From Undibacterium pigrum (GTDB lineage: Bacteria; Pseudomonadota; Gammaproteobacteria; Burkholderiales; Burkholderiaceae_D): DNA of 64,000 nucleotides. Positions within the stretch are counted from its first letter, which is position 1, and the number at the start of each line of letters is the position of its first letter. The translations under genes were made by a program, and so were the position numbers. This document shows positions 1 through 64,000 of this stretch, one piece after another. The stretch covers positions 1,364,001 to 1,428,000 of the forward strand of contig NZ_QJKB01000001.1 of the NCBI RefSeq assembly GCF_003201815.1, read 5' to 3'. The notes beneath the pieces were generated by a model, which saw only the letters and a list, made by a program, of their open reading frames with translations, ran no database searches and was not told where the DNA came from.

Positions 1-96
1 CAATTTCCGCACTGTCAAAATGGAAGTAAAACCAGGCAACTAAGCGCCAATTGCCGCAAAAAGCTCATATAAATGGTTTCGTGTTAAACTGCCGCC

Positions 97-178
97 TACG
101 CTAGGGGTCCTGGAAATAGTATTTCCGGGTGAGAGAGTCCCTTCTACCTGATCTGGATAATGCCAGCGAAGGGAAGCG
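97..178 (+). promoter_or_regulatory. TPP (THI-element) riboswitch
   Basis: The conserved thiamine pyrophosphate aptamer signature is visible: AGGGGT at 103-108, TGAGAGAG near 130-137, ACCTGATCTGGATAATGCCA at 146-165, then GCGAAGGGAAG closing the helix. It lies about 80 nt upstream of the TonB-dependent receptor start at 260 on the same strand. No obvious intrinsic terminator lies between the aptamer and the start codon, so control at translation initiation is the likelier mode; that part is inference. TPP binding normally represses the downstream gene. Confidence 0.93.
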
Positions 179-259
179 CAAAGTCCCGGCTCCTCCTGCT
201 TCTTTGTTTGCTCCCGCGCTGTCATCCACAACGCATTAAAAGCAAACCAAGAGCACATC

Positions 260-2404
260 ATGTCTGACTTTACTGTACGTCCCCACTTTTTACGTCCCAC
301 CGTCATCGCTTTCTCGATTGCCCAGGCTTGCCTGCTGCTGTCATCTGCGCATGCCCAGAACACACCAGGCAATGATAAATCGCTGCCAGAAGTCACCATT
401 ACCGGCAGCAAAGGCTCTGAAACCAAAGTCGAACGCAGCAAGGTCACTGGTTTTATTGATGCAGCCTTGCTGGATACGCCCAGCTCGGTCAATGCCTTCA
501 GCACGGCACAAATGCAAGACTTGCGCATACGCCAGACTACGGATGCAATGAAGTTTGATGCCAGCGTCAATGATGCGTATAACGCCATTGGTTATGCCGA
601 ACAATTCTCGATACGCGGCTTTGCCCTGGATAATTCCAGCAGTTATCGCAAAGACGGTTTTGCCATACCAGGTGACGCCTCCATCCCGCTGGAAAACAAG
701 GAACGCATAGAAATACTCAAAGGTATCGCTGGCTTCCAGGCGGGTTTTGGAACACCAGGCGGCATCATCAATTATGTGACCAAACGCCCCGCCAGCCATA
801 CAGTTCGCTCTGCCACATTTGAAATCAGTGAGCGTGGCACTGTGTATGGCGCAGCGGATATCAGTGACAATTCCAGCGACAAGCAATTTGGCTTCCGCAT
901 CAATGCAGCGGGTGAACGACTGCGCTCTTATGTCAAAGGTGCGGATGGCAATCGTCAGTTTGTGTCTGCAGCATTTGACTGGCGCATCACACCACAAGCC
1001 CTGTTGCAAATCGATGCTGACTACCAGCACAAATCGCAATTGTCCGTACCCGGCTTTCAATTATTCAATGGCACGGATTTGCCACGTGGTGTTGCTCCTG
1101 ACCTGATGCTGAATGCCCAGCCCTGGGCAAGACCGGTAGATACCCGCAACAGCAATTTAGGCCTGCGTTTTGAGTATCAGCTCAATGCTGACTGGCGCGC
1201 CAGTGTCTCTGCCAATAAACATGAATTCAAACGTGACGACTACACAGCCTTCCCATATGGCTGTGGCGCGGCCAACCTGTATCCAGGTTATTGCGCGAAT
1301 GGCGACTATGATGTGTATGACTACCAAAGCGTGAATGAATCCAAATCACTGTGGGGCACACAAGCCCTGCTGAATGGTAAATTCAATGCCGGTGGCATGC
1401 AGCACGAGCTGGCCGTGGGGCTCAGTAACTCGCAGCGCAAGGATTATTTTGGCGACTACATCTACGACTATGCAGGCAGCAGCAATTTGTTCCGCCCCGT
1501 CAGCGTCGCACCATCGGCAAATAAAACCGGCCCGGTTTTCTTGCGCCGCACTGACAAGGAATGGTCGGCATTTGTACAAGACATCATCAGTCTGCAAGAT
1601 AACTTGAAATTGCATCTGGGCTTGCGTCATTTGAACATCTCGCGCACTCAGTTTAATAATCCTGGCTATGACCAGAACAAGCTACTGTCAACGGCAGCGC
1701 TGGTATTCAAACCCACGCAACAAGTGTCGGTCTACGGCAGTTTTGCGCAAGGCCTGGAACATGGTGGCATAGCCCCTTTTGGCACCAGCAATGAAAACAA
1801 AATGCTGAATCCTGGCAAATCCACGCAAATTGAATTTGGCGTGAAAGCAGACGTACTGCGTGACCTGAGTCTGTCCGCAGCCATCTTCCGCATCAAGAAA
1901 CCGCTGGAATATACCAATAGCAGCAATACCTATGTCAGCAATGGTGAAGCACTGCACACAGGCCTGGAGCTCTCTGCCCAAGGCAAGCTGACATCGCAAC
2001 TGAATCTGGGTGCCAGTCTGACTGCGCTGGATGCCAAACAGCAAAACACCGGCATCAGCAGTCTGGATGACAAGCGTGTCATGAATGTGCCGCGCGTCAA
2101 ATCCACTGTCTATGCTGATTATGCAGTAGCTGAAGTCAAGGGCCTGAATATGAATGCAAGCTGGCAATATGCCAGCAGCAAGGCCTTCAGCCCGGATAAT
2201 AGCGTTACCGTGCCGGGCTACCACCTCGTAAATCTGGGCGCGCGCTATACCACGCAAATTGGTAATACGGCGGCTACCTTGCGTTTCAATATCGACAATG
2301 CGCTGGACAAATTTTACTGGCGCGATGTGACGCAATCCCTGGGTGGCTATTTGTTCCCAGGAGCACCGCGTACATACAAAGTATCAGCGCAATTTGATTT
2401 CTGA
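260..2404 (+). CDS. TonB-dependent outer-membrane receptor under TPP riboswitch control (candidate thiamine receptor)
   Basis: This is a 714-residue TonB-dependent receptor. A signal peptide ends about residue 32 (SSAHA). A TonB-box-like LPEVTITGS follows at about 42-50. The plug domain carries SIRGF near residue 118 and IEILKG...GTPGGIINYVTKRP near 150-176. The rest is a beta-barrel ending in the terminal aromatic FDF typical of outer-membrane proteins. By sequence it resembles siderophore (FhuE/FpvA-type) receptors. The TPP riboswitch directly upstream argues instead for uptake of thiamine, its phosphates or a precursor; that is inference from regulation. It is monocistronic, closed by a strong terminator. 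The ribosome-binding site is weak (AAGAGC), compatible with translational control. Confidence 0.93.
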   Translation: MSDFTVRPHFLRPTVIAFSIAQACLLLSSAHAQNTPGNDKSLPEVTITGSKGSETKVERSKVTGFIDAALLDTPSSVNAFSTAQMQDLRIRQTTDAMKFDASVNDAYNAIGYAEQFSIRGFALDNSSSYRKDGFAIPGDASIPLENKERIEILKGIAGFQAGFGTPGGIINYVTKRPASHTVRSATFEISERGTVYGAADISDNSSDKQFGFRINAAGERLRSYVKGADGNRQFVSAAFDWRITPQALLQIDADYQHKSQLSVPGFQLFNGTDLPRGVAPDLMLNAQPWARPVDTRNSNLGLRFEYQLNADWRASVSANKHEFKRDDYTAFPYGCGAANLYPGYCANGDYDVYDYQSVNESKSLWGTQALLNGKFNAGGMQHELAVGLSNSQRKDYFGDYIYDYAGSSNLFRPVSVAPSANKTGPVFLRRTDKEWSAFVQDIISLQDNLKLHLGLRHLNISRTQFNNPGYDQNKLLSTAALVFKPTQQVSVYGSFAQGLEHGGIAPFGTSNENKMLNPGKSTQIEFGVKADVLRDLSLSAAIFRIKKPLEYTNSSNTYVSNGEALHTGLELSAQGKLTSQLNLGASLTALDAKQQNTGISSLDDKRVMNVPRVKSTVYADYAVAEVKGLNMNASWQYASSKAFSPDNSVTVPGYHLVNLGARYTTQIGNTAATLRFNIDNALDKFYWRDVTQSLGGYLFPGAPRTYKVSAQFDF

Positions 2405-2421
2405 TACAGCATACCCTGCTC

Positions 2422-2458
2422 AAAAAGCGATGCCAGTTTAGCTGGCATCGCTTTTTTA
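2422..2458 (+). terminator. Rho-independent terminator after the TonB receptor
   Basis: A GC-rich inverted repeat (AAGCGATGCCAG / CTGGCATCGCTT) with a short loop is followed by a T tract 20 nt after the receptor stop codon. Confidence 0.92.
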
Positions 2459-2551
2459 TTGCCTGTGGTACTGATACTCAATACTTTCCAGGCAGTGCGT
2501 GGCATAAGGTCCAGACTATGTCATTCTTGAAGCTCATATTCAAGCAAACCT

Positions 2552-3082
2552 ATGGGCAATGCCATGATGAACATCGTCAAGTATATTTTTGTGATCGCAG
2601 GCAGTCTGCTCACCAGTCTTGCAAGCGCGGAAGAGGCATTGAAATGCCGCGCCAGCTTCCCCGATTTTGGCAATGGCAAGCGCCAGTTTGAAGTGCGGAT
2701 AGATAAGCTGGCAGATGGCAGGCTCGCCGGGAAAATTGACGACAAGGCCGCCAATCAGGATATCAAGATGAAAGAGTATCTGATATCACCTGCACTGAAC
2801 TATGAGACAGATCCGTACTCAGCGGCTTTTGGCAAGCTCAATGAAGCAGAGACTGCCCTCATACATATCCATAAATTGCAGCAAGATCCGTATGCCGGAG
2901 AAAAACCGCTGGTTTCATTCCCCTTAAAGGAAGTGAGTAAGATCCATTATTACGATATGGTGGGAGGCGCAGGCAGTAAAGCCAACAAATTTGGTGGCAC
3001 TGTACTTTTCGAAGCGTATAACAAATCAGGCAAACGCCTGGGTCGCGTTTTCAGGTCCATCATGGTGGCTGATTGCATTTGA
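2552..3082 (+). CDS. hypothetical secreted/periplasmic protein
   Basis: I do not recognise this 176-residue protein. The N terminus is a signal peptide, best read from the internal Met-Met (MMNIVKYIFVIAG, start codons 2564/2567), with cleavage after LASA. The mature part of about 150 residues is soluble and charged, with a Cys near its start (LKC) and another in the last residues (ADCI) that could form a disulfide. The start is uncertain: ATG at 2552, 2564 or 2567, none with a strong ribosome-binding site. It stands alone between the receptor terminator and the convergent ppx gene. An exported single-domain protein of unknown function is the safest description. Confidence 0.72.
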   Translation: MGNAMMNIVKYIFVIAGSLLTSLASAEEALKCRASFPDFGNGKRQFEVRIDKLADGRLAGKIDDKAANQDIKMKEYLISPALNYETDPYSAAFGKLNEAETALIHIHKLQQDPYAGEKPLVSFPLKEVSKIHYYDMVGGAGSKANKFGGTVLFEAYNKSGKRLGRVFRSIMVADCI

Positions 3083-3142
3083 GCCCCCCCCTTGCCAAGT
3101 AAAATCCGTGAGGGCAAGGAGTGGTAAGCAGTACGCAGAAAA

Positions 3143-4600
3143 TTACACGTTCGCTCTGACCAGAAAATCTATGCCTATCTCACGCCAGGCTTCAGTTTCT
3201 TTTTGCAGCCAGTAAGCCACTGTGGGATGGACACTGACCCAGTCACGCTTCATTTCCAGCTCAACCCTGCCCTTCATTTTGAGACGTATATCTTCAAAAT
3301 CAATTTCAGCACGTGAATGCATGAGCATCACAGCCAAGCGCAATGCCAGCACTGCCTTGGCAAAATCCTGGTCAGCCAGGCCATCACCGACCTTGCGTAA
3401 ATTGCCTTTCTGACTGAGGATGAGTTTACTCATCACTCTTTGCTCACGCGTGGTAAAGCCTGCCATATCGGCATTCTCTATCATGTAAGCACCGTGCTTG
3501 TGATAGCCAGTATGGGAGATCACCATGCCCACTTCATGCAGGGTTGCACTCCATTGCAATAAGCGTACATAAGTGTCACCGGTGGGCTTCAGTTGTAGAT
3601 ACAGTGACTTCACCATATCTGCCACCCGCTTGGCACGAGACATGTCGGTGCGGAATAAATTCGCAAAAGATTCGACAGCAACTTCACGACGGTCACGCCT
3701 GGTGGCACGCAGGTACAAATCCCACATCACACCCATGCGCAAACCCGCTTCTATCGGCAGCAAGACACTGATATTAAACTCTGTCATCAGGCCTATCAGT
3801 ATGGCGAGACCGCAGACTACCATGGCGACACGCTCAGGCTTGATGCCGCTTAACTCCAGCTGATCTATCTGCCCGCATTGCACGCAATATTGTTTAAGCG
3901 CATTCAGGCTCTTCAAGGTCAGGCTGCCATCTCCCAAGCCACCTTTGCTGATGGCATCAGAAATCGCACGCATGGTACCAGATGAGCCATAAGCCTTGCG
4001 CCAGTGTTGTGGCTGGTAAGGTGGCGCAGCATCTTCAAACATCGAGCGGGCGGACAGGATGGCTGCTTCAAATGCAGCATCCGTCAAACGTCCGTCCGGG
4101 AAGAAACTGGCGCTATGCTTGACTGTACCTATGCTGAAGGATTCAACCTTCAGAATTTCATGACCGTGACCAAGTATCACCTCGGTAGAACCACCACCAA
4201 TATCAAGCACCAGACGACGCTCACCAGGTACGGCCACTGCATTCGATACGCCAATATAAATCAGGCGACCTTCTTCTTCACCAGAAATCACTTCGATCGG
4301 GCAACCTATGGCTGCCTCGGCCAGTGGCAATAATTGCGCGGCATTTTTGGCAATGCGTATGGTATTGGTAGCGACTACCCGCAGACTTTCTACCGGATAA
4401 GCATTCAGGATTTCACGAAAACGCGCCAGGCAATTAATCGCTTTTTGCATGGCCTCTGGCGTCAGGTTGCCATTTTTATCCAGGCCTGCAGCAAGGCGTA
4501 TAGGGTCGCGCGCGCTTTTAATAACTTTGATGACATCGCCCTCATGCCTGGCAATGTGCATGCGAAAACTGTTGGAACCCAGATCAACGGCGGCCAGCAT
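3143..4600 (-). CDS. ppx: exopolyphosphatase (Ppx/GppA family)
   Basis: This 485-residue protein belongs to the Ppx/GppA family, which releases phosphate processively from polyphosphate or hydrolyses pppGpp. The actin-like ATPase fold is marked by DLGSNSFR at 6-13, SGEEEGRLIYIG near 108-119 and DIGGGSTEVILG near 137-148. A C-terminal HD-like half follows (LHEVGM...HKHGAYMI). Its length is close to E. coli Ppx (about 513) and GppA (about 494). Substrate choice between Ppx and GppA is not settled from sequence; Ppx is preferred because ppk and a full Pho regulon lie in the same window. It is not next to ppk, and no Pho box was seen upstream of it. Confidence 0.9.
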   Translation of the reverse strand: MLAAVDLGSNSFRMHIARHEGDVIKVIKSARDPIRLAAGLDKNGNLTPEAMQKAINCLARFREILNAYPVESLRVVATNTIRIAKNAAQLLPLAEAAIGCPIEVISGEEEGRLIYIGVSNAVAVPGERRLVLDIGGGSTEVILGHGHEILKVESFSIGTVKHSASFFPDGRLTDAAFEAAILSARSMFEDAAPPYQPQHWRKAYGSSGTMRAISDAISKGGLGDGSLTLKSLNALKQYCVQCGQIDQLELSGIKPERVAMVVCGLAILIGLMTEFNISVLLPIEAGLRMGVMWDLYLRATRRDRREVAVESFANLFRTDMSRAKRVADMVKSLYLQLKPTGDTYVRLLQWSATLHEVGMVISHTGYHKHGAYMIENADMAGFTTREQRVMSKLILSQKGNLRKVGDGLADQDFAKAVLALRLAVMLMHSRAEIDFEDIRLKMKGRVELEMKRDWVSVHPTVAYWLQKETEAWREIGIDFLVRANV

Positions 4601-4759
4601 GCTTTTTATCCTTTACTGAGTATGAATGTAGCAATCAAAAAATGCGCAAAAATGCGTATAAAACCGGCGAATTACAGAATAAGCATAAATGATATTAATC
4701 ATTTTTTATGACCATACAGTGACCTCGGCAAACTGCGGTGGTCAGTGCACCACAAATAC

Positions 4760-5641
4760 TCAGGGCTGCACAAAAAATCTTCTCTGCATGGCTTCGAGAC
4801 CTGTCGTCTTCAGCACTTCGGCCAGACGTTCTGCAGGTCGCTTGGCTGGCAAGCCCTTGTATTCTGCCACGATGAGTTCGTTTTTCATCGAATGTTCCCA
4901 TCCTACCAGTTCTGTGACCCTGACCTGATATCCATGCGCTTCCAGTTGCAGACAACGCAGCACATTAGTGATCTGGCTACCGAACTCCCGCGTGTGTATC
5001 GGGTGCCGCCACATTTCTGACAAAGGGTTATTTTTAACCGCATCGCCCTTGGACTTGCGCAACTCTGCTGCGACCTCTGCCTGACAACAAGGCACCAGTA
5101 CCATGAACTGTGCTTTTTTCTTGAGGGCAAACTGTATCGCATCATCTGTCGCTGTATCGCAAGCATGCAAGGCTGTGACGATGTCGATTTTTTCTGGCAG
5201 GGCAGATGAAGTAATCGAATCTGCAACAGACAGATTCAAAAAAGACATGCCAGGAAAATCCAGGCGTTGCGCCAGTTCAGTTGAACGCTGCACCAGCTCA
5301 TCCCGCGTCTCTATGCCATAAATCCTGGCCTTGCTTTGCGCCTGTTCTGACTTGAAGAACAGGTCATACAGGATGAAGCCCAGATAAGACTTGCCCGCAC
5401 CATGATCCACCAGACTGATATCTGCATGATCTTGCTGCAATTTCTGCAATAGCGGTTCTATAAACTGGTAGAGATGATAAACCTGCTTGAGCTTGCGGCG
5501 ACTATCCTGGTTCATCTTGCCGTCACGCGTGAGGATATGCAGTTCTTTGAGCAACTCCAGCGACTGGCCAGGGCGTATTTCGTGCTTTTCCTGTACCTCA
5601 GGCGCCGTTTGCTTGTTTGCGCTGCCAGATTTCTTTTTCAT
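4760..5641 (-). CDS. class I SAM-dependent methyltransferase (Methyltransf_32 / METTL25-like)
   Basis: This protein of about 293 residues has a Rossmann-type methyltransferase core. A glycine motif VDHGAGKSYLGF lies near residues 80-90, an acidic turn YGIETRDE follows, and ALHACDTATDDA is the motif IV region. VPCCQAE is the double-cysteine motif seen in the METTL25/TRMT13-like Methyltransf_32 group. The N-terminal 30 residues are Lys/Gln rich and probably disordered. A TTG start 18 nt upstream is possible; I chose the ATG at 5641. It lies upstream of ppx on the same strand with a 159-bp gap, so the two may or may not be cotranscribed. The substrate is unknown; RNA is a family-based guess. Confidence 0.82.
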   Translation of the reverse strand: MKKKSGSANKQTAPEVQEKHEIRPGQSLELLKELHILTRDGKMNQDSRRKLKQVYHLYQFIEPLLQKLQQDHADISLVDHGAGKSYLGFILYDLFFKSEQAQSKARIYGIETRDELVQRSTELAQRLDFPGMSFLNLSVADSITSSALPEKIDIVTALHACDTATDDAIQFALKKKAQFMVLVPCCQAEVAAELRKSKGDAVKNNPLSEMWRHPIHTREFGSQITNVLRCLQLEAHGYQVRVTELVGWEHSMKNELIVAEYKGLPAKRPAERLAEVLKTTGLEAMQRRFFVQP

Positions 5642-5772
5642 GGTATTAAGCTCACTCAAAGTGATAAGGGCATGATAGTCCCACGATGAATAACATGATA
5701 GTAGAGCCAGGGCGAAGCCTGCCCTGGTTTGCCATTACGCTTTGTGGAGAGTATGCCATCAGCCGTGATACA

Positions 5773-5811
5773 AAAACAAAAAAGGACTCAGGTTTTAAAC
5801 CTGAGTCCTTT
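5773..5811 (-). terminator. Rho-independent terminator after the tRNA-Lys pair
   Basis: A 14-bp perfect inverted repeat (AAGGACTCAGGTTT / AAACCTGAGTCCTT) is followed, reading leftward on the minus strand, by a T-rich run. It sits directly 3' of the second tRNA-Lys. Confidence 0.9.
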
Positions 5812-5815
5812 GTTT

Positions 5816-5891
5816 TGGTAGGCCGTGCGGGATTCGAACCTGCGACCAACGGATTAAAAGTCCGCTGCTCTACCAGCTGAGCTAACGACCC
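5816..5891 (-). tRNA. tRNA-Lys (TTT)
   Basis: The 76-nt cloverleaf has an encoded CCA. The acceptor stem GGGTCGT pairs with ACGGCCT including two G-U pairs. The anticodon loop CTTTTAA gives TTT, and the T arm contains GGTTCGAATCC. It is the distal copy of a tandem pair whose mature sequences are identical. Confidence 0.97.
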
Positions 5892-5957
5892 AAAACTTGT
5901 TGCAAACTGCTAAAAAATTTAAAGACTTAGTAAAGTGACCTAAGTCTTTCGTATTCG

Positions 5958-6033
5958 TGGTAGGCCGTGCGGGATTCGAACCTGCGACCAACGGATTAAA
6001 AGTCCGCTGCTCTACCAGCTGAGCTAACGACCC
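5958..6033 (-). tRNA. tRNA-Lys (TTT), second copy
   Basis: It is identical in mature sequence to the copy at 5816-5891, with encoded CCA and anticodon TTT. It lies 81 bp downstream of cpoB on the same strand. No clear terminator separates it from cpoB, so read-through from the tol-pal cluster is possible. Confidence 0.97.
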
Positions 6034-6114
6034 GAAGACAAAGATTATATGAGGTTTCGGGCCTGATGTCAACGCCGCTGCCAGATTATGGGGTCAACAA
6101 GCTTCTCCTGACTC

Positions 6115-6876
6115 TTATTTCAGTGCTGCCAGGCGGTTCTTGGCAGCCTGAGCAGCTTCGGTATCAGGGTACTTGGTCAACACGCTTTCCAGGACTTTTT
6201 TGGCAGCTGGCTTCTCTTTCAATTCAATATGGCAGGAAGCGATATTCAACAAGGCATCAGGCGCCTTGGGATGATCGGGATAGTTTTTCACTACTTGCTG
6301 CATATTCAAAATGGTATTGCGGAAGTCACGCTGGGCAAAGTAAGAGAAGCCCAGCCAGTATTGCGCAGACCCGGCAAATGCCGACTGCGGGTTATTCATG
6401 AGGAAGCTGGAGAATGCTGGTGCGGCAGACTTGTAGTCGCCTGCCTTGAATAAGGCCATGGCAGCATCGTAAGAGCGCTGCTCGCTGACATCTACGGTCG
6501 CTTCCTGTCCATCCACGGTGACGCGTTTGGGCTCAAGCTTGCGGACACGATTATCAAGATCCACATAAAAATCTTGCTGGCGCTTTTGTACATTCGCCAG
6601 GTCGTTAGTCAGCACTTCTATCTGGCCACGCAACTTGGCAATTTCTGCGCGCAGCGATTCATTTTCATTTGCCAGCGTCAGGGCCGTGCTTTTATCAGCC
6701 TTGGTTTCCAGTTTGGAATCGAGCTTGGTATTCACTGCATCCACTTTTGCCCGCAAGTCCAGAATGGCTTTACGTGCCTCATCATCATCAAAAATACCGG
6801 CAGATGCCATGGATGGCAAAAATGTACAGGACAGTGCGGCAGCAAGAAAGGTAGTGCGTAAAGAATTGAGTTTCAT
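6115..6876 (-). CDS. cpoB: cell-division coordinator CpoB (YbgF)
   Basis: This 253-residue periplasmic protein links the Tol-Pal system to peptidoglycan synthesis during division. A signal peptide ends after SMASA (about residue 26). A coiled-coil stretch follows (about 30-115, heptads in LANENESLRAEIAKLRGQIE), which mediates trimerisation in the family. A C-terminal TPR domain (about 130-253) has repeats such as YDAAMALFKAGDYKSAAPAF and AQYWLGFSYFAQRDF. Length and domain order match E. coli CpoB (about 263). It is the last gene of the tolA-tolB-pal-cpoB run, separated from pal by 95 bp containing two hairpins. Confidence 0.95.
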   Translation of the reverse strand: MKLNSLRTTFLAAALSCTFLPSMASAGIFDDDEARKAILDLRAKVDAVNTKLDSKLETKADKSTALTLANENESLRAEIAKLRGQIEVLTNDLANVQKRQQDFYVDLDNRVRKLEPKRVTVDGQEATVDVSEQRSYDAAMALFKAGDYKSAAPAFSSFLMNNPQSAFAGSAQYWLGFSYFAQRDFRNTILNMQQVVKNYPDHPKAPDALLNIASCHIELKEKPAAKKVLESVLTKYPDTEAAQAAKNRLAALK

Positions 6877-6900
6877 GGCAATCTGAAAAAATGGATACGC

Positions 6901-6961
6901 GCTACATCAAGTACACAAAGATGTAGCGCCAAATGCAAAGAAAGCCTCAAACGAGGCTTTC
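6901..6961 (-). other. Two hairpins between pal and cpoB
   Basis: Two inverted repeats lie in the gap: GCTACATC / GATGTAGC (6901-6927) and GAAAGCCTC / GAGGCTTTC (6940-6961). The second, immediately after pal, is followed on the minus strand by a weak T-rich stretch. It could act as a partial terminator or 3' stabiliser that lowers cpoB expression relative to pal. The function is inference. Confidence 0.55.
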
Positions 6962-6971
6962 AAACACGAGA

Positions 6972-7499
6972 TTACTTGTACAGAATGTCGGAACGACGAT
7001 TTTCTGCCCAGGAAGCTTCGTCACTGCCTGTTGCCTTTGGTTTTTCTTTACCCAAAGAAACAGCTTCAATTTGTGCGTCAGATACGCCCAGCAAAGTCAG
7101 GGACTTGCGTACTGCTTCTGCACGTTTTTGGCCCAGTGCCAGATTGTATTCACGGCCACCGCGTTCATCGGTATTACCTTGAATCAGAATGTTGCGGTTT
7201 TTGTTTGTCACAAGATATTTGGCATGCGCTTCAACTACTGGCTTGAATTCTTCTTTTACAGCATAGCTGTCATAGTCGAAATAGACACTACGTTTTGCCA
7301 GTGCACCTTGGGTCAATGGATCAACAACTGCAGTCACTTGCTTGACTGAATTAGTGTCAGTCTGTGTAGTTGCTGTGGTGTTGGTGGATTTATCTTCAAC
7401 CTTTTTGTCTTCCAGAGGCACTTTGGAAGCGCAGGCTGTCATCAAAACGACGCTGGAAATCAACATTGCCAGGGTTTTGGATTGGGATGTAAAACGCAT
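6972..7499 (-). CDS. pal: peptidoglycan-associated lipoprotein Pal
   Basis: This 175-residue outer-membrane lipoprotein anchors the outer membrane to peptidoglycan. A type II signal peptide ends in the lipobox LMTAC (Cys23). A Thr/Lys-rich linker (about 28-55) leads to the OmpA-like domain. That domain shows SVYFDYDSY, LIQGNTDERGGREYN (the peptidoglycan-binding motif) and LGQKRAEAVRKSL. Length is typical of Pal. It follows tolB by 55 bp on the same strand and is the partner of TolB. Confidence 0.97.
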   Translation of the reverse strand: MRFTSQSKTLAMLISSVVLMTACASKVPLEDKKVEDKSTNTTATTQTDTNSVKQVTAVVDPLTQGALAKRSVYFDYDSYAVKEEFKPVVEAHAKYLVTNKNRNILIQGNTDERGGREYNLALGQKRAEAVRKSLTLLGVSDAQIEAVSLGKEKPKATGSDEASWAENRRSDILYK

Positions 7500-7554
7500 T
7501 TTCTCTCCTGATTAAAATAGATAAGCAATTAGTTAAGCAAATAGTCAATACTGC

Positions 7555-8841
7555 TTATTTCATAAAGGGACCCCAGGTGGGCTCCCGAATATCTCCGGCC
7601 TGGACCGTCAATTTCTGTTTCACCTTGCCATCAATGGACACCACAGCGAGCGAGCCGCGGCGGCCGGACTCGGTTGCATACATAATATAACGTCCATTTG
7701 GTGAAAAGCTCGGTGACTCGTCCTTGGTAGTGTCAGACAGCCTTAATTCCTGGCCGCTGGCCAAATCCAGTACATATAACTGGAATTTGCCATCGCGACG
7801 TGAAATATAAGCCAAAGTCTTGCCGTCGGGGGATATTCTTGGAGTGATATTGTAAGTGCCGCCAAAAGTAACGCGCGTCGCCTCACCTCCACCTGCACTC
7901 ATTCTATAAATCTGCGGGTTGCCACCACGGTCGCTGAGGAAGTAAATCGACTTGCCATCTGCTGAAAATTGAGGCTCTGTATCGATGGCAGAACTGGAAG
8001 TCAGTTTTTGCAGATTGCCGCCATTGGCATTCACCGTAAAAATCTGGGTCTGGCCATCGCGTGACAATGCCACAGCCAGCTTGCTGCCATCTGGTGACCA
8101 AGCCGGTGCAGAATTATTACCCTTGAAATTGGCAATCTCAGTTCTTTCACCTGTGATGAGGTTTTGCACCAGAATCACAGGTTTGCGTTTTTCAAAGGAC
8201 ACGTAGGCAACCTTGGTACCATCTGGTGACCAGGCTGGGGAAATAATAGGCTCGGAAGATCGCAAGGCGATCTTGGTACCTTCACCGTCAGCATCTGCTA
8301 CTTCCAGTCGGTATTCAGAACCTGCCTTGGTCACATAAGCGATGCGGGTAGAAAATATGCCGCGCACACCAGTCAGTTTTTCATAGATGTCATCAGCAAT
8401 CCTGTGCGCCGTCAGACGTACATTGGCTGGTGGTGCAGTCACAGAAAAACCGGACAAGGTGCTGGACTTGACGGTATCCAGCAATTTATAACGTACATCA
8501 AAACGACCATCAGCCAGGCTTTGCACACTGCCGACTACCAGTGCATCCGCCCCTTTGGATTTCCAGTCGCCGAAGTTAACCACTGCGTTTTCATTCAGAA
8601 CGACATTGGAATCAATGATCTTGAAGTAGCCACTGCGTGTCAGATCGTCCTTGATGATGCTGGTGACTTGCTGGGGCGTCAAGGCTTCGTCGGTAAAACC
8701 AGCGATAGCAATGGGAATCTGGTTGGACCCTACGCCAGACACTTCAACCCTGATCTGGGCATAAGCCGGTGCCAGGCCAGAAAGATTAGCGACAGCGGCA
8801 ATAACGGCAGTAACAGCAATTTTTTTCAACATGGACATCAT
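7555..8841 (-). CDS. tolB: Tol-Pal system protein TolB
   Basis: This 428-residue periplasmic protein connects the inner-membrane Tol motor to Pal. A signal peptide ends after APAYA (about residue 28). An N-terminal alpha/beta domain (about 30-165, [20 protein letters not shown]) precedes a six-bladed beta-propeller. The propeller repeats are recognisable as [61 protein letters not shown] and [15 protein letters not shown]. The start is one of three clustered ATGs; the first is used. It begins 6 nt after the tolA stop, so translational coupling is likely. Confidence 0.97.
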
Positions 8842-8847
8842 CGGATT

Positions 8848-9714
8848 TTATTCTTCCTTCATACGGTGAGCCAGCGTCAGGCTGGCGGGAACTTGACCAG
8901 TCTTGTCACGCGGAAAGGGAGCAGATTTTTCTATGGCTGCTGCCACCGCATCATCAAAAGCTATGTTCCCAGAGGATTTAACTTTGCGTATTGCACCACG
9001 GAGTGATCCATCTGGCAATAGGTTAATGAGGTATTCCACTGTAGGATTACCGGCCGTGCTGTCAATTCCGCTGAAATTCGTGTTGGATCTGACCTTGGCG
9101 GCAATTTTAGCGATATAACTTGGGTCACCGCGGTTATTGCCGGTAGATTTTTCACTGGTGCCCGTACTACCCGTGCCTACCGCCTGTTTAGTGACACGCG
9201 CCATCTCTTCATCGTAGACTTTAGATTTTTCTTTGGTAGATTTTTCTTTTTCCTTGGCCAGCAATTTCTTTTTGTCAGCAGCTTCCTGCGCCAGCTTTTC
9301 TTCCTTGCGTTTTTGTTCGGCAAGTTTATCTTGCTGTTCTTCCTTGCGTTTTTTCTCAGCCAGTTCGCGCTGATGCTCTTCTTCTTTTTTCTTTTCGAGC
9401 AGTTTCCGCTTTTTTTCCTGCGCCAGGACGATTTCAGGGTCTTCCTGACGCACTTCCGCCTTGACTGGCTCAGGTTCTTTGATTTTTTCTATGACGGGTT
9501 CAGGAACTGGAACAGGTTTGGGCGCAGCTTCACGATAGGTCAAATCCCAAACCTCTACATCCTGAGCTTCGGCAGGTTTATTCTGCCAACGTACACCTAC
9601 CCATAAAAAACTTAATAAAATAACATGCACAAGGGCGGCCAGTGCGATGGATCGCAATTGCCCTGTCTGATGCTGATGAAAATCCGGATGTGCTTGCTGG
9701 GAAACCTGATTCAT
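8848..9714 (-). CDS. tolA: cell-envelope protein TolA
   Basis: This 288-residue inner-membrane protein spans the periplasm and transmits force from TolQR to TolB-Pal. A short cytosolic N terminus precedes one membrane segment (about residues 21-41, AALVHVILLSFLWVGV). A Pro/Glu-rich region follows (PVPVPEPVIEKIKEPEPV). Then comes a long Lys/Glu/Ala helical region (about 90-170, KKKEEEHQRELAEKKRKEEQ). The C-terminal TolA/TonB-like domain (about 195-288) contains VEYLINLLPDGSLRGA and AIEKSAPFPRD. It is the first gene of the cluster; tolQ and tolR, which usually precede it, are not upstream. Confidence 0.95.
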   Translation of the reverse strand: MNQVSQQAHPDFHQHQTGQLRSIALAALVHVILLSFLWVGVRWQNKPAEAQDVEVWDLTYREAAPKPVPVPEPVIEKIKEPEPVKAEVRQEDPEIVLAQEKKRKLLEKKKEEEHQRELAEKKRKEEQQDKLAEQKRKEEKLAQEAADKKKLLAKEKEKSTKEKSKVYDEEMARVTKQAVGTGSTGTSEKSTGNNRGDPSYIAKIAAKVRSNTNFSGIDSTAGNPTVEYLINLLPDGSLRGAIRKVKSSGNIAFDDAVAAAIEKSAPFPRDKTGQVPASLTLAHRMKEE

Positions 9715-10056
9715 AGTCCTTAAGACTTTATTTGCCCGACTTGGTTCCGGAAAAAGTTGACCACGTCAGTGACAAAAAAATGCGCGTTAAAGTTGTAACA
9801 GCTGAAATTATAAACCGCAATCGGCTTTTCACCCCAGAGTTCGTCATGATTGTCTATGGTAACGCATATTAGAAAGCCAATTTATGTGAAAATTGTAATA
9901 TTGCGCGTTTGATCATAGCTACGACTTGAAAACACAAGAATTTCAGGCATCAGCAAGAAGAATGACTAGAATGAAAATATCTCATTGCCAGCTTGGCATT
10001 ATCTTTCAAGTCATTGGCAAAGTTTTACCTCGTGCATCTAAAAGCAAAGGAAGATC
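9715..10056. other. Intergenic region between divergent tolA and the VOC gene
   Basis: This 342-bp gap is AT-rich. On the minus strand a TATAAT at 9807-9812 could be the tolA -10 element, giving a leader of roughly 85 nt; no good -35 was seen. On the plus strand AAGGAAG precedes the ATG at 10057. No tolQ/tolR remnant was found. Confidence 0.5.
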
Positions 10057-10452
10057 ATGTCCCACCTAGCTACCCCAGGCGCAGTTATCTATGCCAAGGA
10101 TTTGAGTAAAGTCAGCTGCTTTTATGAACAGCTTTTGCAGTCAATCGCTACGCATGCAGAAGACAACTATACGATATTGGAATTACCGCATTTCCAGTTG
10201 GTCATCCATGCCATACTAGCACAGATAGCCAGCACTTTCGAAATTGCCAATCCCCCGGCAAGACGCGGCGAAACTGCCATCAAATTAATGCTACCCGTGA
10301 CCAGCATCAGCAAAGCAAGAGACATCGCAGCCAGCCTGGGCGGCCATATAGATGCCGCCAATTATGAATGGGAATTTCAGCATTGCCGCATCTGTGATGG
10401 GCATGATCCCGAAGGCAATGTTATCCAGGTCAGAGAAGTCATATCGAAATAA
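10057..10452 (+). CDS. VOC-family (glyoxalase/bleomycin-resistance-like) protein
   Basis: This 131-residue protein matches the vicinal oxygen chelate fold. The N terminus has the characteristic VIYAKDLSKVSCFYEQLL motif, and the middle contains IKLMLPVTSISKARD. The C terminus ends in DGHDPEGNVIQVREV, the usual metal-site Glu/His strand region of the family. A full paired betaalphabetabetabeta arrangement fits the length. The substrate cannot be told; the family includes dioxygenases, isomerases and antibiotic-binding proteins. The ribosome-binding site is AAGGAAG. It is followed by a cytochrome b561 gene after 88 bp. Confidence 0.85.
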   Translation: MSHLATPGAVIYAKDLSKVSCFYEQLLQSIATHAEDNYTILELPHFQLVIHAILAQIASTFEIANPPARRGETAIKLMLPVTSISKARDIAASLGGHIDAANYEWEFQHCRICDGHDPEGNVIQVREVISK

Positions 10453-10540
10453 GTACATTAATTTGTACTGTTTGTTATTTGCGTTGAAACTTCCTTATCT
10501 GCATGCGGTCCATCATTCTTTAATTTGATGGGTAAATGAC

Positions 10541-11092
10541 ATGATGGACAAAGCAAACAGCCTCAGCAAGCTGAGTATTTCCCTGCACTGGATTATTGCC
10601 ATACTCATCATTGGCTTATGCGCAGTGGGCTTGTATATGACAAGGGCTGAAGCCTGGGCTTTGTATCCAGTTCATAAATCCCTGGGAGTGCTGGTACTGG
10701 TTGCTGCCATATTACGTGTGATCTGGCGTATAAAGAACGGCTGGCCTGCAGCAGTGGCCGAGTATTCCCGGCTGGAGCAAATCACTGCGAAAATCATCAA
10801 ATGGGTGTTAATCACGGGCACGATAGCCTTGCCCCTCAGCGGCATGTTATTTTCTGGTGCCAGCGGCCATGGTTTCGGCATATTTGGTTTGGTCCTGGTG
10901 CCTGCACAACACATGCCTGGCAACCCGGCAGAAGTGCTGGCGTATAGCGAATTCTGGGCAAAGGCAGGCGCAAGCCTGCATCAGGCAAGCGCCTACCTTT
11001 TGATTGCAGCCATACTTTTGCATCTGGCTGGTGCGTGTAAACACCATTTCATCGACAGGGACGCGACCCTGAGACGCATGCTGGGCAAATAA
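10541..11092 (+). CDS. cytochrome b561 family protein
   Basis: This 183-residue integral membrane protein has four predicted helices. Conserved histidines lie in helix 1 (SLHWIIA) and helix 2 (YPVHKSLGVLVL), and further His residues occur in ASLHQASAYLLIAAILLHLAGA; these are the di-haem b ligand positions of the family. Members move electrons from the quinone pool, for instance to periplasmic acceptors or oxygen (superoxide oxidase CybB). Length matches E. coli CybB (about 176). The first of two adjacent ATGs is used. It appears to be a short transcription unit, possibly with the VOC gene upstream. Confidence 0.92.
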   Translation: MMDKANSLSKLSISLHWIIAILIIGLCAVGLYMTRAEAWALYPVHKSLGVLVLVAAILRVIWRIKNGWPAAVAEYSRLEQITAKIIKWVLITGTIALPLSGMLFSGASGHGFGIFGLVLVPAQHMPGNPAEVLAYSEFWAKAGASLHQASAYLLIAAILLHLAGACKHHFIDRDATLRRMLGK

Positions 11093-11128
11093 ATCAACGC
11101 AAACAAAACAACTAGCAAACGCACGCCT

Positions 11129-12382
11129 ATGAATCATCAAACCTCGATATGCGGGCTGCTGCTCGCCCTCCTCATCCCTATCACGCTGCCCTCTGCTACT
11201 GCACAAACCAGATCACCAGCGTGGGATGCCTGGCTCAGCAATAATACCCATGCCGTTTCGGACAATAAGATTAATGACGATTATGCTGACCTGGCGGCTT
11301 TTGGTGCAGCCATCAAAGATAGCCGCATCGTCATGCTGGATGAGCAAAGCCATGGTGAAGAAAATGTCTTTGCGCTCAAGGCCAGACTGGTCAGGTATCT
11401 GCATGAGAAACACGGCTACCAGGTGCTGGCCCTGGAAAGTGGCTTATATGATGTTGACCGCATCTGGCGCACTGCCGATGCGAAAAACAGCATACGCACC
11501 CAAGCGCCGGGCAATGTCTTTTACCTGTACGCCAACAGTCCGGCCATGCGGGGTTTATTCGACTATCTGCAAACCCAAAAGCAGGGTAAATCTCCCTTGA
11601 TATTATCCGGCATGGATAGCCAGCATACTGGGCAACATACGCGGCAGCACCTGGTCAGTGATTTACGAAAAGAGCTGGACAAGACTGGCAACAGCAAGCT
11701 GAGCAATGATGCTTACTGGAGCAAGTTTGCAGAACTCAATCTGCAGTTATTCAACATGAATCGCACTGCGCCGGACACCCGCATTCAGGAAGAATACTTT
11801 CAATTCATTCAAAAATTGAAAACCGCTTTTTCTTCCAGTGAGCAGTATTTCTGGCAACGTTTGATCATCAGCATGGAAGATCAGGCGCAACGTTACTGGG
11901 GGCACAGGCATGAGCACCGCAGCGCTGTCATGGGTGAAAACTTACTGTCCCTGATAACGCAAAGATACCCGGGCCAGAAAATCATCGTCTGGGGCCACTT
12001 TGTTCATTTGAACCGCACTGGCTTGCCATTGCATGGCAATCTTGGCCATGTGATCAGCAAGCAATTCAAAGACCAGGTCTATGTCGCGCACTTCACCGGC
12101 AACAAGGGCAATTACTATAATTTCTTCAATGATCAAAACACGCCCGTATTAAGCTTCCCCTCCAAGACCATAGAAAATCATCTGGAACGCCAGCCCGGCC
12201 CTTATAATTTCACTGACTGGCGCAAGCTACCAGCACACCTGAAACAGGATGTGAGCATGCAGGCAGCGCTGAGTTCTTACTTGCCACAGGGCTTGTTTGA
12301 GCTACCTGAAGCTGGAGCACAATGGCATGAGCGCATAGATGGCACGTTTTACCTGAACAAGATAACCAGTACAAAACCTTGA
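11129..12382 (+). CDS. erythromycin-esterase-family protein, secreted
   Basis: This 417-residue protein has a signal peptide (cleavage after SATA, about residue 25). The Ere/EreA-like domain shows DEQSHGEENVFALKARLVRYL near 70-90 with the catalytic-type HGE, then VLALESGLYD (acidic pair) near 100-110. KIIVWGHFVHLNR near 285-297 supplies the second conserved His. Characterised family members hydrolyse macrolide lactones, but many chromosomal homologues have other, unknown esterase activities. The export signal differs from cytoplasmic plasmid-borne Ere enzymes. Macrolide resistance should not be assumed. Confidence 0.85.
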   Translation: MNHQTSICGLLLALLIPITLPSATAQTRSPAWDAWLSNNTHAVSDNKINDDYADLAAFGAAIKDSRIVMLDEQSHGEENVFALKARLVRYLHEKHGYQVLALESGLYDVDRIWRTADAKNSIRTQAPGNVFYLYANSPAMRGLFDYLQTQKQGKSPLILSGMDSQHTGQHTRQHLVSDLRKELDKTGNSKLSNDAYWSKFAELNLQLFNMNRTAPDTRIQEEYFQFIQKLKTAFSSSEQYFWQRLIISMEDQAQRYWGHRHEHRSAVMGENLLSLITQRYPGQKIIVWGHFVHLNRTGLPLHGNLGHVISKQFKDQVYVAHFTGNKGNYYNFFNDQNTPVLSFPSKTIENHLERQPGPYNFTDWRKLPAHLKQDVSMQAALSSYLPQGLFELPEAGAQWHERIDGTFYLNKITSTKP

Positions 12383-12454
12383 ATGCGCAGTTAAACATAC
12401 ACATATCACAGACATATTTTCTGGCATAAATTCTCAGCGCTCCGGAGATTATTC

Positions 12455-13387
12455 ATGCAACATTACATTTCCACTTTTAAAAATCAACTGACAGAAATAA
12501 GCTGGTTCAGTTTTCTTAAAATATTGGCGATGATTTTTCTTGCCAGCGTATTTCTGCAGCTGGCATTCACTTCGCGTGAAAGCATAGTCTTGCTCAAAAA
12601 ATCCGTCCTGGTCACACTATTGTCTCTGATCGTCTTGAAGGACATGCTGGAAGCACCAGCAGCATTTCGTCGTGTAAAGGCCGCGAGGCAACAAGGTGCA
12701 AACTGGATGCAAAGCCTGGCTGAATTGTCCCCGCCTGAATTTCCCGCCTTGCTGCGCCTGGAAAGAAGCATGTGGCAAGGATGCTGGTATTGGCTGTCCA
12801 GAAAAACACCCATAGCTCCTGTCGCTGGCCAGCAGTTTGGCTTTTGGAGCAAGAGCACATACAGCACCATCTTTCTTGTTTTATTAATTGGCCTCGCAAC
12901 GGAAATTCCATTCTCGGCGCTGATGGTGCCCATCATGACTCAGGATGCGCACACACGCACGCTGGTGCATTGCATCTTGTTGGCACTGACTGCCTACTCA
13001 CTGGTCTGGATACTGGGCGACCGCTACTGGATCAGGCATAGCTGCCATATACTCGCTGAAGATACCCTGCATTTGAAACTGGGTAGCAGAAGCATGGGCA
13101 AGATACCTTACATGGCCATCTCCGCCTGCGAGAATTTTGCGGTGGATAATAATCAGCCATCGTGGAAAAAGTTCGATTACCCAAAGGCTTCCATCATACT
13201 CAGCCCCTATGACAAGCCAAATCTTGTCATCAGTTTGCATGCAGATGCACATCTGCATATCTGGCATTTTCAATTGCAAAAGACTGATGTGCAAAAGATT
13301 TACCTGTATGTCGATGAGCCAAACCAGTTAAAACTGGCATTGCAGATGCATATTGCGAATCATCAAAAATCCGGTCAATCAAATTAA
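12455..13387 (+). CDS. hypothetical multi-pass membrane protein
   Basis: I do not recognise this 310-residue protein. Hydrophobic segments lie near residues 20-40, 45-63, about 137-160 and 172-192, suggesting four membrane helices. A soluble segment of about 75 residues sits between helices 2 and 3. A C-terminal soluble domain of about 110 residues is beta-rich, with patterns such as KASIILSPYDKPNLVISL and HIWHFQLQKTDVQKIYLYV that could be a PH-like fold. The ribosome-binding site GGAG is 8 nt before the ATG. It follows the esterase gene by 72 bp on the same strand. No function is offered. Confidence 0.75.
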   Translation: MQHYISTFKNQLTEISWFSFLKILAMIFLASVFLQLAFTSRESIVLLKKSVLVTLLSLIVLKDMLEAPAAFRRVKAARQQGANWMQSLAELSPPEFPALLRLERSMWQGCWYWLSRKTPIAPVAGQQFGFWSKSTYSTIFLVLLIGLATEIPFSALMVPIMTQDAHTRTLVHCILLALTAYSLVWILGDRYWIRHSCHILAEDTLHLKLGSRSMGKIPYMAISACENFAVDNNQPSWKKFDYPKASIILSPYDKPNLVISLHADAHLHIWHFQLQKTDVQKIYLYVDEPNQLKLALQMHIANHQKSGQSN

Positions 13388-13804
13388 TCAGTTATCACAT
13401 ATCCTGCTGCTGCCCCAGACAGCAGGCGCCAGACCCCACCCTCGCCCCACCCGAGCGACGATCCAAAATGCAATTTGATATGCATACTGGATCGCTGCCC
13501 CTCCTCTTATGCATAAATTGAGCCCTTACAGATTTAACAAATAAATGCGTTTGGCAGCTCCACATTGCGCAATACATCAAACATGGCCATCAGTTGAGTT
13601 TAGCAACTCACTCATCAAAACATCAATAAGTATCGAATACTGATACTTCCTGTTCAAGCATACGGGGCCTGCGATTTTCTATTGGCATAGTTTTTTTATC
13701 TTTGCGAGACTTCGTTCCGAGCTCTCCGCCGGAGAGAAGTTGTGCGGCAAAAATGTCGCTCTGGACTGCTTAGCTTCCATTGATTAATCGCTTAAAGGAT
13801 CACC
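13388..13804. other. 417-bp intergenic region upstream of mipA-like gene
   Basis: No credible ORF is seen. Two inverted repeats stand out: AAGTATC / GATACTT at 13628-13648, and the perfect CTCTCCG-C-CGGAGAG at 13722-13736, about 70 bp before the downstream ATG. A longer imperfect hairpin (GATCCA / TGGATC) lies near 13458-13495. The two sites close to the start could be operators for the outer-membrane protein gene; that is inference. Confidence 0.45.
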
Positions 13805-14605
13805 ATGAAACACATTTTTAAACTGACCGCTATCGCTTTCTCCAGCTTGATGGCCATGTCGTTTTCTGCTCATGCACAAGACAAGACAGCAGCAGAACCT
13901 GAGTCCACCGCGGTGGTCGGTGCTGGCGTATTCTATGCCCCTGAATACATAGGCGCGAAGAAAAATCGCTTTGGCCCTGCCATTTATGGCGAATACCAAA
14001 ACAAAAATGGCTTCTTTGCCAGTACCATGCGCGGCGTAGGTTTTGGCACGAAGGTTGATGACTTTTCTTTCAGTGCGGCCCTGGGCTACCGTGCAGGCCG
14101 TGAAGACTCACGCGATTCAAAATCTTTGTTCAGTTCTGATGATTTGAAAGGCATGGGCAATATTTCCGGTTCTGCTACGGCCAATCTGCAAGCAAGTACT
14201 ACATTTGGGCCCGGCATCAAAGCGAGCTTCAACGCCAATATGGCACTGTCTCACAGGGAAAACGGCAATGCCTATACTTTTGGCCTGGCAGCCCCAGTAT
14301 TCCAGACGGCCTCAGACAAGGTAGAAATCGGCGGCAATCTGACATATGGTGATGCCAAATACAACCAGACTTATTTTGGCGTAACGCCGACACAAAGTGC
14401 CAATTCAGGCTACAAGGCATACTCGATAAAAGCGGGCTTCTCACAGGCTACTGCTAACGTAGCGTGGACACATGTGATAGACAAAAACTGGTCAGTACGC
14501 AGTGCCGTAGGTGTATCACAAGTAATGGGCGATGCTGGTGATAGTCCTTTGGCAAAAAAGAAAACCAATCCATTATTGATCAGCACTGTCAATTACGCTT
14601 TCTGA
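13805..14605 (+). CDS. MipA/OmpV family outer-membrane protein
   Basis: This 266-residue protein has a signal peptide ending after SAHA (about residue 23). The mature beta-barrel begins with VGAGVFYAPEYIGAKKNRFG, the hallmark of MipA/OmpV proteins, and ends in the C-terminal aromatic signature VNYAF. Members are outer-membrane scaffolds (E. coli MipA links MltA and PBP1b) or small porin-like proteins. No neighbouring two-component system was seen. A ribosome-binding site (AAAGGA) lies before the ATG. It is monocistronic and ends in a strong terminator shared with the convergent acyltransferase gene. Confidence 0.9.
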   Translation: MKHIFKLTAIAFSSLMAMSFSAHAQDKTAAEPESTAVVGAGVFYAPEYIGAKKNRFGPAIYGEYQNKNGFFASTMRGVGFGTKVDDFSFSAALGYRAGREDSRDSKSLFSSDDLKGMGNISGSATANLQASTTFGPGIKASFNANMALSHRENGNAYTFGLAAPVFQTASDKVEIGGNLTYGDAKYNQTYFGVTPTQSANSGYKAYSIKAGFSQATANVAWTHVIDKNWSVRSAVGVSQVMGDAGDSPLAKKKTNPLLISTVNYAF

Positions 14606-14659
14606 TTTTGCCTTTATCCGTATGAACTAAATCGCACAATTAGTTCAGCAACAAAGATG

Positions 14660-14698
14660 ACAGATGCGGGTTCAGCTTTGAACCCGCATCTGTTTTTT
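14660..14698 (+). terminator. Bidirectional-looking terminator between mipA-like and acyltransferase genes
   Basis: A 15-bp perfect stem (ACAGATGCGGGTTCA / TGAACCCGCATCTGT) is followed by six Ts. It overlaps the stop codon of the convergent acyltransferase gene. Confidence 0.93.
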
Positions 14699-15845
14699 AT
14701 TGCGCAGTTTGTAAACCAGGATGTGATTTTTTGGCTTTGTTACGCAAATAATTATTTGCTGGCTCAGTGACATATCGCGCCACCAGAGCAGCTAGCAGGG
14801 AACTTAGTAGCAGAAACAAAAACAGGCAAGGTAAACGCATTTCATATGACAATTCTTTCTTGCTGACGACATTACGCATGAGTGCCAGCACGATGATATG
14901 AAACAGATACAGCTCATAACTATGCCTGCCCATCCAGCCCAGCCAAGCCACTCCTTTTCGAATGCCCCAGCCTTGCTGGGATGGCTGTTTTGTCGCAAAC
15001 AGGAAAGCGGCACTGCATAGCGAAATCAGAGTAAAACCTTCTATTTCATGCCCACCTATGCCGCGCAAATACACAGCCGCCAAAGCCAGCAAGGCAAGCC
15101 AGCGCAAACACATTGCAACAGTTTTACCCAACTCGATTTTTTGAATGAGCAATGCAGTCATGCAGCCTATGGCAATCGCATCAAAGCAGGCGAAATAGGC
15201 ATACATGTATTCGATTTCACTCTTCAAATGCTGGCTGCGGTAGATAGGTGCATACACGATCAGGCCAAGACAGAGCAAAACAAACAGGCTTTGCTTGCGC
15301 AAGCTAATGCACAGTAAAGGCAGGCAAAGATAAAACATCTCCTCTACTGAGAGTGACCAGTATATATTGAGGCAATAATTAAAATAGCCTGTCGATTGCA
15401 TGAGAACGTTGTGCCAGAATGTCAGCACAGATCCTGCAGCAATGAAGAAATAGGAGGCAGGCAGATGATTGCCGTTATCGGCATTATCAAAATGCGGTAC
15501 ACCCAGACTACCGAGCGTGACGATGATGAATAGCGCCAACAATAACGGCGGCATGATGCGGGCAATCCGCAACAGATAGAATTCACGCCAGTTAATTTGT
15601 GCCAGGCTGCCCCAGCGTTTGAGTGAATTGGACGTGATCAAATAACCGGATATGGTGAAAAAGATAGTGACGCCATAATTGCCATTCAATACGACGGAAC
15701 GCAATAAATCAGGGCCGAGCAAACTACCCAGGGGGCTATCTTTCAAACCAAGTCCCAGTGAAAAATGCAAAAGCAAGACCAGTAAAATTGCCAGTCCCCG
15801 TAAAAAATCAATCCCTGCATTTCTGCTACTTATATTTTCCTGCAT
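14697..15845 (-). CDS. acyltransferase 3 family membrane protein (OafA/YrhL-like)
   Basis: This 382-residue protein has about ten membrane helices and the acyltransferase-3 signature. The N terminus reads GIDFLRGLAILLVLLLHF with the conserved His, then GVTIFFTISGYLIT and the basic REFYLLRIARIMPPL. A central SLSVEEMFYLCLPLL is also typical. Family members O-acetylate surface polysaccharides, LPS or peptidoglycan. The substrate is unknown and no polysaccharide cluster is adjacent. The stop codon lies inside the terminator shared with the mipA-like gene. Confidence 0.92.
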   Translation of the reverse strand: MQENISSRNAGIDFLRGLAILLVLLLHFSLGLGLKDSPLGSLLGPDLLRSVVLNGNYGVTIFFTISGYLITSNSLKRWGSLAQINWREFYLLRIARIMPPLLLALFIIVTLGSLGVPHFDNADNGNHLPASYFFIAAGSVLTFWHNVLMQSTGYFNYCLNIYWSLSVEEMFYLCLPLLCISLRKQSLFVLLCLGLIVYAPIYRSQHLKSEIEYMYAYFACFDAIAIGCMTALLIQKIELGKTVAMCLRWLALLALAAVYLRGIGGHEIEGFTLISLCSAAFLFATKQPSQQGWGIRKGVAWLGWMGRHSYELYLFHIIVLALMRNVVSKKELSYEMRLPCLFLFLLLSSLLAALVARYVTEPANNYLRNKAKKSHPGLQTAQ

Positions 15846-15964
15846 GGGCGAGCATCCTTAAATCAGTGAATACAAAAGAATAGAGTTGATTCTGAATCAA
15901 CATATTCGTTTCTTTGTATATCATATTTCCAGGAATTAATTACCAGCGGAATAATGAAAAATCA

Positions 15965-16915
15965 CTAATGAATAGCTTGAGGTTTTACGCGCAGAGCAGT
16001 GACGACGCCAACAATCAGTAAAATGATCCCCAGTAAAACCATGGGTTCTGGCATGCGCTTGCTCAAAATGAATGCATAGGCCAGCGCGGCCAGTGTCTCA
16101 AACACGATGAGCTGACCTGCCAGGTTGGTAGGCAGGCGCTGGCTGGCCTGGTTCCAGCACATAGTGCCCAGCCATGAGGCGAACAGACCGATGATGAGCA
16201 TCAGAGTGATGAAGTATTGTGGCCGTGGGCCAAATGGCATAGAAAAATCCTGGCCGCTCACACTCATGTATATCCATAGTCCCAGGTAACCAAGCAAAGC
16301 CAGCGGTAAAGTGGCAACGCCCTGGGCACTGGCCCAGACTCTGGGATTGCGGTCAGGGTGATGGCGCAGCCAGTCTGCATTTCTTAATGGGTACCAGGTC
16401 CAGCAGGCAACGGCAACCAGTGCAAACAAACCACCAACGATATAGGTCTGAATGTCTTTGTCAGAAGCTGCCTGCAATGCAGCGATTTCCACGCTATTGA
16501 CGCAGGCAACGCCAGCAAAGATGATCAATAGCGATGGCAACATGCGTCGCCAGGCAATACTGCCATCACGCTGGGCATTGCGGTAATTGGCGGTGATGGC
16601 GATAACGACAGGCAGCGTGCCTATCAGCATGGTAGGCAGCGGTGCCCCGGAACGTTGTATCGCACTGGCCAGGCACAGGTAATAGAGGATGTTACCGACT
16701 GCTGCCAGCTTCAATGCTTCTATCCAGTCTGACTTGCTCAACAGACGCAATTGCCGCCTGTCCATCCAGGCGATAGGCAGAGTGATCAAGCCAAATGCCA
16801 GATAGCGGCCAAATGATTGCAAAGCTGCCGGGTATTCAGGCAGTAGCAATGGGCCGATGAATACCAGGCCCCACATCAAACCTGCTGCCATTGCATATAA
16901 AACGCCGATACCCAT
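15965..16915 (-). CDS. EamA/DMT-family transporter
   Basis: This 316-residue inner-membrane protein has ten predicted helices in two EamA repeats. The first repeat starts GVLYAMAAGLMWGLVFIGPLL; the second starts near residue 160 (IVGGLFALVAVACWTWYPL). Members export small metabolites such as amino acids; the substrate is unknown. The AraC-family regulator gene lies 91 bp upstream on the same strand, so cotranscription or regulation by it is plausible, as is common for DMT exporters. Confidence 0.9.
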   Translation of the reverse strand: MGIGVLYAMAAGLMWGLVFIGPLLLPEYPAALQSFGRYLAFGLITLPIAWMDRRQLRLLSKSDWIEALKLAAVGNILYYLCLASAIQRSGAPLPTMLIGTLPVVIAITANYRNAQRDGSIAWRRMLPSLLIIFAGVACVNSVEIAALQAASDKDIQTYIVGGLFALVAVACWTWYPLRNADWLRHHPDRNPRVWASAQGVATLPLALLGYLGLWIYMSVSGQDFSMPFGPRPQYFITLMLIIGLFASWLGTMCWNQASQRLPTNLAGQLIVFETLAALAYAFILSKRMPEPMVLLGIILLIVGVVTALRVKPQAIH

Positions 16916-17006
16916 GCTGTTTATCCCCTGAAAAGAATCAGCTTAAAACAAAATGGAATAGCGGTCTTGTACCAGATTGCGCTCGCGGGCAGTTTTGCAG
17001 TGAAGT

Positions 17007-17906
17007 TTAAGCGCGCATCTGCTGTTGATAACGCGATGGCGTCACACCGTAGCGACGCAAGAAGGCCTTGTTCAAATGCGATTGATCTGTCAGGCCAGTT
17101 GCCGCCGCTACCTGCGCCGGTGGAAAGCCCTTGCCCAGCAGGCATTTGGCTTCATACAGACGCAAGGCCATCAGCATTTGCTGGGGTGTCGCGTGATATT
17201 GCGCTTTGAAGCTGCGCAAAAAATGAAATGGGCTCAAGCCTGCAACTACAGCCAGTTGCTCCAGGCCGATGCGTTCTGCCATGCTGGCGCGCATATAATC
17301 GAGCACGGCTGTAAAGCGCTGTTTGCCCAAAGATGCTGGTGCTTGCGGCGCACTGGCAAAACGTTTGAATTCGGACAGGATATCAAACAGGAGGCTGTCA
17401 AAACTCAGCTTGTCAGTGGCTTGCCAAATCTGCTCAAGCATGACACCCAGTTTGCGCGCACTGATGGCATCGTTGGCGACCGCATCCTTGAACCACCAAC
17501 CACTTTCGCCCGTGACTTCTGCCACCACTTCCGGCTCTATATACATCATGCGATAGCGCCAGCCAGTGTCTGTTTCTGCCCTTCCGGTATGCAACTCATC
17601 CGGGTTCATCATCACGACCGAATCTTGCGGTGCCAGATGATCGCTACCCAAGTATCGAAAACGCTCTACTCCACTGGCAATAGAGCCCAGGCCAAATGCT
17701 TCATGCGTATGAGGTTCAAAGGCATGGGCAACGATATGGGCACGGTAAAGTTCTACGCCAGGGCGATGTTGCGCCCTTTTGAATTCAGCACGGTCACTCA
17801 CATGTTCAAAGCTTTCAGGCACACCGGGCATGGACAAAGCGCCATCATTGTCCTGGAGGCTTTGCCGGCCCTGTTGCATGCCAGTGTGGATGTTCGCTAT
17901 GTCCAT
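17007..17906 (-). CDS. AraC-family transcriptional regulator
   Basis: This 299-residue protein has an N-terminal cupin-type sensor domain (AraC_binding; HIVAHAFEPHTHEAFGLGSI, PDELHTG) and a C-terminal pair of helix-turn-helix motifs. HTH1 lies around ERIGLEQLAVVAGLSPFHFLRSF and HTH2 around QVAAATGLTDQSHLNKAFLRR, ending in the family signature YGVTPSRYQQQ. It sits upstream of the DMT exporter on the same strand, and downstream of rnhA (18 bp away), which may place all of these in one transcript. Confidence 0.93.
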   Translation of the reverse strand: MDIANIHTGMQQGRQSLQDNDGALSMPGVPESFEHVSDRAEFKRAQHRPGVELYRAHIVAHAFEPHTHEAFGLGSIASGVERFRYLGSDHLAPQDSVVMMNPDELHTGRAETDTGWRYRMMYIEPEVVAEVTGESGWWFKDAVANDAISARKLGVMLEQIWQATDKLSFDSLLFDILSEFKRFASAPQAPASLGKQRFTAVLDYMRASMAERIGLEQLAVVAGLSPFHFLRSFKAQYHATPQQMLMALRLYEAKCLLGKGFPPAQVAAATGLTDQSHLNKAFLRRYGVTPSRYQQQMRA

Positions 17907-17924
17907 GAGATATTTCGTCTCTCT

Positions 17925-18359
17925 TTACAGTACTGACTCAACACCACGATTGGCCAGTTGATCTGCTCTTTCATTACCTGGGTGGCCAGTGTGGCCGCGC
18001 ACCCAGCGCCAGTCAATTTCATGGATGGTACGTGCGGCATCGAGTTGCTGCCACAGGTCGACATTCTTTACCGGAGCCTTGGAAGCGGTTTTCCAGCCCT
18101 TGGCTTTCCAGCCGGTAATCCACTCCGTTATGCCCTTCAATACATACTGGCTATCGGTATGCAAAGTGATATGACAGGGACGCTTCAATGCACCCAGTGC
18201 CTGTATCACTGCCATCAATTCCATGCGGTTATTGGTGGTTTCTTTTTCGCCGCCAAATAATTCTTTTTCTTTATTGCCCGCTATCAGCAAAGCGCCCCAG
18301 CCGCCTACGCCAGGATTGCCCTTGCAGGCACCATCCGTGTAAATTTCTATATTATCCAT
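17925..18359 (-). CDS. rnhA: ribonuclease HI
   Basis: This 144-residue enzyme cleaves the RNA strand of RNA/DNA hybrids. The catalytic acidic residues are visible: Asp in [12 protein letters not shown], Glu in [10 protein letters not shown], Asp in [10 protein letters not shown] and Asp in [11 protein letters not shown]. Length is close to E. coli RNase HI (155). The start is set at the ATG at 18359, which begins [10 protein letters not shown]; a longer frame would add 12 residues not found in the family. It overlaps the upstream methyltransferase gene by 8 bp (ATGGATAA), indicating translational coupling. Confidence 0.97.
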
Positions 18360-19125
18360 TTGATTCTTTTGATTTGTTTGCAACTGGCAAGGCATGTGCG
18401 CTTGATACCCGCTTTTGCTTCCATGCGGGGCCTATCAAATGCATGCCTTTGACTCTTTTCACGGCCTGCAATATATACACTGCGCCAAAATAAGGCCACC
18501 AGCGTTGTCCTGCTTTTTCCATGAAACTATAGCGTTGCAACCATTTTTCTGATTTCACGGGAGGAGCATAACAACCAAAATCGCTGCTACCTACCTCCAT
18601 ATTCAATAACTTCAGCCAATCCTTCAAACGCGGATGGCTGATAAATTCGCCTTCCTTGGGCAAGAAATAATTCTTGCTCAAACGCCCGGTCGCTTGCCTG
18701 GCGCCCCACAGGCTGGCGCGGTTAAAGCCTGTGATGATAACCCGGCCCTCCGGTATCAATACTCTCTCCACCTCACGCAATATCTGATGCGGTTCCGCGG
18801 CAAATTCCAGTACATGGGGCAAGACAATCAAATCTATGCTGTGGGCATCAAAGGGCAATTCGGCAAAGTCATGGATGACCACAACCGGTCGCTTCTGCCC
18901 CGGCTGATTTTCGTCAGGCATACGGGAATTGGTCAGCCAGCGATGGGGCATGCGACTGGCTGCCAGCGCATCAATTTGCGGCAAACCTATCTGCAAAGCA
19001 TTGAAACCAAAGATGTCCACCGTCAATTTATCGAGCATGGCCTGCTCCCATTGACGGATATAGCTACCGGCTGGCAGCTCTAACCACGCTCCGAGGTCTA
19101 TAATGTTTTTTTCCAAAGCATCCAT
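18352..19125 (-). CDS. YafS-like SAM-dependent methyltransferase
   Basis: This class I methyltransferase of about 257 residues is in the neighbourhood where E. coli carries yafS (gloB-yafS-rnhA). The Methyltransf_11-type region reads [19 protein letters not shown] near 95-113 and [20 protein letters not shown] near 123-142. The N-terminal glycine motif is poorly conserved. Start: a longer frame exists to 19179 but would run into gloB. The ATG at 19125 leaves 7 bp between the divergent starts and matches the family. Substrate unknown; the conserved neighbourhood is the main clue. Confidence 0.87.
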
Positions 19126-19132
19126 GCCTGAT

Positions 19133-19915
19133 ATGAAGAATTCCCTGAGTATATTGACTGTCCCCGCCTTTGACGACAATTATCTATGGATTATCCATGA
19201 TGGCCAGCATGCTGCCGTGGTTGATCCTGGTGATGCCATGCCAATTTTACAAGCCCTGGCACAACATCAACTGACATTGTCCGCTATTTTACTCACTCAT
19301 CACCATGCAGATCATATAGGCGGTGTGCCACGCTTGCTGGAACATGCAGCCGTGCCAGTTTTTGGCCCCACCAATGACAAGATCGCCGTGGTCACGCAAA
19401 AGCTGAAACAGAATGATGTTGTGAACGTGCCCGGCATCAATCTGGAGTTGAACGTACTGGACGTTCCCGGCCACACACTGGGCCATATTGCCTATTTCGC
19501 CCCTGAACAGCATTGGCTGTTTTGTGGCGACACTCTGTTTGCCGGTGGCTGCGGCCGTTTGTTTGAAGGCACGCCCGCACAGATGCTGCATTCACTGGAC
19601 CAACTGGCTGCACTGCCGGACGATACTGCTGTGTACTGCGCCCATGAATACACCTTGTCCAATTTGCGCTTTGCCAAAGAGGTCGAACCTGGCAACCAGG
19701 ATTTGCTGGAGCGCATCAAGCGCGAACAAGCCAGGCGCGAACAAGGCATACCTACCGTGCCTACCCAGATAGGCCTGGAAAAACAGACCAATCCATTCTT
19801 GCGTAGCCGCGAAAGCACAGTTATCGAGCGCCTTCTGGAAAGCGGTAAAATCCCTGCCGCACAAAATGATGTCAGCCATTTCGCCGCCTTGCGTGAATGG
19901 AAAAACCGCTTTTAA
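19133..19915 (+). CDS. gloB: hydroxyacylglutathione hydrolase (glyoxalase II)
   Basis: This enzyme of about 260 residues hydrolyses S-D-lactoylglutathione to D-lactate and glutathione, the second step of methylglyoxal detoxification. The metallo-beta-lactamase metal site is [12 protein letters not shown] near residues 52-63, with further ligands in [25 protein letters not shown] and [14 protein letters not shown]. The start at 19133 gives [20 protein letters not shown], the usual family N terminus; an in-frame ATG 30 nt upstream would overlap the divergent methyltransferase. It is followed 36 bp later by earP. Confidence 0.97.
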
Positions 19916-19951
19916 GTAAGCTTTTAGGTACGCTTTCAAAAACATATTGCA

Positions 19952-21148
19952 ATGCATTCAACAGAAATAAATACGACTCAAGCAGCAAAATCTTTGGCCC
20001 TGTTCTGCAAGGTCGTTGATAATTTCGGCGATATAGGCATTTGCTGGCGCATGGCCAGGCAACTGCAGCAAGAACATGGCATCGCCGTCACGCTATGGGT
20101 AGATGACTTGCGCAGTTTCCAGCGCATCTGCCCGCAAGTGAATATTGATGCCGAAGTACAGGAAATCGCGGGCGTCACCGTCAGAAACTGGTGCGATCAG
20201 CAAGGCACATTTACTGTGGCCGATGTTGCCGATATCGTCATAGAATTTTTTGCCTGCGACATACCGCCAGGATATATCCAGGCCATGGCACAGTGTGAGC
20301 CGCGCCCGGTCTGGCTCAATCTGGAAGGTTTGACGGCAGAAGAATGGGTGGAAGGCTGCCATACCCTGCCCTCACCCCATCCTTCCTTGTCATTGACCAA
20401 GCATTTCTTTTTTCCTGGCTTCAACAACAAAACCGGGGGCTTGTTGCGCGAAGCCAGCCTGGACCATGAAAGAGCCGCATTTCAAGCTGATACTCAGACT
20501 ACAGCTGCCTTCTTGCAGAAGTTAGGGCTGACTGAAGCTGAGATCAGTAGCACAAAAGTATCGCTGTTTTGTTACCCGCATGCACCTGTGGCTGATCTAC
20601 TCAAGACATGGCAAAACGCTGATCAGCCCATGACTTGCCTGGTACCTGAAGGCGTAGCGAGCGAAGCTATAGCAACATTTCTGGGGCAAGCATCCAAAGC
20701 CGGTGTCAGCGGCAGTCGAGGTGCCTTGACTGTGCGTGTACTGCCATTCATCCCCCAGGCCGATTACGATAAGTTGTTATGGGCTTGCGATATCAACTTT
20801 GTCCGTGGCGAAGACTCATTCGTCCGTGCGCAGTGGGCTAACAGGCCCTTCATCTGGCATATCTACCCCCAGGATGAAAACCTGCATCACGTGAAATTGA
20901 ATGCATTTTTAAAAACCACCACATCTGCCACGGCAAGCCTGGTTGCCTTGTCGCATGTCTGGAATGGCGTCAGCCATCCACCACTGGACTGGGCAGACAT
21001 ATGGCAGGCTTTTCAAGCCGACCTGCCTGAAATTGCACAACTTTCTGGCAAGTGGCAGGAAAAAATGCACGAAAACGGGGATATGACGAGCAATTTATTG
21101 AAGTTCGTCAATGCAGTTAGGGTGGCAAGCCAAAAAGATGCAGTATAA
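19952..21148 (+). CDS. earP: EF-P arginine rhamnosyltransferase EarP
   Basis: This 398-residue GT-B glycosyltransferase transfers rhamnose from dTDP-L-rhamnose to Arg32 of EF-P, which activates EF-P for rescue of polyproline-stalled ribosomes. Signatures include FCKVVDNFGDIGICWRMARQL at the N terminus, with the catalytic Asp in the DNFGDIG motif. Others are FFFPGFNNKTGGL, a central VSLFCYPHAP, and the C-terminal nucleotide-sugar site RGEDSFVRAQWANRPFIWHIYP. Length is in the family range (about 380-400). efp follows 115 bp downstream, the standard arrangement. Confidence 0.97.
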   Translation: MHSTEINTTQAAKSLALFCKVVDNFGDIGICWRMARQLQQEHGIAVTLWVDDLRSFQRICPQVNIDAEVQEIAGVTVRNWCDQQGTFTVADVADIVIEFFACDIPPGYIQAMAQCEPRPVWLNLEGLTAEEWVEGCHTLPSPHPSLSLTKHFFFPGFNNKTGGLLREASLDHERAAFQADTQTTAAFLQKLGLTEAEISSTKVSLFCYPHAPVADLLKTWQNADQPMTCLVPEGVASEAIATFLGQASKAGVSGSRGALTVRVLPFIPQADYDKLLWACDINFVRGEDSFVRAQWANRPFIWHIYPQDENLHHVKLNAFLKTTTSATASLVALSHVWNGVSHPPLDWADIWQAFQADLPEIAQLSGKWQEKMHENGDMTSNLLKFVNAVRVASQKDAV

Positions 21149-21253
21149 TGTTGGGTTAATTTTTAACCTGTTTTAAATCTCAATCAAACGTGGGCTTGCG
21201 GTGTTTTTTTGCCAGTAGGCAACAGATGATTTTTATGCAACCTACTTTTTACG

Positions 21254-21259
21254 TATACT
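21254..21259 (+). promoter_or_regulatory. Possible -10 element for efp
   Basis: TATACT lies only 4 nt before the efp ATG, and no Shine-Dalgarno sequence is visible before that ATG. If this -10 is used, the mRNA would start at or next to the start codon. No convincing -35 was seen, so confidence is low. Confidence 0.35.
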
Positions 21260-21263
21260 CGCT

Positions 21264-21839
21264 ATGAAATTTGCAAAAGAAATTCGTGTTGGCAACATCA
21301 TTATGGTCGACAGCAAACCAATGATCGTATTGCGCTCTGATGTCAACGGCTCCAGCCGTACAGGTTTCACTTACAAGTGGAAAATGAAAAACCTGTTGAC
21401 TAACAGCCCACAAGAAAACGTCTTCCGTGGCGACGACAAGTTTGACGTAGTTGTATTGGACAAAAAACCAGTTACTTACTCTTACTTCGCTGACCCACTG
21501 TTCGTATTCATGGATCAAGAATACAACCAGTATGAAATCGAAGCAGAAAACATGGGCGAATCCATCAACTACCTGAAAGATGGTATGGAATGCGAAGCTG
21601 TTTTCTATGACGGTAAAGCTATCTCTGTTGAATTGCCTACAACAATCGTTCGTCAGGTTATTTACTCTGAGCCAGCAGTTAAAGGCAACACTTCAGGCAA
21701 CGTACTGAAAGAAGCCAAGATCGAAAACGCGATCGAAGAATATTGCCATATCGTTCAAGTTCCTCTGTTTGTCAGCCAGGACGACATGATCGAAATCGAT
21801 ACACGCACTAATGAATACAAAAAAGTCGTACGTAACTAA
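21264..21839 (+). CDS. efp: elongation factor P (Arg32 type)
   Basis: This 191-residue translation factor promotes peptide-bond formation at polyproline stretches. It begins [15 protein letters not shown] and has the three beta-barrel domains expected. Residue 32 is Arg (SSRTG loop), not Lys, so it is a substrate for EarP rhamnosylation rather than EpmA/B lysylation; earP lies directly upstream. Codon use is visibly different from neighbours, with A/T-ending optimal-type codons, as expected for a highly expressed gene. It ends in a strong terminator. Confidence 0.98.
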
Positions 21840-21852
21840 TACGTAAGACCCC

Positions 21853-21894
21853 AAAAAAACGCTGCTTATTTATTAAATAAGCAGCGTTTTTTTT
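21853..21894 (+). terminator. Rho-independent terminator after efp
   Basis: An inverted repeat AAAACGCTGCTTATTTA / TAAATAAGCAGCGTTTT is followed by a long T tract, 12 nt after the efp stop. Confidence 0.94.
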
Positions 21895-21940
21895 CGCCCT
21901 GAATGCAAGCCTGCCCAATTCAGGCAAGCTTACGCCAGCA

Positions 21941-22753
21941 TCAGAATGCAGGAACAACTGCCCCCTTGTATTTCTCTTCAATGAATTTTTTCACTTCTGG
22001 CGAATTCAATGCAGCAATCAGCTTTTTAAATGCAGGACTGTTTTTATTGTCTTCACGTGCCACCAGCAAATTTGCATAAGGTGAGTTGGCATCTTCGATG
22101 AACAACGAGTCTTTCACAGGATTGAGTTTTGCTTCTATCGCATAATTGGTATTGATCAAAGCCAGATCAACCTGATTCAATACACGTGGCAAAGTCGCGG
22201 CTTCCAGCTCTTTGAATTTCAATTTCTTTGGATTTTCAATAATATCTTTTTGAGTCGCAGAGATATTTTTCGGGTCCTTCAATTTCAACAAACCCTGTTT
22301 GGACAGTAACAACAAGGCACGGCCAGAATTGGATGGATCATTCGGGATAGCAATGGTTGCACCGTCAGGCAAATCAGCCAGTTTTTTGTACTTGCTGGAG
22401 TATGCAGCGAAAGGCTCTACATGGACCTTGGCGATAGGTACTTCAATATCGTTCTTGTGGCTTTTCTTGAATTCATTCAGGTAAGGCTGATGTAAAAAGA
22501 AATTACCATCCAGGTGTTTTTCATTGACCTGCACTGCTGGCTGTATGTAGTCAGTGAAAACTTTCACTTTCAACTCCACGCCTTCTTTAGCCAGTTGTGG
22601 CTTGATAAATTCCAGTATCTCAGCATGTGGCACTGGGCTGGCAGCGATATGCAATGTTTCTACTGCAAACACTGTTGCTGGTGCAAATACGGCTGCAGCT
22701 GTCAGACCACCTGCCACGATAAGGGACAAACGACGCTTCAAATTTAAAGACAT
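21941..22753 (-). CDS. metQ: methionine ABC transporter substrate-binding protein MetQ
   Basis: This 270-residue NlpA/MetQ-family protein binds D/L-methionine in the periplasm. A signal peptide ends about residue 30 (TVFA), followed by ETLHIAASPVPHAEILEFIKP and DGNFFLHQPYLNEF, typical family motifs. There is no lipobox cysteine, so it appears to be a soluble periplasmic protein, unlike the lipoprotein MetQ of E. coli. It is the last gene of metN-metI-metQ on the minus strand, 58 bp after metI. Confidence 0.93.
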   Translation of the reverse strand: MSLNLKRRLSLIVAGGLTAAAVFAPATVFAVETLHIAASPVPHAEILEFIKPQLAKEGVELKVKVFTDYIQPAVQVNEKHLDGNFFLHQPYLNEFKKSHKNDIEVPIAKVHVEPFAAYSSKYKKLADLPDGATIAIPNDPSNSGRALLLLSKQGLLKLKDPKNISATQKDIIENPKKLKFKELEAATLPRVLNQVDLALINTNYAIEAKLNPVKDSLFIEDANSPYANLLVAREDNKNSPAFKKLIAALNSPEVKKFIEEKYKGAVVPAF

Positions 22754-22778
22754 ATAGACTCCAATAAAAAATTAAAAA

Positions 22779-22819
22779 CTTACTCAGTTGCTTACTTAAT
22801 TACTTACTCAGTTACTTAC
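22779..22819. repeat. Two 17-bp direct repeats between metI and metQ
   Basis: CTTACTCAGTTGCTTAC at 22779-22795 recurs with one mismatch at 22803-22819, a 24-bp period. The second copy contains the metI stop codon. It is probably a local slippage duplication. Confidence 0.7.
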
Positions 22820-23471
22820 GTGTGAATTTCAAAACCAGCTTGTCACCTGCAAATTGCAGCAACTGCACCAGCACTATCAAAATAAATACCGTGACCACCA
22901 TGACCTCGGTCTGGAAGCGCTGGTAACCGTAGCGCAGGGCCAAATCACCCAGACCACCACCACCTATTACGCCCGACATGGCTGCATATGAGACCAGGGC
23001 TATCGTTGTTACCGTCGCCGCCGCGAGCAAACCCGGCAAAGCTTCTGGCAACAAGGCATGCCAGATAATTTGCCAGGTCTTGGCCCCCATGGCCTGGCAG
23101 GCTTCGATAATGCCCTTGTCCACTTCGCGCAAAACGTTTTCTACCAGGCGCGCAAAAAATGGTGTCGTACCTATCACCAGTGGCGGTATCGTACCCGGCA
23201 CACCCAGCGAGGTTCCCATCAATAAGAGCGTGAAAGGAATCAATACAATCAGCAAAATAATGAAAGGGATGGAACGTAAAATATTCACGACGACAGACAA
23301 CACCGCGTAGAGCACTCCTTGTTCCAGCAATTGTTTTTTACCTGTCAAAAACAGCAATACACCCAGAGGCAAACCCAGCAGCACCGTGAACAGCAACGAG
23401 GCACCCGTCATGGTCAAAGTATCGAGCGTCGCCAGTGCGATATCGCTCCAGTCAATTTGAGAGAAATCCAT
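22812..23471 (-). CDS. metI: methionine ABC transporter permease MetI
   Basis: This 219-residue permease has five predicted helices. The ABC-permease EAA loop is GIIEACQAMGAKTWQIIWHALLP, with conserved Glu-Ala and Gly. Other typical MetI segments are ATLDTLTMTGASLLFTVLLGLPLG and MSGVIGGGGLGDLALRYGY. The ATG at 23471 shares one base with the metN stop (TGATG), so the two are translationally coupled. Length equals that of E. coli MetI (217). Confidence 0.95.
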   Translation of the reverse strand: MDFSQIDWSDIALATLDTLTMTGASLLFTVLLGLPLGVLLFLTGKKQLLEQGVLYAVLSVVVNILRSIPFIILLIVLIPFTLLLMGTSLGVPGTIPPLVIGTTPFFARLVENVLREVDKGIIEACQAMGAKTWQIIWHALLPEALPGLLAAATVTTIALVSYAAMSGVIGGGGLGDLALRYGYQRFQTEVMVVTVFILIVLVQLLQFAGDKLVLKFTRK

Positions 23472-24502
23472 CAATGTACTCCTGCCGCTGCGCTGATTCT
23501 GGCGACTCTGACACCTGCATTGATGAGCAGATTCTCAACAACTTCAGACTGCTCTTGCGTACTATGCAATTCAACCAGCAACTGTCCGTACGGCGTATTC
23601 TTGATGCGTCCTATCACCCCTTGCAGAATGGCGATATCAATTGCCGTTTGTGCTGCTATGCGGGTAATGATGGGGTCATGCGTACTGGTGCCGACATAAC
23701 TCAGGCGCAGCAAATGACGGTCCGGATTTTGATCATTGCGTTCCAGCACAGACAAATCCATGGCCTGATTTTCTGCAACCAGGCTTTGTGTCACAGCATG
23801 CTGAGGGTGGAGGAAGACATCGACAACCTCACCCAGCTCAACAATTTCACCAGCATCAATCACTGCTACCCTGTCGCAGATCGTTCGTATCACCTGCATT
23901 TCATGTGTAATCAAAACGATGGTCAGACCCAGCTTTTGATTAATATCCAATAACAGACGCAAGATGGCTTGCGTAGTCTCGGGATCAAGTGCAGAAGTCG
24001 CCTCGTCGCACAACAATAGATGAGGATAATTTGCCAGCGCGCGGGCAATACCCACCCGCTGCTTTTGCCCACCCGATAACTGCGAAGGATACTTGTTACC
24101 CTGGTCTTGCAAACCCACCAGTTCAAGCAGTTCGACAACTCTTGCCTGAATTTCCTGCGCCGTATATTTCCCACTCAGCTTGAGAGGAAAGGCAATATTT
24201 TCAGAGACGGTTTTTGCATACAATAAATTGAAATGCTGGAATACCATGCCTATGCGCTGGCGCAAACTATGCAACTGCGGCCCGTCAAATGCGGTGATGT
24301 CTTCACCTTCTATCCACACCTTGCCCTGGCTGGGGCGTTCCAGCAAATTCAAAGTTCGTAGCAAGGTGCTTTTACCCGCACCTGAACGACCTATGATGCC
24401 AAAAATTTGTCCTTTACTAACTTCCAGATTGATATTGTTGAGGGCCAGCACTGACTGACCGTTGACTTTGTAATACTTAGCTAATTGCTCAATACGTAAC
24501 AC
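23471..24502 (-). CDS. metN: methionine ABC transporter ATP-binding protein MetN
   Basis: This 343-residue ATPase powers methionine import. The Walker A is GRSGAGKSTLLR, the ABC signature LSGGQKQRVGIARAL, and the Walker B LLLCDEATSALD followed by the H-loop LITHEM. A C-terminal NIL regulatory domain (about 265-343) mediates trans-inhibition by methionine. Start: I chose the GTG at 24502, preceded by GGGAAA, because it gives exactly the E. coli length (343). A TTG at 24568 would add 22 atypical residues. No SAM riboswitch or MetJ-type box was seen upstream. Confidence 0.93.
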   Translation of the reverse strand: MLRIEQLAKYYKVNGQSVLALNNINLEVSKGQIFGIIGRSGAGKSTLLRTLNLLERPSQGKVWIEGEDITAFDGPQLHSLRQRIGMVFQHFNLLYAKTVSENIAFPLKLSGKYTAQEIQARVVELLELVGLQDQGNKYPSQLSGGQKQRVGIARALANYPHLLLCDEATSALDPETTQAILRLLLDINQKLGLTIVLITHEMQVIRTICDRVAVIDAGEIVELGEVVDVFLHPQHAVTQSLVAENQAMDLSVLERNDQNPDRHLLRLSYVGTSTHDPIITRIAAQTAIDIAILQGVIGRIKNTPYGQLLVELHSTQEQSEVVENLLINAGVRVARISAAAGVH

Positions 24503-24788
24503 TGATTTCCCAAACAAAATATGTAACCGATGGGGAGCACTGTAACGAAAGGAATCAAGCTTTTCCAATCATATAATCGAATTTGTATATACAAAAAAAT
24601 GTCTAAGGTAAGAAGAAAACCGGATGAAGCTCAGATGAAAAAACAAATCATTAACTTGCCTTCCATCAAGTTTATCTAAAGCAAGAAACATGATTTTGTG
24701 TTTAAATCGCTTGTATATTCCAAGCCTGAATACTATGTTGGAATGAGTGTCAATCTTCGCTCCACGTGAGCAAAAAGCGAGTGCAATA

Positions 24789-25082
24789 ATGGTAACTTCA
24801 GTCAATTCTTCCAGTTCAGCGCAAACCCAGCAGTTGCTACAGCAAGCTGCAGATGCGCGCGCCAAACAAAATAGTGAAACCATAGGTGCTGCACCTGACA
24901 GGGATTCCGGCACGGCTGATGCCATTGCAGATGCAAAAAGGGTTACGGATGCCCAAGCTGCACAGCAAGCACAGTTGAGCAAGCAGGCAGCAAAGTCGCC
25001 GGAACCACCGCCAGATCAACCTAAACCCGTGGTCAATACCAGTGGTCAGATAACAGGAACAAGAATTAATACCACAGCCTGA
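24789..25082 (+). CDS. small Ala/Gln-rich hypothetical protein
   Basis: This 97-residue protein is low in hydrophobic content and rich in Ala, Gln, Asp and Ser (TQQLLQQAADARAKQ, AQAAQQAQLSKQAA). A Pro-rich stretch (PEPPPDQPKP) leads to a C-terminal VVNTSGQITGTRINTTA. The C-terminal pattern looks conserved in small Burkholderiales proteins as far as I recall, which supports a real gene. No signal peptide or membrane segment is seen. The ATG at 24789 is preferred over a GTG at 24747. A terminator follows 18 bp after the stop. Confidence 0.62.
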   Translation: MVTSVNSSSSAQTQQLLQQAADARAKQNSETIGAAPDRDSGTADAIADAKRVTDAQAAQQAQLSKQAAKSPEPPPDQPKPVVNTSGQITGTRINTTA

Positions 25083-25100
25083 ATTAGCCCTCACCCTCGA

Positions 25101-25135
25101 AAACCGCCCGCAGAAATGCCTGGCGGTTTTTTATT
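25101..25135 (+). terminator. Rho-independent terminator after the small hypothetical gene
   Basis: A stem AAACCGCC / GGCGGTTT with a 13-nt loop is followed by a T-rich tail. Confidence 0.8.
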
Positions 25136-25268
25136 TCCCAAATCTGTCATAAGCTCATAAGCAAAGATTATTTGCAGCAAAGACAAGTGATCAGCACATA
25201 ATGCCAGCGAATGCTAAGCTCTCAGTCTGTGCGCTGCCAAACTGTGCCAGCAAGTAAATAAGTTAATA

Positions 25269-26843
25269 ATGCAATTTATGAATAAAAAGAACCTACTCGC
25301 CACTTCCATCGCCGCTTTGTTCATGACAACTGCAGGCTTCAGTTTTGCTGCCAATTTGAAGATTGGCCTGGCGGCAGATGTGAATTCCCTCGACCCGCAT
25401 TACTTCAATAGCGGGCCGAATAATGCCATGGCATCGCATTTGTTTGAGGCGCTGGTCAGCGTCGACTCTGATGGCCGTATAGCACCTGGCCTGGCCCTGT
25501 CTTGGAAGGCAATCAATCCCACGACCTGGGAGTTCAAATTGCGCCAGGGCGTGAAATTTCATGACGGTAGTGAGTTGACAGCAGAAGACGTGGTGTTTTC
25601 TCTCGACAGACCAGCCCAGATCAAGAACAGCCCTGGCCCGTACACCAGCTTCACCAAGCAAATCGTTGGCAAACAGATTGTCGATCCCTACACCCTGCGC
25701 CTGAAAACGGCAACGCCGTATGGCCCGCTGCCGCTGGATATGAGCTCAGTCTTTATTGTTTCAAAAAAGATTGCGCTACAGGCTGGCACCGATGATTTCA
25801 ACAGTGGCAAGGCCGCCATCGGCACCGGCCCTTATAAATTCGCCGCCTTCAAGCGCGGTGATGCTGTCGAACTGACAAAAAATGATGCTTACTGGGGTGA
25901 CAAATCAGCCTGGGACAAAGTGACTTTCCGCATCATCACTGCAGGCGCGCCACGCATGGCAGCATTGTTGTCTGGTGATGTCGATGCCATAGAAAGCATA
26001 CCGCCAGCAGATTTGAGCAAGCTGAAAAGTAATGCCAAATTCAAGCTGGAACAAAAGATTTCCTGGCGCACCCTGTTCTGGCATCTGGATCATCAGACCA
26101 GGGTCTCACCTTTTATTACCGACAAAGCAGGCAAGCCACTGGCTACCAATCCTTTGAAGGATATACGGGTACGCAAAGCCATCGCCAAGGCCATCAACCG
26201 CACAGCATTATCTGAACGGATACTGGAAGGCTTGGCAGTACCTGCCTCCAACCTCGTCGCGCCTGGCGTGTTTGGCTATAACGATAGCCTGAAAGTAGAA
26301 GCCTACGACCCGGAAGGCGCGAAAAAATTGCTGGCCGAAGCCGGTTACCCAAATGGTTTTGCCATCACCCTGCACGGGCCAAATAATCGCTACATCAATG
26401 ATGAACAAATCGTTCAGACAGTAGCGCAATTCCTCAGCAAAGTGGGGATACAGGCCAAGGTAGAAACGCAGCCACTGGCAGTCTACTTCCCCAAAGCAGC
26501 AAAGGGAGAATACAGCATGGCTTTGCTGGGCTGGGGTTCGCTGGCCGGGGACTTTGCCTTACGCACTGTCCTGGGTACAGTCAATGCCGAGAATGGCTGG
26601 GGCAGCTGGAACTGGGGTAAATACAGCAACCACGCTCTTGATGAAGCAATAGAGTCATCCCTGGCTTCTGTCGAAGCAGACAAGCGCGAAGCCTTTGCAA
26701 AAAAAGCGGCAGCCACGGCTCTGCAAGACTATGCCGTCATCCCCTTGCATCATCAATATGCCAGTTGGGCGCTGCGTAAAGGCTTGAAGTACAAGGCCAG
26801 GACGGATGAATTTACTTTTGCTCACCAGTTCAAACCAGAATAA
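25269..26843 (+). CDS. family 5 solute-binding protein (peptide/nickel-type ABC)
   Basis: This 524-residue periplasmic binding protein has a signal peptide ending after FSFA (about residue 27). The SBP_bac_5 signature is clear: LKIGLAADVNSLDPHY, LALSWKAINPTTWEFKLRQG and VKFHDGSELTAEDVVFSL. The ligand is probably an oligopeptide, but dipeptide, nickel-chelate or opine binding cannot be excluded. No permease or ATPase gene is adjacent, and a strong terminator follows, so it must work with a transporter encoded elsewhere. Confidence 0.92.
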   Translation: MQFMNKKNLLATSIAALFMTTAGFSFAANLKIGLAADVNSLDPHYFNSGPNNAMASHLFEALVSVDSDGRIAPGLALSWKAINPTTWEFKLRQGVKFHDGSELTAEDVVFSLDRPAQIKNSPGPYTSFTKQIVGKQIVDPYTLRLKTATPYGPLPLDMSSVFIVSKKIALQAGTDDFNSGKAAIGTGPYKFAAFKRGDAVELTKNDAYWGDKSAWDKVTFRIITAGAPRMAALLSGDVDAIESIPPADLSKLKSNAKFKLEQKISWRTLFWHLDHQTRVSPFITDKAGKPLATNPLKDIRVRKAIAKAINRTALSERILEGLAVPASNLVAPGVFGYNDSLKVEAYDPEGAKKLLAEAGYPNGFAITLHGPNNRYINDEQIVQTVAQFLSKVGIQAKVETQPLAVYFPKAAKGEYSMALLGWGSLAGDFALRTVLGTVNAENGWGSWNWGKYSNHALDEAIESSLASVEADKREAFAKKAAATALQDYAVIPLHHQYASWALRKGLKYKARTDEFTFAHQFKPE

Positions 26844-26860
26844 GTATTTAATTCAATAAG

Positions 26861-26899
26861 AAAAATCCCGCGACTGCCATCACAGTCGCGGGATTTTTT
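26861..26899 (+). terminator. Terminator between the SBP and thioredoxin-like genes
   Basis: A stem AAAAATCCCGCGACTG / CAGTCGCGGGATTTTT with a 6-nt loop lies between convergent genes and has T tracts on both strands, so it can serve both. Confidence 0.94.
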
Positions 26900-26931
26900 A
26901 ATGTTGCGCTAATGCTTTAGCACGCTAGCTA

Positions 26932-28506
26932 TCAGGATTTGGTCAGCACTCCCTGGCAGACTGTTTTTTGCGGATCAGCCGCAGGCAGTTTGCCGCAAAT
27001 ACCATCGAGTTGCGTGCGTGCTTTTTGATAGGCGACTTGATGCTTTCCTTCCTTGTTCCATTCGGTCAGCTTCTTACCCATTTTTTCCAGATAGGCACGG
27101 TTGCGCTCATAAAAAGCATTGTCAATTTTTGCCGCTTCGCCAAAGACATTTTGCACAGCTTTTTCTATACGTGCATCATCATTCGGTGCCAGTTCAACCA
27201 GGCTGCTGACATAGTTGGAACCCCATTGCAAACGGGTCGCCGGACCTTTGGCAGCGTTATAAGCCTGTTCATACCAGTTTGCTGCAGCCACTTTATCGCC
27301 ACGTTTTTTGGCATTGGAACCCAGGGTGGACATAAAGTAGTAAGGCGAATGTGAACGCTTGAGTTCAGCCTTGAGCAAGGCATCAGAATCATCCAGCAAG
27401 CCAGCACCACCCAGTGCATAGGCAGCGGCATTGACGACGGACTGGCGCTCATATGCATCGCTGGTAGCCTGCTCTATCAGCCCCACACGTTTTTGCACTT
27501 CTTTTTGCAAAGCCGCTTCAGGTTTGGCATTATCCAGACTAGCCAGCGAAACCTGGGCAATGATTGCACCCAGCCTGTCGGTTTTCGAAATGCTTGCGTC
27601 GTCAGCCAGTTTGACCAGGGCAGTATTCCAGGCATTAACCAGTTTAGTGCGCGGCTCTGATTTGCTGGTGGTCAAGAATTCTGTTATTTCTTTTGCGCCA
27701 TTCGACAGCAAGTCCATATTGTCCCTTGCCGTTTTTGGATCAGCGATGGCTTTCAAGACTTTCTCTGTCGCCTGAGCCTTGTCTATCGCTGGCACGGTCT
27801 GACTTGGTTTGGCAGTAGCTGCAGCATAAATACCGCGCAAATACAGGCGAGTGGCATGCAAACCAGCCGGGCCAAGTTCTGACAATTTCAGCAAGGTCGG
27901 AACCAGCTCTTTGCCTGCAACCAGTTTTTGCTCGGGGTCATCCCATGAATAGTCGGCCAGCAAGCTCCAGTCTTCATCTTTGAGATTCTTATTGCCCGCC
28001 AGCGCCAGCTTCATGGTGTCCTGGACAGACAAGGTAGTATTCAAGGCCTGGGTCAGCACTTGCAGATAACGTTCAGAATCGACTTCGCCTGGCAGACGGG
28101 TAATCTCTGTGCCATCCGGCTTGAACAATATCATGGTGGGGTAACCGCGCACCTTGAACTGTGACGCAAATTTTTGTGCGCCTGGTGTATCGCCATCCAG
28201 ATAGACAGGGATGAAGTGACGTGATTTATCGATGAACTCCTGACGATTGAAAATTGTCGCCTTCACTTGATTACAAGGCGGACACCAGATTGCGCCCCAA
28301 TACAGGAACAAAGGCTTGTTACTGGCCTTGGCCTGGGCAAAAGCCGCATCTACATTATTGTCTTTGCGCCAGTCTATGCCGGCTTGAGCTGCGTGGGCAG
28401 ACGCGCTGGCCGCTTTGCTGTCAGCCGCATAAGCTGGCAGTACTGTCATGCCTGTAGCCACACTTGTAGCCAATAAAGCCACCATCAGGGAGGAAATTGT
28501 CTTCAT
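26932..28506 (-). CDS. exported thioredoxin-fold protein with long helical C-terminal region
   Basis: This 524-residue protein has a signal peptide (cleavage after PAYA, about residue 27) and a thioredoxin domain (about 45-160). Its active site is GAIWCPPCNQVKATIF, and RGYPTMILFKPDGTEI contains the cis-Pro. The remaining 360 residues are helical and contain Ala-rich, TPR-like segments (AANWYEQAYNAAKGPATRL). This resembles DsbD-gamma/thiol-reductase-type periplasmic proteins fused to a repeat domain. The combination suggests a periplasmic thiol oxidoreductase with a protein-interaction scaffold; partner unknown. Confidence 0.87.
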   Translation of the reverse strand: MKTISSLMVALLATSVATGMTVLPAYAADSKAASASAHAAQAGIDWRKDNNVDAAFAQAKASNKPLFLYWGAIWCPPCNQVKATIFNRQEFIDKSRHFIPVYLDGDTPGAQKFASQFKVRGYPTMILFKPDGTEITRLPGEVDSERYLQVLTQALNTTLSVQDTMKLALAGNKNLKDEDWSLLADYSWDDPEQKLVAGKELVPTLLKLSELGPAGLHATRLYLRGIYAAATAKPSQTVPAIDKAQATEKVLKAIADPKTARDNMDLLSNGAKEITEFLTTSKSEPRTKLVNAWNTALVKLADDASISKTDRLGAIIAQVSLASLDNAKPEAALQKEVQKRVGLIEQATSDAYERQSVVNAAAYALGGAGLLDDSDALLKAELKRSHSPYYFMSTLGSNAKKRGDKVAAANWYEQAYNAAKGPATRLQWGSNYVSSLVELAPNDDARIEKAVQNVFGEAAKIDNAFYERNRAYLEKMGKKLTEWNKEGKHQVAYQKARTQLDGICGKLPAADPQKTVCQGVLTKS

Positions 28507-28750
28507 GAATTTGGACCTGGATAAATATATCAGGCGCTCAGTGTAACAAAATTAATGCAGCTATTGTGTACTCAACATGCCCCGCAATCAGACTAATTTG
28601 GAGCATGCATATTTGATTTTTCACTCACAGACGCAAGCCTTTCCTTATACCTTTCCTTATGCTTTTTTTATCTAAGCAAGTAAAAATATCATCGTTCACA
28701 ATCCAGTCATTATTCCGCATCATGAATAATCTGAAACTGGAAAGTAAAAA

Positions 28751-29803
28751 ATGAGCAAAATCGCGCATGTGAAACAATTAATCAAAACCCGCCAACGTCA
28801 ACGCCGCGCCACCTTTACCGCAGCCTTGCTGATTGCAGGCGTGAGCCTGTTCGCCTCATATACGCCAGCGCAGGCAGCTACCGGCATACTGAATGCATCG
28901 TATGATGTAACGCGCGAATTGTTCAAGGACATCAATCCCGCCTTTGTCGCTGACTGGAAAAAGAAAACTGGTGAAAGCATCAGCGTCAACCAGTCCCATG
29001 GCGGCTCCAGCAAACAGGCACGCTCCGTCATTGATGGACTGGAAGCATCCGTCGTCACCATGAACCAGGCCAATGATATCGACATCCTGGCAGACAAGGG
29101 TTTGTTGCCACAAGACTGGGCCAAGCAATTCCCAAACAATGCTGCGCCGTTTTATTCGACCATGGTGTTCCTGACACGCAAGGGCAATCCCAAGCATATC
29201 GCTGGCTGGGATGACCTTGGCAAACCCGGCTTGAAAGTCATCATTCCCAATCCAAAAACATCGGGTAATGGCCGCTATAGCTACCTGGCGGCATGGGGCT
29301 CAGTCATCAAGAATGGCGGTACAGAAGCGCAGGCAAGGCAACTGGTAGAAAACCTGTTCAAGAACGTCCCTGTCCTCGACGGCGGTGGACGTGGTGCGAC
29401 CACCACTTTCAGCCAGCGTGAAATTGGCGATGTACTGGTGACATTTGAAAATGAAGTGCAACTCGTACGCCAGGAATTTGGCGACAACTTTGAAGTTGTC
29501 TATCCAAAAATCTCCATCCTGGCAGAGTCCCCGGTTGCAGTCGTCGACAAAGTCGCAGACAAACTGGGCACCCGCAAAATTTCTACCGCCTACCTGCAAT
29601 TCCTGTACACAGAAGCAGGCCAGGACCTGATCGCCAAACACTATCTGCGCCCACGCTCAGAAATCGCAGCAAAAAAATATGCCGCTTCTTTCAAACCTGT
29701 GAATTTGTTTACTGTCGATGATGTATTCGGTGGCTGGAAACAAGCGCAGAAAAAGCACTTTGATGATGGCGGGGAATTTGACAAGATTTACATCAAGAAG
29801 TAA
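28751..29803 (+). CDS. sbp: sulfate ABC transporter substrate-binding protein
   Basis: This 350-residue periplasmic protein binds sulfate or thiosulfate. A long, basic N region precedes the signal peptide, which ends after PAQA (about residue 42). Family motifs are ILNASYDVTRELFKDINPAF, VNQSHGGSSKQARSVIDGL, IPNPKTSGNGRYSYLAAWG and a C-terminal TVDDVFGGWKQAQKKHF. Length matches Sbp/CysP (about 330). No cysTWA genes follow, so the permease is elsewhere. The gene appears monocistronic. Confidence 0.95.
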   Translation: MSKIAHVKQLIKTRQRQRRATFTAALLIAGVSLFASYTPAQAATGILNASYDVTRELFKDINPAFVADWKKKTGESISVNQSHGGSSKQARSVIDGLEASVVTMNQANDIDILADKGLLPQDWAKQFPNNAAPFYSTMVFLTRKGNPKHIAGWDDLGKPGLKVIIPNPKTSGNGRYSYLAAWGSVIKNGGTEAQARQLVENLFKNVPVLDGGGRGATTTFSQREIGDVLVTFENEVQLVRQEFGDNFEVVYPKISILAESPVAVVDKVADKLGTRKISTAYLQFLYTEAGQDLIAKHYLRPRSEIAAKKYAASFKPVNLFTVDDVFGGWKQAQKKHFDDGGEFDKIYIKK

Positions 29804-29875
29804 GCCGCTAACAAAACCATAGCAAACAACACGACAGAAATCAGCATAAACAAATCATCAAACAACGCATATTGT

Positions 29876-30295
29876 TTATACGCCCAGCATGGGTAAATGT
29901 TTTCTGTCGTGATAAGTCAGTGACAAAAGAATGCAGTGCTTCACTTCATCCACAGGGATTTCATCATCCTGATGAAAAACAATGGCGCGATTACCCTGAA
30001 ACTTCAGCTTATCGCTGTAAAGCTCTTTAAATGTTTCGACCAGCCGGGTCTGGCAATGAAAATACATGGTGTATTGTTCAGGCGCCGAACTCTTCCAATC
30101 CATTCTGACTGTGCTGCCTGTTTTTACGAGATAACTCGGCTGGCCCCACTTCAGTGTTTCTTCCAGCGTGTCAGCCACCTTACATTCTGATGCAGTATCC
30201 AGCACCAATTGGCGCAGGGCCATCAGCTTTTGTCTCATATGGGATGGATAGTTATTGAAGACATCTGCAACCTCGGGATTTTTTAATTTATCCAT
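29876..30295 (-). CDS. DUF1801 (YdhG/YdeI-like) protein
   Basis: This 139-residue cytosolic protein matches DUF1801. Typical motifs are an N-terminal helix (YPSHMRQKLMALRQLVLDTA), EETLKWGQPSYLV and YTMYFHCQTRLVETFKELY. Members have an iron-chaperone-like (YdhG) fold, but function is not established. The ATG at 30295 is preceded by a strong purine-rich ribosome-binding site; a GTG lies one codon upstream. It is isolated between sbp (convergent) and the tRNA-Glu terminator. Confidence 0.88.
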   Translation of the reverse strand: MDKLKNPEVADVFNNYPSHMRQKLMALRQLVLDTASECKVADTLEETLKWGQPSYLVKTGSTVRMDWKSSAPEQYTMYFHCQTRLVETFKELYSDKLKFQGNRAIVFHQDDEIPVDEVKHCILLSLTYHDRKHLPMLGV

Positions 30296-30372
30296 CACTG
30301 CCCCCTTCCTCGCTGAAACACTGCACTGAAAGCTTATTGTAGAAATAAGCTGAAGAGAAAAGCATAACGCAA

Positions 30373-30409
30373 AAACAAAAAAAGCCTTGATTTCTCAAGG
30401 CTTTTTTTG
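30373..30409 (-). terminator. Rho-independent terminator of the gltX-tRNA unit
   Basis: A stem AAAGCCTTGA / TCAAGGCTTT with a 4-nt loop is followed on the minus strand by a T-rich run. It lies 3' of the last tRNA-Glu. Confidence 0.9.
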
Positions 30410-30430
30410 CTTCTCTTAACGAGAAATTAC

Positions 30431-30506
30431 TGGCGTCCCCAAGGGGATTCGAACCCCTGTACTCACCGTGAAAGGGTGATGTCCTAGGCCTCTAGACGAT
30501 GGGGAC
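30431..30506 (-). tRNA. tRNA-Glu (TTC)
   Basis: A 76-nt tRNA with encoded CCA. The acceptor stem GTCCCCA pairs with TGGGGAC. The anticodon loop CTTTCAC gives TTC. It is the distal copy of a tandem pair downstream of gltX. Confidence 0.97.
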
Positions 30507-30572
30507 ATATTCTGTCCGTATTACTGACCTAAACTACAACAACTTGTTGTCCACAATAAGCATTAAGTTTAT

Positions 30573-30648
30573 TGGCGTCCCCAAGGGGATTCGAACCCCT
30601 GTACTCACCGTGAAAGGGTGATGTCCTAGGCCTCTAGACGATGGGGAC
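30573..30648 (-). tRNA. tRNA-Glu (TTC), second copy
   Basis: It is identical in mature sequence to the copy at 30431-30506, including the CCA end, with a 66-bp spacer between the two. Confidence 0.97.
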
Positions 30649-30680
30649 AACAAGTATGTTTTCTGCTCTGCCACATTTTT

Positions 30681-30756
<76 letters not shown>

Positions 30757-30820
30757 GACGCTGCAGAACAGAAACAAGATTATAGGGGATACATCGTCAG
30801 ATGTAAAGCCCCCAGACTTT

Positions 30821-32215
30821 CTAGCCTGCAATTACACTCAGGCGCTGCGTAACCACTTCGCGGCCAAACAGCTCGATAACGGCATCGATGGATGGTGTTT
30901 GCAATTGACCTGTCAGCAGCAAGCGCAAAGGCATGGCCAGTTGTGGCATCTTCAATGAGAAGTCGGCCAGGGTTTGTTTCATGGCGGCAGACAGGGCTGC
31001 CTTATTCCATTCCACGGTTTTGCACAGTTCGGCGTATTGACGCAAGGCTGGCAAGATCGCTTCTGTCACATGCTGGGTCATCAACGCCGGGTCTGCCGCT
31101 GGCTGACGATAGAACAGCATGGCGGCCTGCCCCAGCTCTACCGTGGTATTGGTGCGCTCTTTCAACAGTGCGATCACGGCTTCCAGTGCGGGAGCATTGT
31201 CAAACTGCGCGCCATCATCCAGCATTTGCTGCTTGATCAAACCTGCCAGGCGCACATTGTCTGCGGCCTTGATGTAGTGGTTATTAATCCAGGCCAGTTT
31301 TTCAGGATTGAACTGGGCAGCAGAAGCAGATAAATGGCTTAAATCAAACCAGCTGCACATTTGCTCCATGGAGAATATCTCATCGTCACCGTGGCTCCAA
31401 CCCAGGCGCGCCAGGTAGTTGAGCATGGTTTCCGGCAGATAGCCTTGCAGCGGATAGTCCATCACACTGGCAGCACCATCGCGCTTGGACAGTTTTTGGC
31501 CATCAGGGCCCAAGATCATAGGCAAATGACCATAATGCGGCAGGGTTGCGCCGAGCGCATTCAGGATATTGATCTGGCGCGGTGTGTTATTGACATGGTC
31601 ATCGCCACGGATAACATGGGTGATTTGCATATCCCAGTCATCGACTGCGACACAGAAGTTGTAGGTTGGCGTGCCATCAGGGCGGGCGATGACCAGGTCA
31701 TCAAGCTCACGGTTGCCTATGGTGATTTGTCCTTTGACGACATCCAGCCAGCTGACTTCGCCATCCAGCGGGTTCTTAAAACGTATGACTGGTTTGCGGT
31801 CTGCCGGAATCGCTGGCAAGGCCTTGCCAGCCTCCGGACGCCATGTGCCGTCATAGCGCGGTTTTTCACCTGCAGCACGCTGACGCTCACGCATAGCCTC
31901 AACTTCTTCCGGCGAAGAATAGCAGTGATAGGCAGTGCCTTTTGCCAGCATGTCGGCCAGCACTTCGCTGTAGCGCTCCATGCGTTTCATTTGATAGTAA
32001 GGGCCTTCGTCATGATGCAGGCCCAGCCAGTTCATGCCATCGAGAATAGCTTGCACCGCTTCTGGTGTAGAGCGTTCAAGATCGGTATCTTCTATGCGCA
32101 GCACGAAAGTGCCACCAAAATGACGGGCAAATGCCCAGCTGAACAAGGCAGTGCGGGCACCACCAACATGGAGATAGCCGGTAGGGCTGGGGGCGAAACG
32201 GGTACGTACAGTCAT
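30821..32215 (-). CDS. gltX: glutamyl-tRNA synthetase
   Basis: This 464-residue class I aminoacyl-tRNA synthetase charges tRNA-Glu. It begins [20 protein letters not shown] with the HIGH-like motif (HVGG), has the class I core with [11 protein letters not shown], and the KLSKRDG motif near residue 240. The C-terminal helical anticodon-binding domain is present. Length matches bacterial GltX (about 465-470). It is followed on the same strand by tRNA-Ala and two tRNA-Glu genes, so the enzyme and its substrate tRNA may be cotranscribed. Confidence 0.98.
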
Positions 32216-32407
32216 GAGATCACTAGCCTGCGCCCTGCTGTCGATGAAGCTGACCTACAAGAGCGCGATAATGGTTAAAACCAGCATTTTACCGTTTTAA
32301 CCTCCCGGACGGATAGTTTAGTGATACCTGGCAGTTCACTGAACTCCAGACCACTATCTGCGTGATAGTATGGCGACGCCAGCAGACCACCCGATAAACG
32401 ATCAGAC

Positions 32408-33310
32408 ATGCAAGTCCAGCCTCCCCTGTCCCTGCCTTTACCAGTACGCGACGGCATCGCGCCCAGCTATATCTGGATACCCGAAGGTCATTGGGACAAT
32501 GTATTCAGTTTTTTGCAAGATCACTTCCCCGATGTGAGTGCAAGTACCTGGCTAGCACGCCTGGATAAACATGAGGTCGTTGATCAACACGGCAAAGTCC
32601 TGCTTGCAGATAGCGCGGTCAAGCGCGGCATGTGTATTTACTACTACCGTGAAATCGAGAATGAAACACCTATCCCGTTTCATGAAGAAATCCTGTTCCA
32701 GGATGAGCATTTGCTGGTTGTAGATAAACCGCACTTTTTGCCCGTCATTCCATCCGGGCGATTTTTGCAGGAAACCTTGCTAGTCAGACTGAAGAAGAAT
32801 ACTGGCTTGATGGACCTGACCCCCATACACAGGCTGGACAGGGAAACTGCAGGCGTCATGCTGTTTTCACACAATCCATCCACCCGCGGGCAGTATCAAT
32901 CCATGTTCCAGCGCAAAAGCATGGCAAAGACCTATCACGCCGTTGCAAGGCATTTGCCTGAATTGGTTTTCCCGCTACGTCATTGCAGCCGCATGGAAGA
33001 AGCCGAAAAGTTCTTTGTCATGCGAGAAGTCGCGGGCATGGCAAATTCAGAAACCCTGGTTGATATCAAGGAAAGACGTGGTGAATATAGTCTTTACCAA
33101 TTGCAGCCTGTGACCGGTAGAAAACATCAATTGCGCCTGCATATGAGCAGCCTTGGTGCACCTATCGTCAATGACGCCTTTTATCCAGTCGCCCTGCCCT
33201 GCAAGGCAGATGATTTTTCTGCACCGTTGCAGTTACTGGCCAAGTCCATCTGTTTTGATGATCCGATTACTGGCGCGAAACGTTATTTTGAGAGTAAAAA
33301 ATCATTATAA
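32408..33310 (+). CDS. RluA-family pseudouridine synthase
   Basis: This 300-residue enzyme isomerises uridine to pseudouridine in RNA. The catalytic motif is PIHRLDRETAGVMLFS with the essential Asp, near residues 139-154. The KTYHAVARHL strand and GRKHQLRLHMSSLG C-terminal motif are typical. ILFQDEHLLVVDKPHFLPV is the usual start of the catalytic domain. The N-terminal 90 residues resemble an S4-type region. It is closer to the tRNA/rRNA RluA-like group than to RluC/D; the target base is not assigned. Confidence 0.93.
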   Translation: MQVQPPLSLPLPVRDGIAPSYIWIPEGHWDNVFSFLQDHFPDVSASTWLARLDKHEVVDQHGKVLLADSAVKRGMCIYYYREIENETPIPFHEEILFQDEHLLVVDKPHFLPVIPSGRFLQETLLVRLKKNTGLMDLTPIHRLDRETAGVMLFSHNPSTRGQYQSMFQRKSMAKTYHAVARHLPELVFPLRHCSRMEEAEKFFVMREVAGMANSETLVDIKERRGEYSLYQLQPVTGRKHQLRLHMSSLGAPIVNDAFYPVALPCKADDFSAPLQLLAKSICFDDPITGAKRYFESKKSL

Positions 33311-33383
33311 ATGCTTGCTGCGCTGGGTACGTAAAGTCAAACGGCTTGACAAGCTAGTCTCAAAACAGTACTATTGCGGTCTT

Positions 33384-33460
33384 CGGAGTGTAGCGCAGCC
33401 CGGTAGCGCACCTGCTTTGGGAGCAGGGGGTCCAAGGTTCGAATCCTTGTACTCCGACCA
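33384..33460 (+). tRNA. tRNA-Pro (TGG)
   Basis: A 77-nt tRNA with encoded CCA. Acceptor CGGAGTG pairs with TACTCCG. The anticodon loop TTTGGGA gives TGG. A 10-bp hairpin with T-rich tail follows at 33467-33495. Confidence 0.97.
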
Positions 33461-33466
33461 GATTCC

Positions 33467-33495
33467 AGGGATCGTCAAAGACGATCCCTTTTATT
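33467..33495 (+). terminator. Terminator-like hairpin after the first tRNA-Pro
   Basis: A perfect stem AGGGATCGTC / GACGATCCCT with a 3-nt loop is followed by TTTATTTC. It lies between the two tRNA-Pro genes, so they may be separately terminated. Confidence 0.7.
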
Positions 33496-33561
33496 TCGGC
33501 AGATTCAGATCTTGTCTTTCAAGCTGCATCGACTGAAATAATAAATGACAGACCAGTTTTT

Positions 33562-33638
33562 CGGAGTGTAGCGCAGCCCGGTAGCGCACCTGCTTTGGGA
33601 GCAGGGGGTCCAAGGTTCGAATCCTTGTACTCCGACCA
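33562..33638 (+). tRNA. tRNA-Pro (TGG), second copy
   Basis: It is identical in mature sequence to the copy at 33384-33460, including the CCA end. Confidence 0.97.
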
Positions 33639-33641
33639 GTT

Positions 33642-33680
33642 AAAAAGGATCGTTGAATATTCAACGATCCTTTTTTCTTT
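33642..33680 (+). terminator. Rho-independent terminator after the second tRNA-Pro
   Basis: A stem AAAGGATCGTTGA / TCAACGATCCTTT is followed by a T tract, 4 nt after the tRNA. Confidence 0.92.
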
Positions 33681-33716
33681 TCTGTTTTACATTTTCCTGC
33701 TTCACATTTAAATGAT

Positions 33717-34823
33717 TTATTTGAATCGCGCAAACACCCGCAAATCATCACCCACCTGGCTGATTTCGTGAAATTGCAAAACCCTGGCCTGATCCACATG
33801 CGTCAATTCAGGTAAATTAAATAAACCAGCCCCACTCCCCAGAAGCTTGGGGGCCAAGTACAGCAATAATTCATTAACGCAGCCTTGACTGATCAAGGTG
33901 CCATTCAGGGTCGCCCCTGCTTCGACATGTAATTCATTGATTTGCCTGCGCCCCAGTTCTTGCATCAGGACGGGCAAATCCACTTGCTGATTTGTACCCG
34001 GCAAGCAAATCACTTCTGCCCCCACCTGCTCCAGTTGCACCTGTTTTTCAGCATCTGGCACAGCGCAGACGATCAAGGCACCGCCTTGCAACACCCTGGC
34101 TTGTGGTGAGATGCGCAGGTGCGAATCGACAATGATTTTTTTTGGCTGACGTGGCGTGTCCACACCCCGCACATTCAGCATGGGATCATCTGCCAGCACG
34201 GTACCTATGCCAGTCAAAATCGCATCAGCACGCGCGCGCCATTGATGACCATCCTGTCTTGCTGCTGGCCCGGTAATCCACTGGCTTTGGCCATTACTCA
34301 AAGCAGTGATGCCATCAAGGCTGCCAGCAACTTTCATCCTGACCCAGGGCTTGCCTGTTTCCATGCGCTGGAAAAAACCTATGTTCAATTCCCGCGCCTG
34401 CAAGGCCAGATCAGGAAAAGTACCGCATTCAACTTCAACGCCAGCTTCCCGCAAGATACTTAAACCTCGCCCTGCCACTTGTGGATTGGCATCCTGCATG
34501 GCAGCGACCACGCGTGCTATACCGGCATCACGCAAACCGTTGGCACAAGGAGGTGTGCGGCCAAAATGGCTGCACGGTTCCAGCGTGACATAGGCAGTGG
34601 CGCCACGCACATCGTGGCCTTTAGCAGCGGCATCGTGCAAGGCCTGCACTTCTGCATGAGCCTGCCCTACCGGCTGCGTCCAGCCCTGCCCCAGCACCTG
34701 CCCATCGCGCACTATCACGCAACCCACTTTGGGGTTGGGGGAAGTTTCTATGGTGGCGCGCCTGGCCAGCTCCAGTGCTTGCTGCATGTAAGCATAATCA
34801 GCCTGCCTATCCATACTATCCAT
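33717..34823 (-). CDS. ribD: bifunctional riboflavin biosynthesis deaminase/reductase RibD
   Basis: This enzyme of about 368 residues catalyses deamination of the pyrimidine precursor and then reduction of the ribose side chain in riboflavin synthesis. The N-terminal deaminase shows AHAEVQAL and EPCSHFGRTPPC (zinc ligands). The C-terminal reductase (about 145-365) contains VRMKVAGSLDGITAL, TGIGTVLADDPMLNVR and the EAGATLNG motif. The ATG at 34823 lies 14 nt after the apbC stop, with GAGG upstream. Other rib genes are not adjacent. Confidence 0.96.
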   Translation of the reverse strand: MDSMDRQADYAYMQQALELARRATIETSPNPKVGCVIVRDGQVLGQGWTQPVGQAHAEVQALHDAAAKGHDVRGATAYVTLEPCSHFGRTPPCANGLRDAGIARVVAAMQDANPQVAGRGLSILREAGVEVECGTFPDLALQARELNIGFFQRMETGKPWVRMKVAGSLDGITALSNGQSQWITGPAARQDGHQWRARADAILTGIGTVLADDPMLNVRGVDTPRQPKKIIVDSHLRISPQARVLQGGALIVCAVPDAEKQVQLEQVGAEVICLPGTNQQVDLPVLMQELGRRQINELHVEAGATLNGTLISQGCVNELLLYLAPKLLGSGAGLFNLPELTHVDQARVLQFHEISQVGDDLRVFARFK

Positions 34824-34836
34824 ACTCGCTTGCACC

Positions 34837-35925
34837 TCAGGTATTTTGTATGGTGATAGTCGGGAACTTGCTGGTCATGTCCTTGGCTTTTTCAGCGACC
34901 TTGATAGCGACTTTGCGGGCGATGTCTTTATACAGAGCGGCAATTTTCCCATCAGGTTCGGCAACCACGGTAGGCGTACCGGAATCAGCTTGCTGGCGTA
35001 TGCTCATCGTCAAAGGCAGGCCGCCGAGGAAATCGACGCCAAAGTCAGCGCACATCTTCTGCCCGCCACCCTCGCCAAAAATATGCTCGGCATGACCGCA
35101 GTTGGAACAGATATGGATACTCATGTTCTCGACGATACCCAAGATAGGGATGCCGACTTTTTCAAACATTTTGAGACCCTTGCGCGCATCCAGTAGAGCA
35201 ATATCTTGCGGTGTCGTCACGATGACAGCACCAGTCACTGGTACTTTTTGCGACAGGGTCAGCTGTACATCGCCAGTGCCTGGCGGCATATCGACGATCA
35301 GGTAATCCAGATCACGCCAGTTGGTTTGCCCCAGCAATTGCTGCATGGCCTGGGTCACGAGTGGGCCGCGCCAGACCATGGGTTCATCAGGGTCTATCAT
35401 GAAACCGATGGAAGAGACTTGCAGGCCATGGTTTTCCAGTGGCTCCATGGTTTTGCCATCGACTGTCTCAGGGCGACCAGAGATACCCATGATCATGGGT
35501 TGCGAAGGACCATAAATGTCGGCATCCAGGATACCAACAGCGGCACCTTCAGCAGCCAGGGCCAGTGCCAGATTGGCAGCGGTAGTCGATTTGCCGACCC
35601 CGCCCTTGCCTGAGGCCACAGCAATAATATTCTTCACATTCGGCATGAGCTTGATGCCAGGCTGCACAGCATGGGCAATGATTTTTGAACTCACATTGAC
35701 TGCGACTTTACCTGCGCCAGGCAAGGCAGTAATGGCTGCCACAACGGCAGCGCGTATCAGCTCAAACTGGCTTTTGGCCGGGTAACCCAGCTCCACGTCC
35801 AGGCTGACATCTGCGCCTTCTACCTTGATATTTTTTACTGATTTAGTCGTTATCAGGTCTTTATTGGTGTTTGGGTCTGTCACTTTTGCCAATGCGGCTT
35901 TAATGTCGTCAACTGTAATACTCAT
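34837..35925 (-). CDS. apbC: iron-sulfur cluster carrier protein ApbC (Mrp)
   Basis: This 362-residue P-loop ATPase carries Fe-S clusters to apoproteins. A DUF59-type N-terminal domain (about 1-85) precedes the deviant Walker A GKGGVGKSTTAANLALAL. Downstream are the motif YLIVDMPPGTGDVQLTL and the conserved Cys pair in HICSNCGHAEHIFG, the cluster-binding site. Start: ATG at 35925, preceded by GGAG at 6-nt spacing; an upstream ATG at 35937 would add four residues. It is followed by ribD on the same strand. Confidence 0.96.
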   Translation of the reverse strand: MSITVDDIKAALAKVTDPNTNKDLITTKSVKNIKVEGADVSLDVELGYPAKSQFELIRAAVVAAITALPGAGKVAVNVSSKIIAHAVQPGIKLMPNVKNIIAVASGKGGVGKSTTAANLALALAAEGAAVGILDADIYGPSQPMIMGISGRPETVDGKTMEPLENHGLQVSSIGFMIDPDEPMVWRGPLVTQAMQQLLGQTNWRDLDYLIVDMPPGTGDVQLTLSQKVPVTGAVIVTTPQDIALLDARKGLKMFEKVGIPILGIVENMSIHICSNCGHAEHIFGEGGGQKMCADFGVDFLGGLPLTMSIRQQADSGTPTVVAEPDGKIAALYKDIARKVAIKVAEKAKDMTSKFPTITIQNT

Positions 35926-36106
35926 GCAATTCTCCATAGATATCCTGCAAGTCTAGCGCAATTTGCTCGTCCGGGCTGCAATACCCATGATGACAGGCTT
36001 GTTGTATGGGTGCATCTTGTGAAGACACAAACTCCTTTGCCAAAATAAAGTTCAAGCATAATAGTCCTGCGCACATTTGTTTTTATAAGAAAATCTGGAG
36101 AAATTG

Positions 36107-36793
36107 ATGCAAATACTAGCAAAACTGCTGCCCCGCAAATTCTGCCTGTCATTGTCTGTTTTGGGATTGCTCAGTTATTCACTGACTGCCCAGGCTGGCT
36201 TGCTGGTGGGGCATCTGACCGACAAGAATGGGCAAGCCATGAGTAACGCAGTCTTATTTGCAACACCACTGGATACGCCCTCACCGGCGAAAAAACCTGG
36301 TGAAACCAGTGTGGTAGCGCAAGAAAATTATGCCTTCAGCCCTTTCCTGACTGTTATACGGAGTGGTACTCAGGTGCGTTTCCCTAACAAGGATAATCAC
36401 GAGCATCACCTGAAATCATTTTCTCCGGCCAAGACTTTTGAATTGCGTGTGAATAGCAAAAAAGAAGAGCCTGCCCCCATCCTGTTTGATAAAGCGGGGG
36501 AAGTTGCCCTGGTTTGCCACTTCCACGACTGGATGCGCGGTTTCATCTATGTGGTTGATACACCGTATTTTTCCAGGACAGATGCGTCAGGCAGTGTTGC
36601 CCTTAACAATCTGCCAGCGGGCAAATACGAAGTGAAAGCCTGGGCACCGAATATGTTTGGCGAACCTTTGGCACAAACAGTGCAAGTGGCGAACGATGGC
36701 CCGACCAATGTCAAATTCCAGTTCAGTTTCGTACCGAAGGCACCACCGGCACCCCGCAATCTGAGCAAGAGTGCGACATTTGGCTATGACTGA
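36107..36793 (+). CDS. exported cupredoxin-like protein
   Basis: This 228-residue protein has a signal peptide ending after TAQA (about residue 30). The plastocyanin-like region contains FSPFLTVIRSGTQVRFPNKD, NHEHHLKSF with a candidate copper His, and VCHFHDWMRGFIYVVD, whose Cys-His-Met spacing fits a type 1 copper site. The N-terminal strand (LLVGHLTDKNGQAMSNAVLF) and the C-terminal segment (NNLPAGKYEVKAWAPNM) look like a carboxypeptidase-regulatory-like domain. It is probably periplasmic. A ribosome-binding site GGAG precedes the ATG. The physiological electron partner is unknown. Confidence 0.85.
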   Translation: MQILAKLLPRKFCLSLSVLGLLSYSLTAQAGLLVGHLTDKNGQAMSNAVLFATPLDTPSPAKKPGETSVVAQENYAFSPFLTVIRSGTQVRFPNKDNHEHHLKSFSPAKTFELRVNSKKEEPAPILFDKAGEVALVCHFHDWMRGFIYVVDTPYFSRTDASGSVALNNLPAGKYEVKAWAPNMFGEPLAQTVQVANDGPTNVKFQFSFVPKAPPAPRNLSKSATFGYD

Positions 36794-36854
36794 CTTATGA
36801 AACTTGCGAGTGCCCAGCATAGCGCAGGGCACTCATTTCCATCTTAATCTCAGC

Positions 36855-38375
36855 TTAGCTGGTTTGCATTTGCTGCTGGAAAGTCAGCACGATAAACTCA
36901 GCCGGACGCACCAGCGCAAGCTTTACCGTGACATTCATCACACCGTCCAGTATATCTTGCGCAGTCATAGTGCTGCCCAGTCCCACACTGACGCTGTATG
37001 CATCAGATGCTTTAGCACCAATCAGCGCGCCCGCCTTCCATTGCGCAGTCAGGAAATTGCTGATCATGGCATTCGCACTACTCCAGGTCTGGCTATCGTT
37101 GGGCTGAAATACCAGTGACTGCAACGCAGTTTTAATCGATTGCTCCAGCATGATGACTGTGCGTCGGACGCTGATATATATCCAGTCATCACTATTCCCC
37201 GCCAGGGTCCTTGCGCCCCAGACCAGCAAACCATAGTTAGGAAACGTCCGTATGGCATTCACAGCCATGCCATTCAAGGGTACATTCAAGACAGCCTGCT
37301 CCTGATCACTAATGGCGACCACAGGAGAAATGGCATTAATGATGGTTGTATTGGCTGGCGACTGAAATACGCCAAAAGTATGATCATTGCGTGCATACAC
37401 GCCCGCCATGGCTGCCGCTGGCGGCAGCAGGTTAACGCTGGTAGCGATATTCTTCATGCAGGATTGATACAGTGGTGATACTGCCACCAGGCTTTGATGG
37501 TGCTGGCGCACAGCCACGGCATCGCCAGTCTGTGTCAATGAATTGACAATGGCCAGATAAGACTGCAATTTCAGTGAAGTCGCACCGGATGAGTCAGGAG
37601 GAAATAAAGTCTGCGCTTCCAGAGTCAAATCTGCTACCAGCAAAGGCAAGGTAGCGCTTGAAATCCAGCTGTAATCGATATTGCTGAGGCTGACGATATT
37701 TGTGTTCAGCCACGGGTAATAACTGACGCCATATTTATTACACTCTTCACCCAGTCCGCCAATCTGGTAAAAGCCGCCACTGCTCGTGCCACCAGTGATG
37801 GGATCTTGTGCAGTCCCATCTGCAGGTAAATAGCCATTATGTACATCCAGCACGCACATGATGTGCTGCGACTGCTCACAGCTTTGCAGTGCCAGTTGCG
37901 ATACGCTGACCCAGTCTTGCTGACTAAGATGCACCGCATCTGGCATGACCAGCAAATCCGCTTCTGCACAGTCAGTCGCAATGGGCAGTGCATTCGTATA
38001 GGCATCTTTGCTAAAAGCACCGGCAGCGATCACTTCATCATACGTACCAAGAGAAAGTACATAGCAAACCCCGCCACCATTATTAAAAAACAATTCCAGA
38101 CCAAAATACAAACCAAAAGCCGGAGCAGCTTTATTGGCTTGGTATGGTGGCGTCGCCTGGGTATTGCTCTGATAGTCGTACTCGATATGAGGTGCAGCAC
38201 CAAAAATGCTGATGTATTCACTCAGCGAAGAAATGCGCAAGGGGTAATTTACTTTGCCGGCGATAGCTGTATAAGCCAGAAAGACAGGAATGCCCGTAGG
38301 GACTGCCATTACCGAACTGGAAAAACCATCTACCTCAGTAACATAGACGCCTGGCGTTGCAAGTTGCTTTGTCAT
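36855..38375 (-). CDS. orphan contractile tail-sheath protein
   Basis: This 506-residue protein matches the phage tail sheath / extracellular contractile injection system family. The N terminus LATPGVYVTEVDGFSSSV followed by PTGIPVFLAYTA is the classic sheath opening. The C-terminal sheath domain is marked by AVNAIRTFPNYGLLVWGARTL, DWIYISVRRTVIMLEQSI and VKLALVRPAEFIVLTFQQQ. In injection systems many copies form the contracting outer tube. Here no tube, baseplate, spike or ATPase gene is nearby. It follows a DUF924 gene by 46 bp on the same strand, with GGGAG before its ATG. The frame is intact, so it is not an obvious pseudogene. Confidence 0.88.
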   Translation of the reverse strand: MTKQLATPGVYVTEVDGFSSSVMAVPTGIPVFLAYTAIAGKVNYPLRISSLSEYISIFGAAPHIEYDYQSNTQATPPYQANKAAPAFGLYFGLELFFNNGGGVCYVLSLGTYDEVIAAGAFSKDAYTNALPIATDCAEADLLVMPDAVHLSQQDWVSVSQLALQSCEQSQHIMCVLDVHNGYLPADGTAQDPITGGTSSGGFYQIGGLGEECNKYGVSYYPWLNTNIVSLSNIDYSWISSATLPLLVADLTLEAQTLFPPDSSGATSLKLQSYLAIVNSLTQTGDAVAVRQHHQSLVAVSPLYQSCMKNIATSVNLLPPAAAMAGVYARNDHTFGVFQSPANTTIINAISPVVAISDQEQAVLNVPLNGMAVNAIRTFPNYGLLVWGARTLAGNSDDWIYISVRRTVIMLEQSIKTALQSLVFQPNDSQTWSSANAMISNFLTAQWKAGALIGAKASDAYSVSVGLGSTMTAQDILDGVMNVTVKLALVRPAEFIVLTFQQQMQTS

Positions 38376-38421
38376 ACTGGATACTCCCGGTTAATTTGCC
38401 TGCTATTTGGCTACTTGATAT

Positions 38422-39021
38422 CTAAAAAGAGGAGCCGGGCCCGGCCAAAAATGTCAGTTCATCTGCGGTAGAGGTACGCCCGAGTATCGCATTCCTGTGT
38501 GGGAAACGGCCAAAGCGGCCAATAATCGCGCGATGCTTAATCGCGAACTGATAAAAACCATCAAAAGTTTCGCGCTGCGCTGCTGGCACTTCCCGTCGCA
38601 ATGCATCGTACAGGGCAACCGATTTGTCCTGATCTGCCAGCGACTCTGAATGTTCAAGTGGCAAATAGAAAAATACTCTTTGTATGGGGCGCAACTGACG
38701 GTCAGCCTGCAATTGCAGGCCTGCCTCACAGTAAACCCTGGCCTGCACATCATAGGCAAAAGACTCAGGCAGATTCCTGTACATATTTCTGGGGAACTGA
38801 TCGCAAAGGATAATCAATGCTAGCCTGCCTTCGGCGGTATTTTCCCAGCCTGACAATTCGCCCTGTATGGCTTGTTCAGTCAGGTTAGCGAAGCCATCCC
38901 TGATCGCAGCATCCAGGTCATCACTCTTTGACCACCATAATTTGGCCTGGGATTGCGCAGTTTTGGCATCGTCGGCATCCAGGCCAAACCAGAAATTTAA
39001 TACGGCGTGCAAATCATCCAT
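38422..39021 (-). CDS. DUF924 family protein
   Basis: This 199-residue protein matches DUF924, an all-helical TPR-like family. Signatures are VLNFWFGLD at the N terminus, LWWSKSDDLDAAI, LALIILCDQFPRNMYR, VFFYLPLEHSES and FGRFPHRNAILGRTST. Function is unknown. The ATG at 39021 is chosen because GAGGG precedes it by 5 nt; an ATG at 39033 is possible. It reads divergently from the GbsR/MarR gene, and the 20-bp palindrome at 39103-39122 lies between them. It may be cotranscribed with the tail-sheath gene. Confidence 0.9.
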   Translation of the reverse strand: MDDLHAVLNFWFGLDADDAKTAQSQAKLWWSKSDDLDAAIRDGFANLTEQAIQGELSGWENTAEGRLALIILCDQFPRNMYRNLPESFAYDVQARVYCEAGLQLQADRQLRPIQRVFFYLPLEHSESLADQDKSVALYDALRREVPAAQRETFDGFYQFAIKHRAIIGRFGRFPHRNAILGRTSTADELTFLAGPGSSF

Positions 39022-39102
39022 TAAAGCCCTCATCTTTCAGATCTTGTTTAAGTCTCATTTCCAGCAATTTTATCTTTTATTAAGGAAATTCATAATTCTT
39101 TT

Positions 39103-39122
39103 ATTTCTGTCTTGACTGAAAT
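39103..39122. promoter_or_regulatory. 20-bp palindromic operator candidate at the GbsR/MarR gene promoter
   Basis: The site ATTTCTGTCTTGACTGAAAT is an imperfect palindrome. It overlaps a good promoter: TTGACT (39112-39117), a 17-bp spacer, TACACT (39135-39140). A site matching 17 of 20 positions lies before the next gene at 39750-39769. Overlap with the -35 is the expected place for autorepression. Binding by the adjacent regulator is inference. Confidence 0.7.
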
Positions 39123-39146
39123 AAGGGAATTAACTACACTGTGCTC

Positions 39147-39680
39147 ATGGAACTTACACCCGTCAAACAAAAATTTATCCTGCACTGGGGCGAAATGGGC
39201 ACCTTATGGGGTGTTAACCGCACCGTGAGCCAGATACATGCCCTGTTATATATCGTTGGTTGCCCCATGCAGGCGGAAGAAATTGCAGACACTTTGGGGG
39301 TAGCAAGATCGAATGTCTCCAATTCACTCAAAGAGCTGCAAAACTGGAAGCTGGTAAAACTGGCGCATGTCATGGGTGACCGCAGGGCACATTATGAAAC
39401 TTCGCTGGATGTCTGGGAGCTGTTCCGCACTGTAGTACGTGAACGCAAGGAAAGAGAATTCAATCCTACTATCACTACCCTGCAGCAATGCCTGGATAGC
39501 CCGGACCTGGATCAGGAAGACAAGGCTACGCAGTTGCGCATAGCAGAAACCCTGGCGCTGATGAAGACCGTCACCACCTGGACCGATGAAATGCTGCGAC
39601 TGGAACCAAATACCCTGATGAAGCTCCTGAAGATGGGGGCGGCAGTACAGAAATTTGTGCGTGGAGATGACAAGCAATAA
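39147..39680 (+). CDS. GbsR/MarR-family transcriptional regulator
   Basis: This 177-residue winged-helix protein resembles the GbsR group. The opening is FILHWGEMGTLWGVNRTVSQIHALLY. The recognition region is EEIADTLGVARSNVSNSLKELQNWKLV, and the wing is VMGDRRAHYETS. A C-terminal helical region follows (about 110-177). GbsR-like proteins repress osmoprotectant or other stress operons. The -10 element ends 6 nt before this ATG and no Shine-Dalgarno is present, so the transcript may be leaderless. It is followed by an operon preceded by a second copy of the palindrome. Confidence 0.92.
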   Translation: MELTPVKQKFILHWGEMGTLWGVNRTVSQIHALLYIVGCPMQAEEIADTLGVARSNVSNSLKELQNWKLVKLAHVMGDRRAHYETSLDVWELFRTVVRERKEREFNPTITTLQQCLDSPDLDQEDKATQLRIAETLALMKTVTTWTDEMLRLEPNTLMKLLKMGAAVQKFVRGDDKQ

Positions 39681-39749
39681 GCTTGCTGCAGCAAGCTCTC
39701 CATCTGATTCGCACAAGAAAAAATGCTCAGGCATTTTTTTTGAAGACGA

Positions 39750-39769
39750 ATTTCTGTTTAGACAGAAAT
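39750..39769. promoter_or_regulatory. Second 20-bp palindrome upstream of the DCC-SDR-DUF2269 operon
   Basis: The site ATTTCTGTTTAGACAGAAAT is a perfect 8-bp inverted repeat around TTAG. It agrees with the site at 39103-39122 at 17 of 20 positions. A further half-site-like TCAGAAAT follows at 39771-39778. It lies 35 bp before the ATG at 39805. It is probably the operator of the GbsR/MarR regulator encoded just upstream. Confidence 0.75.
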
Positions 39770-39804
39770 GTCAGAAATAAAAGTTAAGACCAAGGAAAAC
39801 CAAC

Positions 39805-40242
39805 ATGAGCGACTACCCACTGACCCTGCTGTATGACGCCTCCTGCCCTGTTTGTAAGCTGGAAATGGATAATCTGCGGGAACGCGATCAATTGAATAAA
39901 TTGAATTTTGTCGATGCCTCAGCACCTGGTTTTGATGCGGGCAAATATGGCGTGAACCTGACCGAAGTAATGCGCGTCATCCATGGCATTAAACCTGATG
40001 GCACTGTCGTCACTGGCGTAGAAACCATTCACCTTGCTTATCGTGCTGCCGGTCTGGGCTGGCTGACTGCGGCCAGCAATTTACCGATACTCAAACCCCT
40101 CTGCAACTGGGCTTATGAGTATGTCGCCAAAAATCGCCACTGGGTTTCTGAAGTATTTGCAGATACCATCCTGCGCATTGCAGCGAGACGCGCTGAAAAA
40201 CGTAGCCGCGCCTGCAAAGAAGGCAAATGCACAATTAAATAA
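39805..40242 (+). CDS. DCC1-like thiol-disulfide oxidoreductase family protein (DUF393)
   Basis: This 145-residue protein has the DUF393 signature YDASCPVCKLEM (CxxC, residues about 10-21), the thioredoxin-like redox motif that names the family. ETIHLAYRAAGLGWL follows, a region usually hydrophobic in these proteins. The C terminus is strongly basic with two more cysteines (RSRACKEGKC). AAGGA precedes the ATG. It is the first gene of a three-gene operon, 8 bp before the SDR/DoxX gene. Confidence 0.9.
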   Translation: MSDYPLTLLYDASCPVCKLEMDNLRERDQLNKLNFVDASAPGFDAGKYGVNLTEVMRVIHGIKPDGTVVTGVETIHLAYRAAGLGWLTAASNLPILKPLCNWAYEYVAKNRHWVSEVFADTILRIAARRAEKRSRACKEGKCTIK

Positions 40243-40250
40243 GCATCATC

Positions 40251-41567
40251 ATGAAAATTCTTATCTGCGGCGCACAAGGCTTTTTAGGTCGCCATATCAG
40301 CCAGGTTTTGCAAGAGGCAGGACATGAAGTTTGCCACGGTGTGCGCAAACCCACACTGCCTGAACGCCTGACTGATCCTGAAGAAATAGCGATCAATTAT
40401 GCCCAGGACATCGAGCCAGCCATCTGGGAAAAACGCCTGCGTAGCCTTGGGCAAGTTGATGTCATCATCAATGTGGTCGGCATACTTAATGAAACAACAG
40501 AACAAAGTTTTGATGCCATTCATCGCGATGCGCCTGCTGCCTTGTTTTATGCTGCTACCAGATGTGGTGTTAAATCCATCGTTCAAATATCTGCCCTGGG
40601 TGCAGCAAATGAAACAGAGCATCCAGAAGCCATGACAGGCTACATGCAAAGCAAGCGTGCTGCTGAAAAGGCACTCATGGCAAGCGGCCTGAGTTATCTG
40701 ATTTTGCGCCCTTCTTTGGTGGTTGGCATTGATGGTGGCAGTAGCCAGTTATTCCGCAGCATGGCCAGCCTGCCTGTGCTTGGTTTGCCGGGGCGTGGCG
40801 AACAGCAAGTCCAACCCGTGCATGTAGATGACCTGTGTGCGGCAATCGCGATCTGGCTCGCTGATGAAAACCGTCATAGCATGATCTTGAATGCAGTCGG
40901 CCCGCAAGCCATGTCTTACCGGCGCATGCTGGAAATCTATCGCAAAGCCATGGGCATGCCTGCGCAATGCATGTTTTCCATCCCCATGCCTGTGATGAGA
41001 TTCACTGCCAGCGCGGCCAGGCTGTTACCGCAAAATTTGCTGACACCAGATAGTTTGCGCATGCTGGAGCAAGACAATGTCGCCGATGCCGCAGACTTTG
41101 CAACACATTTGGGCAGGCCAGCAAAATCGCATAAGGACTGGTTCGCTGGTATCCCTGAGCATATGCTCGCCAGCAGTGCGATTGCTGGCTGGAGCCTGCC
41201 ACTGTTTCGCTATGTGCTGGCGCTGGTCTGGTTTGTCACTGCCGCGCTATCGTTTGGGCTTTATCCTATCTCCAGCAGCCTGGCTTTATTGCAACCTCTT
41301 GGCCTTAGCGGTGCGCCTGCGATGTTCATGCTGATGGCCGCATCGACTCTGGATTTGTGCCTCGGCCTGGCCACCCTGCTCTGGCCACGGCGTATTTTAT
41401 GGCTGATGCAAATTGCCTTGATTGTTGGCTATAGCGGCATCATTGCGATTTACTCGCCTGAATATTACTTACACCCATTTGGCCCGGTCCTGAAAAATCT
41501 GCCGATACTGGCTTTACTGGCTTATTTATTTGCCCATCAAAGAAACACACGAAGAGTCACAAAATGA
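40251..41567 (+). CDS. NAD(P)-binding SDR-like protein fused to a DoxX-like membrane domain
   Basis: This 438-residue two-domain protein begins with a Rossmann nucleotide-binding motif (ILICGAQGFLGRHISQVL). The atypical SDR core continues with VDVIINVVGIL, VQISALGA and YMQSKRAAEKALMASGLSYLILRPSLVVG. From about residue 310 to the end are four hydrophobic segments of a DoxX-like domain (LFRYVLALVWFVTAALSFGL, TLDLCLGLATLLWPRRI). Such fusions suggest an NAD(P)H-dependent redox or lipid/quinone-directed activity at the inner membrane. The last codons overlap the DUF2269 start by 4 bp (ATGA). Confidence 0.9.
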   Translation: MKILICGAQGFLGRHISQVLQEAGHEVCHGVRKPTLPERLTDPEEIAINYAQDIEPAIWEKRLRSLGQVDVIINVVGILNETTEQSFDAIHRDAPAALFYAATRCGVKSIVQISALGAANETEHPEAMTGYMQSKRAAEKALMASGLSYLILRPSLVVGIDGGSSQLFRSMASLPVLGLPGRGEQQVQPVHVDDLCAAIAIWLADENRHSMILNAVGPQAMSYRRMLEIYRKAMGMPAQCMFSIPMPVMRFTASAARLLPQNLLTPDSLRMLEQDNVADAADFATHLGRPAKSHKDWFAGIPEHMLASSAIAGWSLPLFRYVLALVWFVTAALSFGLYPISSSLALLQPLGLSGAPAMFMLMAASTLDLCLGLATLLWPRRILWLMQIALIVGYSGIIAIYSPEYYLHPFGPVLKNLPILALLAYLFAHQRNTRRVTK

Positions 41568-42037
41568 ACACCTATCTCTTGCTTAAAACCCTGCACGTCC
41601 TGTCTTCTGTCTTACTGGTTGGTACCGGCTTTGGCTCGGCGTTTTATATGTTCTTTACCAATCGCAGCAAACAATTCAAGGCACAAGTCGTGGTTGCCAG
41701 ACTGGTAGTACTGGCGGACTGGTGCTTTACGACACCCGCAGTCATCATCCAGCCGCTGACTGGCTTTGCCATGGTGCACATGGCAGGCTGGCCCTTGAGC
41801 ACACCCTGGATCATGTGGTCGTTTGTCCTGTACTTGTTCGCCGGTGCCTGCTGGTTGCCAGTGGTGTGGCTACAAATACGCATGAAAGCCATGCTGGAAG
41901 TTGCTGACGCCAATAACACCAGCACCTTGCCTGAGCTGTACTGGCGCTATGCAAAGATATGGGAATGGCTGGGCTATCCGGCATTCATCGCCATGATAGG
42001 CGTGTACTTCCTGATGGTGAACAAGCCCAGCTTTTAA
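41564..42037 (+). CDS. DUF2269 family integral membrane protein
   Basis: This 157-residue membrane protein has four predicted helices and matches DUF2269. It opens LLKTLHVLSSVLLVGTGFGSAFYMF with the conserved His, and contains TTPAVIIQPLTGFAMVHMAGWPL. Function is unknown. It is translationally coupled to the SDR/DoxX gene and ends the operon. The short 20-bp gap to the convergent site-2 protease gene holds no obvious terminator. Confidence 0.9.
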   Translation: MNTYLLLKTLHVLSSVLLVGTGFGSAFYMFFTNRSKQFKAQVVVARLVVLADWCFTTPAVIIQPLTGFAMVHMAGWPLSTPWIMWSFVLYLFAGACWLPVVWLQIRMKAMLEVADANNTSTLPELYWRYAKIWEWLGYPAFIAMIGVYFLMVNKPSF

Positions 42038-42057
42038 ACCTGCGTATTTAAATCTGC

Positions 42058-42789
42058 TCAAATGCCTTTGACCTGGCGCGCCGCCTGCACCATCTCATGC
42101 ACATCATTGGTCATGACAGCCAGGAAGCCCAGCAAGATCAGATAATAGGCTGCATACGTAAATCTTACCTGGGCAGACATATTGTAATAAGCCTTGTTCT
42201 CTTCGGCTTCAGGGTCATATTTCCAGGCACGCCACAATTGTGGCCAGGCCAGAAAACCGATGATGATGAGCATGGGGCTGGGTCGATAATAAAACACAGC
42301 CAGCAGGATGGGAACGCCAACGAACCAGATACGCGGCGTCAGTACTGCGGTGATGCGTCCGCCATCAAAAGGCATCATGGGAATCATATTGAAAAGATTT
42401 AAAAAGAAACCCGAATATGAAACTGCCAGCAGCAGGTCGCTATTGTAGTTACGGGCGAGGAAGTAACAAAGTATCGAAGCTACCGTTCCTGCCAAAGGGC
42501 CGCCCAGACCTATATATGCTTCGGTTTCTGCGTCATGTGGCTGGTCTTTTATCTCTGCCCAGGCTCCCAGAAAAGGAATGAAGGTTGGCAAACCCGCACG
42601 CAAGCCGCGCTGACGGGCTGCAATGAAATGGCCTAGCTCATGGATAAACATGAGCAAGACAAATCCCACTGCATACCACCAGCCAAATATCCAGGCATAG
42701 AAGACGACAGAAATAATCATGGTGCCGCCCGAGGTCAGCAACTTAGTAAACTTGACACCGGAAAACAGCAAGAGCAGCAACTTCATCAT
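42058..42789 (-). CDS. site-2 protease family (M50) metalloprotease
   Basis: This 243-residue membrane protein has the zinc motif FIHELGHFIAARQRG and the distal motif NLFNMIPMMPFDGGRI, which complete the intramembrane metalloprotease active site. Five to six helices are predicted. No PDZ domain is present. Such proteins cleave membrane-bound anti-sigma factors or signal peptides, but the substrate is unknown here. It follows the DUF2167 gene by 38 bp on the same strand, suggesting a two-gene operon. Confidence 0.92.
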   Translation of the reverse strand: MMKLLLLLFSGVKFTKLLTSGGTMIISVVFYAWIFGWWYAVGFVLLMFIHELGHFIAARQRGLRAGLPTFIPFLGAWAEIKDQPHDAETEAYIGLGGPLAGTVASILCYFLARNYNSDLLLAVSYSGFFLNLFNMIPMMPFDGGRITAVLTPRIWFVGVPILLAVFYYRPSPMLIIIGFLAWPQLWRAWKYDPEAEENKAYYNMSAQVRFTYAAYYLILLGFLAVMTNDVHEMVQAARQVKGI

Positions 42790-42827
42790 TTTTTATTCAT
42801 CCTTCTATACTTCATGGAGCAACAAAA

Positions 42828-43715
42828 CTACGCCTTCTTACGGCCAAACAACTTGCCTATCAATGCGCCCAAGCCTACCACGGCAACCAGTGCCAGTTTC
42901 GCGAACTTGGCCAGGAAGGCGAAAATCAAGGCAAACAATCCCAGCTTCTTGGCTGCAACGCCGCCTATCAAGGCAGCAAGACCATATTCAGCCACTTTAT
43001 CAGTGCTGATATTAAAGTCGTTGTAGCGTTTACCATCTGTAAATTCCAGATGCCCCAATAAATCTTTGGCAATGGCTTTTTGTTGTGGCAAATCATTGAG
43101 GGCTGTCACCAGGTTCAGGCTGATATAACCTTCACGGCCCAGTGCATAGGTATTGTAGTTAACACCCTGGTTGTCATTATTAGCCTGCTTGTCCTTGGTG
43201 ATGGCCGACCACACCAGCCTGTGCGTCACCGCATCGTAGTTAGGCTTTTCTGCCCAGCCCACCAGCTGCATTTCAGGGATGCCACGCTGAGCACGTTCTT
43301 TATTGCCCTGTTCTGTACCTTCCTTCAAGCTTTTCAGCAAATCATCGGCATTCCAGTCCTTGGCATCATCATCCTTGATATAGCCGGATTTCTCATACTC
43401 AGCCACAATCATCCAGTCACCTTGCTCAGGGAAAACCGCTCCCAGCAGACTCTCGATAGAAGAATTGCCCATCGCGCGCATGATGCGCCCCGCTGCAGGC
43501 ATAGGGACGAAGAATTGACCGGCCGGCACTTTCAAGACAGCCTGATCGATCAATTTAATTTCTGCAGGACCAGGCTGCATGACTTTCCTGGCCTCGTCAA
43601 AGGCCGCTTTCATTTCTGCTTCAGCCGCGGCATTTTGCGCATAAGCAAAATGGCCGGAGGCCATAAACAATAAAGCTACCAGCCACTTTAAAAACTGCTT
43701 AGCGATCATATTCAT
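42828..43715 (-). CDS. DUF2167 membrane-anchored protein
   Basis: This 295-residue protein has a signal peptide (cleavage after AYA, about residue 26) and a large extracytoplasmic domain. Motifs include GPAEIKLIDQAVLKVPAGQFFVP, GDWMIVAEYEKSGYIKDDDAKDWNADDLL and NTYALGREGYISLNLV, characteristic of DUF2167. The C terminus has hydrophobic segments (about 245-290) and ends in the basic GKLFGRKKA, a stop-transfer anchor. Function is not established. Its pairing with a site-2 protease raises the possibility that it is a substrate or partner. Confidence 0.9.
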   Translation of the reverse strand: MNMIAKQFLKWLVALLFMASGHFAYAQNAAAEAEMKAAFDEARKVMQPGPAEIKLIDQAVLKVPAGQFFVPMPAAGRIMRAMGNSSIESLLGAVFPEQGDWMIVAEYEKSGYIKDDDAKDWNADDLLKSLKEGTEQGNKERAQRGIPEMQLVGWAEKPNYDAVTHRLVWSAITKDKQANNDNQGVNYNTYALGREGYISLNLVTALNDLPQQKAIAKDLLGHLEFTDGKRYNDFNISTDKVAEYGLAALIGGVAAKKLGLFALIFAFLAKFAKLALVAVVGLGALIGKLFGRKKA

Positions 43716-43988
43716 TCCCTGTAAATTTATATTTTGATGATCAATATGCCATCAAGGCATGTTACTGATCAATTTTTTGCTAATCTTTGATTACATCCAT
43801 GTAATTTATGGACTTTTGTGAGTTTATACACATTTTGTTTCCATAAAGTTAAGCATGATGCCTTGAAACATGGGTGAAATCAAATCCATACTTAGGTATT
43901 AGGCGCTAAAATAGCGACCCCAGTTCAGGCTTACCACTCATATAAAAGTGCTTATTATTCTTGGCGAAGAACAAGCACCGGCAGAATC

Positions 43989-45050
43989 ATGACCACCTCC
44001 ACAAGCAATACCGATATCGATCACTCGTTGGAACCCTTGCCTGCATTTGCAGTAACAATGGCAGAGCATCATCTGCGTGATGTTCTGCAACTGGCGTTTG
44101 AGCATACGGATCAACATCAGGCAATCGTCGTGTATGACCAGCGCTGCCCACTGGCGGTGGCACTGACCAGCGCCTATCGTGCTTGCCTGCCTGCTGCACG
44201 CTTTATCGATTTTGACGCAGAAACACCAGAACTGATTTTGGCAACCCTGAACAACTTGCAAGCATCTGATCTGGCGGTGTTGATACAGTCCACCAATTTT
44301 CGCCTCGAAGCCTACCGATTGCGTGTCGAGTTATTCAAACGCGGCTTGAAAGTCATAGAACATCCTCACCTGGCCCGCATGGAGGGTGATGAAAACCTGT
44401 ATTACATAGAATCGCTGGCCTATGATGCCAACTACTATCGCGGTACAGGCAATGCGCTCAAACAAAAAATTGATAGTGCGAGGGGCGGCATCGTCGATAG
44501 TGGTGGCGCTGAACTGATCTTCAGTGGCCGCTTTGAACCAGCCAAGCTCAATGTCGGTGATTATCGCCAGATGAATAATGTTGGCGGCCAGTTCCCTATC
44601 GGCGAAGTGTTCACAGAATCGGTAGCACTGGAAGACGTTTATGGTCAAATCCGCATCTTTGCCTTTGGCGATACGACGTTTACTGTCAATCGTCCAGAGC
44701 AACCGATTACCCTGATCGTGGAAAAAGGCCAGGTTGTTGACACTATCAATTCCACGCCAGAATTTGATCAGGTGCTGGCCAATATCCGTGCTGACGATAG
44801 TGTGGTCTGGGTGCGCGAACTGGGTTTTGGCATGAACAAGGCCTTTTCCAAGGATAAAACCGTGCGCGACATAGGCACTTATGAGCGTATGTGCGGCGTC
44901 CATTTATCACTGGGGGCCAAGCATGGCAGTTATGCCAAACCGCATATCAAGCGTGGTGAAGGCCGCCATCATGTCGATGTCTTTGCTGTTACCGAGGCGG
45001 TAAAACTCGATGATGAAGTTGTCTACAGGAATGGTGCCTGGGTAGTTTGA
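43989..45050 (+). CDS. M29 aminopeptidase-like protein
   Basis: This 353-residue cytosolic protein resembles the thermophilic (M29) aminopeptidase / NicX-type metalloenzyme fold. The C-terminal metal-site-like features are VRELGFGMNKAFSKD, MCGVHLSLGAKHGSY and EGRHHVDVFAVTEAV, matching the family's Glu/His/Asp positions. FSGRFEPAKLNVGDYRQMNN and GGQFPIGEVFTE also fit. It may instead be a ring-cleaving dioxygenase of the same superfamily; sequence alone does not decide. It is monocistronic, upstream of metG by 128 bp. Confidence 0.65.
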   Translation: MTTSTSNTDIDHSLEPLPAFAVTMAEHHLRDVLQLAFEHTDQHQAIVVYDQRCPLAVALTSAYRACLPAARFIDFDAETPELILATLNNLQASDLAVLIQSTNFRLEAYRLRVELFKRGLKVIEHPHLARMEGDENLYYIESLAYDANYYRGTGNALKQKIDSARGGIVDSGGAELIFSGRFEPAKLNVGDYRQMNNVGGQFPIGEVFTESVALEDVYGQIRIFAFGDTTFTVNRPEQPITLIVEKGQVVDTINSTPEFDQVLANIRADDSVVWVRELGFGMNKAFSKDKTVRDIGTYERMCGVHLSLGAKHGSYAKPHIKRGEGRHHVDVFAVTEAVKLDDEVVYRNGAWVV

Positions 45051-45178
45051 ACAGCATCCGTTAGCAAAACAATACGAAAATCCCCTTACTATCCCTCAGG
45101 ATCAGGGCATAGCGGCTGCAATTTGTGCATTCGCTGTTAGAATAATGCTCTTGTCCGTTCATAAAAAGTGCATCAACC

Positions 45179-47239
45179 ATGACCCGTAAGCTGTTTGTTA
45201 CCACTGCCCTGCCGTACGCTAATGCGCCCTTCCACCTTGGTCATATCATGGAATATATCCAGGCTGACATTTGGGTAAGGCATCAGCGAATGTCGGGTCA
45301 CGAGGTACATTTCGTCGGCGCGGATGATGCACATGGTGCACCTATCATGATTGCAGCTGAAAAAGCTGGTATCACTCCACAAGAATTTGTGGCGCAGATT
45401 GCTGCCGGACGCAAACAATACCTCGATGGCTTCCATATTCAGTTTGATAACTGGCACTCAACCGATGGTGAAGAAAACCATCAGTTGTCGCAGGACATCT
45501 ATCGCAAACTGAAATCTGCCGGTTTCATCACCAGTAAAACCATAGAACAGTTTTTTGACCCGGTCAAAAACATGTTCCTGCCCGACCGTTACATCAAGGG
45601 TGAGTGCCCTAAATGCGGCGCAAAGGATCAGTATGGTGATTCCTGCGAAGTCTGCAGCGCCGTGTATGCGCCTACAGAATTGAAAAATCCTTATTCCGTC
45701 CTGACCGGTGCGACACCGATCATGAAATCGTCTGAGCATTTCTTCTTCAAACTGTCTGATGAAAAATGTGTGGAATTCTTGCGTGGCTGGGCTTTGAAAG
45801 ACAACCGCCTGCAGTCTGAAGTAGCGAATAAATGCAAGGAATGGCTGGAAGGCGAAGGCGGTCTGGGTGACTGGGATATCAGCCGTGATGCGCCTTACTT
45901 TGGTATCGAGATTCCTGACCAACCGGGCAAGTATTTCTATGTCTGGCTGGATGCGCCTGTGGGTTACCTCGCTTCGCTGAAAAATTACTTCGGTAAAATC
46001 GGCCGTGATTACGATGCTTTCATGGCTGACCCGACGACTGAGCAAATCCATTTCATCGGCAAGGATATTACTTATTTCCATACCCTGTTCTGGCCAGCGA
46101 TGCTGAAGTTCTCTGGTTATAAAACACCAGACAATGTGTATGCGCATGGTTTTGTGACTGTCTCTGGCGAAAAAATGTCCAAGTCACGTGGCACGGGCAT
46201 TTCACCACTGCGCTATCTGGAAATAGGCATGAACCCGGAATGGCTGCGTTATTACTTCGCCGCCAAACTCAATGCCAAGGTCGAAGACCTGGACATGAAT
46301 CCGGAAGACTTCGTTGCGCGTGTCAATTCTGACCTGATCGGTAAGTACATCAACATCGCCAGCCGCGCTGCCGGTTTCATCAGCAAGCGTTTTGATGGTG
46401 TGGTAGCGACTGACTGGGCGACGGCAGATGATGCTTTCCTGAATAATCTGCGCAATGTTGCGCCAGAAATCCAGGCCTTGTTTGAAGCACGCGAATACGG
46501 CAAAGCCTTGCGCGCAGCAATGGAGCAGGCTGACTTGGTAAATGCCTATGTCGATTCCAACAAGCCCTGGGAACTGGCGAAAAAAGCAGAGAACGATGCA
46601 AAATTGCAGGAAGTCTGTAGCCGCTTGCTGGAAGCTTTCCGTATCCTGACTATCTTCCTGAAACCGGTCTTGCCACAGCTGGCAGCACAGGTAGAAGCAC
46701 AATTAAATATCGCCCCATTGCAATGGGCTGATGTTGCTACCCCATTGCCACATCATCACAAGATCAATCCTTATACGCACTTGATGCAAAGGGTGGATTT
46801 GAAGATATTTGACGACTTGTTTGATGTGCCAGCACCGGCTGCAACAACGAGTGCTGAAACTACAGAAGCTGCTGCTTCTGACATCGAAGCACTGGCCGAA
46901 GAAATCAAGATTGATGACTTTGCCAAAGTTGATCTGCGCATAGCCAAGATCGTCAATTGCGAGCATGTAGATGGTTCAGACAAGCTCTTGCGCCTGACGC
47001 TGGATGTGGGCGAAGGCCGCACCCGCAATGTGTTCTCAGGCATCAAGTCTGCTTACCAGCCAGAACAACTGATAGGCAAATTCACCGTCATGGTGGCTAA
47101 CCTGGCACCACGCAAGATGAAGTTTGGCATGTCAGAAGGCATGGTATTGGCCGCATCTGCTGCTGATGAAAAGGCTAACCCAGGCTTGTACATACTGGAA
47201 GCCTGGCCTGGTGCACAACCAGGCATGCGTGTTCGCTAA
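45179..47239 (+). CDS. metG: methionyl-tRNA synthetase
   Basis: This 686-residue class I synthetase charges tRNA-Met. [16 protein letters not shown] contains the HIGH-type motif. A zinc knuckle [19 protein letters not shown] lies near residues 140-160, and KMSKS sits in [12 protein letters not shown]. The C-terminal EMAP-II/Trbp111-like tRNA-binding domain (about 580-686) starts [15 protein letters not shown] and includes [17 protein letters not shown]. Length matches E. coli MetG (677). A GNAT gene follows after 15 bp. Confidence 0.98.
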
Positions 47240-47254
47240 CATCTAAGCCAGCGT

Positions 47255-47734
47255 ATGAATATCGTTGTTCGTGAAGCTGCCATTGAAGATGCGCAACTCA
47301 TCGCGCATCTGACCCGCACTTGCTGGACTGACAAGGTAGCCGCCACTTCCAGCGGCCACCATGAAAGCAGTGAGCGCGTCTGCAATGATTTAATGCAGGG
47401 CGGCGGCTTTGTCCTGCTGCTGGATGATGAACCAGTGGGCTCGGTACGCTGGCTGCCGCTGGATACGGAAAACAATTGCTGGGAAATGCTGCGCATGGGG
47501 GTCTTGCCTGCTTTTAGGGGTGAAGCCCTGTCACAGCATTTGCTGGAAGCAGTCATTCATGCGGCCCAGGCATCCGGCATAGAAGAATTACGCCTCGGTG
47601 TACGCAGCGACCAGCCCCGCCTGCTGGATTTGTATGCCGCATTTGAGTTTGAACTCGCGCCTGAGCTTGAGTATTCTCACGCCAATCCAAATGAGCCTCC
47701 CCCGCATGTCATGCGGCGATTCTTGAAAAATTAA
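47255..47734 (+). CDS. GNAT family N-acetyltransferase
   Basis: This 159-residue protein has the GNAT fold. The N-terminal strand is NIVVREAAIEDAQLIAHLTR, the central strand FVLLLDDEPVGSVRWLPL, and the acetyl-CoA site MGVLPAFRGEALSQHLLEA is a variant of the usual R/QxxGxG/A loop. The end is LRLGVRSDQPRLLDLYAAFEF. The acceptor substrate is unknown. It lies 15 bp after metG on the same strand and is probably cotranscribed with it. Confidence 0.87.
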   Translation: MNIVVREAAIEDAQLIAHLTRTCWTDKVAATSSGHHESSERVCNDLMQGGGFVLLLDDEPVGSVRWLPLDTENNCWEMLRMGVLPAFRGEALSQHLLEAVIHAAQASGIEELRLGVRSDQPRLLDLYAAFEFELAPELEYSHANPNEPPPHVMRRFLKN

Positions 47735-47908
47735 AGAAATCGGCATACTTGCTCATATCTAATATATTTTAGGTATACTCTTTCCCAGTTTTGTAAATGC
47801 AGGCAAATGCTGACATTCCAACAATATCGTCAGGCATAAGCTGTATTTGCACAGTCTTGGTAATAAACTTGTCCGTACCTCTGTCTATCCTGCTTTGGAA
47901 ATCCATCC

Positions 47909-49741
47909 ATGAACAGTCCTGTTAGCCCTTCCGCCATCACCTCCCCCATCCCTGCCCGTCTGGTGCAATTGCGCGCTGCCATGCAGGCGCAAGGACTGGA
48001 TGCCTATATCGTGCCGTCCTCCGATCCGCATCTGTCTGAATATCTGCCTGACCGCTGGCAAGGGCGCAGCTATTTCTCGGGCTTTACCGGCTCGGTAGGT
48101 ACGCTGGTCGTTACGGCTGATTTCGCAGGCCTCTGGGTAGACAGCCGCTACTGGAGCTCAGCAGAAACAGAACTGGCGCCGACTGGCATCAAGATGATGA
48201 AAATCGCATCTGCTGCAGCCACCCTGTACATAGACTGGCTGGCCAGCAATTTGCAGCCCGGACAAACGGTGGGTGTAGATGGTGCAGTATTGGGTCTGGC
48301 AACTGCCAGGGCCCTGGAACGGGCCTTAAAAAGCAAGGACATTACATTCAATACCAGCCATGATCTTTTGGACAAGGTATGGAGCGAACGCCCCAGCCTG
48401 CCGCAGGCTGCAATTTATGAACATGCAGCACCTTATGCCGTAGTCTCCCGCGCCGATAAGCTGGCGATGATACGCGAACAGATGCGCAGCAAAAATGCAG
48501 GCTGGCACTTTGTGTCCACGGTCGATGACCTGGCCTGGATTTTCAATTTGCGTGGCGCTGATGTCAGCTATAACCCGGTCTTTGTTGGGCATGCCCTGAT
48601 CAGCCAGACTGAGGCAAAACTGTTTGTCTCCACAGGCAAAGTCCCGGCAGAACTGGCGACCATACTAGCAAAAGATGGCGTCAGTCTGTCAGACTACGGC
48701 GAAGCTGCCTCTGCACTGGCGGCTCTGCCAGCAGACAGCAGCATCATGATAGACCCGCGCAGGATCACTTATGGTTTCCGCCAAAGTATTCCGGCCGGAG
48801 TTAAAGTCATCGAAGCCATCAACCCTTCTGTATTTGCCAAATCCCGCAAGACTGCAGAAGAAGCACAATTTGTGCGTGAATCCATGGAACAGGATGGCGC
48901 AGCGCTGTGTGAATTCTTCACCTGGCTTGAAGGTGCCTTGGGCAAGCAGCGCATCACTGAGCTGACCATAGATGAAGAAATCTGTGCTGCCCGTGCGCGC
49001 CAGCCACACTTTGTTTCACCCAGTTTTAATACCATCGCTGGCTTCAATGCCAACGGTGCCATGCCGCATTATCGTGCGACCAAAGAATCGCATTCCGTCA
49101 TTGAAGGTGACGGCCTGTTGCTTATCGACTCTGGTGGACAATACCTGAATGGTACGACGGACATCACCCGCGTCGTTCCTGTAGGCCAGGTATCAGAAGC
49201 GCAAAAACGTGACTTTACCCTGGTCTTGAAGGGAATGATCAACCTTTCGCAAATGCGTTACCCACGCGGCACCTTGTCACCCATGCTTGATACCGTAGCC
49301 CGCGCTCCTATCTGGGCTGACGGCGTTAACTATGGTCATGGCACAGGTCACGGCGTAGGCTATTTCCTGAATGTGCATGAAGGCCCACAAAGCATTTCCC
49401 CTGCAATAGCAGAAGCGCATATGGCGATGGAACCTGGCATGATTACTTCGAATGAACCTGGCATCTACCGCCCTGGCAAATGGGGCGTGCGCATAGAAAA
49501 CCTGCTGCTGAACGTGCCAGCCATGCAGACCGAATTTGGCGAGTACCTGGAATTTGAAACACTCACGCTCTGCCCTATAGATACTCGCTGCATCACGATA
49601 GAGTTAATGCGTGAAGACGAAGTCAAATGGATCAATGATTACCATGCGACCGTCTTGCAACGCCTGTCACCACGCGTCAGCGGTGCGGCGCTGGAATGGC
49701 TGAAAGAAAGGACTCAGCCTCTGTTGCGTTCAGCCAGCTAA
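47909..49741 (+). CDS. Xaa-Pro aminopeptidase family protein (M24B)
   Basis: This 610-residue cytosolic metallopeptidase has the three-domain architecture of eukaryote-type aminopeptidase P. It opens AQGLDAYIVPSSDPHLSEYLP and has a second creatinase-like domain. The pita-bread catalytic domain has metal ligands in LLIDSGGQYLNGTTDITRV (two Asp), GHGTGHGVGYFLNVHEGP (His) and NEPGIYRPGKWGVRIENLL (Glu). It removes N-terminal residues ahead of proline. A C-terminal peptidase_M24_C segment is present. Length is normal for the long form (about 600). Confidence 0.93.
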   Translation: MNSPVSPSAITSPIPARLVQLRAAMQAQGLDAYIVPSSDPHLSEYLPDRWQGRSYFSGFTGSVGTLVVTADFAGLWVDSRYWSSAETELAPTGIKMMKIASAAATLYIDWLASNLQPGQTVGVDGAVLGLATARALERALKSKDITFNTSHDLLDKVWSERPSLPQAAIYEHAAPYAVVSRADKLAMIREQMRSKNAGWHFVSTVDDLAWIFNLRGADVSYNPVFVGHALISQTEAKLFVSTGKVPAELATILAKDGVSLSDYGEAASALAALPADSSIMIDPRRITYGFRQSIPAGVKVIEAINPSVFAKSRKTAEEAQFVRESMEQDGAALCEFFTWLEGALGKQRITELTIDEEICAARARQPHFVSPSFNTIAGFNANGAMPHYRATKESHSVIEGDGLLLIDSGGQYLNGTTDITRVVPVGQVSEAQKRDFTLVLKGMINLSQMRYPRGTLSPMLDTVARAPIWADGVNYGHGTGHGVGYFLNVHEGPQSISPAIAEAHMAMEPGMITSNEPGIYRPGKWGVRIENLLLNVPAMQTEFGEYLEFETLTLCPIDTRCITIELMREDEVKWINDYHATVLQRLSPRVSGAALEWLKERTQPLLRSAS

Positions 49742-49813
49742 TAAACTGAAAGTCTTACTTGCCTGCAGCCTTGGCGGCGGGTGGTCATTAATATCTATGT
49801 AAAGAGGCAGGCG

Positions 49814-50053
49814 ATGGAAGACAGCAAACTTTTGCAGGGCAGGAATTTTCATAATGTGGATCTGACTGGCTCAAACTTCGGCCAGGTTCAATTACGCGGC
49901 AGTAATTTCCGCAGCGTAGATATGGAAGGCTGCCGCTTCGCGGATATCTCCTTCAAGGACGTACTCATAGAAAGCAGTGAGCTGTCTGGCATGAAAATTA
50001 ATGGCATACTGGTATCTGAACTGTTACACGTATATCAGCAAAGCAAAAAATAA
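49814..50053 (+). CDS. small pentapeptide-repeat-like protein
   Basis: This 79-residue protein has consecutive pentapeptide-type units (NFHNV DLTGS NFGQV QLRGS NFRSV DMEGC RFADI SFKDV), which would form one short right-handed beta-helix. The tail GMKINGILVSELLHVYQQ is helical. The start at 49814 (ATG with AGAGG upstream) is preferred over an earlier GTG. Function unknown; the family often serves in protein-protein interaction. A terminator hairpin starts at its stop codon. Confidence 0.78.
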   Translation: MEDSKLLQGRNFHNVDLTGSNFGQVQLRGSNFRSVDMEGCRFADISFKDVLIESSELSGMKINGILVSELLHVYQQSKK

Positions 50054-50082
50054 GAAAAGCCGCATATGCGGCTTTTCTTATG
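50053..50082. terminator. Bidirectional terminator between the pentapeptide-like gene and phoR
   Basis: A perfect inverted repeat AAGAAAAGCCGCAT / ATGCGGCTTTTCTT lies between convergent genes, with T-rich tails on either strand. Confidence 0.85.
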
Positions 50083-50096
50083 TTGGAACCCTGCTT

Positions 50097-51389
50097 TTAT
50101 ACACTGATTGCTGAAACCGGAAACTGTACGCAGAACTTACTGCCTACATCCGGCGTAGATTCAATCAGTAAATTCGCCTTGTGCCTCAGCAGCACATGTT
50201 TGACGATCGCCAGGCCCAGGCCTGTTCCCTGGGTCTCGCGCGAACGGCTTTTATCGACGCGGTAAAACCGTTCGGTCAGGCGCGAGATATGCTCAGCACT
50301 GATGCCTATGCCATCGTCCTGTACCGCAAATTTAGGGCCATTCGCAGTATCTATCCAGCATATCCTGATATTGCCGTTCTCTGGCGTATAGCGGATCGCA
50401 TTCGTGACCAGATTGGTCAGTGCACTGCGGATTTCATCATTACTGCCGCGTATGTCGGGACCTGTGCATTCCAGCGTAATTTTGTGCTTGCCGGCAGACA
50501 GGGCATGCGCCTCCTGTAATATCTGCTCCAACAAACCGAGCATGCTGATACGCTCTGGCCGAGGTGGGTAATCAACCGACTCCAGCCTGGTCAGGGTCAG
50601 CATGTCTTCTACCAGGCGCTGCATACGCTCACCCTGCTCTGTCATCAGTTTCAGATGCATATTACGGGTATGGCTATCGAGGTCGTCCTGCATGGAAGCG
50701 ATTTCCAGGAAACCATTGATGACCGTCAATGGAGTACGCAATTCATGTGAGGCGTTGGCGATAAAGTCGCGTCGCATCATGTCTATGCGTTCTGATTCAG
50801 TCACATCATGAGTCACCAGAATCTGGCGGCGGTTTTCAAACGGGATGATGTGGGCAATCAGCTTGCGGTCGCGGAAAGACAGTGTCAATGGTGTTTCGTA
50901 GCGACCGAGGATAATATAATCCATGAATTCCGGGCTGCGTACCAAGTTGGTCACGCGCATGCCCTTGTCCTGCGCATGGCTCAGGCCCAGATGGCTTTCT
51001 GCTGCCGGGTTACACCATTCCAGAAATAGCACGTCATCCATGATGACGACACCATCTGGCAAAAGCGTCATGGCCTGGCGAAAACGTGCCAGCCACTCTG
51101 CCAGTTCAGCCTGGTTTTTTTCATCATCACGACGCAATTTATAAAGGCGTGAAAAAATATCTGTCCAGGCGCCCCAGCCATCAGGCAGGCGTGAACTATT
51201 GGGATTATCCAGCCAGTCAGCCAGGCGCTGCAAATAAAATAGCTGGACGCAAAACAGGGTCACCATACCGATCAGGCCTAACACCAAACCTGTTACCGGG
51301 CCCCATATATACATAGCAGATGCGGCTCCCATGAGAACCAGGACGATACGTACAAATGCAGAAATCCAGAAAATAAGGCGTGGAGACAT
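50097..51389 (-). CDS. phoR: phosphate regulon sensor histidine kinase PhoR
   Basis: This 430-residue sensor kinase phosphorylates PhoB under phosphate limitation. Two membrane helices (about 8-50) are followed by a charged linker, a PAS domain (FRQAMTLLPDGVVIMDDVLFLEWCN) and the HisKA motif FIANASHELRTPLTVINGFLE. The HATPase domain includes TNLVTNAIRYTPENG, VQDDGIGISAEHISRLTERFYRVD and SRETQGTGLGLAIVKH. Length matches E. coli PhoR (431). It is the last gene of the pst-pho run, 170 bp after phoB, with two hairpins in that gap. Confidence 0.97.
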   Translation of the reverse strand: MSPRLIFWISAFVRIVLVLMGAASAMYIWGPVTGLVLGLIGMVTLFCVQLFYLQRLADWLDNPNSSRLPDGWGAWTDIFSRLYKLRRDDEKNQAELAEWLARFRQAMTLLPDGVVIMDDVLFLEWCNPAAESHLGLSHAQDKGMRVTNLVRSPEFMDYIILGRYETPLTLSFRDRKLIAHIIPFENRRQILVTHDVTESERIDMMRRDFIANASHELRTPLTVINGFLEIASMQDDLDSHTRNMHLKLMTEQGERMQRLVEDMLTLTRLESVDYPPRPERISMLGLLEQILQEAHALSAGKHKITLECTGPDIRGSNDEIRSALTNLVTNAIRYTPENGNIRICWIDTANGPKFAVQDDGIGISAEHISRLTERFYRVDKSRSRETQGTGLGLAIVKHVLLRHKANLLIESTPDVGSKFCVQFPVSAISV

Positions 51390-51485
51390 AATGGGTCCTG
51401 AGGGTCCTCAGTAATTGCTTGAAATGTAATGCACAATTGCAATGATAAAGGTTTTGCTGATATCAGTGAGCAATGTTTGCAGTCA

Positions 51486-51536
51486 ATTCCCAAACAGGGA
51501 ATGCACTGCCACACTGCATACAGGCTATGCAGTGTG
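51486..51536 (-). other. Two hairpins in the phoB-phoR gap
   Basis: One is ATTCCC / GGGAAT (51486-51501). The other is a perfect 11-bp repeat CACACTGCATA / TATGCAGTGTG at 51510-51536. Neither has a T tract, so they look more like mRNA-processing or stabilising structures than terminators. They lie on the minus-strand transcript between phoB and phoR. Confidence 0.55.
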
Positions 51537-51559
51537 CTATAAACAGCCCGGGTGCCAGT

Positions 51560-52249
51560 TTATTTTTCAGACAGCATGTAGCCAACGCTACGCACAGTCT
51601 TGATCAGCGACTCGGCATTCTTCAAGACCTTGCGAAGGCGCAGTACATGGACGTCTACCGTACGCTCTTCGATGACGACATGGTCGCCCCAGACTTTGTC
51701 GAGTAACTGGCTGCGTGAAAATACGCGCTCAGGATGTGCCATGAAGAACTTCAACAGTTTATATTCGGCGTGGCCGATATCAACCTTGTTGTCGTCTATC
51801 TTAACGGTACAACTGACCGGATCGAGCACCACCGTGCCTGCTGTCAGAGCAGTCTGCGCGTGCTCTGGGCTCTTGCGGCGCAACAGTGCCTTGATCCTGG
51901 CAGTCAGTTCACGTGGAGAGAAAGGCTTGGTGACATAATCATCAGCGCCATGATCCAGGCCAGCGATCTTGTCTTCTTCCATGCTTTTTGCAGTCAGCAT
52001 GATGACGGGGATTTCGTTAAACTGACGGTCTGAGCGTATCTTGGACAAAAGACGCAAACCACTCTGATCCGGCAACATCCAGTCCAGCAAAATCAATTGC
52101 GGGGTGCGACGCTGCAAATACTCCCAGGCTTCAGCCGTCGTGTTGACGGCAAAAGTATTCCAGCCTGCTGCACGCAGGGAAAAACTGACCAGTTCTACGA
52201 TTGCCGGTTCATCTTCTACGATGAGTATTGTTGTGTCTGTAGCCATCAT
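51560..52249 (-). CDS. phoB: phosphate regulon response regulator PhoB
   Basis: This 229-residue OmpR-family regulator activates Pho promoters. The receiver domain shows ILIVEDEPAIVELV with the acidic pair, LILLDWMLPDQSG with the phosphoacceptor Asp, and VTKPFSPREL with the switch Lys. The C-terminal winged helix contains EYKLLKFFMAHPERVFSRSQLL and ERTVDVHVLRLRK. Length matches E. coli PhoB (229). It is separated from phoU by 6 bp. The first of two adjacent ATGs is used. Confidence 0.98.
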   Translation of the reverse strand: MMATDTTILIVEDEPAIVELVSFSLRAAGWNTFAVNTTAEAWEYLQRRTPQLILLDWMLPDQSGLRLLSKIRSDRQFNEIPVIMLTAKSMEEDKIAGLDHGADDYVTKPFSPRELTARIKALLRRKSPEHAQTALTAGTVVLDPVSCTVKIDDNKVDIGHAEYKLLKFFMAHPERVFSRSQLLDKVWGDHVVIEERTVDVHVLRLRKVLKNAESLIKTVRSVGYMLSEK

Positions 52250-52255
52250 TAATAA

Positions 52256-52966
52256 TTAATTCTGTTGTTCCTGCTTGCTTGCTACATAGTCTGAATGACG
52301 GATGTCCTTGCCTTCAACGATATAAATCGTATGTTCGGCAATGTTCTTGGCATGGTCACCAATACGTTCTATCGCCTTGGCAACCCACAATGCATCAAGA
52401 GAAGATGATATCGTACTTGGATCTTCCATCATGAAAGTAATCAGATTACGCATGATGGAGCGGAAATCATTGTCGATCAGCGCATCCTGGGCAATCAATT
52501 GCACAGCCTTGTCACCATCGAGGCGGGCAAAAGCATCGAGAGACTGGTGCAACATGTCTGCCACACTGCTGGCCAGTACGCGCACGGTCTCATAGCCGCT
52601 AAACATGGGTACGCCACGCTTGGTAGTCGCAGCATCCCTTGAGATACGCGCAATTTTAGTCGATTCATCGCCTATGCGCTCAAGATCCGTGATGACCTTG
52701 CCAGTCGCCATGACAGTACGCAAGTCATTTGCTGCTGGCTGGCGTTTGACGATGAGGTGGCTGCACATGTCATCCAGCGCCACTTCGAGGCGATTGACTT
52801 CGAGGTCAGACTGGATCACTGCTTCTGCCTGAACTGCATTACCGGTACGGAAGCAGGACATAGCATCGTGAAAATGGCTTTCCACCAAGCCGCCCATCAA
52901 CAAGACCTTGGAGCGTATTGTCTCCAGGTCCATATCATATTGTTTTGAAGAGTGTTCGCCTGTCAC
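52256..52966 (-). CDS. phoU: phosphate signalling protein PhoU
   Basis: This 236-residue protein couples the Pst transporter to PhoR and keeps the regulon off when phosphate is plentiful. Two three-helix PhoU repeats are present, with metal-binding motifs DLERIGDESTKIARI and ERIGDHAKNIAEHTIY. Start: the GTG at 52966 is chosen because AGGAGA precedes it and the product begins VTGEHSSKQYDMDLETIRSKV, typical for betaproteobacterial PhoU; the open frame extends further upstream without support. A strong hairpin lies between it and pstB. Confidence 0.96.
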   Translation of the reverse strand: MTGEHSSKQYDMDLETIRSKVLLMGGLVESHFHDAMSCFRTGNAVQAEAVIQSDLEVNRLEVALDDMCSHLIVKRQPAANDLRTVMATGKVITDLERIGDESTKIARISRDAATTKRGVPMFSGYETVRVLASSVADMLHQSLDAFARLDGDKAVQLIAQDALIDNDFRSIMRNLITFMMEDPSTISSSLDALWVAKAIERIGDHAKNIAEHTIYIVEGKDIRHSDYVASKQEQQN

Positions 52967-53054
52967 AGGTTTCTCCTGAATGCGCAATTGCAAAATATAA
53001 ATGTAAACGTCGCTGTTTTATGTAACCTGTTCAGGCTACATATATGCAGCATCG

Positions 53055-53080
53055 CTTATCCATGCCTTGACATGGATAAG
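53055..53080 (-). other. Strong intercistronic hairpin between pstB and phoU
   Basis: A perfect 10-bp inverted repeat CTTATCCATG / CATGGATAAG with a 6-nt loop and no T tract. It could protect the upstream pst mRNA or reduce read-through into phoU-phoB-phoR. Function is inference. Confidence 0.6.
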
Positions 53081-53100
53081 CATGCGCGGTGCGTCGTCTG

Positions 53101-53880
53101 TTAGCCGAAACGGCCAGTAATATAGTCTTGAGTTTCTTTCTTCACAGGGTTCATGAAGATATGATCAGTCTCACCAAATTCGACCAGCTCACCCAGGTAC
53201 ATATAGGCAGTGTAGTCAGAGCAACGCGCTGCCTGCTGCATATTATGGGTAACGATGGCGATGGTGTATTCCTCTTTCAACTCATTGATCAGTTCTTCGA
53301 TCTTGACTGTAGAGATAGGATCCAGTGCTGAAGTTGGCTCATCCAGCAGCAAGACTTCAGGCTTCACGGCTACGCCACGGGCGATACACAGACGCTGCTG
53401 CTGACCACCAGAGAGACTCAAACCGCTCTTGTTGAGTTTGTCTTTGACTTCTGTCCAGATCGCGGCTTTTTTCAAGGCCCACTCAACGCGCTCATCCATC
53501 TCGCCCTTGGACAGGTTTTCATACAAACGCACGCCAAACGCGATATTGTCATACACCGACATAGGGAAAGGTGTTGGCTTCTGGAACACCATGCCTACGC
53601 GGGCACGCAACAGGTTGATGTCCTGATCTGCATCCAGGATATTCTTGCCGTTATAAATAATGCTGCCCTCTGCGCGCTGGCCTGGATACAGGTCATACAT
53701 GCGGTTCAGGGTACGCAATAAAGTCGATTTGCCGCAACCGGATGGGCCGATGAAAGCAGTGACTTTTTTGTCGTAAATATTCAGATTGATATCGCGCAGG
53801 CTGCGTGTTGCACCGTAAAAGAAATTCAGCCCGCCGATTTCGATTGCTTTTTTCTGTTGATTGTCTTGTAGAGTAGTCAT
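53101..53880 (-). CDS. pstB: phosphate ABC transporter ATP-binding protein PstB
   Basis: This 259-residue ATPase energises high-affinity phosphate import. Walker A is [17 protein letters not shown], the ABC signature [17 protein letters not shown], and Walker [14 protein letters not shown] followed by the H-loop IVTHNM. The family-specific [21 protein letters not shown] is present. Length equals that of E. coli PstB (257). It lies 11 bp after pstA. Confidence 0.98.
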
Positions 53881-53891
53881 ATCGAGGCCAA

Positions 53892-54764
53892 TTAATGCTG
53901 TGTTTTTTGGTTAAACAAAGTACGCGATAAAATATTCAAACCGAGGACGCTGAAGGTGATCAGCAATGCGCCGCCCCAGGCCAGTTCACGCCAGTTGTCG
54001 TACGGGCTCATGGCGAACTGATAAATCACCACCGGCAAATTCGCCATAGGCTGGTTCATATTGCTGCTGAAGAACTGGTTATTCAAGGCCGTGAATAGTA
54101 AAGGTGCAGTCTCACCAGAGATACGTGCTACTGCCAGCAAGATGCCAGTAACCACGCCCGCTTTAACGGCACGCAAACGTATCATCAGGGCGACCTTCCA
54201 GCGTGGTGCGCCCAGTGCAAATGCCGCTTCACGCAAGCTTGCAGGCACCAGGCCCAGCATATTGTCCGTAGTACGAACCACCACAGGAATAGCGATAAGG
54301 GAAATCGCAATACTGCCAGCCCAGCCTGAGAAGTGTTTGACGTTGGCGACATAAATCGCATACACGAACAAACCAACCACGATGGATGGGGCCGACAACA
54401 TGATGTCAGTCACAAAACGTGTTACACCACCAAACCAGCTTTTATCACCATATTCTGCCAGGTAGATACCCGCCAGAATACCGATGGGTGTAGATATCAG
54501 CGTAGCGATACCTACCATCACGAAACTGCCGAAGATGGCATTCATCAAACCGCCGCCATCACTGCCTGGTGCCGGTGTGGATTCTGTGAACATGGCAAAA
54601 GTAATTGCCGAAGAACCCTTGAGCAACAAGGTAAACAGGATCCACATCAAAAAGAACACACCCAGCGCCATGGCGATGGAGGATAAGGTAATACCTATTT
54701 TATGCATCAGCACACGCCGGCGATATACCGGGTTGCTGGCAGATTGCATCGTAGAATTTTCCAT
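53892..54764 (-). CDS. pstA: phosphate ABC transporter permease PstA
   Basis: This 290-residue permease has six predicted helices. The EAA-type loop is [21 protein letters not shown]. Other PstA-typical segments are [15 protein letters not shown] [15 protein letters not shown] and [17 protein letters not shown]. Length matches the E. coli protein (296). It starts 2 bp after the pstC stop, so the two are translationally coupled. Confidence 0.97.
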
Positions 54765-54766
54765 TA

Positions 54767-55813
54767 TTATTTTGCCCCTTCTTTACGTGACAGGCCCAGC
54801 AACATCAGCTTCGCTGCGGACAACACGATGAAAGTAATCACGAACAGTATCAAGCCCAGCAGGAACAGTGAAGATGTGTGCAATGGTGTTTCAGCTTCGG
54901 CAAATTCATTTGCCAGTGTCGAGGCAATACTGTTACCTGCGGCAAACAGAGACCAGGACAAGTGATGGGAATTACCGATCACGAAAGTAATCGCCATGGT
55001 TTCACCCAGCGCACGGCCCAGGCCCAGCATGACGCCACCGACCACACCAATTTTCGTATAAGGCAAAACGATTTTGCGTACTACTTCCCACTTGGTGCAA
55101 CCCAGGCCGTATGCAGATTCTTTCAAGACTGGCGGTACGACTTCAAACACGTCGCGCATTACAGAAGAAATGAAAGGGATGATCATGATAGCCAGAATCA
55201 CACCAGCTGCCAGGATACCCATGCCTATCATGGGGCCAGAGAACAGTACACCTATCACTGGCAACTTGCCCAGTGTAGCGGCCAAAGCTGGCTGCACATA
55301 TTGAGAAAACAGCGGAGCAAATACAAACAGGCCCCACATGCCGTAAATAATACTAGGTACACCAGCCAGCAATTCAATCGCCGTACCCAATGGGCGTTTC
55401 AGCCAGTTAGGGCAAATCTCAGTCAGGAACAAGGCAATACCAAAACTGACCGGGAAAGCAATCAGCAAAGCGATGATGGATGTTACCAGCGTACCGACGA
55501 TGGCGATCATACCGCCAAATTTGTCATTGACCGGGTCCCACTCTATGGTCCAGATAAATGGCAAACCAAATTCCTTCATGGCCGGAATGGCACGCAGGAA
55601 TAAAGAAATAATGATACCGACCAGCACTACCAGCACAAGAGCGGCGAAAGTGAAGGTCAGTTTATGAAAAAAGAAATCTTGCCAACGCTGGCGGCGCATT
55701 ACTGCTGCCATTTTCGCAGGGTCGATCTGGTCGGCCTGATGCTTTATTGCGTTTGCGGCGGGTGGGATTGCAGTTGGTGCAGTCATGTTGACGGAGGACA
55801 TTTGGCTGGTCAT
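54767..55813 (-). CDS. pstC: phosphate ABC transporter permease PstC
   Basis: This permease of about 348 residues has six core helices after a cytosolic N-terminal extension. It contains [40 protein letters not shown] and the EAA loop [33 protein letters not shown] also matches the PstC family. The start is uncertain: ATG at 55813 or 55801, or a GTG at 55828. It follows pstS after about 90 bp. Confidence 0.96.
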
Positions 55814-55901
55814 GGGTGTCTTTTCCACCGGAGGGTAATCCGGATAGTTCCGGATTACCTCGATCGTTTAGTTCAATGTATGAACAGATTCAAACTTTTT
55901 A

Positions 55902-56945
55902 TTACCAGAGTGCTTTACCGGAAGCATCTTTAACTTTGGCTTTCCAGTTGTCTTCGATCAATTTGACAACCGGGGCAGGCAAAGCAACATATTCCAGTTC
56001 AGCAGCCATTGCGCCACCGTTTTTGAATGCCCAGTCAAAGAATTTCAATACTTCTTTGCCTTTTTCAGCATCAGCCTGAGATTTGTGCATCAGGATGAAA
56101 GAAGCACCAGTAATAGGCCAGGTGATTTTGCCAGGCTGATTAGTCAGTACCAGGTACATGCCTGGTGCTTTGCTCCAGTCAGCGCCAGCAGCAGCGGACT
56201 TGAAGTTTTCATCATCTGGTTCAGCGAACTGGCCATCAGCATTTTTCAACAAGGTGTGTGTCATCTTGTTTTTCTTCACGTAGGCGTATTCAACATAGCC
56301 TATGGAATTTCTGATTTGCTTGACGCTGGAAGCCACGCCTTCATTACCCTTGCCACCTACACCAACTGGCCATTTGACAGCGGTTGCAGAACCGACTGCA
56401 GTCTTGAATTCAGGGCTGACCTTGGCCAGGTAGTCTGTCCACAGGAAAGTTGTACCGGAACCGTCAGAGCGGTGAACAACAGTGATATCTTCTGCTGGCA
56501 ATTTCACGCCAGGATTAATCGCTGCGATTTCAGGTGCATTCCATTTAGTGATTTTGCCCATGTAGATGGCAGCCAGAACATCGCCTGTCATTTTCAATTT
56601 GCCAGGAGCGATACCTTCCAGATTAACCACTGGCACTACACCACCGATAATGGCTGGGAACTGCACCAGGCCTTCGGCATCCAGCTCTTCTGCTTTCAAT
56701 GGAGCGTCAGACGCGCCGAAATCAACAGTTTTTGCCTTGATTTGTTTAACACCACCACCAGAACCGATGGATTGATAGTTCAGACCGTTGCCACTGGCTT
56801 TTTTATAAGCTTCTGCCCATTTTGCATAAATTGGATATGGGAAAGTCGCGCCAGCGCCAGTAATGTCAGCAGCTTGAGCAGCGCCAAATGTGACAGCGAC
56901 GCCAATTGCAGCGATGAGAGTTTTGACAACACGTTTGATTTGCAT
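55902..56945 (-). CDS. pstS: phosphate ABC transporter substrate-binding protein PstS
   Basis: This 347-residue periplasmic protein binds phosphate. A signal peptide ends after AAQA (about residue 26), then ITGAGATFPYPIYAKWAEAYKK and GSGGGVKQIKAKTVDFGASDAPL. VVHRSDGSGTTFLWTDYL supplies the phosphate-binding Arg-Ser-Asp and Ser-Gly-Thr. The ATG at 56945 is preceded by GAGG at 5-nt spacing. It is first in pstSCAB-phoU-phoBR. A Pho box with a 10-nt spacing to a -10 lies upstream. Confidence 0.98.
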   Translation of the reverse strand: MQIKRVVKTLIAAIGVAVTFGAAQAADITGAGATFPYPIYAKWAEAYKKASGNGLNYQSIGSGGGVKQIKAKTVDFGASDAPLKAEELDAEGLVQFPAIIGGVVPVVNLEGIAPGKLKMTGDVLAAIYMGKITKWNAPEIAAINPGVKLPAEDITVVHRSDGSGTTFLWTDYLAKVSPEFKTAVGSATAVKWPVGVGGKGNEGVASSVKQIRNSIGYVEYAYVKKNKMTHTLLKNADGQFAEPDDENFKSAAAGADWSKAPGMYLVLTNQPGKITWPITGASFILMHKSQADAEKGKEVLKFFDWAFKNGGAMAAELEYVALPAPVVKLIEDNWKAKVKDASGKALW

Positions 56946-57005
56946 GTTCACCTCAGAGTTAAATAACAGTATTCAGTACTACGAGGCGCACTGTACAAGC
57001 CAAAT

Positions 57006-57023
57006 ATGACAGGATTATGACGT
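57006..57023 (-). promoter_or_regulatory. Pho box upstream of pstS
   Basis: On the minus strand the site reads ACGTCATAATCCTGTCAT, two direct PhoB repeats (CGTCAT and CTGTCAT) 11 bp apart. Ten nt downstream is TACAGT (56990-56995), a fair -10, which is the canonical geometry of a class II PhoB promoter. Confidence 0.88.
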
Positions 57024-57064
57024 GAAACAAAGCCTGTGAAATAATTGCACTTGTTATCATTTTT

Positions 57065-57082
57065 TTGTCATAAACTTGTCAT
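57065..57082 (+). promoter_or_regulatory. Pho box upstream of ppk
   Basis: On the plus strand TTGTCATAAACTTGTCAT contains two TTGTCAT repeats 11 bp apart. Ten nt downstream is TAGAAT (57093-57098) as -10. Transcription would start near 57105, which rules out the most upstream start codons for ppk. Confidence 0.9.
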
Positions 57083-57129
57083 TTAAGAAGTCTAGAATGC
57101 TTGCGTATATATATGACACCCTTTATGAC

Positions 57130-59322
57130 ATGCAAAAAACTATGCCAAACCAGGATGCACACTCGCCAGCCACTGAACCGGAAGAGGTGAAAGATATTTC
57201 TCACGTAGAAAACAAGACTGCAAACAAGCAGGGCAAGCAAAATGTGCCAGAATTATCACGTTCAGTGATCTTTCTGGACAGGGAAATGTCACAAATCGCT
57301 TTCAACTGGCGTGTACTGGCGCAGGCAGAAGACCGCAGCATCCCACTGCTTGAGCGCCTGAAATACTTGTGCATAGTCGGCAGCAACCTGGATGAATTCT
57401 TTGAAGTCAGGGTAGCCAGCCTGCTGGCGCAAAATACGGTGGATGGTGAACTGGTGCAGCACCCTGCCTTCCAGGCCATGCTAAAGCGCGTCAGTGACGA
57501 ATGCCACCAGTTAGCAAAAAGGCAGTATGAATTACTGAATCAGGAAATCCTGCCGCAGTTATCGCAAAAAGGCATACACCTGCTGCGCCACTCCGAGCGC
57601 AATGAAGCACAGCGTGCCTGGGTCAAGTCTTATTTCGAACGCGAAGTCAGGCCATTGTTGACACCAATTGGTCTCGACCCGGCCCACCCTTTCCCTCAGG
57701 TCGTCAACAAGAGTTTGAATTTCATTGTTTCGCTGGCAGGCAAGGATGCTTTTGGCCGTGGCACTGGCATCGCCATTGTCAAGGCACCACGCGTTTTACC
57801 GCGCATCATCCGTCTGCCCGACGAATTATCGAACGATGGCATGGCCTTTTGTCTGCTGTCCTCAGTCATCCACTCGCATATTGAAGATTTGTTCAATGGT
57901 CGCGAAGTCATCAACTATTCACAGTTCCGCGTCACCCGTGACAGCGACTTGTGGGTAGATGAAGAAGAAGTCAAGAATCTGCGCCAGGCCTTACAGGGTG
58001 AATTGCAAACCCGCCAGTTTGGTGCTGCGGTACGTCTGGAAGTAGCAAAAAACTGTCCCGAAGACTTATCCCGCTTCCTGCTGGAACAGTTCTGCCTGGA
58101 CAGCGACCGCCTGTACCCGGTTGATGGCCCAGTGAATATGGTCAGGCTGGGCGAGCTGGTTGACCATGTCAAACAACCTAACCTGCGCTTCCCACCCTTC
58201 TCTGCCAAGGCAGTTGGCAAGTATGCACACGCAGACATTTTCACTTTACTGCGCAAACAAGATATCTTGCTGCACCACCCCTTCCAGCCTTTCCAAACTG
58301 TCATTGACTTTATACGCTCAGCTTCGCAAGACCCTAGCGTAGTCGCCATCAAACAAACCATCTACCGTACTGGCATGAATTCGGATTTGATGGAGTCGCT
58401 GATTACCGCAGCCAGACTGGGCAAGGAAGTCACCGTCATCGTTGAACTGATGGCGCGCTTTGATGAAGAGGCCAATATCAACTGGGCAGACAAACTGCAA
58501 CGCGCCGGCGCACAAGTTGTGTATGGTGTGGTTGGCCTGAAGACTCATGCCAAACTGGCCCTGGTGATACGCCGTGAAGAAGGCGGCACCTTGCGCCACT
58601 ATGCCCACCTTGGCACAGGCAATTACCATCCATCTACTACACGCTTTTATACCGATTTTGGTTTACTGACAGCCCACCCTGGTGTGGCAGCAGAAGTCAA
58701 CGAAGTCTTTATCCATCTGACTGGCCTGACCAAACCCAAGAAACTCGATTATCTGTGGCTGGCACCATTTGCCCTGCAACCGCAAATCATCAAAGCCATA
58801 CGTAATGAAGCGCGCATCGCACGTGAAGGTCGCCCTGCCCGCATCATTGCCAAGATGAATGCACTGCTGGATGAATCTGTTATCCGCGCTCTGTATGCTG
58901 CATCGGCAGATGGCGTCAAGATTGACCTCATCATCCGTGGTGCCTGTGCATTGCGCCCTGGCGTGCCTGGTTTGTCCGAGAATATCAAGGTGCGCTCCAT
59001 CATAGGTCGCTTCCTGGAACATAGTCGCATCTATTACTTCCGCAATGACCTGGCACATGATGTCTATCTCGCAAGTGCTGACTGGATGAACCGCAACCTG
59101 TTCCGCCGTATTGAAGTGGCTTTCCCGGTGCTGGAAAAATCATTGAAAAAACGTGTCATTTCTGAAGGCCTGGAACCCTATTTGAAAGACAATGTGAATG
59201 CCTGGACGCTGGATTCAGATGGCCGTTACGAGCGCAAGAAAGCCAGGGCCAAGCAAGTACGCTTCTGCGCCCAGCAACATTTAATGCAGACACTGGGTTC
59301 ATTAGCTGATACGGAAAATTAA
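57130..59322 (+). CDS. ppk1: polyphosphate kinase 1
   Basis: This enzyme of about 730 residues polymerises ATP gamma-phosphate into polyphosphate. The N-terminal domain has FLDREMSQIAFNWRVLAQAED and VGSNLDEFFEVRVASLL. The phospholipase-D-like catalytic domains show QDPSVVAIKQTIYRTG, GLKTHAKLALVIRRE with the autophosphorylated His, and YAHLGTGNYHPSTTRFYTDFG. Start: the Pho promoter's predicted transcription start (about 57105) excludes the in-frame starts at 57076 and 57097, leaving ATG 57130 or 57142; neither has a good ribosome-binding site. An N-terminal extension of about 55 residues precedes the conserved domain. sixA follows 2 bp later. Confidence 0.96.
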   Translation: MQKTMPNQDAHSPATEPEEVKDISHVENKTANKQGKQNVPELSRSVIFLDREMSQIAFNWRVLAQAEDRSIPLLERLKYLCIVGSNLDEFFEVRVASLLAQNTVDGELVQHPAFQAMLKRVSDECHQLAKRQYELLNQEILPQLSQKGIHLLRHSERNEAQRAWVKSYFEREVRPLLTPIGLDPAHPFPQVVNKSLNFIVSLAGKDAFGRGTGIAIVKAPRVLPRIIRLPDELSNDGMAFCLLSSVIHSHIEDLFNGREVINYSQFRVTRDSDLWVDEEEVKNLRQALQGELQTRQFGAAVRLEVAKNCPEDLSRFLLEQFCLDSDRLYPVDGPVNMVRLGELVDHVKQPNLRFPPFSAKAVGKYAHADIFTLLRKQDILLHHPFQPFQTVIDFIRSASQDPSVVAIKQTIYRTGMNSDLMESLITAARLGKEVTVIVELMARFDEEANINWADKLQRAGAQVVYGVVGLKTHAKLALVIRREEGGTLRHYAHLGTGNYHPSTTRFYTDFGLLTAHPGVAAEVNEVFIHLTGLTKPKKLDYLWLAPFALQPQIIKAIRNEARIAREGRPARIIAKMNALLDESVIRALYAASADGVKIDLIIRGACALRPGVPGLSENIKVRSIIGRFLEHSRIYYFRNDLAHDVYLASADWMNRNLFRRIEVAFPVLEKSLKKRVISEGLEPYLKDNVNAWTLDSDGRYERKKARAKQVRFCAQQHLMQTLGSLADTEN

Positions 59323-59324
59323 TA

Positions 59325-59804
59325 ATGGATCTTATTCTCTGGCGTCACGCAGAAGCAGAACCGGCAACGGCTGAGCTGACTGATGAATTCAGAAAACTGA
59401 CAGGCAAGGGAAACAAGCAGGCCAGCAAAATCGCTTTCTGGCTGGACAGTACGCTGCCTGAAACATGCAGGATACTGGCCAGCCCCACCATACGTACCAG
59501 GGACACGGCTGAGGCCTTGATCGCCTGTGGCAGGAAGTACAAAATCATGCCAGAACTGGGGCCGGCAGCTACGGTCAACGATGTTCTGACTGCCGCCAAC
59601 TGGCCGAATAGTCGCGAACCTGTGCTCATCATCGGCCACCAACCCTATCTGGGTCAGGTCGCCGCTGAATTGCTGGGCCATCCCTTGCAAGAGTACAGCG
59701 TACGCAAGGGAAATGTCTGGTGGATCACGCAAAAGCAGCGGGAAAATGAAATCGTACAAACCTATCTGAAGGCCATCATGTCGCCCGATCTGGTGGTGAA
59801 ATAA
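59325..59804 (+). CDS. sixA: SixA-type phosphohistidine phosphatase
   Basis: This 159-residue histidine-phosphatase-superfamily protein begins MDLILWRHAEAEPAT with the catalytic RHA/G motif. It contains ILASPTIRTRDTAEAL with the second Arg and VLIIGHQPYLGQVAAEL with the second His. SixA removes phosphate from His in phosphotransfer proteins. It starts 2 bp after the ppk stop and is cotranscribed with it, so it should be part of the Pho response here. Its partner protein is unknown. Confidence 0.9.
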   Translation: MDLILWRHAEAEPATAELTDEFRKLTGKGNKQASKIAFWLDSTLPETCRILASPTIRTRDTAEALIACGRKYKIMPELGPAATVNDVLTAANWPNSREPVLIIGHQPYLGQVAAELLGHPLQEYSVRKGNVWWITQKQRENEIVQTYLKAIMSPDLVVK

Positions 59805-59915
59805 GCGCCACAGCGTCTGGCTGGTGCGAGATAAGTTACAGGTAAAAATACTGGGTCTCAGCAGCAAATGCGGCTTGCTGTTAGTATGGAGGACCGTCTT
59901 TACTCATAAAGTACG

Positions 59916-60803
59916 ATGAAACCTACGCACATCCTTGCCGCCCTGCTCGCAGTTATTACCTGGGGCATTAATTTCGTTGTCATCAAAATCGGCTTGCAAG
60001 GCTTACCGCCTGTGCTATTCACCGCATCACGCTTTATATTTTCTGCCCTGCCCCTGATATTTTTTGTACCTCTTCCAAAAACATCCTGGAAGTGGGTAGT
60101 TGCCTATGGCATGTTCCAGTTCGCCTTTCAGTTCACGCTTTTGTTTTGCGGTATCAAACTGGGCTTTCCTGCAGGCCTGGCGTCCCTGGTCATGCAATTA
60201 CAGGCCTTTATCACCATGGGGCTGGCGGTTGTCATCATGGGAGAAAAGCCACAATTCGTGCAGGTGCTGGGTGCCCTGATTGCCTTGTCTGGCATGGCCC
60301 TGGTGGCCATGCATCTGGAAGCACAGGCAACCATCATAGGATTCTTGCTGGTGGTTGCTGGCGCAGTGTGCTGGAGTATCGCCAATATTGTCACCAAGAA
60401 GATAGGTGTGGTTAATCCTCTGTCCATGGTGGTATGGGGTTCGGCCATTGCCAGTCCGCCTTTGCTGCTGGCGTCGTACATGATGGAAGGCATGGATGCC
60501 TGGCAGGCAGCTTATGCGCAACTGAACTGGACTTCCATCGGAGCGATCGCTTACCAGTCCTATCCGAATACCATCGTCGGTTTTGGCATCTGGTCATGGC
60601 TGATGCGTAAATACCCTGCTGCCACCATAGCGCCGTTCACCTTGCTGGTGCCAGTAGTTGGTATGGTCACTGCGTCTATTGTGTTGAACGAGACTTTATT
60701 CTGGTGGAAAATCTGCGCTGGTCTGCTGGTACTCGGCGGTTTGGCCTGCAACCAGTTTGGCCTACGAATCTGGTCATGGTTCAAACCAGCTGCAACCACC
60801 TGA
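59916..60803 (+). CDS. EamA/DMT-family transporter
   Basis: This 295-residue membrane protein has ten predicted helices and two EamA repeats (HILAALLAVITWGINFVVIK and GFLLVVAGAVCWSIANIVTKK). The sequence VITWGINFVVIKIGLQGLPP is typical of the YdcZ/EamA exporter group related to O-acetylserine/cysteine exporter EamA. The substrate is unknown. It lies 111 bp after sixA on the same strand and converges on the plcP-like gene. Confidence 0.92.
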   Translation: MKPTHILAALLAVITWGINFVVIKIGLQGLPPVLFTASRFIFSALPLIFFVPLPKTSWKWVVAYGMFQFAFQFTLLFCGIKLGFPAGLASLVMQLQAFITMGLAVVIMGEKPQFVQVLGALIALSGMALVAMHLEAQATIIGFLLVVAGAVCWSIANIVTKKIGVVNPLSMVVWGSAIASPPLLLASYMMEGMDAWQAAYAQLNWTSIGAIAYQSYPNTIVGFGIWSWLMRKYPAATIAPFTLLVPVVGMVTASIVLNETLFWWKICAGLLVLGGLACNQFGLRIWSWFKPAATT

Positions 60804-60819
60804 GCACAATCAAGCAAAA

Positions 60820-61686
60820 TCAGCCAGCGACTGTTTCCAGCTCAGGTTCTTCTACATAGGTATCTGTCACGGCATCTGCCACATGTTCAGGGTGGCAGAT
60901 ATCATGCCAGGTCACCAGCCTGAGTTCACCCCTGGCGTCTTCCACCAGGGCTGACAGGCTCTCAACCCAGTCGCCATCATTGCAATACAGGATACCGCCT
61001 ATGTCGCGTATCTCTGGCTTGTGGATATGACCGCAGATGATGCCATCGAGGCCTTTGCGACGGGCTTCGTCTGCCAGTGCATCTTCAAACTGCGTGATAT
61101 AGCTGACCGCGTTCTTGACCTTTTGCTTCAGGTATTGAGACAGCGACCAGTAAGGCATGCCAGCGCGGGCGCGCCAGTTATTGAAAATCTGGTTGAATTT
61201 CAAAATGACCGTGTACAGGCTGTCGCCTACATAAGCCAGCCATTTGGCGCAGGCGATGACGCCATCAAACCTGTCACCATGCAAGACCAGCATGCGCTTG
61301 CCTGCCGCAGTGGTATGCACCAGCTCATCCCTGATCTTGATACCACCGAAATCGAGGTCGATAAACTGGCGTACCGACTCGTCATGGTTGCCAGGCACGA
61401 AGATGACATTCGTGCCTTTCTTGGCTTTTTTCAGGACGGTCTGCACCACATTATTATGAGTTTGATCCCAGTACCAGCGACGCTTGAGTTGCCAGCCATC
61501 GATGATGTCACCAACCAGGTAAAGGGTATCTGAGTCGGTAGCACGCAAGAACTCCAGCAACTTGGCCGCCTGGCAGCCGCTCGTTCCCAGATGCAAATCT
61601 GAAATCCAGATAGTGCGGAAACGCTGGGTTTCTTTCTTACCGGTTTTATACAATTTGCTATTCAGGAACTGATCGGCTGGTTTCAT
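60820..61686 (-). CDS. PlcP-type metallophosphoesterase (candidate phosphate-starvation phospholipase C)
   Basis: This 288-residue calcineurin-like phosphoesterase has all metal motifs: SDLHLG (Asp30, His32), GDIIDGW (Asp60), PGNHDE (Asn100, His101), HGDRFDG and CGHIHKP. It falls in the COG2908 group often annotated as LpxH-like. The longer length, YWSLSQYLKQKVKNAVSYI and LYCNDGDWVESLSALVED fit the PlcP type, which in Sinorhizobium degrades membrane phospholipids under phosphate starvation. An LpxH role in lipid A synthesis is the alternative. It lies 3 bp after an OlsB-like gene with Pho half-sites upstream, which favours PlcP. Confidence 0.82.
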   Translation of the reverse strand: MKPADQFLNSKLYKTGKKETQRFRTIWISDLHLGTSGCQAAKLLEFLRATDSDTLYLVGDIIDGWQLKRRWYWDQTHNNVVQTVLKKAKKGTNVIFVPGNHDESVRQFIDLDFGGIKIRDELVHTTAAGKRMLVLHGDRFDGVIACAKWLAYVGDSLYTVILKFNQIFNNWRARAGMPYWSLSQYLKQKVKNAVSYITQFEDALADEARRKGLDGIICGHIHKPEIRDIGGILYCNDGDWVESLSALVEDARGELRLVTWHDICHPEHVADAVTDTYVEEPELETVAG

Positions 61687-61689
61687 CTT

Positions 61690-62454
61690 TTATTGCTCCC
61701 CTGTGCCGTAATGGCGTGCGTAACGGTTATCCAGATTCGCCAATGGCAACATGACGAACAAATCAGCACTATGGAAATCAGGGTCCCAGGCGGGATCACC
61801 ACAGACCCAGGCACCAGCACGCAAATAACCTTTCAGCAGCGGCGGGATACGTGCCTCGGTAGTGCTGCTATCGATTTCATCAAGCGGGAAAGGCGTGTGC
61901 GGCGTAACGCGATATTCGAGTGGAGAAAAATCTGCTGCAGATAAACCACGGTAGATCGCGGCGGCATTCTGGCCACCGTCAGTCAGACTGATACTCGCGC
62001 AACCGATGAGGTGCGAGCAACGCTCACGGCGCATATAGGCAGCCAGGCCAGCCCACAGCAACATGATGACGGCACCGCTGCGGTAGTCAGGGTGTATGCA
62101 GGCGCGGCCTGCTTCTGCCACGCTATTGCGTATGTGTTGCAGGCGGGACAGGTCGAATTCTGTTTCAGAGTAATAACGACCCAGTTGGCGGGCCGCATTT
62201 GGTCCCAGTATGCGGTAGGTGCCTACCACTTTCAGGGTCTTGGAGTCACGTACGATCAAATGATCGCAATGTTCGTCAAATTCATCTTTATCCAGGCCAT
62301 CGGGATTGGATAAGGCAGACAGGCCCATGCTTTCTATAAAGACCTTATAGCGCAGGCGCTGCACTTCTTTGACTTCTTTTGCCGTGGTAGCAAGGCTCAG
62401 ATTTAGCTTGGAAAAACTGGGATTAGCATCGGCGGGTATCGTGAGTAATCGCAT
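61690..62454 (-). CDS. OlsB-type ornithine-lipid N-acyltransferase (GNAT/hemolysin-like)
   Basis: This 254-residue protein matches the Acetyltransf_5/OlsB family, which N-acylates ornithine with 3-hydroxy fatty acids to start ornithine lipid synthesis. Motifs are EVKEVQRLRYKVFIESMG, DKDEFDEHCDHLIVRDSKT, VVGTYRILGP, EAGRACIHPDYRSGAVIMLL and LIGCASISL. OlsA, the second acyltransferase, is not adjacent. The first gene of a two-gene operon, it has three PhoB-type repeats upstream. Related enzymes act in other lipid or siderophore acylations, so the exact substrate is inferred. Confidence 0.85.
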   Translation of the reverse strand: MRLLTIPADANPSFSKLNLSLATTAKEVKEVQRLRYKVFIESMGLSALSNPDGLDKDEFDEHCDHLIVRDSKTLKVVGTYRILGPNAARQLGRYYSETEFDLSRLQHIRNSVAEAGRACIHPDYRSGAVIMLLWAGLAAYMRRERCSHLIGCASISLTDGGQNAAAIYRGLSAADFSPLEYRVTPHTPFPLDEIDSSTTEARIPPLLKGYLRAGAWVCGDPAWDPDFHSADLFVMLPLANLDNRYARHYGTGEQ

Positions 62455-62521
62455 TCATCGTCCTTGTCATGTTGTTCGTTGATCCGACGAACGAAGAATA
62501 ATCAAGGATTACTTCAGCAAG

Positions 62522-62550
62522 ATGACAGTTGAATGTCAGTTTTATGACAA
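62522..62550 (-). promoter_or_regulatory. Three phased Pho half-sites upstream of the olsB-like operon
   Basis: Reading the minus strand, TTGTCAT (62544-62550), CTGACAT (62533-62539) and CTGTCAT (62522-62528) recur at exactly 11-bp steps with 4-nt AT-rich spacers. That is the periodicity of PhoB binding sites. The -10 expected about 10 nt downstream (TAATCC, 62506-62511) is weak. Confidence 0.85.
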
Positions 62551-62551
62551 G

Positions 62552-62594
62552 TCAAAAAAACAACAATCCCTGGCTGACGAATGTCAGGCAGGGA
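62552..62594 (-). terminator. Terminator of the H1-like gene
   Basis: A 12-bp inverted repeat with one mismatch (TCCCTGCCTGAC / GTCAGCCAGGGA on the minus strand) is followed by a T-rich run. It lies about 110 bp after the stop of the gene at 62705. Confidence 0.75.
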
Positions 62595-62704
62595 TAGACA
62601 GGTGAAATCTATAGATTTGGGTGCACATCTCCCCAGAACGGAGAATATGACCCAGACCCTTAGCAATACAGCTTAATAAAGCCAAACACAGCTATAAGTC
62701 TGTA

Positions 62705-63199
62705 TTATTTTTCTTTCTTTGGCCTGCCAGCCTTCAATGGAGCCAGGCCTGCGATCAATTTTTTCAGGGTGGGAACATCTGTTTTGCCCAGTAAAGCCAC
62801 GCCTATGCGCAGCAACTGGCTTTTCTTGACTTCCACTCCAGCCTTAAGGCAGGCTTTTTTGACTGCGCCGAGGGCAGCATACTCACTTTCCGGCATGGTG
62901 AAGCTGTCGCGCACCAATTTAGGCTTTTTCACTTTTTCCACTACAGGCTCAGCTACCGGCTTCACCTCTACAGCTTTAGCGACAGACTTGCTACGGACTG
63001 GTGCGTTTGCTACCACTTTTGTTGCCACTTTCGCGGCTACTTTTACTGGTGGTTTCAATGGTGTTTTTTCATCAGTAACAGGCTTGCTGACGACTTTTTT
63101 CTTGACTGCTGCGACTGGGCTCTTCTTAACAGCCACGATTTTTTTCTCTGTACTTGCTGCCACTACCGGACTCAATTTCTTCGTTGTTGCGGTTGCCAT
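62705..63199 (-). CDS. Lys/Ala/Val-rich histone H1-like protein with C-terminal conserved domain
   Basis: This 164-residue basic protein has two parts. The first 95 residues are a low-complexity Lys-Ala-Val-Pro tail (KKSPVAAVKKKVVSKPV, KVAAKVATKVVANAP) like bacterial histone-H1-type tails. The last 65 are a compact conserved region, KLVRDSFTMPESEYAALGAVKKAC then VKKSQLLRIGVALLGKTD, ending KAGRPKKEK, which looks like a ribbon-helix-helix-type DNA-binding segment. A nucleoid-associated role is inferred. The ATG at 63199 has GGAGG at 5-nt spacing, preferred over an ATG at 63223. Confidence 0.8.
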   Translation of the reverse strand: MATATTKKLSPVVAASTEKKIVAVKKSPVAAVKKKVVSKPVTDEKTPLKPPVKVAAKVATKVVANAPVRSKSVAKAVEVKPVAEPVVEKVKKPKLVRDSFTMPESEYAALGAVKKACLKAGVEVKKSQLLRIGVALLGKTDVPTLKKLIAGLAPLKAGRPKKEK

Positions 63200-63393
63200 T
63201 CCAGCCTCCAGGTTAGAAAACATGTAAACAATATAAACAATTTATTGTTGTTATGCAAGGAGCAAGCATAGCCAGAAGAAATGACAGGGACATTACGAAA
63301 AAAACGCTCGCAAGAAAAAATATCGCCGCTCATGAGATAATCCGCGCCGTTTCACCGGGCAGCATTTTCCCACCCTATTGTTTCGTTTTTATT

Positions 63394-64000
63394 ATGAATA
63401 CACGTAATTCTTTATTATTTACCCTGGTTTTAGCCCTCTCTCCTGTAGTAAGTCATGCCCAGATACAGGGTTCAGGCTCTTCCGCAGCAGCCCCCCTTTA
63501 CCAAAAATGGGCTGATGCCTATAGCAAAACCGGTGGTGCAAATATTGTCTATCAAGCCAATGGCTCTTCTGCAGGCATCAAGAAAATCAAGGAAAACACT
63601 GTAGATTTTGGCGCCAGTGATGCCGCCATGAGCCAGGCAGAACTGAAAAAAGAAAAACTGATACAGTTCCCCTCTGCCATCTCTGGCGTGGTCCCCGTCA
63701 TCAACTTGCCCGGCATCAAAACTGCTGAACTGCGCCTCACTGGTGAAATACTGGCTGGCATTTTTTCTGGTGAAATCACTTCATGGAATGATGCCGCCAT
63801 CAGCGCACAAAACCCAGGCCTGCGCTTGCCCGCCAAAAGCATAGAAGTCATCGTGCGTCAGGACGGCTCAGGCACGACTTATAATTTTTCTGACTATCTG
63901 AGCAAGGTCAGCAAAAACTGGCAGGGGAAATTTGGCAGAAATTTCACCATACCCTGGAACGCCCGTCTTATACAAGTCAAGGGGAGCAGTAATATTGCCA
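63394..64000 (+). CDS. second PstS-like phosphate-binding protein (truncated by window end)
   Basis: The frame opens at ATG 63394 and runs to the window edge, so at least 202 residues are seen. A signal peptide ends after SHA (about residue 22). The mature part IQGSGSSAAAPLYQKWADAY, ENTVDFGASDAAMSQ, LTGEILAGIFSGEITSWND and VRQDGSGTTYNFSDYL match the PstS family, including the phosphate-binding SGT loop. It is a paralogue of the pstS at 55902-56945, clearly divergent in sequence. No good Pho box was found directly upstream. What follows it lies outside the window. Confidence 0.93.
   Translation, partial: MNTRNSLLFTLVLALSPVVSHAQIQGSGSSAAAPLYQKWADAYSKTGGANIVYQANGSSAGIKKIKENTVDFGASDAAMSQAELKKEKLIQFPSAISGVVPVINLPGIKTAELRLTGEILAGIFSGEITSWNDAAISAQNPGLRLPAKSIEVIVRQDGSGTTYNFSDYLSKVSKNWQGKFGRNFTIPWNARLIQVKGSSNIA

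What the first reader, a model, noticed from the sequence alone, without database searches (positions are those of the whole stretch)
61690..62550. Pho half-sites control an olsB-plcP-like operon: a phosphorus-free membrane lipid switch
Upstream of the OlsB-type gene three PhoB half-sites recur every 11 bp (seen directly). The operon encodes an ornithine-lipid acyltransferase and a PlcP-type phospholipase-like enzyme, 3 bp apart. In Sinorhizobium, PlcP removes phospholipid headgroups and ornithine lipids replace them during phosphate starvation, but I know of no description of the two in one Pho-driven operon. The pairing would couple degradation to replacement in a single transcript. This is the strongest candidate for an undescribed arrangement here.
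Basis: partly seen in the sequence, partly recalled or inferred. Interest (0 to 1): 0.85.

Follow-up and report, generated by a model that had tools for sequence, protein, structure and literature searches.

The report
Phosphate-starvation operon swapping membrane lipids
A bacterium that is probably an Undibacterium keeps a gene that dismantles phospholipids and a gene for a phosphorus-free replacement lipid in one operon behind a phosphate-starvation switch, and many of its relatives share this arrangement.

Summary
On the minus strand, olsB-like (62454..61690) and plcP-like (61686..60820) genes lie 3 bp apart behind three PhoB half-sites at 11-bp steps (62522-62550), far beyond chance. The metallophosphoesterase is not LpxH: the genome has a separate LpxH, and the window protein is 48-50% identical to Sinorhizobium meliloti and Pseudomonas aeruginosa PlcP but 22-25% to LpxH. 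The operon is not a quirk of one genome: in its family, 48 of 76 sampled genomes with plcP have olsB directly upstream (12 genera; named examples Undibacterium, Collimonas, Herbaspirillum, Glaciimonas), and 22 of 34 such promoters examined carry a Pho box (0.83 expected). Some relatives add agt after plcP. Best reading: a PhoB-driven phospholipid-to-ornithine-lipid remodelling operon, a new arrangement of a known pathway. Caveats: no expression or lipid data; the OlsB-like protein is below curated OlsB cut-offs; the tree does not settle where LpxH attaches; PlcP's product diacylglycerol is not an ornithine-lipid precursor, so the coupling is in expression, not in metabolism. The genome has no full-length Agt but has a BtaA-like gene with its own Pho box, followed by a GNAT gene where Sinorhizobium and Rhizobium have a methyltransferase: the most novel lead.

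The parts
62522..62550 (-). Pho box: three half-sites every 11 bp in front of olsB
   Evidence: 2 of 21 mismatches, 0 of 100 simulated windows with 3 or fewer; conserved in relatives
61690..62454 (-). olsB-like gene (ornithine N-acyltransferase type, PF13444)
   Evidence: PF13444 126.2 bits; NCBIfam OlsB 159.9 and 158.4 bits, below cut-offs 320 and 350
60820..61686 (-). plcP gene (metallophosphoesterase, phospholipase C type)
   Evidence: PF00149; 47.8-50.2% identity to S. meliloti and P. aeruginosa PlcP; separate LpxH in the genome
57054..57082 (+). second triple Pho-like box, over the start region of ppk (context)
   Evidence: 4 of 21 mismatches
57006..57023 (-). double Pho-like box before pstS (context)
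   Evidence: 2 of 14 mismatches
50097..56951 (-). pstS-pstC-pstA-pstB-phoU-phoB-phoR: phosphate uptake and the PhoR-PhoB regulator (context)
   Evidence: phoR, phoB, phoU, pstB, pstA and pstS each over a curated NCBIfam cut-off; the pstC ORF 54767-55828 was listed but not scanned
57076..59322 (+). ppk1, polyphosphate kinase (context)
   Evidence: TIGR03705 918.3 bits, cut-off 465.85
59325..59804 (+). sixA, phosphohistidine phosphatase (context)
   Evidence: TIGR00249 77.2 bits, cut-off 74.5

Best explanation
A two-gene, PhoB-activated membrane-remodelling operon. When phosphate runs short, PhoB (encoded about 10 kb away in the window) binds the triple box and starts one transcript. The OlsB-like enzyme joins a hydroxyacyl chain to ornithine, and an OlsA-type acyltransferase encoded elsewhere completes the phosphorus-free ornithine lipid. 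PlcP cuts head groups off phospholipids, which frees phosphorus for the cell and leaves diacylglycerol. Sharing one transcript ties removal and replacement together in time and amount. Shown here: gene order, spacing, box, conservation of pair and box, a separate LpxH, kinship to PlcP. Inferred: PhoB binding, induction, co-transcription, both enzyme activities, the lipid change. In this genome the diacylglycerol probably does not go to Agt glycolipids and may go to a lipid made by a Pho-boxed BtaA-like enzyme.
For: Triple Pho box, 2 of 21 mismatches, not matched in 100 simulated windows. Regulator genes phoB and phoR in the window. PlcP: 47.8% and 50.2% identity to S. meliloti and P. aeruginosa PlcP against 22.6-25.0% to LpxH; own LpxH elsewhere; GNHD motif in 61 of 62 PlcP rows against GNRDF in 8 of 8 LpxH rows; close homologues stand beside agt in 52 of 53 named loci of the Burkholderia-type group. 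OlsB models are the best NCBIfam matches, and this is the only match in the genome at E<=1e-20. Pair conserved: olsB directly upstream of plcP in 48 of 76 family genomes with plcP, 12 genera, and in 25 of the 27 closest named loci. Box conserved: 22 of 34 pair promoters against 0.83 expected; 15 of 24 named promoters with a triple at 5 or fewer of 21 mismatches against 0.01 expected (the two sets overlap). PlcP, OlsA and OlsB are PhoBR-dependent in P. putida BIRD-1 (PMC5082522 passages); plcP, olsA and olsB belong to the S. meliloti Pho regulon (PMC10315480 passages).
Against: OlsB-like protein below both curated OlsB cut-offs; the likeliest OlsA also below its cut-off (116.8 against 300) and without a Pho box. 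All seven genomes of genus g6 examined keep the pair but lack a box with 3 or fewer mismatches. The consensus scan is imperfect: two plcP genes meant as positive controls score only 4 of 14, and 2 of 22 control promoters reach 3. No sigma-70-type promoter match on the minus strand of 60700-62750. AU tests do not reject LpxH attaching at the window's branch (p 0.275, 0.5, 0.502; 0.652). No expression or lipid data.
Confidence: 0.75

Rival explanations
1. The metallophosphoesterase is LpxH (lipid A synthesis) and its neighbour an unrelated acyltransferase.
For: LpxH is the best-scoring solved-structure relative (2e-7) and the name databases give such genes. AU tests leave the attachment point of LpxH open.
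Against: A separate gene of the genome passes the LpxH cut-off, this one does not; 22.6-25.0% identity to LpxH against 48-50% to PlcP; GNHD instead of GNRDF; Pho box and olsB partner.
Confidence: 0.02
2. The operon is a Pho-controlled lipid operon, but the acyltransferase uses another amino acid or the phosphoesterase another lipid substrate, so that the product is not ornithine lipid or the substrate not phosphatidylethanolamine or related phospholipids.
For: Acyltransferase below the OlsB cut-offs; 32.0% identity to the S. meliloti GNAT protein matched, whose identity as OlsB I did not establish.
Against: OlsB models lead by far: 159.9 and 158.4 bits, then OlsF 61.8, an exosortase-type acyltransferase 46.7, and glycine-lipid GlsB 16.1.
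Confidence: 0.15
3. The box serves olsB alone or is unused, and the two genes are neighbours without being co-regulated by phosphate.
For: In genus g6 the pair stays together without a detectable box; 5 of 12 examined olsB genes without plcP beside them also have a box (0.4 expected).
Against: 3-bp gap, no promoter-like match on the minus strand in the region, pair and box together in most genera examined.
Confidence: 0.06

Closest known systems
plcP-agt lipid renovation operon (P. aeruginosa PA3219-PA3218, SAR11 HTCC7211, Methylosinus trichosporium OB3b; PMC8528852, PMC4796936, PMC9239053)
   Same: PlcP of the same family in a Pho-linked operon with a gene for a phosphorus-free lipid
   Different: The partner here is olsB-like, upstream of plcP; no full-length Agt was found in this genome. 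Some relatives have both: olsB-plcP-agt (6 of 27 loci)
olsBA operon (P. aeruginosa; PMC9804370)
   Same: olsB in an operon upregulated at low phosphate
   Different: The partner there is olsA, not plcP; here the likeliest olsA lies on another contig without a Pho box
Sinorhizobium meliloti Pho regulon: plcP, btaAB, olsA, olsB, sqdB (PMC10315480)
   Same: Same enzymes under PhoB
   Different: There plcP and the matched OlsB-type gene lie far apart in the record (2,072 kb and 436 kb)
plcP-agt-dagK cluster of Burkholderia, Paraburkholderia, Cupriavidus and kin
   Same: Nearest plcP group outside the window's close kin (62-68% identity); a double box in 33 of 47 examined against 0.37 expected
   Different: olsB directly upstream in only 1 of 53 loci

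Membership tests
PlcP phospholipase | calcineurin-like metallophosphoesterase domain | tested here: met
   PF00149 49.1 bits, cut-off 21.5
PlcP phospholipase | close kinship to characterised PlcP and distance from LpxH by identity | tested here: met
   47.8% (S. meliloti) and 50.2% (P. aeruginosa) against 22.6-25.0% for seven LpxH
PlcP phospholipase | placement in a tree apart from LpxH | tested here: inconclusive
   LpxH and the window's family group each 100/100, but AU tests do not settle where LpxH attaches
PlcP phospholipase | hydrolyses phospholipids to diacylglycerol | not testable with these tools
   needs an assay
OlsB ornithine N-acyltransferase | Acetyltransf_5 domain | tested here: met
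   PF13444 126.2 bits, cut-off 22.4
OlsB ornithine N-acyltransferase | curated NCBIfam OlsB cut-offs (NF052555, NF052554) | tested here: not met
   159.9 against 320; 158.4 against 350. Filed as OlsB-like only
OlsB ornithine N-acyltransferase | an OlsA partner in the genome | tested here: inconclusive
   L052:1294-2028 is the best of six PF01553 proteins, 116.8 bits against a cut-off of 300
Pho regulon promoter | PhoB half-sites repeated every 11 bp upstream of the gene | tested here: met
   conserved in relatives
Pho regulon promoter | induction by low phosphate through PhoB | not testable with these tools
   needs expression data
LpxH | TIGR01854 cut-off, and no other gene filling the role | tested here: not met
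   48.8 against 190.35; another gene at 262.1
plcP-agt operon | agt beside plcP | tested here: not met
   the downstream neighbour 59916-60803 is an EamA transporter on the other strand; no full-length Agt in the genome

The most novel reading that the evidence does not exclude
In this lineage PlcP has parted from its usual partner Agt, and the diacylglycerol it makes is taken up by a second Pho-boxed operon (L182) in which a BtaA-like enzyme is followed not by a BtaB-type methyltransferase but by a GNAT acyltransferase. The cell would then make an N-acylated rather than trimethylated diacylglyceryl-homoserine lipid, beside ornithine lipid, as its phosphorus-free membrane: a lipid class I know no description of (recalled; one search, aimed at it and found none).
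Probability: 0.12. Interest if true: 0.75.

Novelty: new variant of a known kind. Interest (0 to 1): 0.5.

Why it matters
It gives a natural module in which removal of phospholipid and supply of a phosphorus-free lipid are on one transcript, kept by many genera of Burkholderiales, and so a simple genetic handle for asking whether the two must be balanced. It also corrects the LpxH-type name that database records give to this gene, and makes plcP beside olsB usable as a sign of membrane remodelling in this group.

Tried and rejected
LpxH identity: rejected. A proof by tree was tried three times. The first tree held two wrongly extracted LpxH rows (L160, L166), which I dropped afterwards; the later ones separate the groups, but the AU tests (p 0.652, 0.275, 0.5, 0.502) do not settle where LpxH attaches, so I do not rest the case on trees. 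That the pair is special to this genome: rejected. That the arrangement needs the box: rejected, genus g6 lacks it. Box scan of other layouts: mismatches of 14 were 5 (G290), 4 (G252), 3 (G031), 3 (G225), 5 (G640), 3 (G660), 4 (G653), 3 (L231), 2 (Mitsuaria), 4 (Sphingomonas), so these layouts give mixed support. Promoter and terminator scan: chance-level numbers; one terminator-like hit (60833-60821, minus strand) overlaps the end of plcP.

Literature: full-text searches for the operon (the last returned nothing) in an open library that lacks most subscription journals showed no olsB-plcP operon in their listings. I saw passages of PMC9239053, PMC5082522, PMC9804370, PMC8528852, PMC3972451, PMC7779409 and PMC10315480, and passages plus section 13 of PMC4796936; none of what I saw describes it. 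The supplementary table of plcP contexts of PMC4796936 was not looked at, and Shropshire et al. 2021 on Burkholderia cenocepacia was seen only as a reference.

Rows left out of counts: one search uses all 76 and 108 genomes, many of them draft assemblies, so some of the 14 'far or other contig' cases may be artefacts (G641's plcP is cut by a contig end). One search examined 34 of the 48 pair genomes, those with a locus in session. One search used 24 of the 25 named pairs (L201 left out) and 47 of the 53 other loci (L218, L223, L230, L231, L247, L261 left out). Identities to LpxH are for 7 of 10 LpxH loci (two had no hit, one was too short). The match lists were cut by the tool, so I give no order-wide adjacency count.

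Full report
WHAT IS THERE. On the minus strand near the end of the window lie two genes, 61690-62454 (254 aa) and 60820-61686 (288 aa), with 3 bp between the stop of the first and the start of the second. Upstream of the first, at 62522-62550, three half-sites recur at exactly 11 bp: TTGTCAT, CTGACAT, CTGTCAT. Two of 21 positions differ from three copies of CTGTCAT; no triple with 3 or fewer mismatches occurred in 100 Markov simulations of the window. The places found in the window at the printed thresholds stand before olsB, ppk and pstS. A genome-wide search with a degenerate pattern, loosened with this site in view, gave 12 hits in 6.4 Mb: this one with 0 mismatches, the ppk one with 1, ten with 2; the pattern read backwards gave 2. 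The window also holds phoR, phoB, phoU, pstB, pstA and pstS, each over at least one curated NCBIfam cut-off.

WHICH ORGANISM. The best named match to the PlcP protein is Undibacterium sp. TS12 (90% identity), whose locus has the same order of olsB, plcP, eamA, sixA, ppk and pstS as the window. The window is most likely from an Undibacterium.

THE SECOND GENE IS PLCP, NOT LPXH. It scores 48.8 bits on the LpxH model (cut-off 190.35), while another gene of the genome scores 262.1. A P. aeruginosa protein followed directly by a glycosyltransferase (L155), as published for PA3219-PA3218 (PMC8528852 passages), scores 44.5. Identity is 50.2% to that protein and 47.8% to the S. meliloti gene near an AHL synthase and a LuxR regulator (L154; recalled as the neighbourhood of SMc00171), against 22.6-25.0% to seven LpxH proteins, the genome's own among them. 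The motif reads GNHD in 61 of 62 PlcP-type rows and GNRDF in 8 of 8 LpxH rows. A tree of 41 rows gives 100/100 for LpxH and for the window's family group, but AU tests do not reject LpxH attaching at or near the window's branch (p 0.275, 0.5, 0.502; 0.652), so the tree alone is not proof.

THE FIRST GENE IS OLSB-LIKE. PF13444 at 126.2 bits. The two NCBIfam OlsB models are its best matches (159.9 and 158.4 bits) but below their cut-offs of 320 and 350; then come OlsF 61.8, an exosortase-type acyltransferase 46.7 and GlsB 16.1. It is the only match in the genome at E<=1e-20. Of six PF01553 acyltransferases, L052:1294-2028 is the likeliest OlsA (116.8 bits, cut-off 300); no Pho box was seen before it.

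CONSERVATION OF THE OPERON. Among 145 genomes of the family, plcP was found in 76 and olsB in 108. Of the 76, 48 have olsB directly upstream on the same strand within 150 bp (12 genera); 9 have plcP, then 2-3 kb, then olsB on the same strand; 3 have them near each other on opposite strands; 14 have both but far apart or on different contigs; 2 have no olsB match. Among 80 named loci, the 27 closest have olsB directly upstream in 25 and agt directly downstream in 6 (Collimonas, three Herbaspirillum, Oxalicibacterium, one MAG). The other 53, mostly Burkholderia, Paraburkholderia, Cupriavidus, Caballeronia and Pandoraea, have agt in 52, dagK in 48, and olsB directly upstream in one (L231). In the layout plcP-...-olsB of G640 the genes between are a GT4 glycosyltransferase, a DAGK_prokar and a His_Phos protein. 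In the order-wide sample of 300 genomes plcP was in 149 and olsB in 215.

CONSERVATION OF THE BOX. Of 34 pair promoters examined, 22 have a double half-site with 3 or fewer of 14 mismatches (0.83 expected from simulations), 21 of them on the gene's strand, mostly 54-84 bp before the start. All seven genomes of genus g6 examined lack one. Of 12 promoters of olsB without plcP beside it, 5 have one (0.4 expected). Of 24 named pair promoters, 15 have a triple with 5 or fewer of 21 mismatches (0.01 expected) and 17 a double (0.29 expected); this set overlaps with the first. Of 47 promoters of the plcP-agt type, 33 have a double (0.37 expected). Controls: the P. aeruginosa and S. meliloti plcP genes, taken as positive controls, score only 4 of 14, and 2 of 22 control promoters of the own genome reach 3. 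The scan misses sites and gives some false ones, but the difference between the sets is large.

HOW IT PROBABLY WORKS. PhoB starts one transcript; the OlsB-like enzyme and an OlsA build ornithine lipid from ornithine and acyl chains; PlcP strips phospholipids to diacylglycerol. Diacylglycerol is used for betaine lipid and glycolipids, not for ornithine lipid (PMC3972451 passages; PMC10315480 passages), so the operon couples the two in expression only. PlcP, OlsA and OlsB were absent from a phoBR mutant of P. putida BIRD-1 at low phosphate (PMC5082522 passages); the locus tags there (0974, 0975, 1390) are apart.

WHERE THE DIACYLGLYCEROL GOES. No full-length Agt was found (best match 3e-9 over residues 226-324 of 349). 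A BtaA-like gene is present (DUF3419, 335.7 bits); in 8 of 10 plasmid-collection records matched, all Rhizobiaceae, identity is 42-44%, in the other two about 25%. A double box CTGTCACCAAGCTGTCAC ends 51 bp before it (0 of 200 simulations as good). In S. meliloti and R. leguminosarum the next gene is a SAM-dependent methyltransferase, as expected for btaB; here, 8 bp on, it is a 375-aa GNAT protein (PF13480). DUF3419 and GNAT genes also adjoin in Shinella oryzae and Rhizobium rhododendri records, with the 25% relatives. No btaB-like gene was found in 16 kb around it, in the window, or in the other own-genome pieces searched; the rest of the genome was not searched for it.

NOVELTY. plcP with agt or btaAB, and olsBA, are known operons. 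Seven full-text searches of an open library showed no olsB-plcP operon. The six marine plcP layouts of PMC4796936 (section 13) do not name one. I rate it a new variant of a known kind.

Noticed in passing
L182:1348-3767 (own genome, contig C2, about 132.1-134.5 kb): BtaA-like gene (DUF3419) with a double Pho box 51 bp before its start, followed 8 bp later by a GNAT gene (PF13480) where S. meliloti and R. leguminosarum have a SAM methyltransferase. Possible operon for an undescribed phosphorus-free lipid.
   Followed up: partly
L134:3014-6665 (G640); also L139 (G225) and L142 (G290): Other groupings of the same functions: plcP-GT4-dagK-His_Phos-olsB in L134; plcP, a 342-aa ORF not scanned, dagK, olsB in L139; olsB-plcP-GT4 in L142.
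   Followed up: partly
window 57076-59804; L156:3914-6980; L231: plcP recurs near polyphosphate kinase: ppk and sixA near it in the window, plcP-ppk1 in Mitsuaria sp. 7, olsB-plcP-ppk-sixA in L231.
   Followed up: no
window 63253-63999: A second phosphate-binding-protein-like gene (PF12849) runs off the window end; several Undibacterium loci have a 35-44% PstS relative at the matching place upstream of olsB.
   Followed up: no
window 62705-63223: A 172-aa ORF rich in lysine, alanine and valine upstream of olsB on the same strand, without Pfam or NCBIfam match.
   Followed up: no
plasmid records; CP090106.1: PlcP genes are annotated as UDP-2,3-diacylglucosamine diphosphatase in public records; a 3.7-Mb S. 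meliloti record titled plasmid pSymB looks by size and genes (mutS, lspA) more like the chromosome.
   Followed up: no
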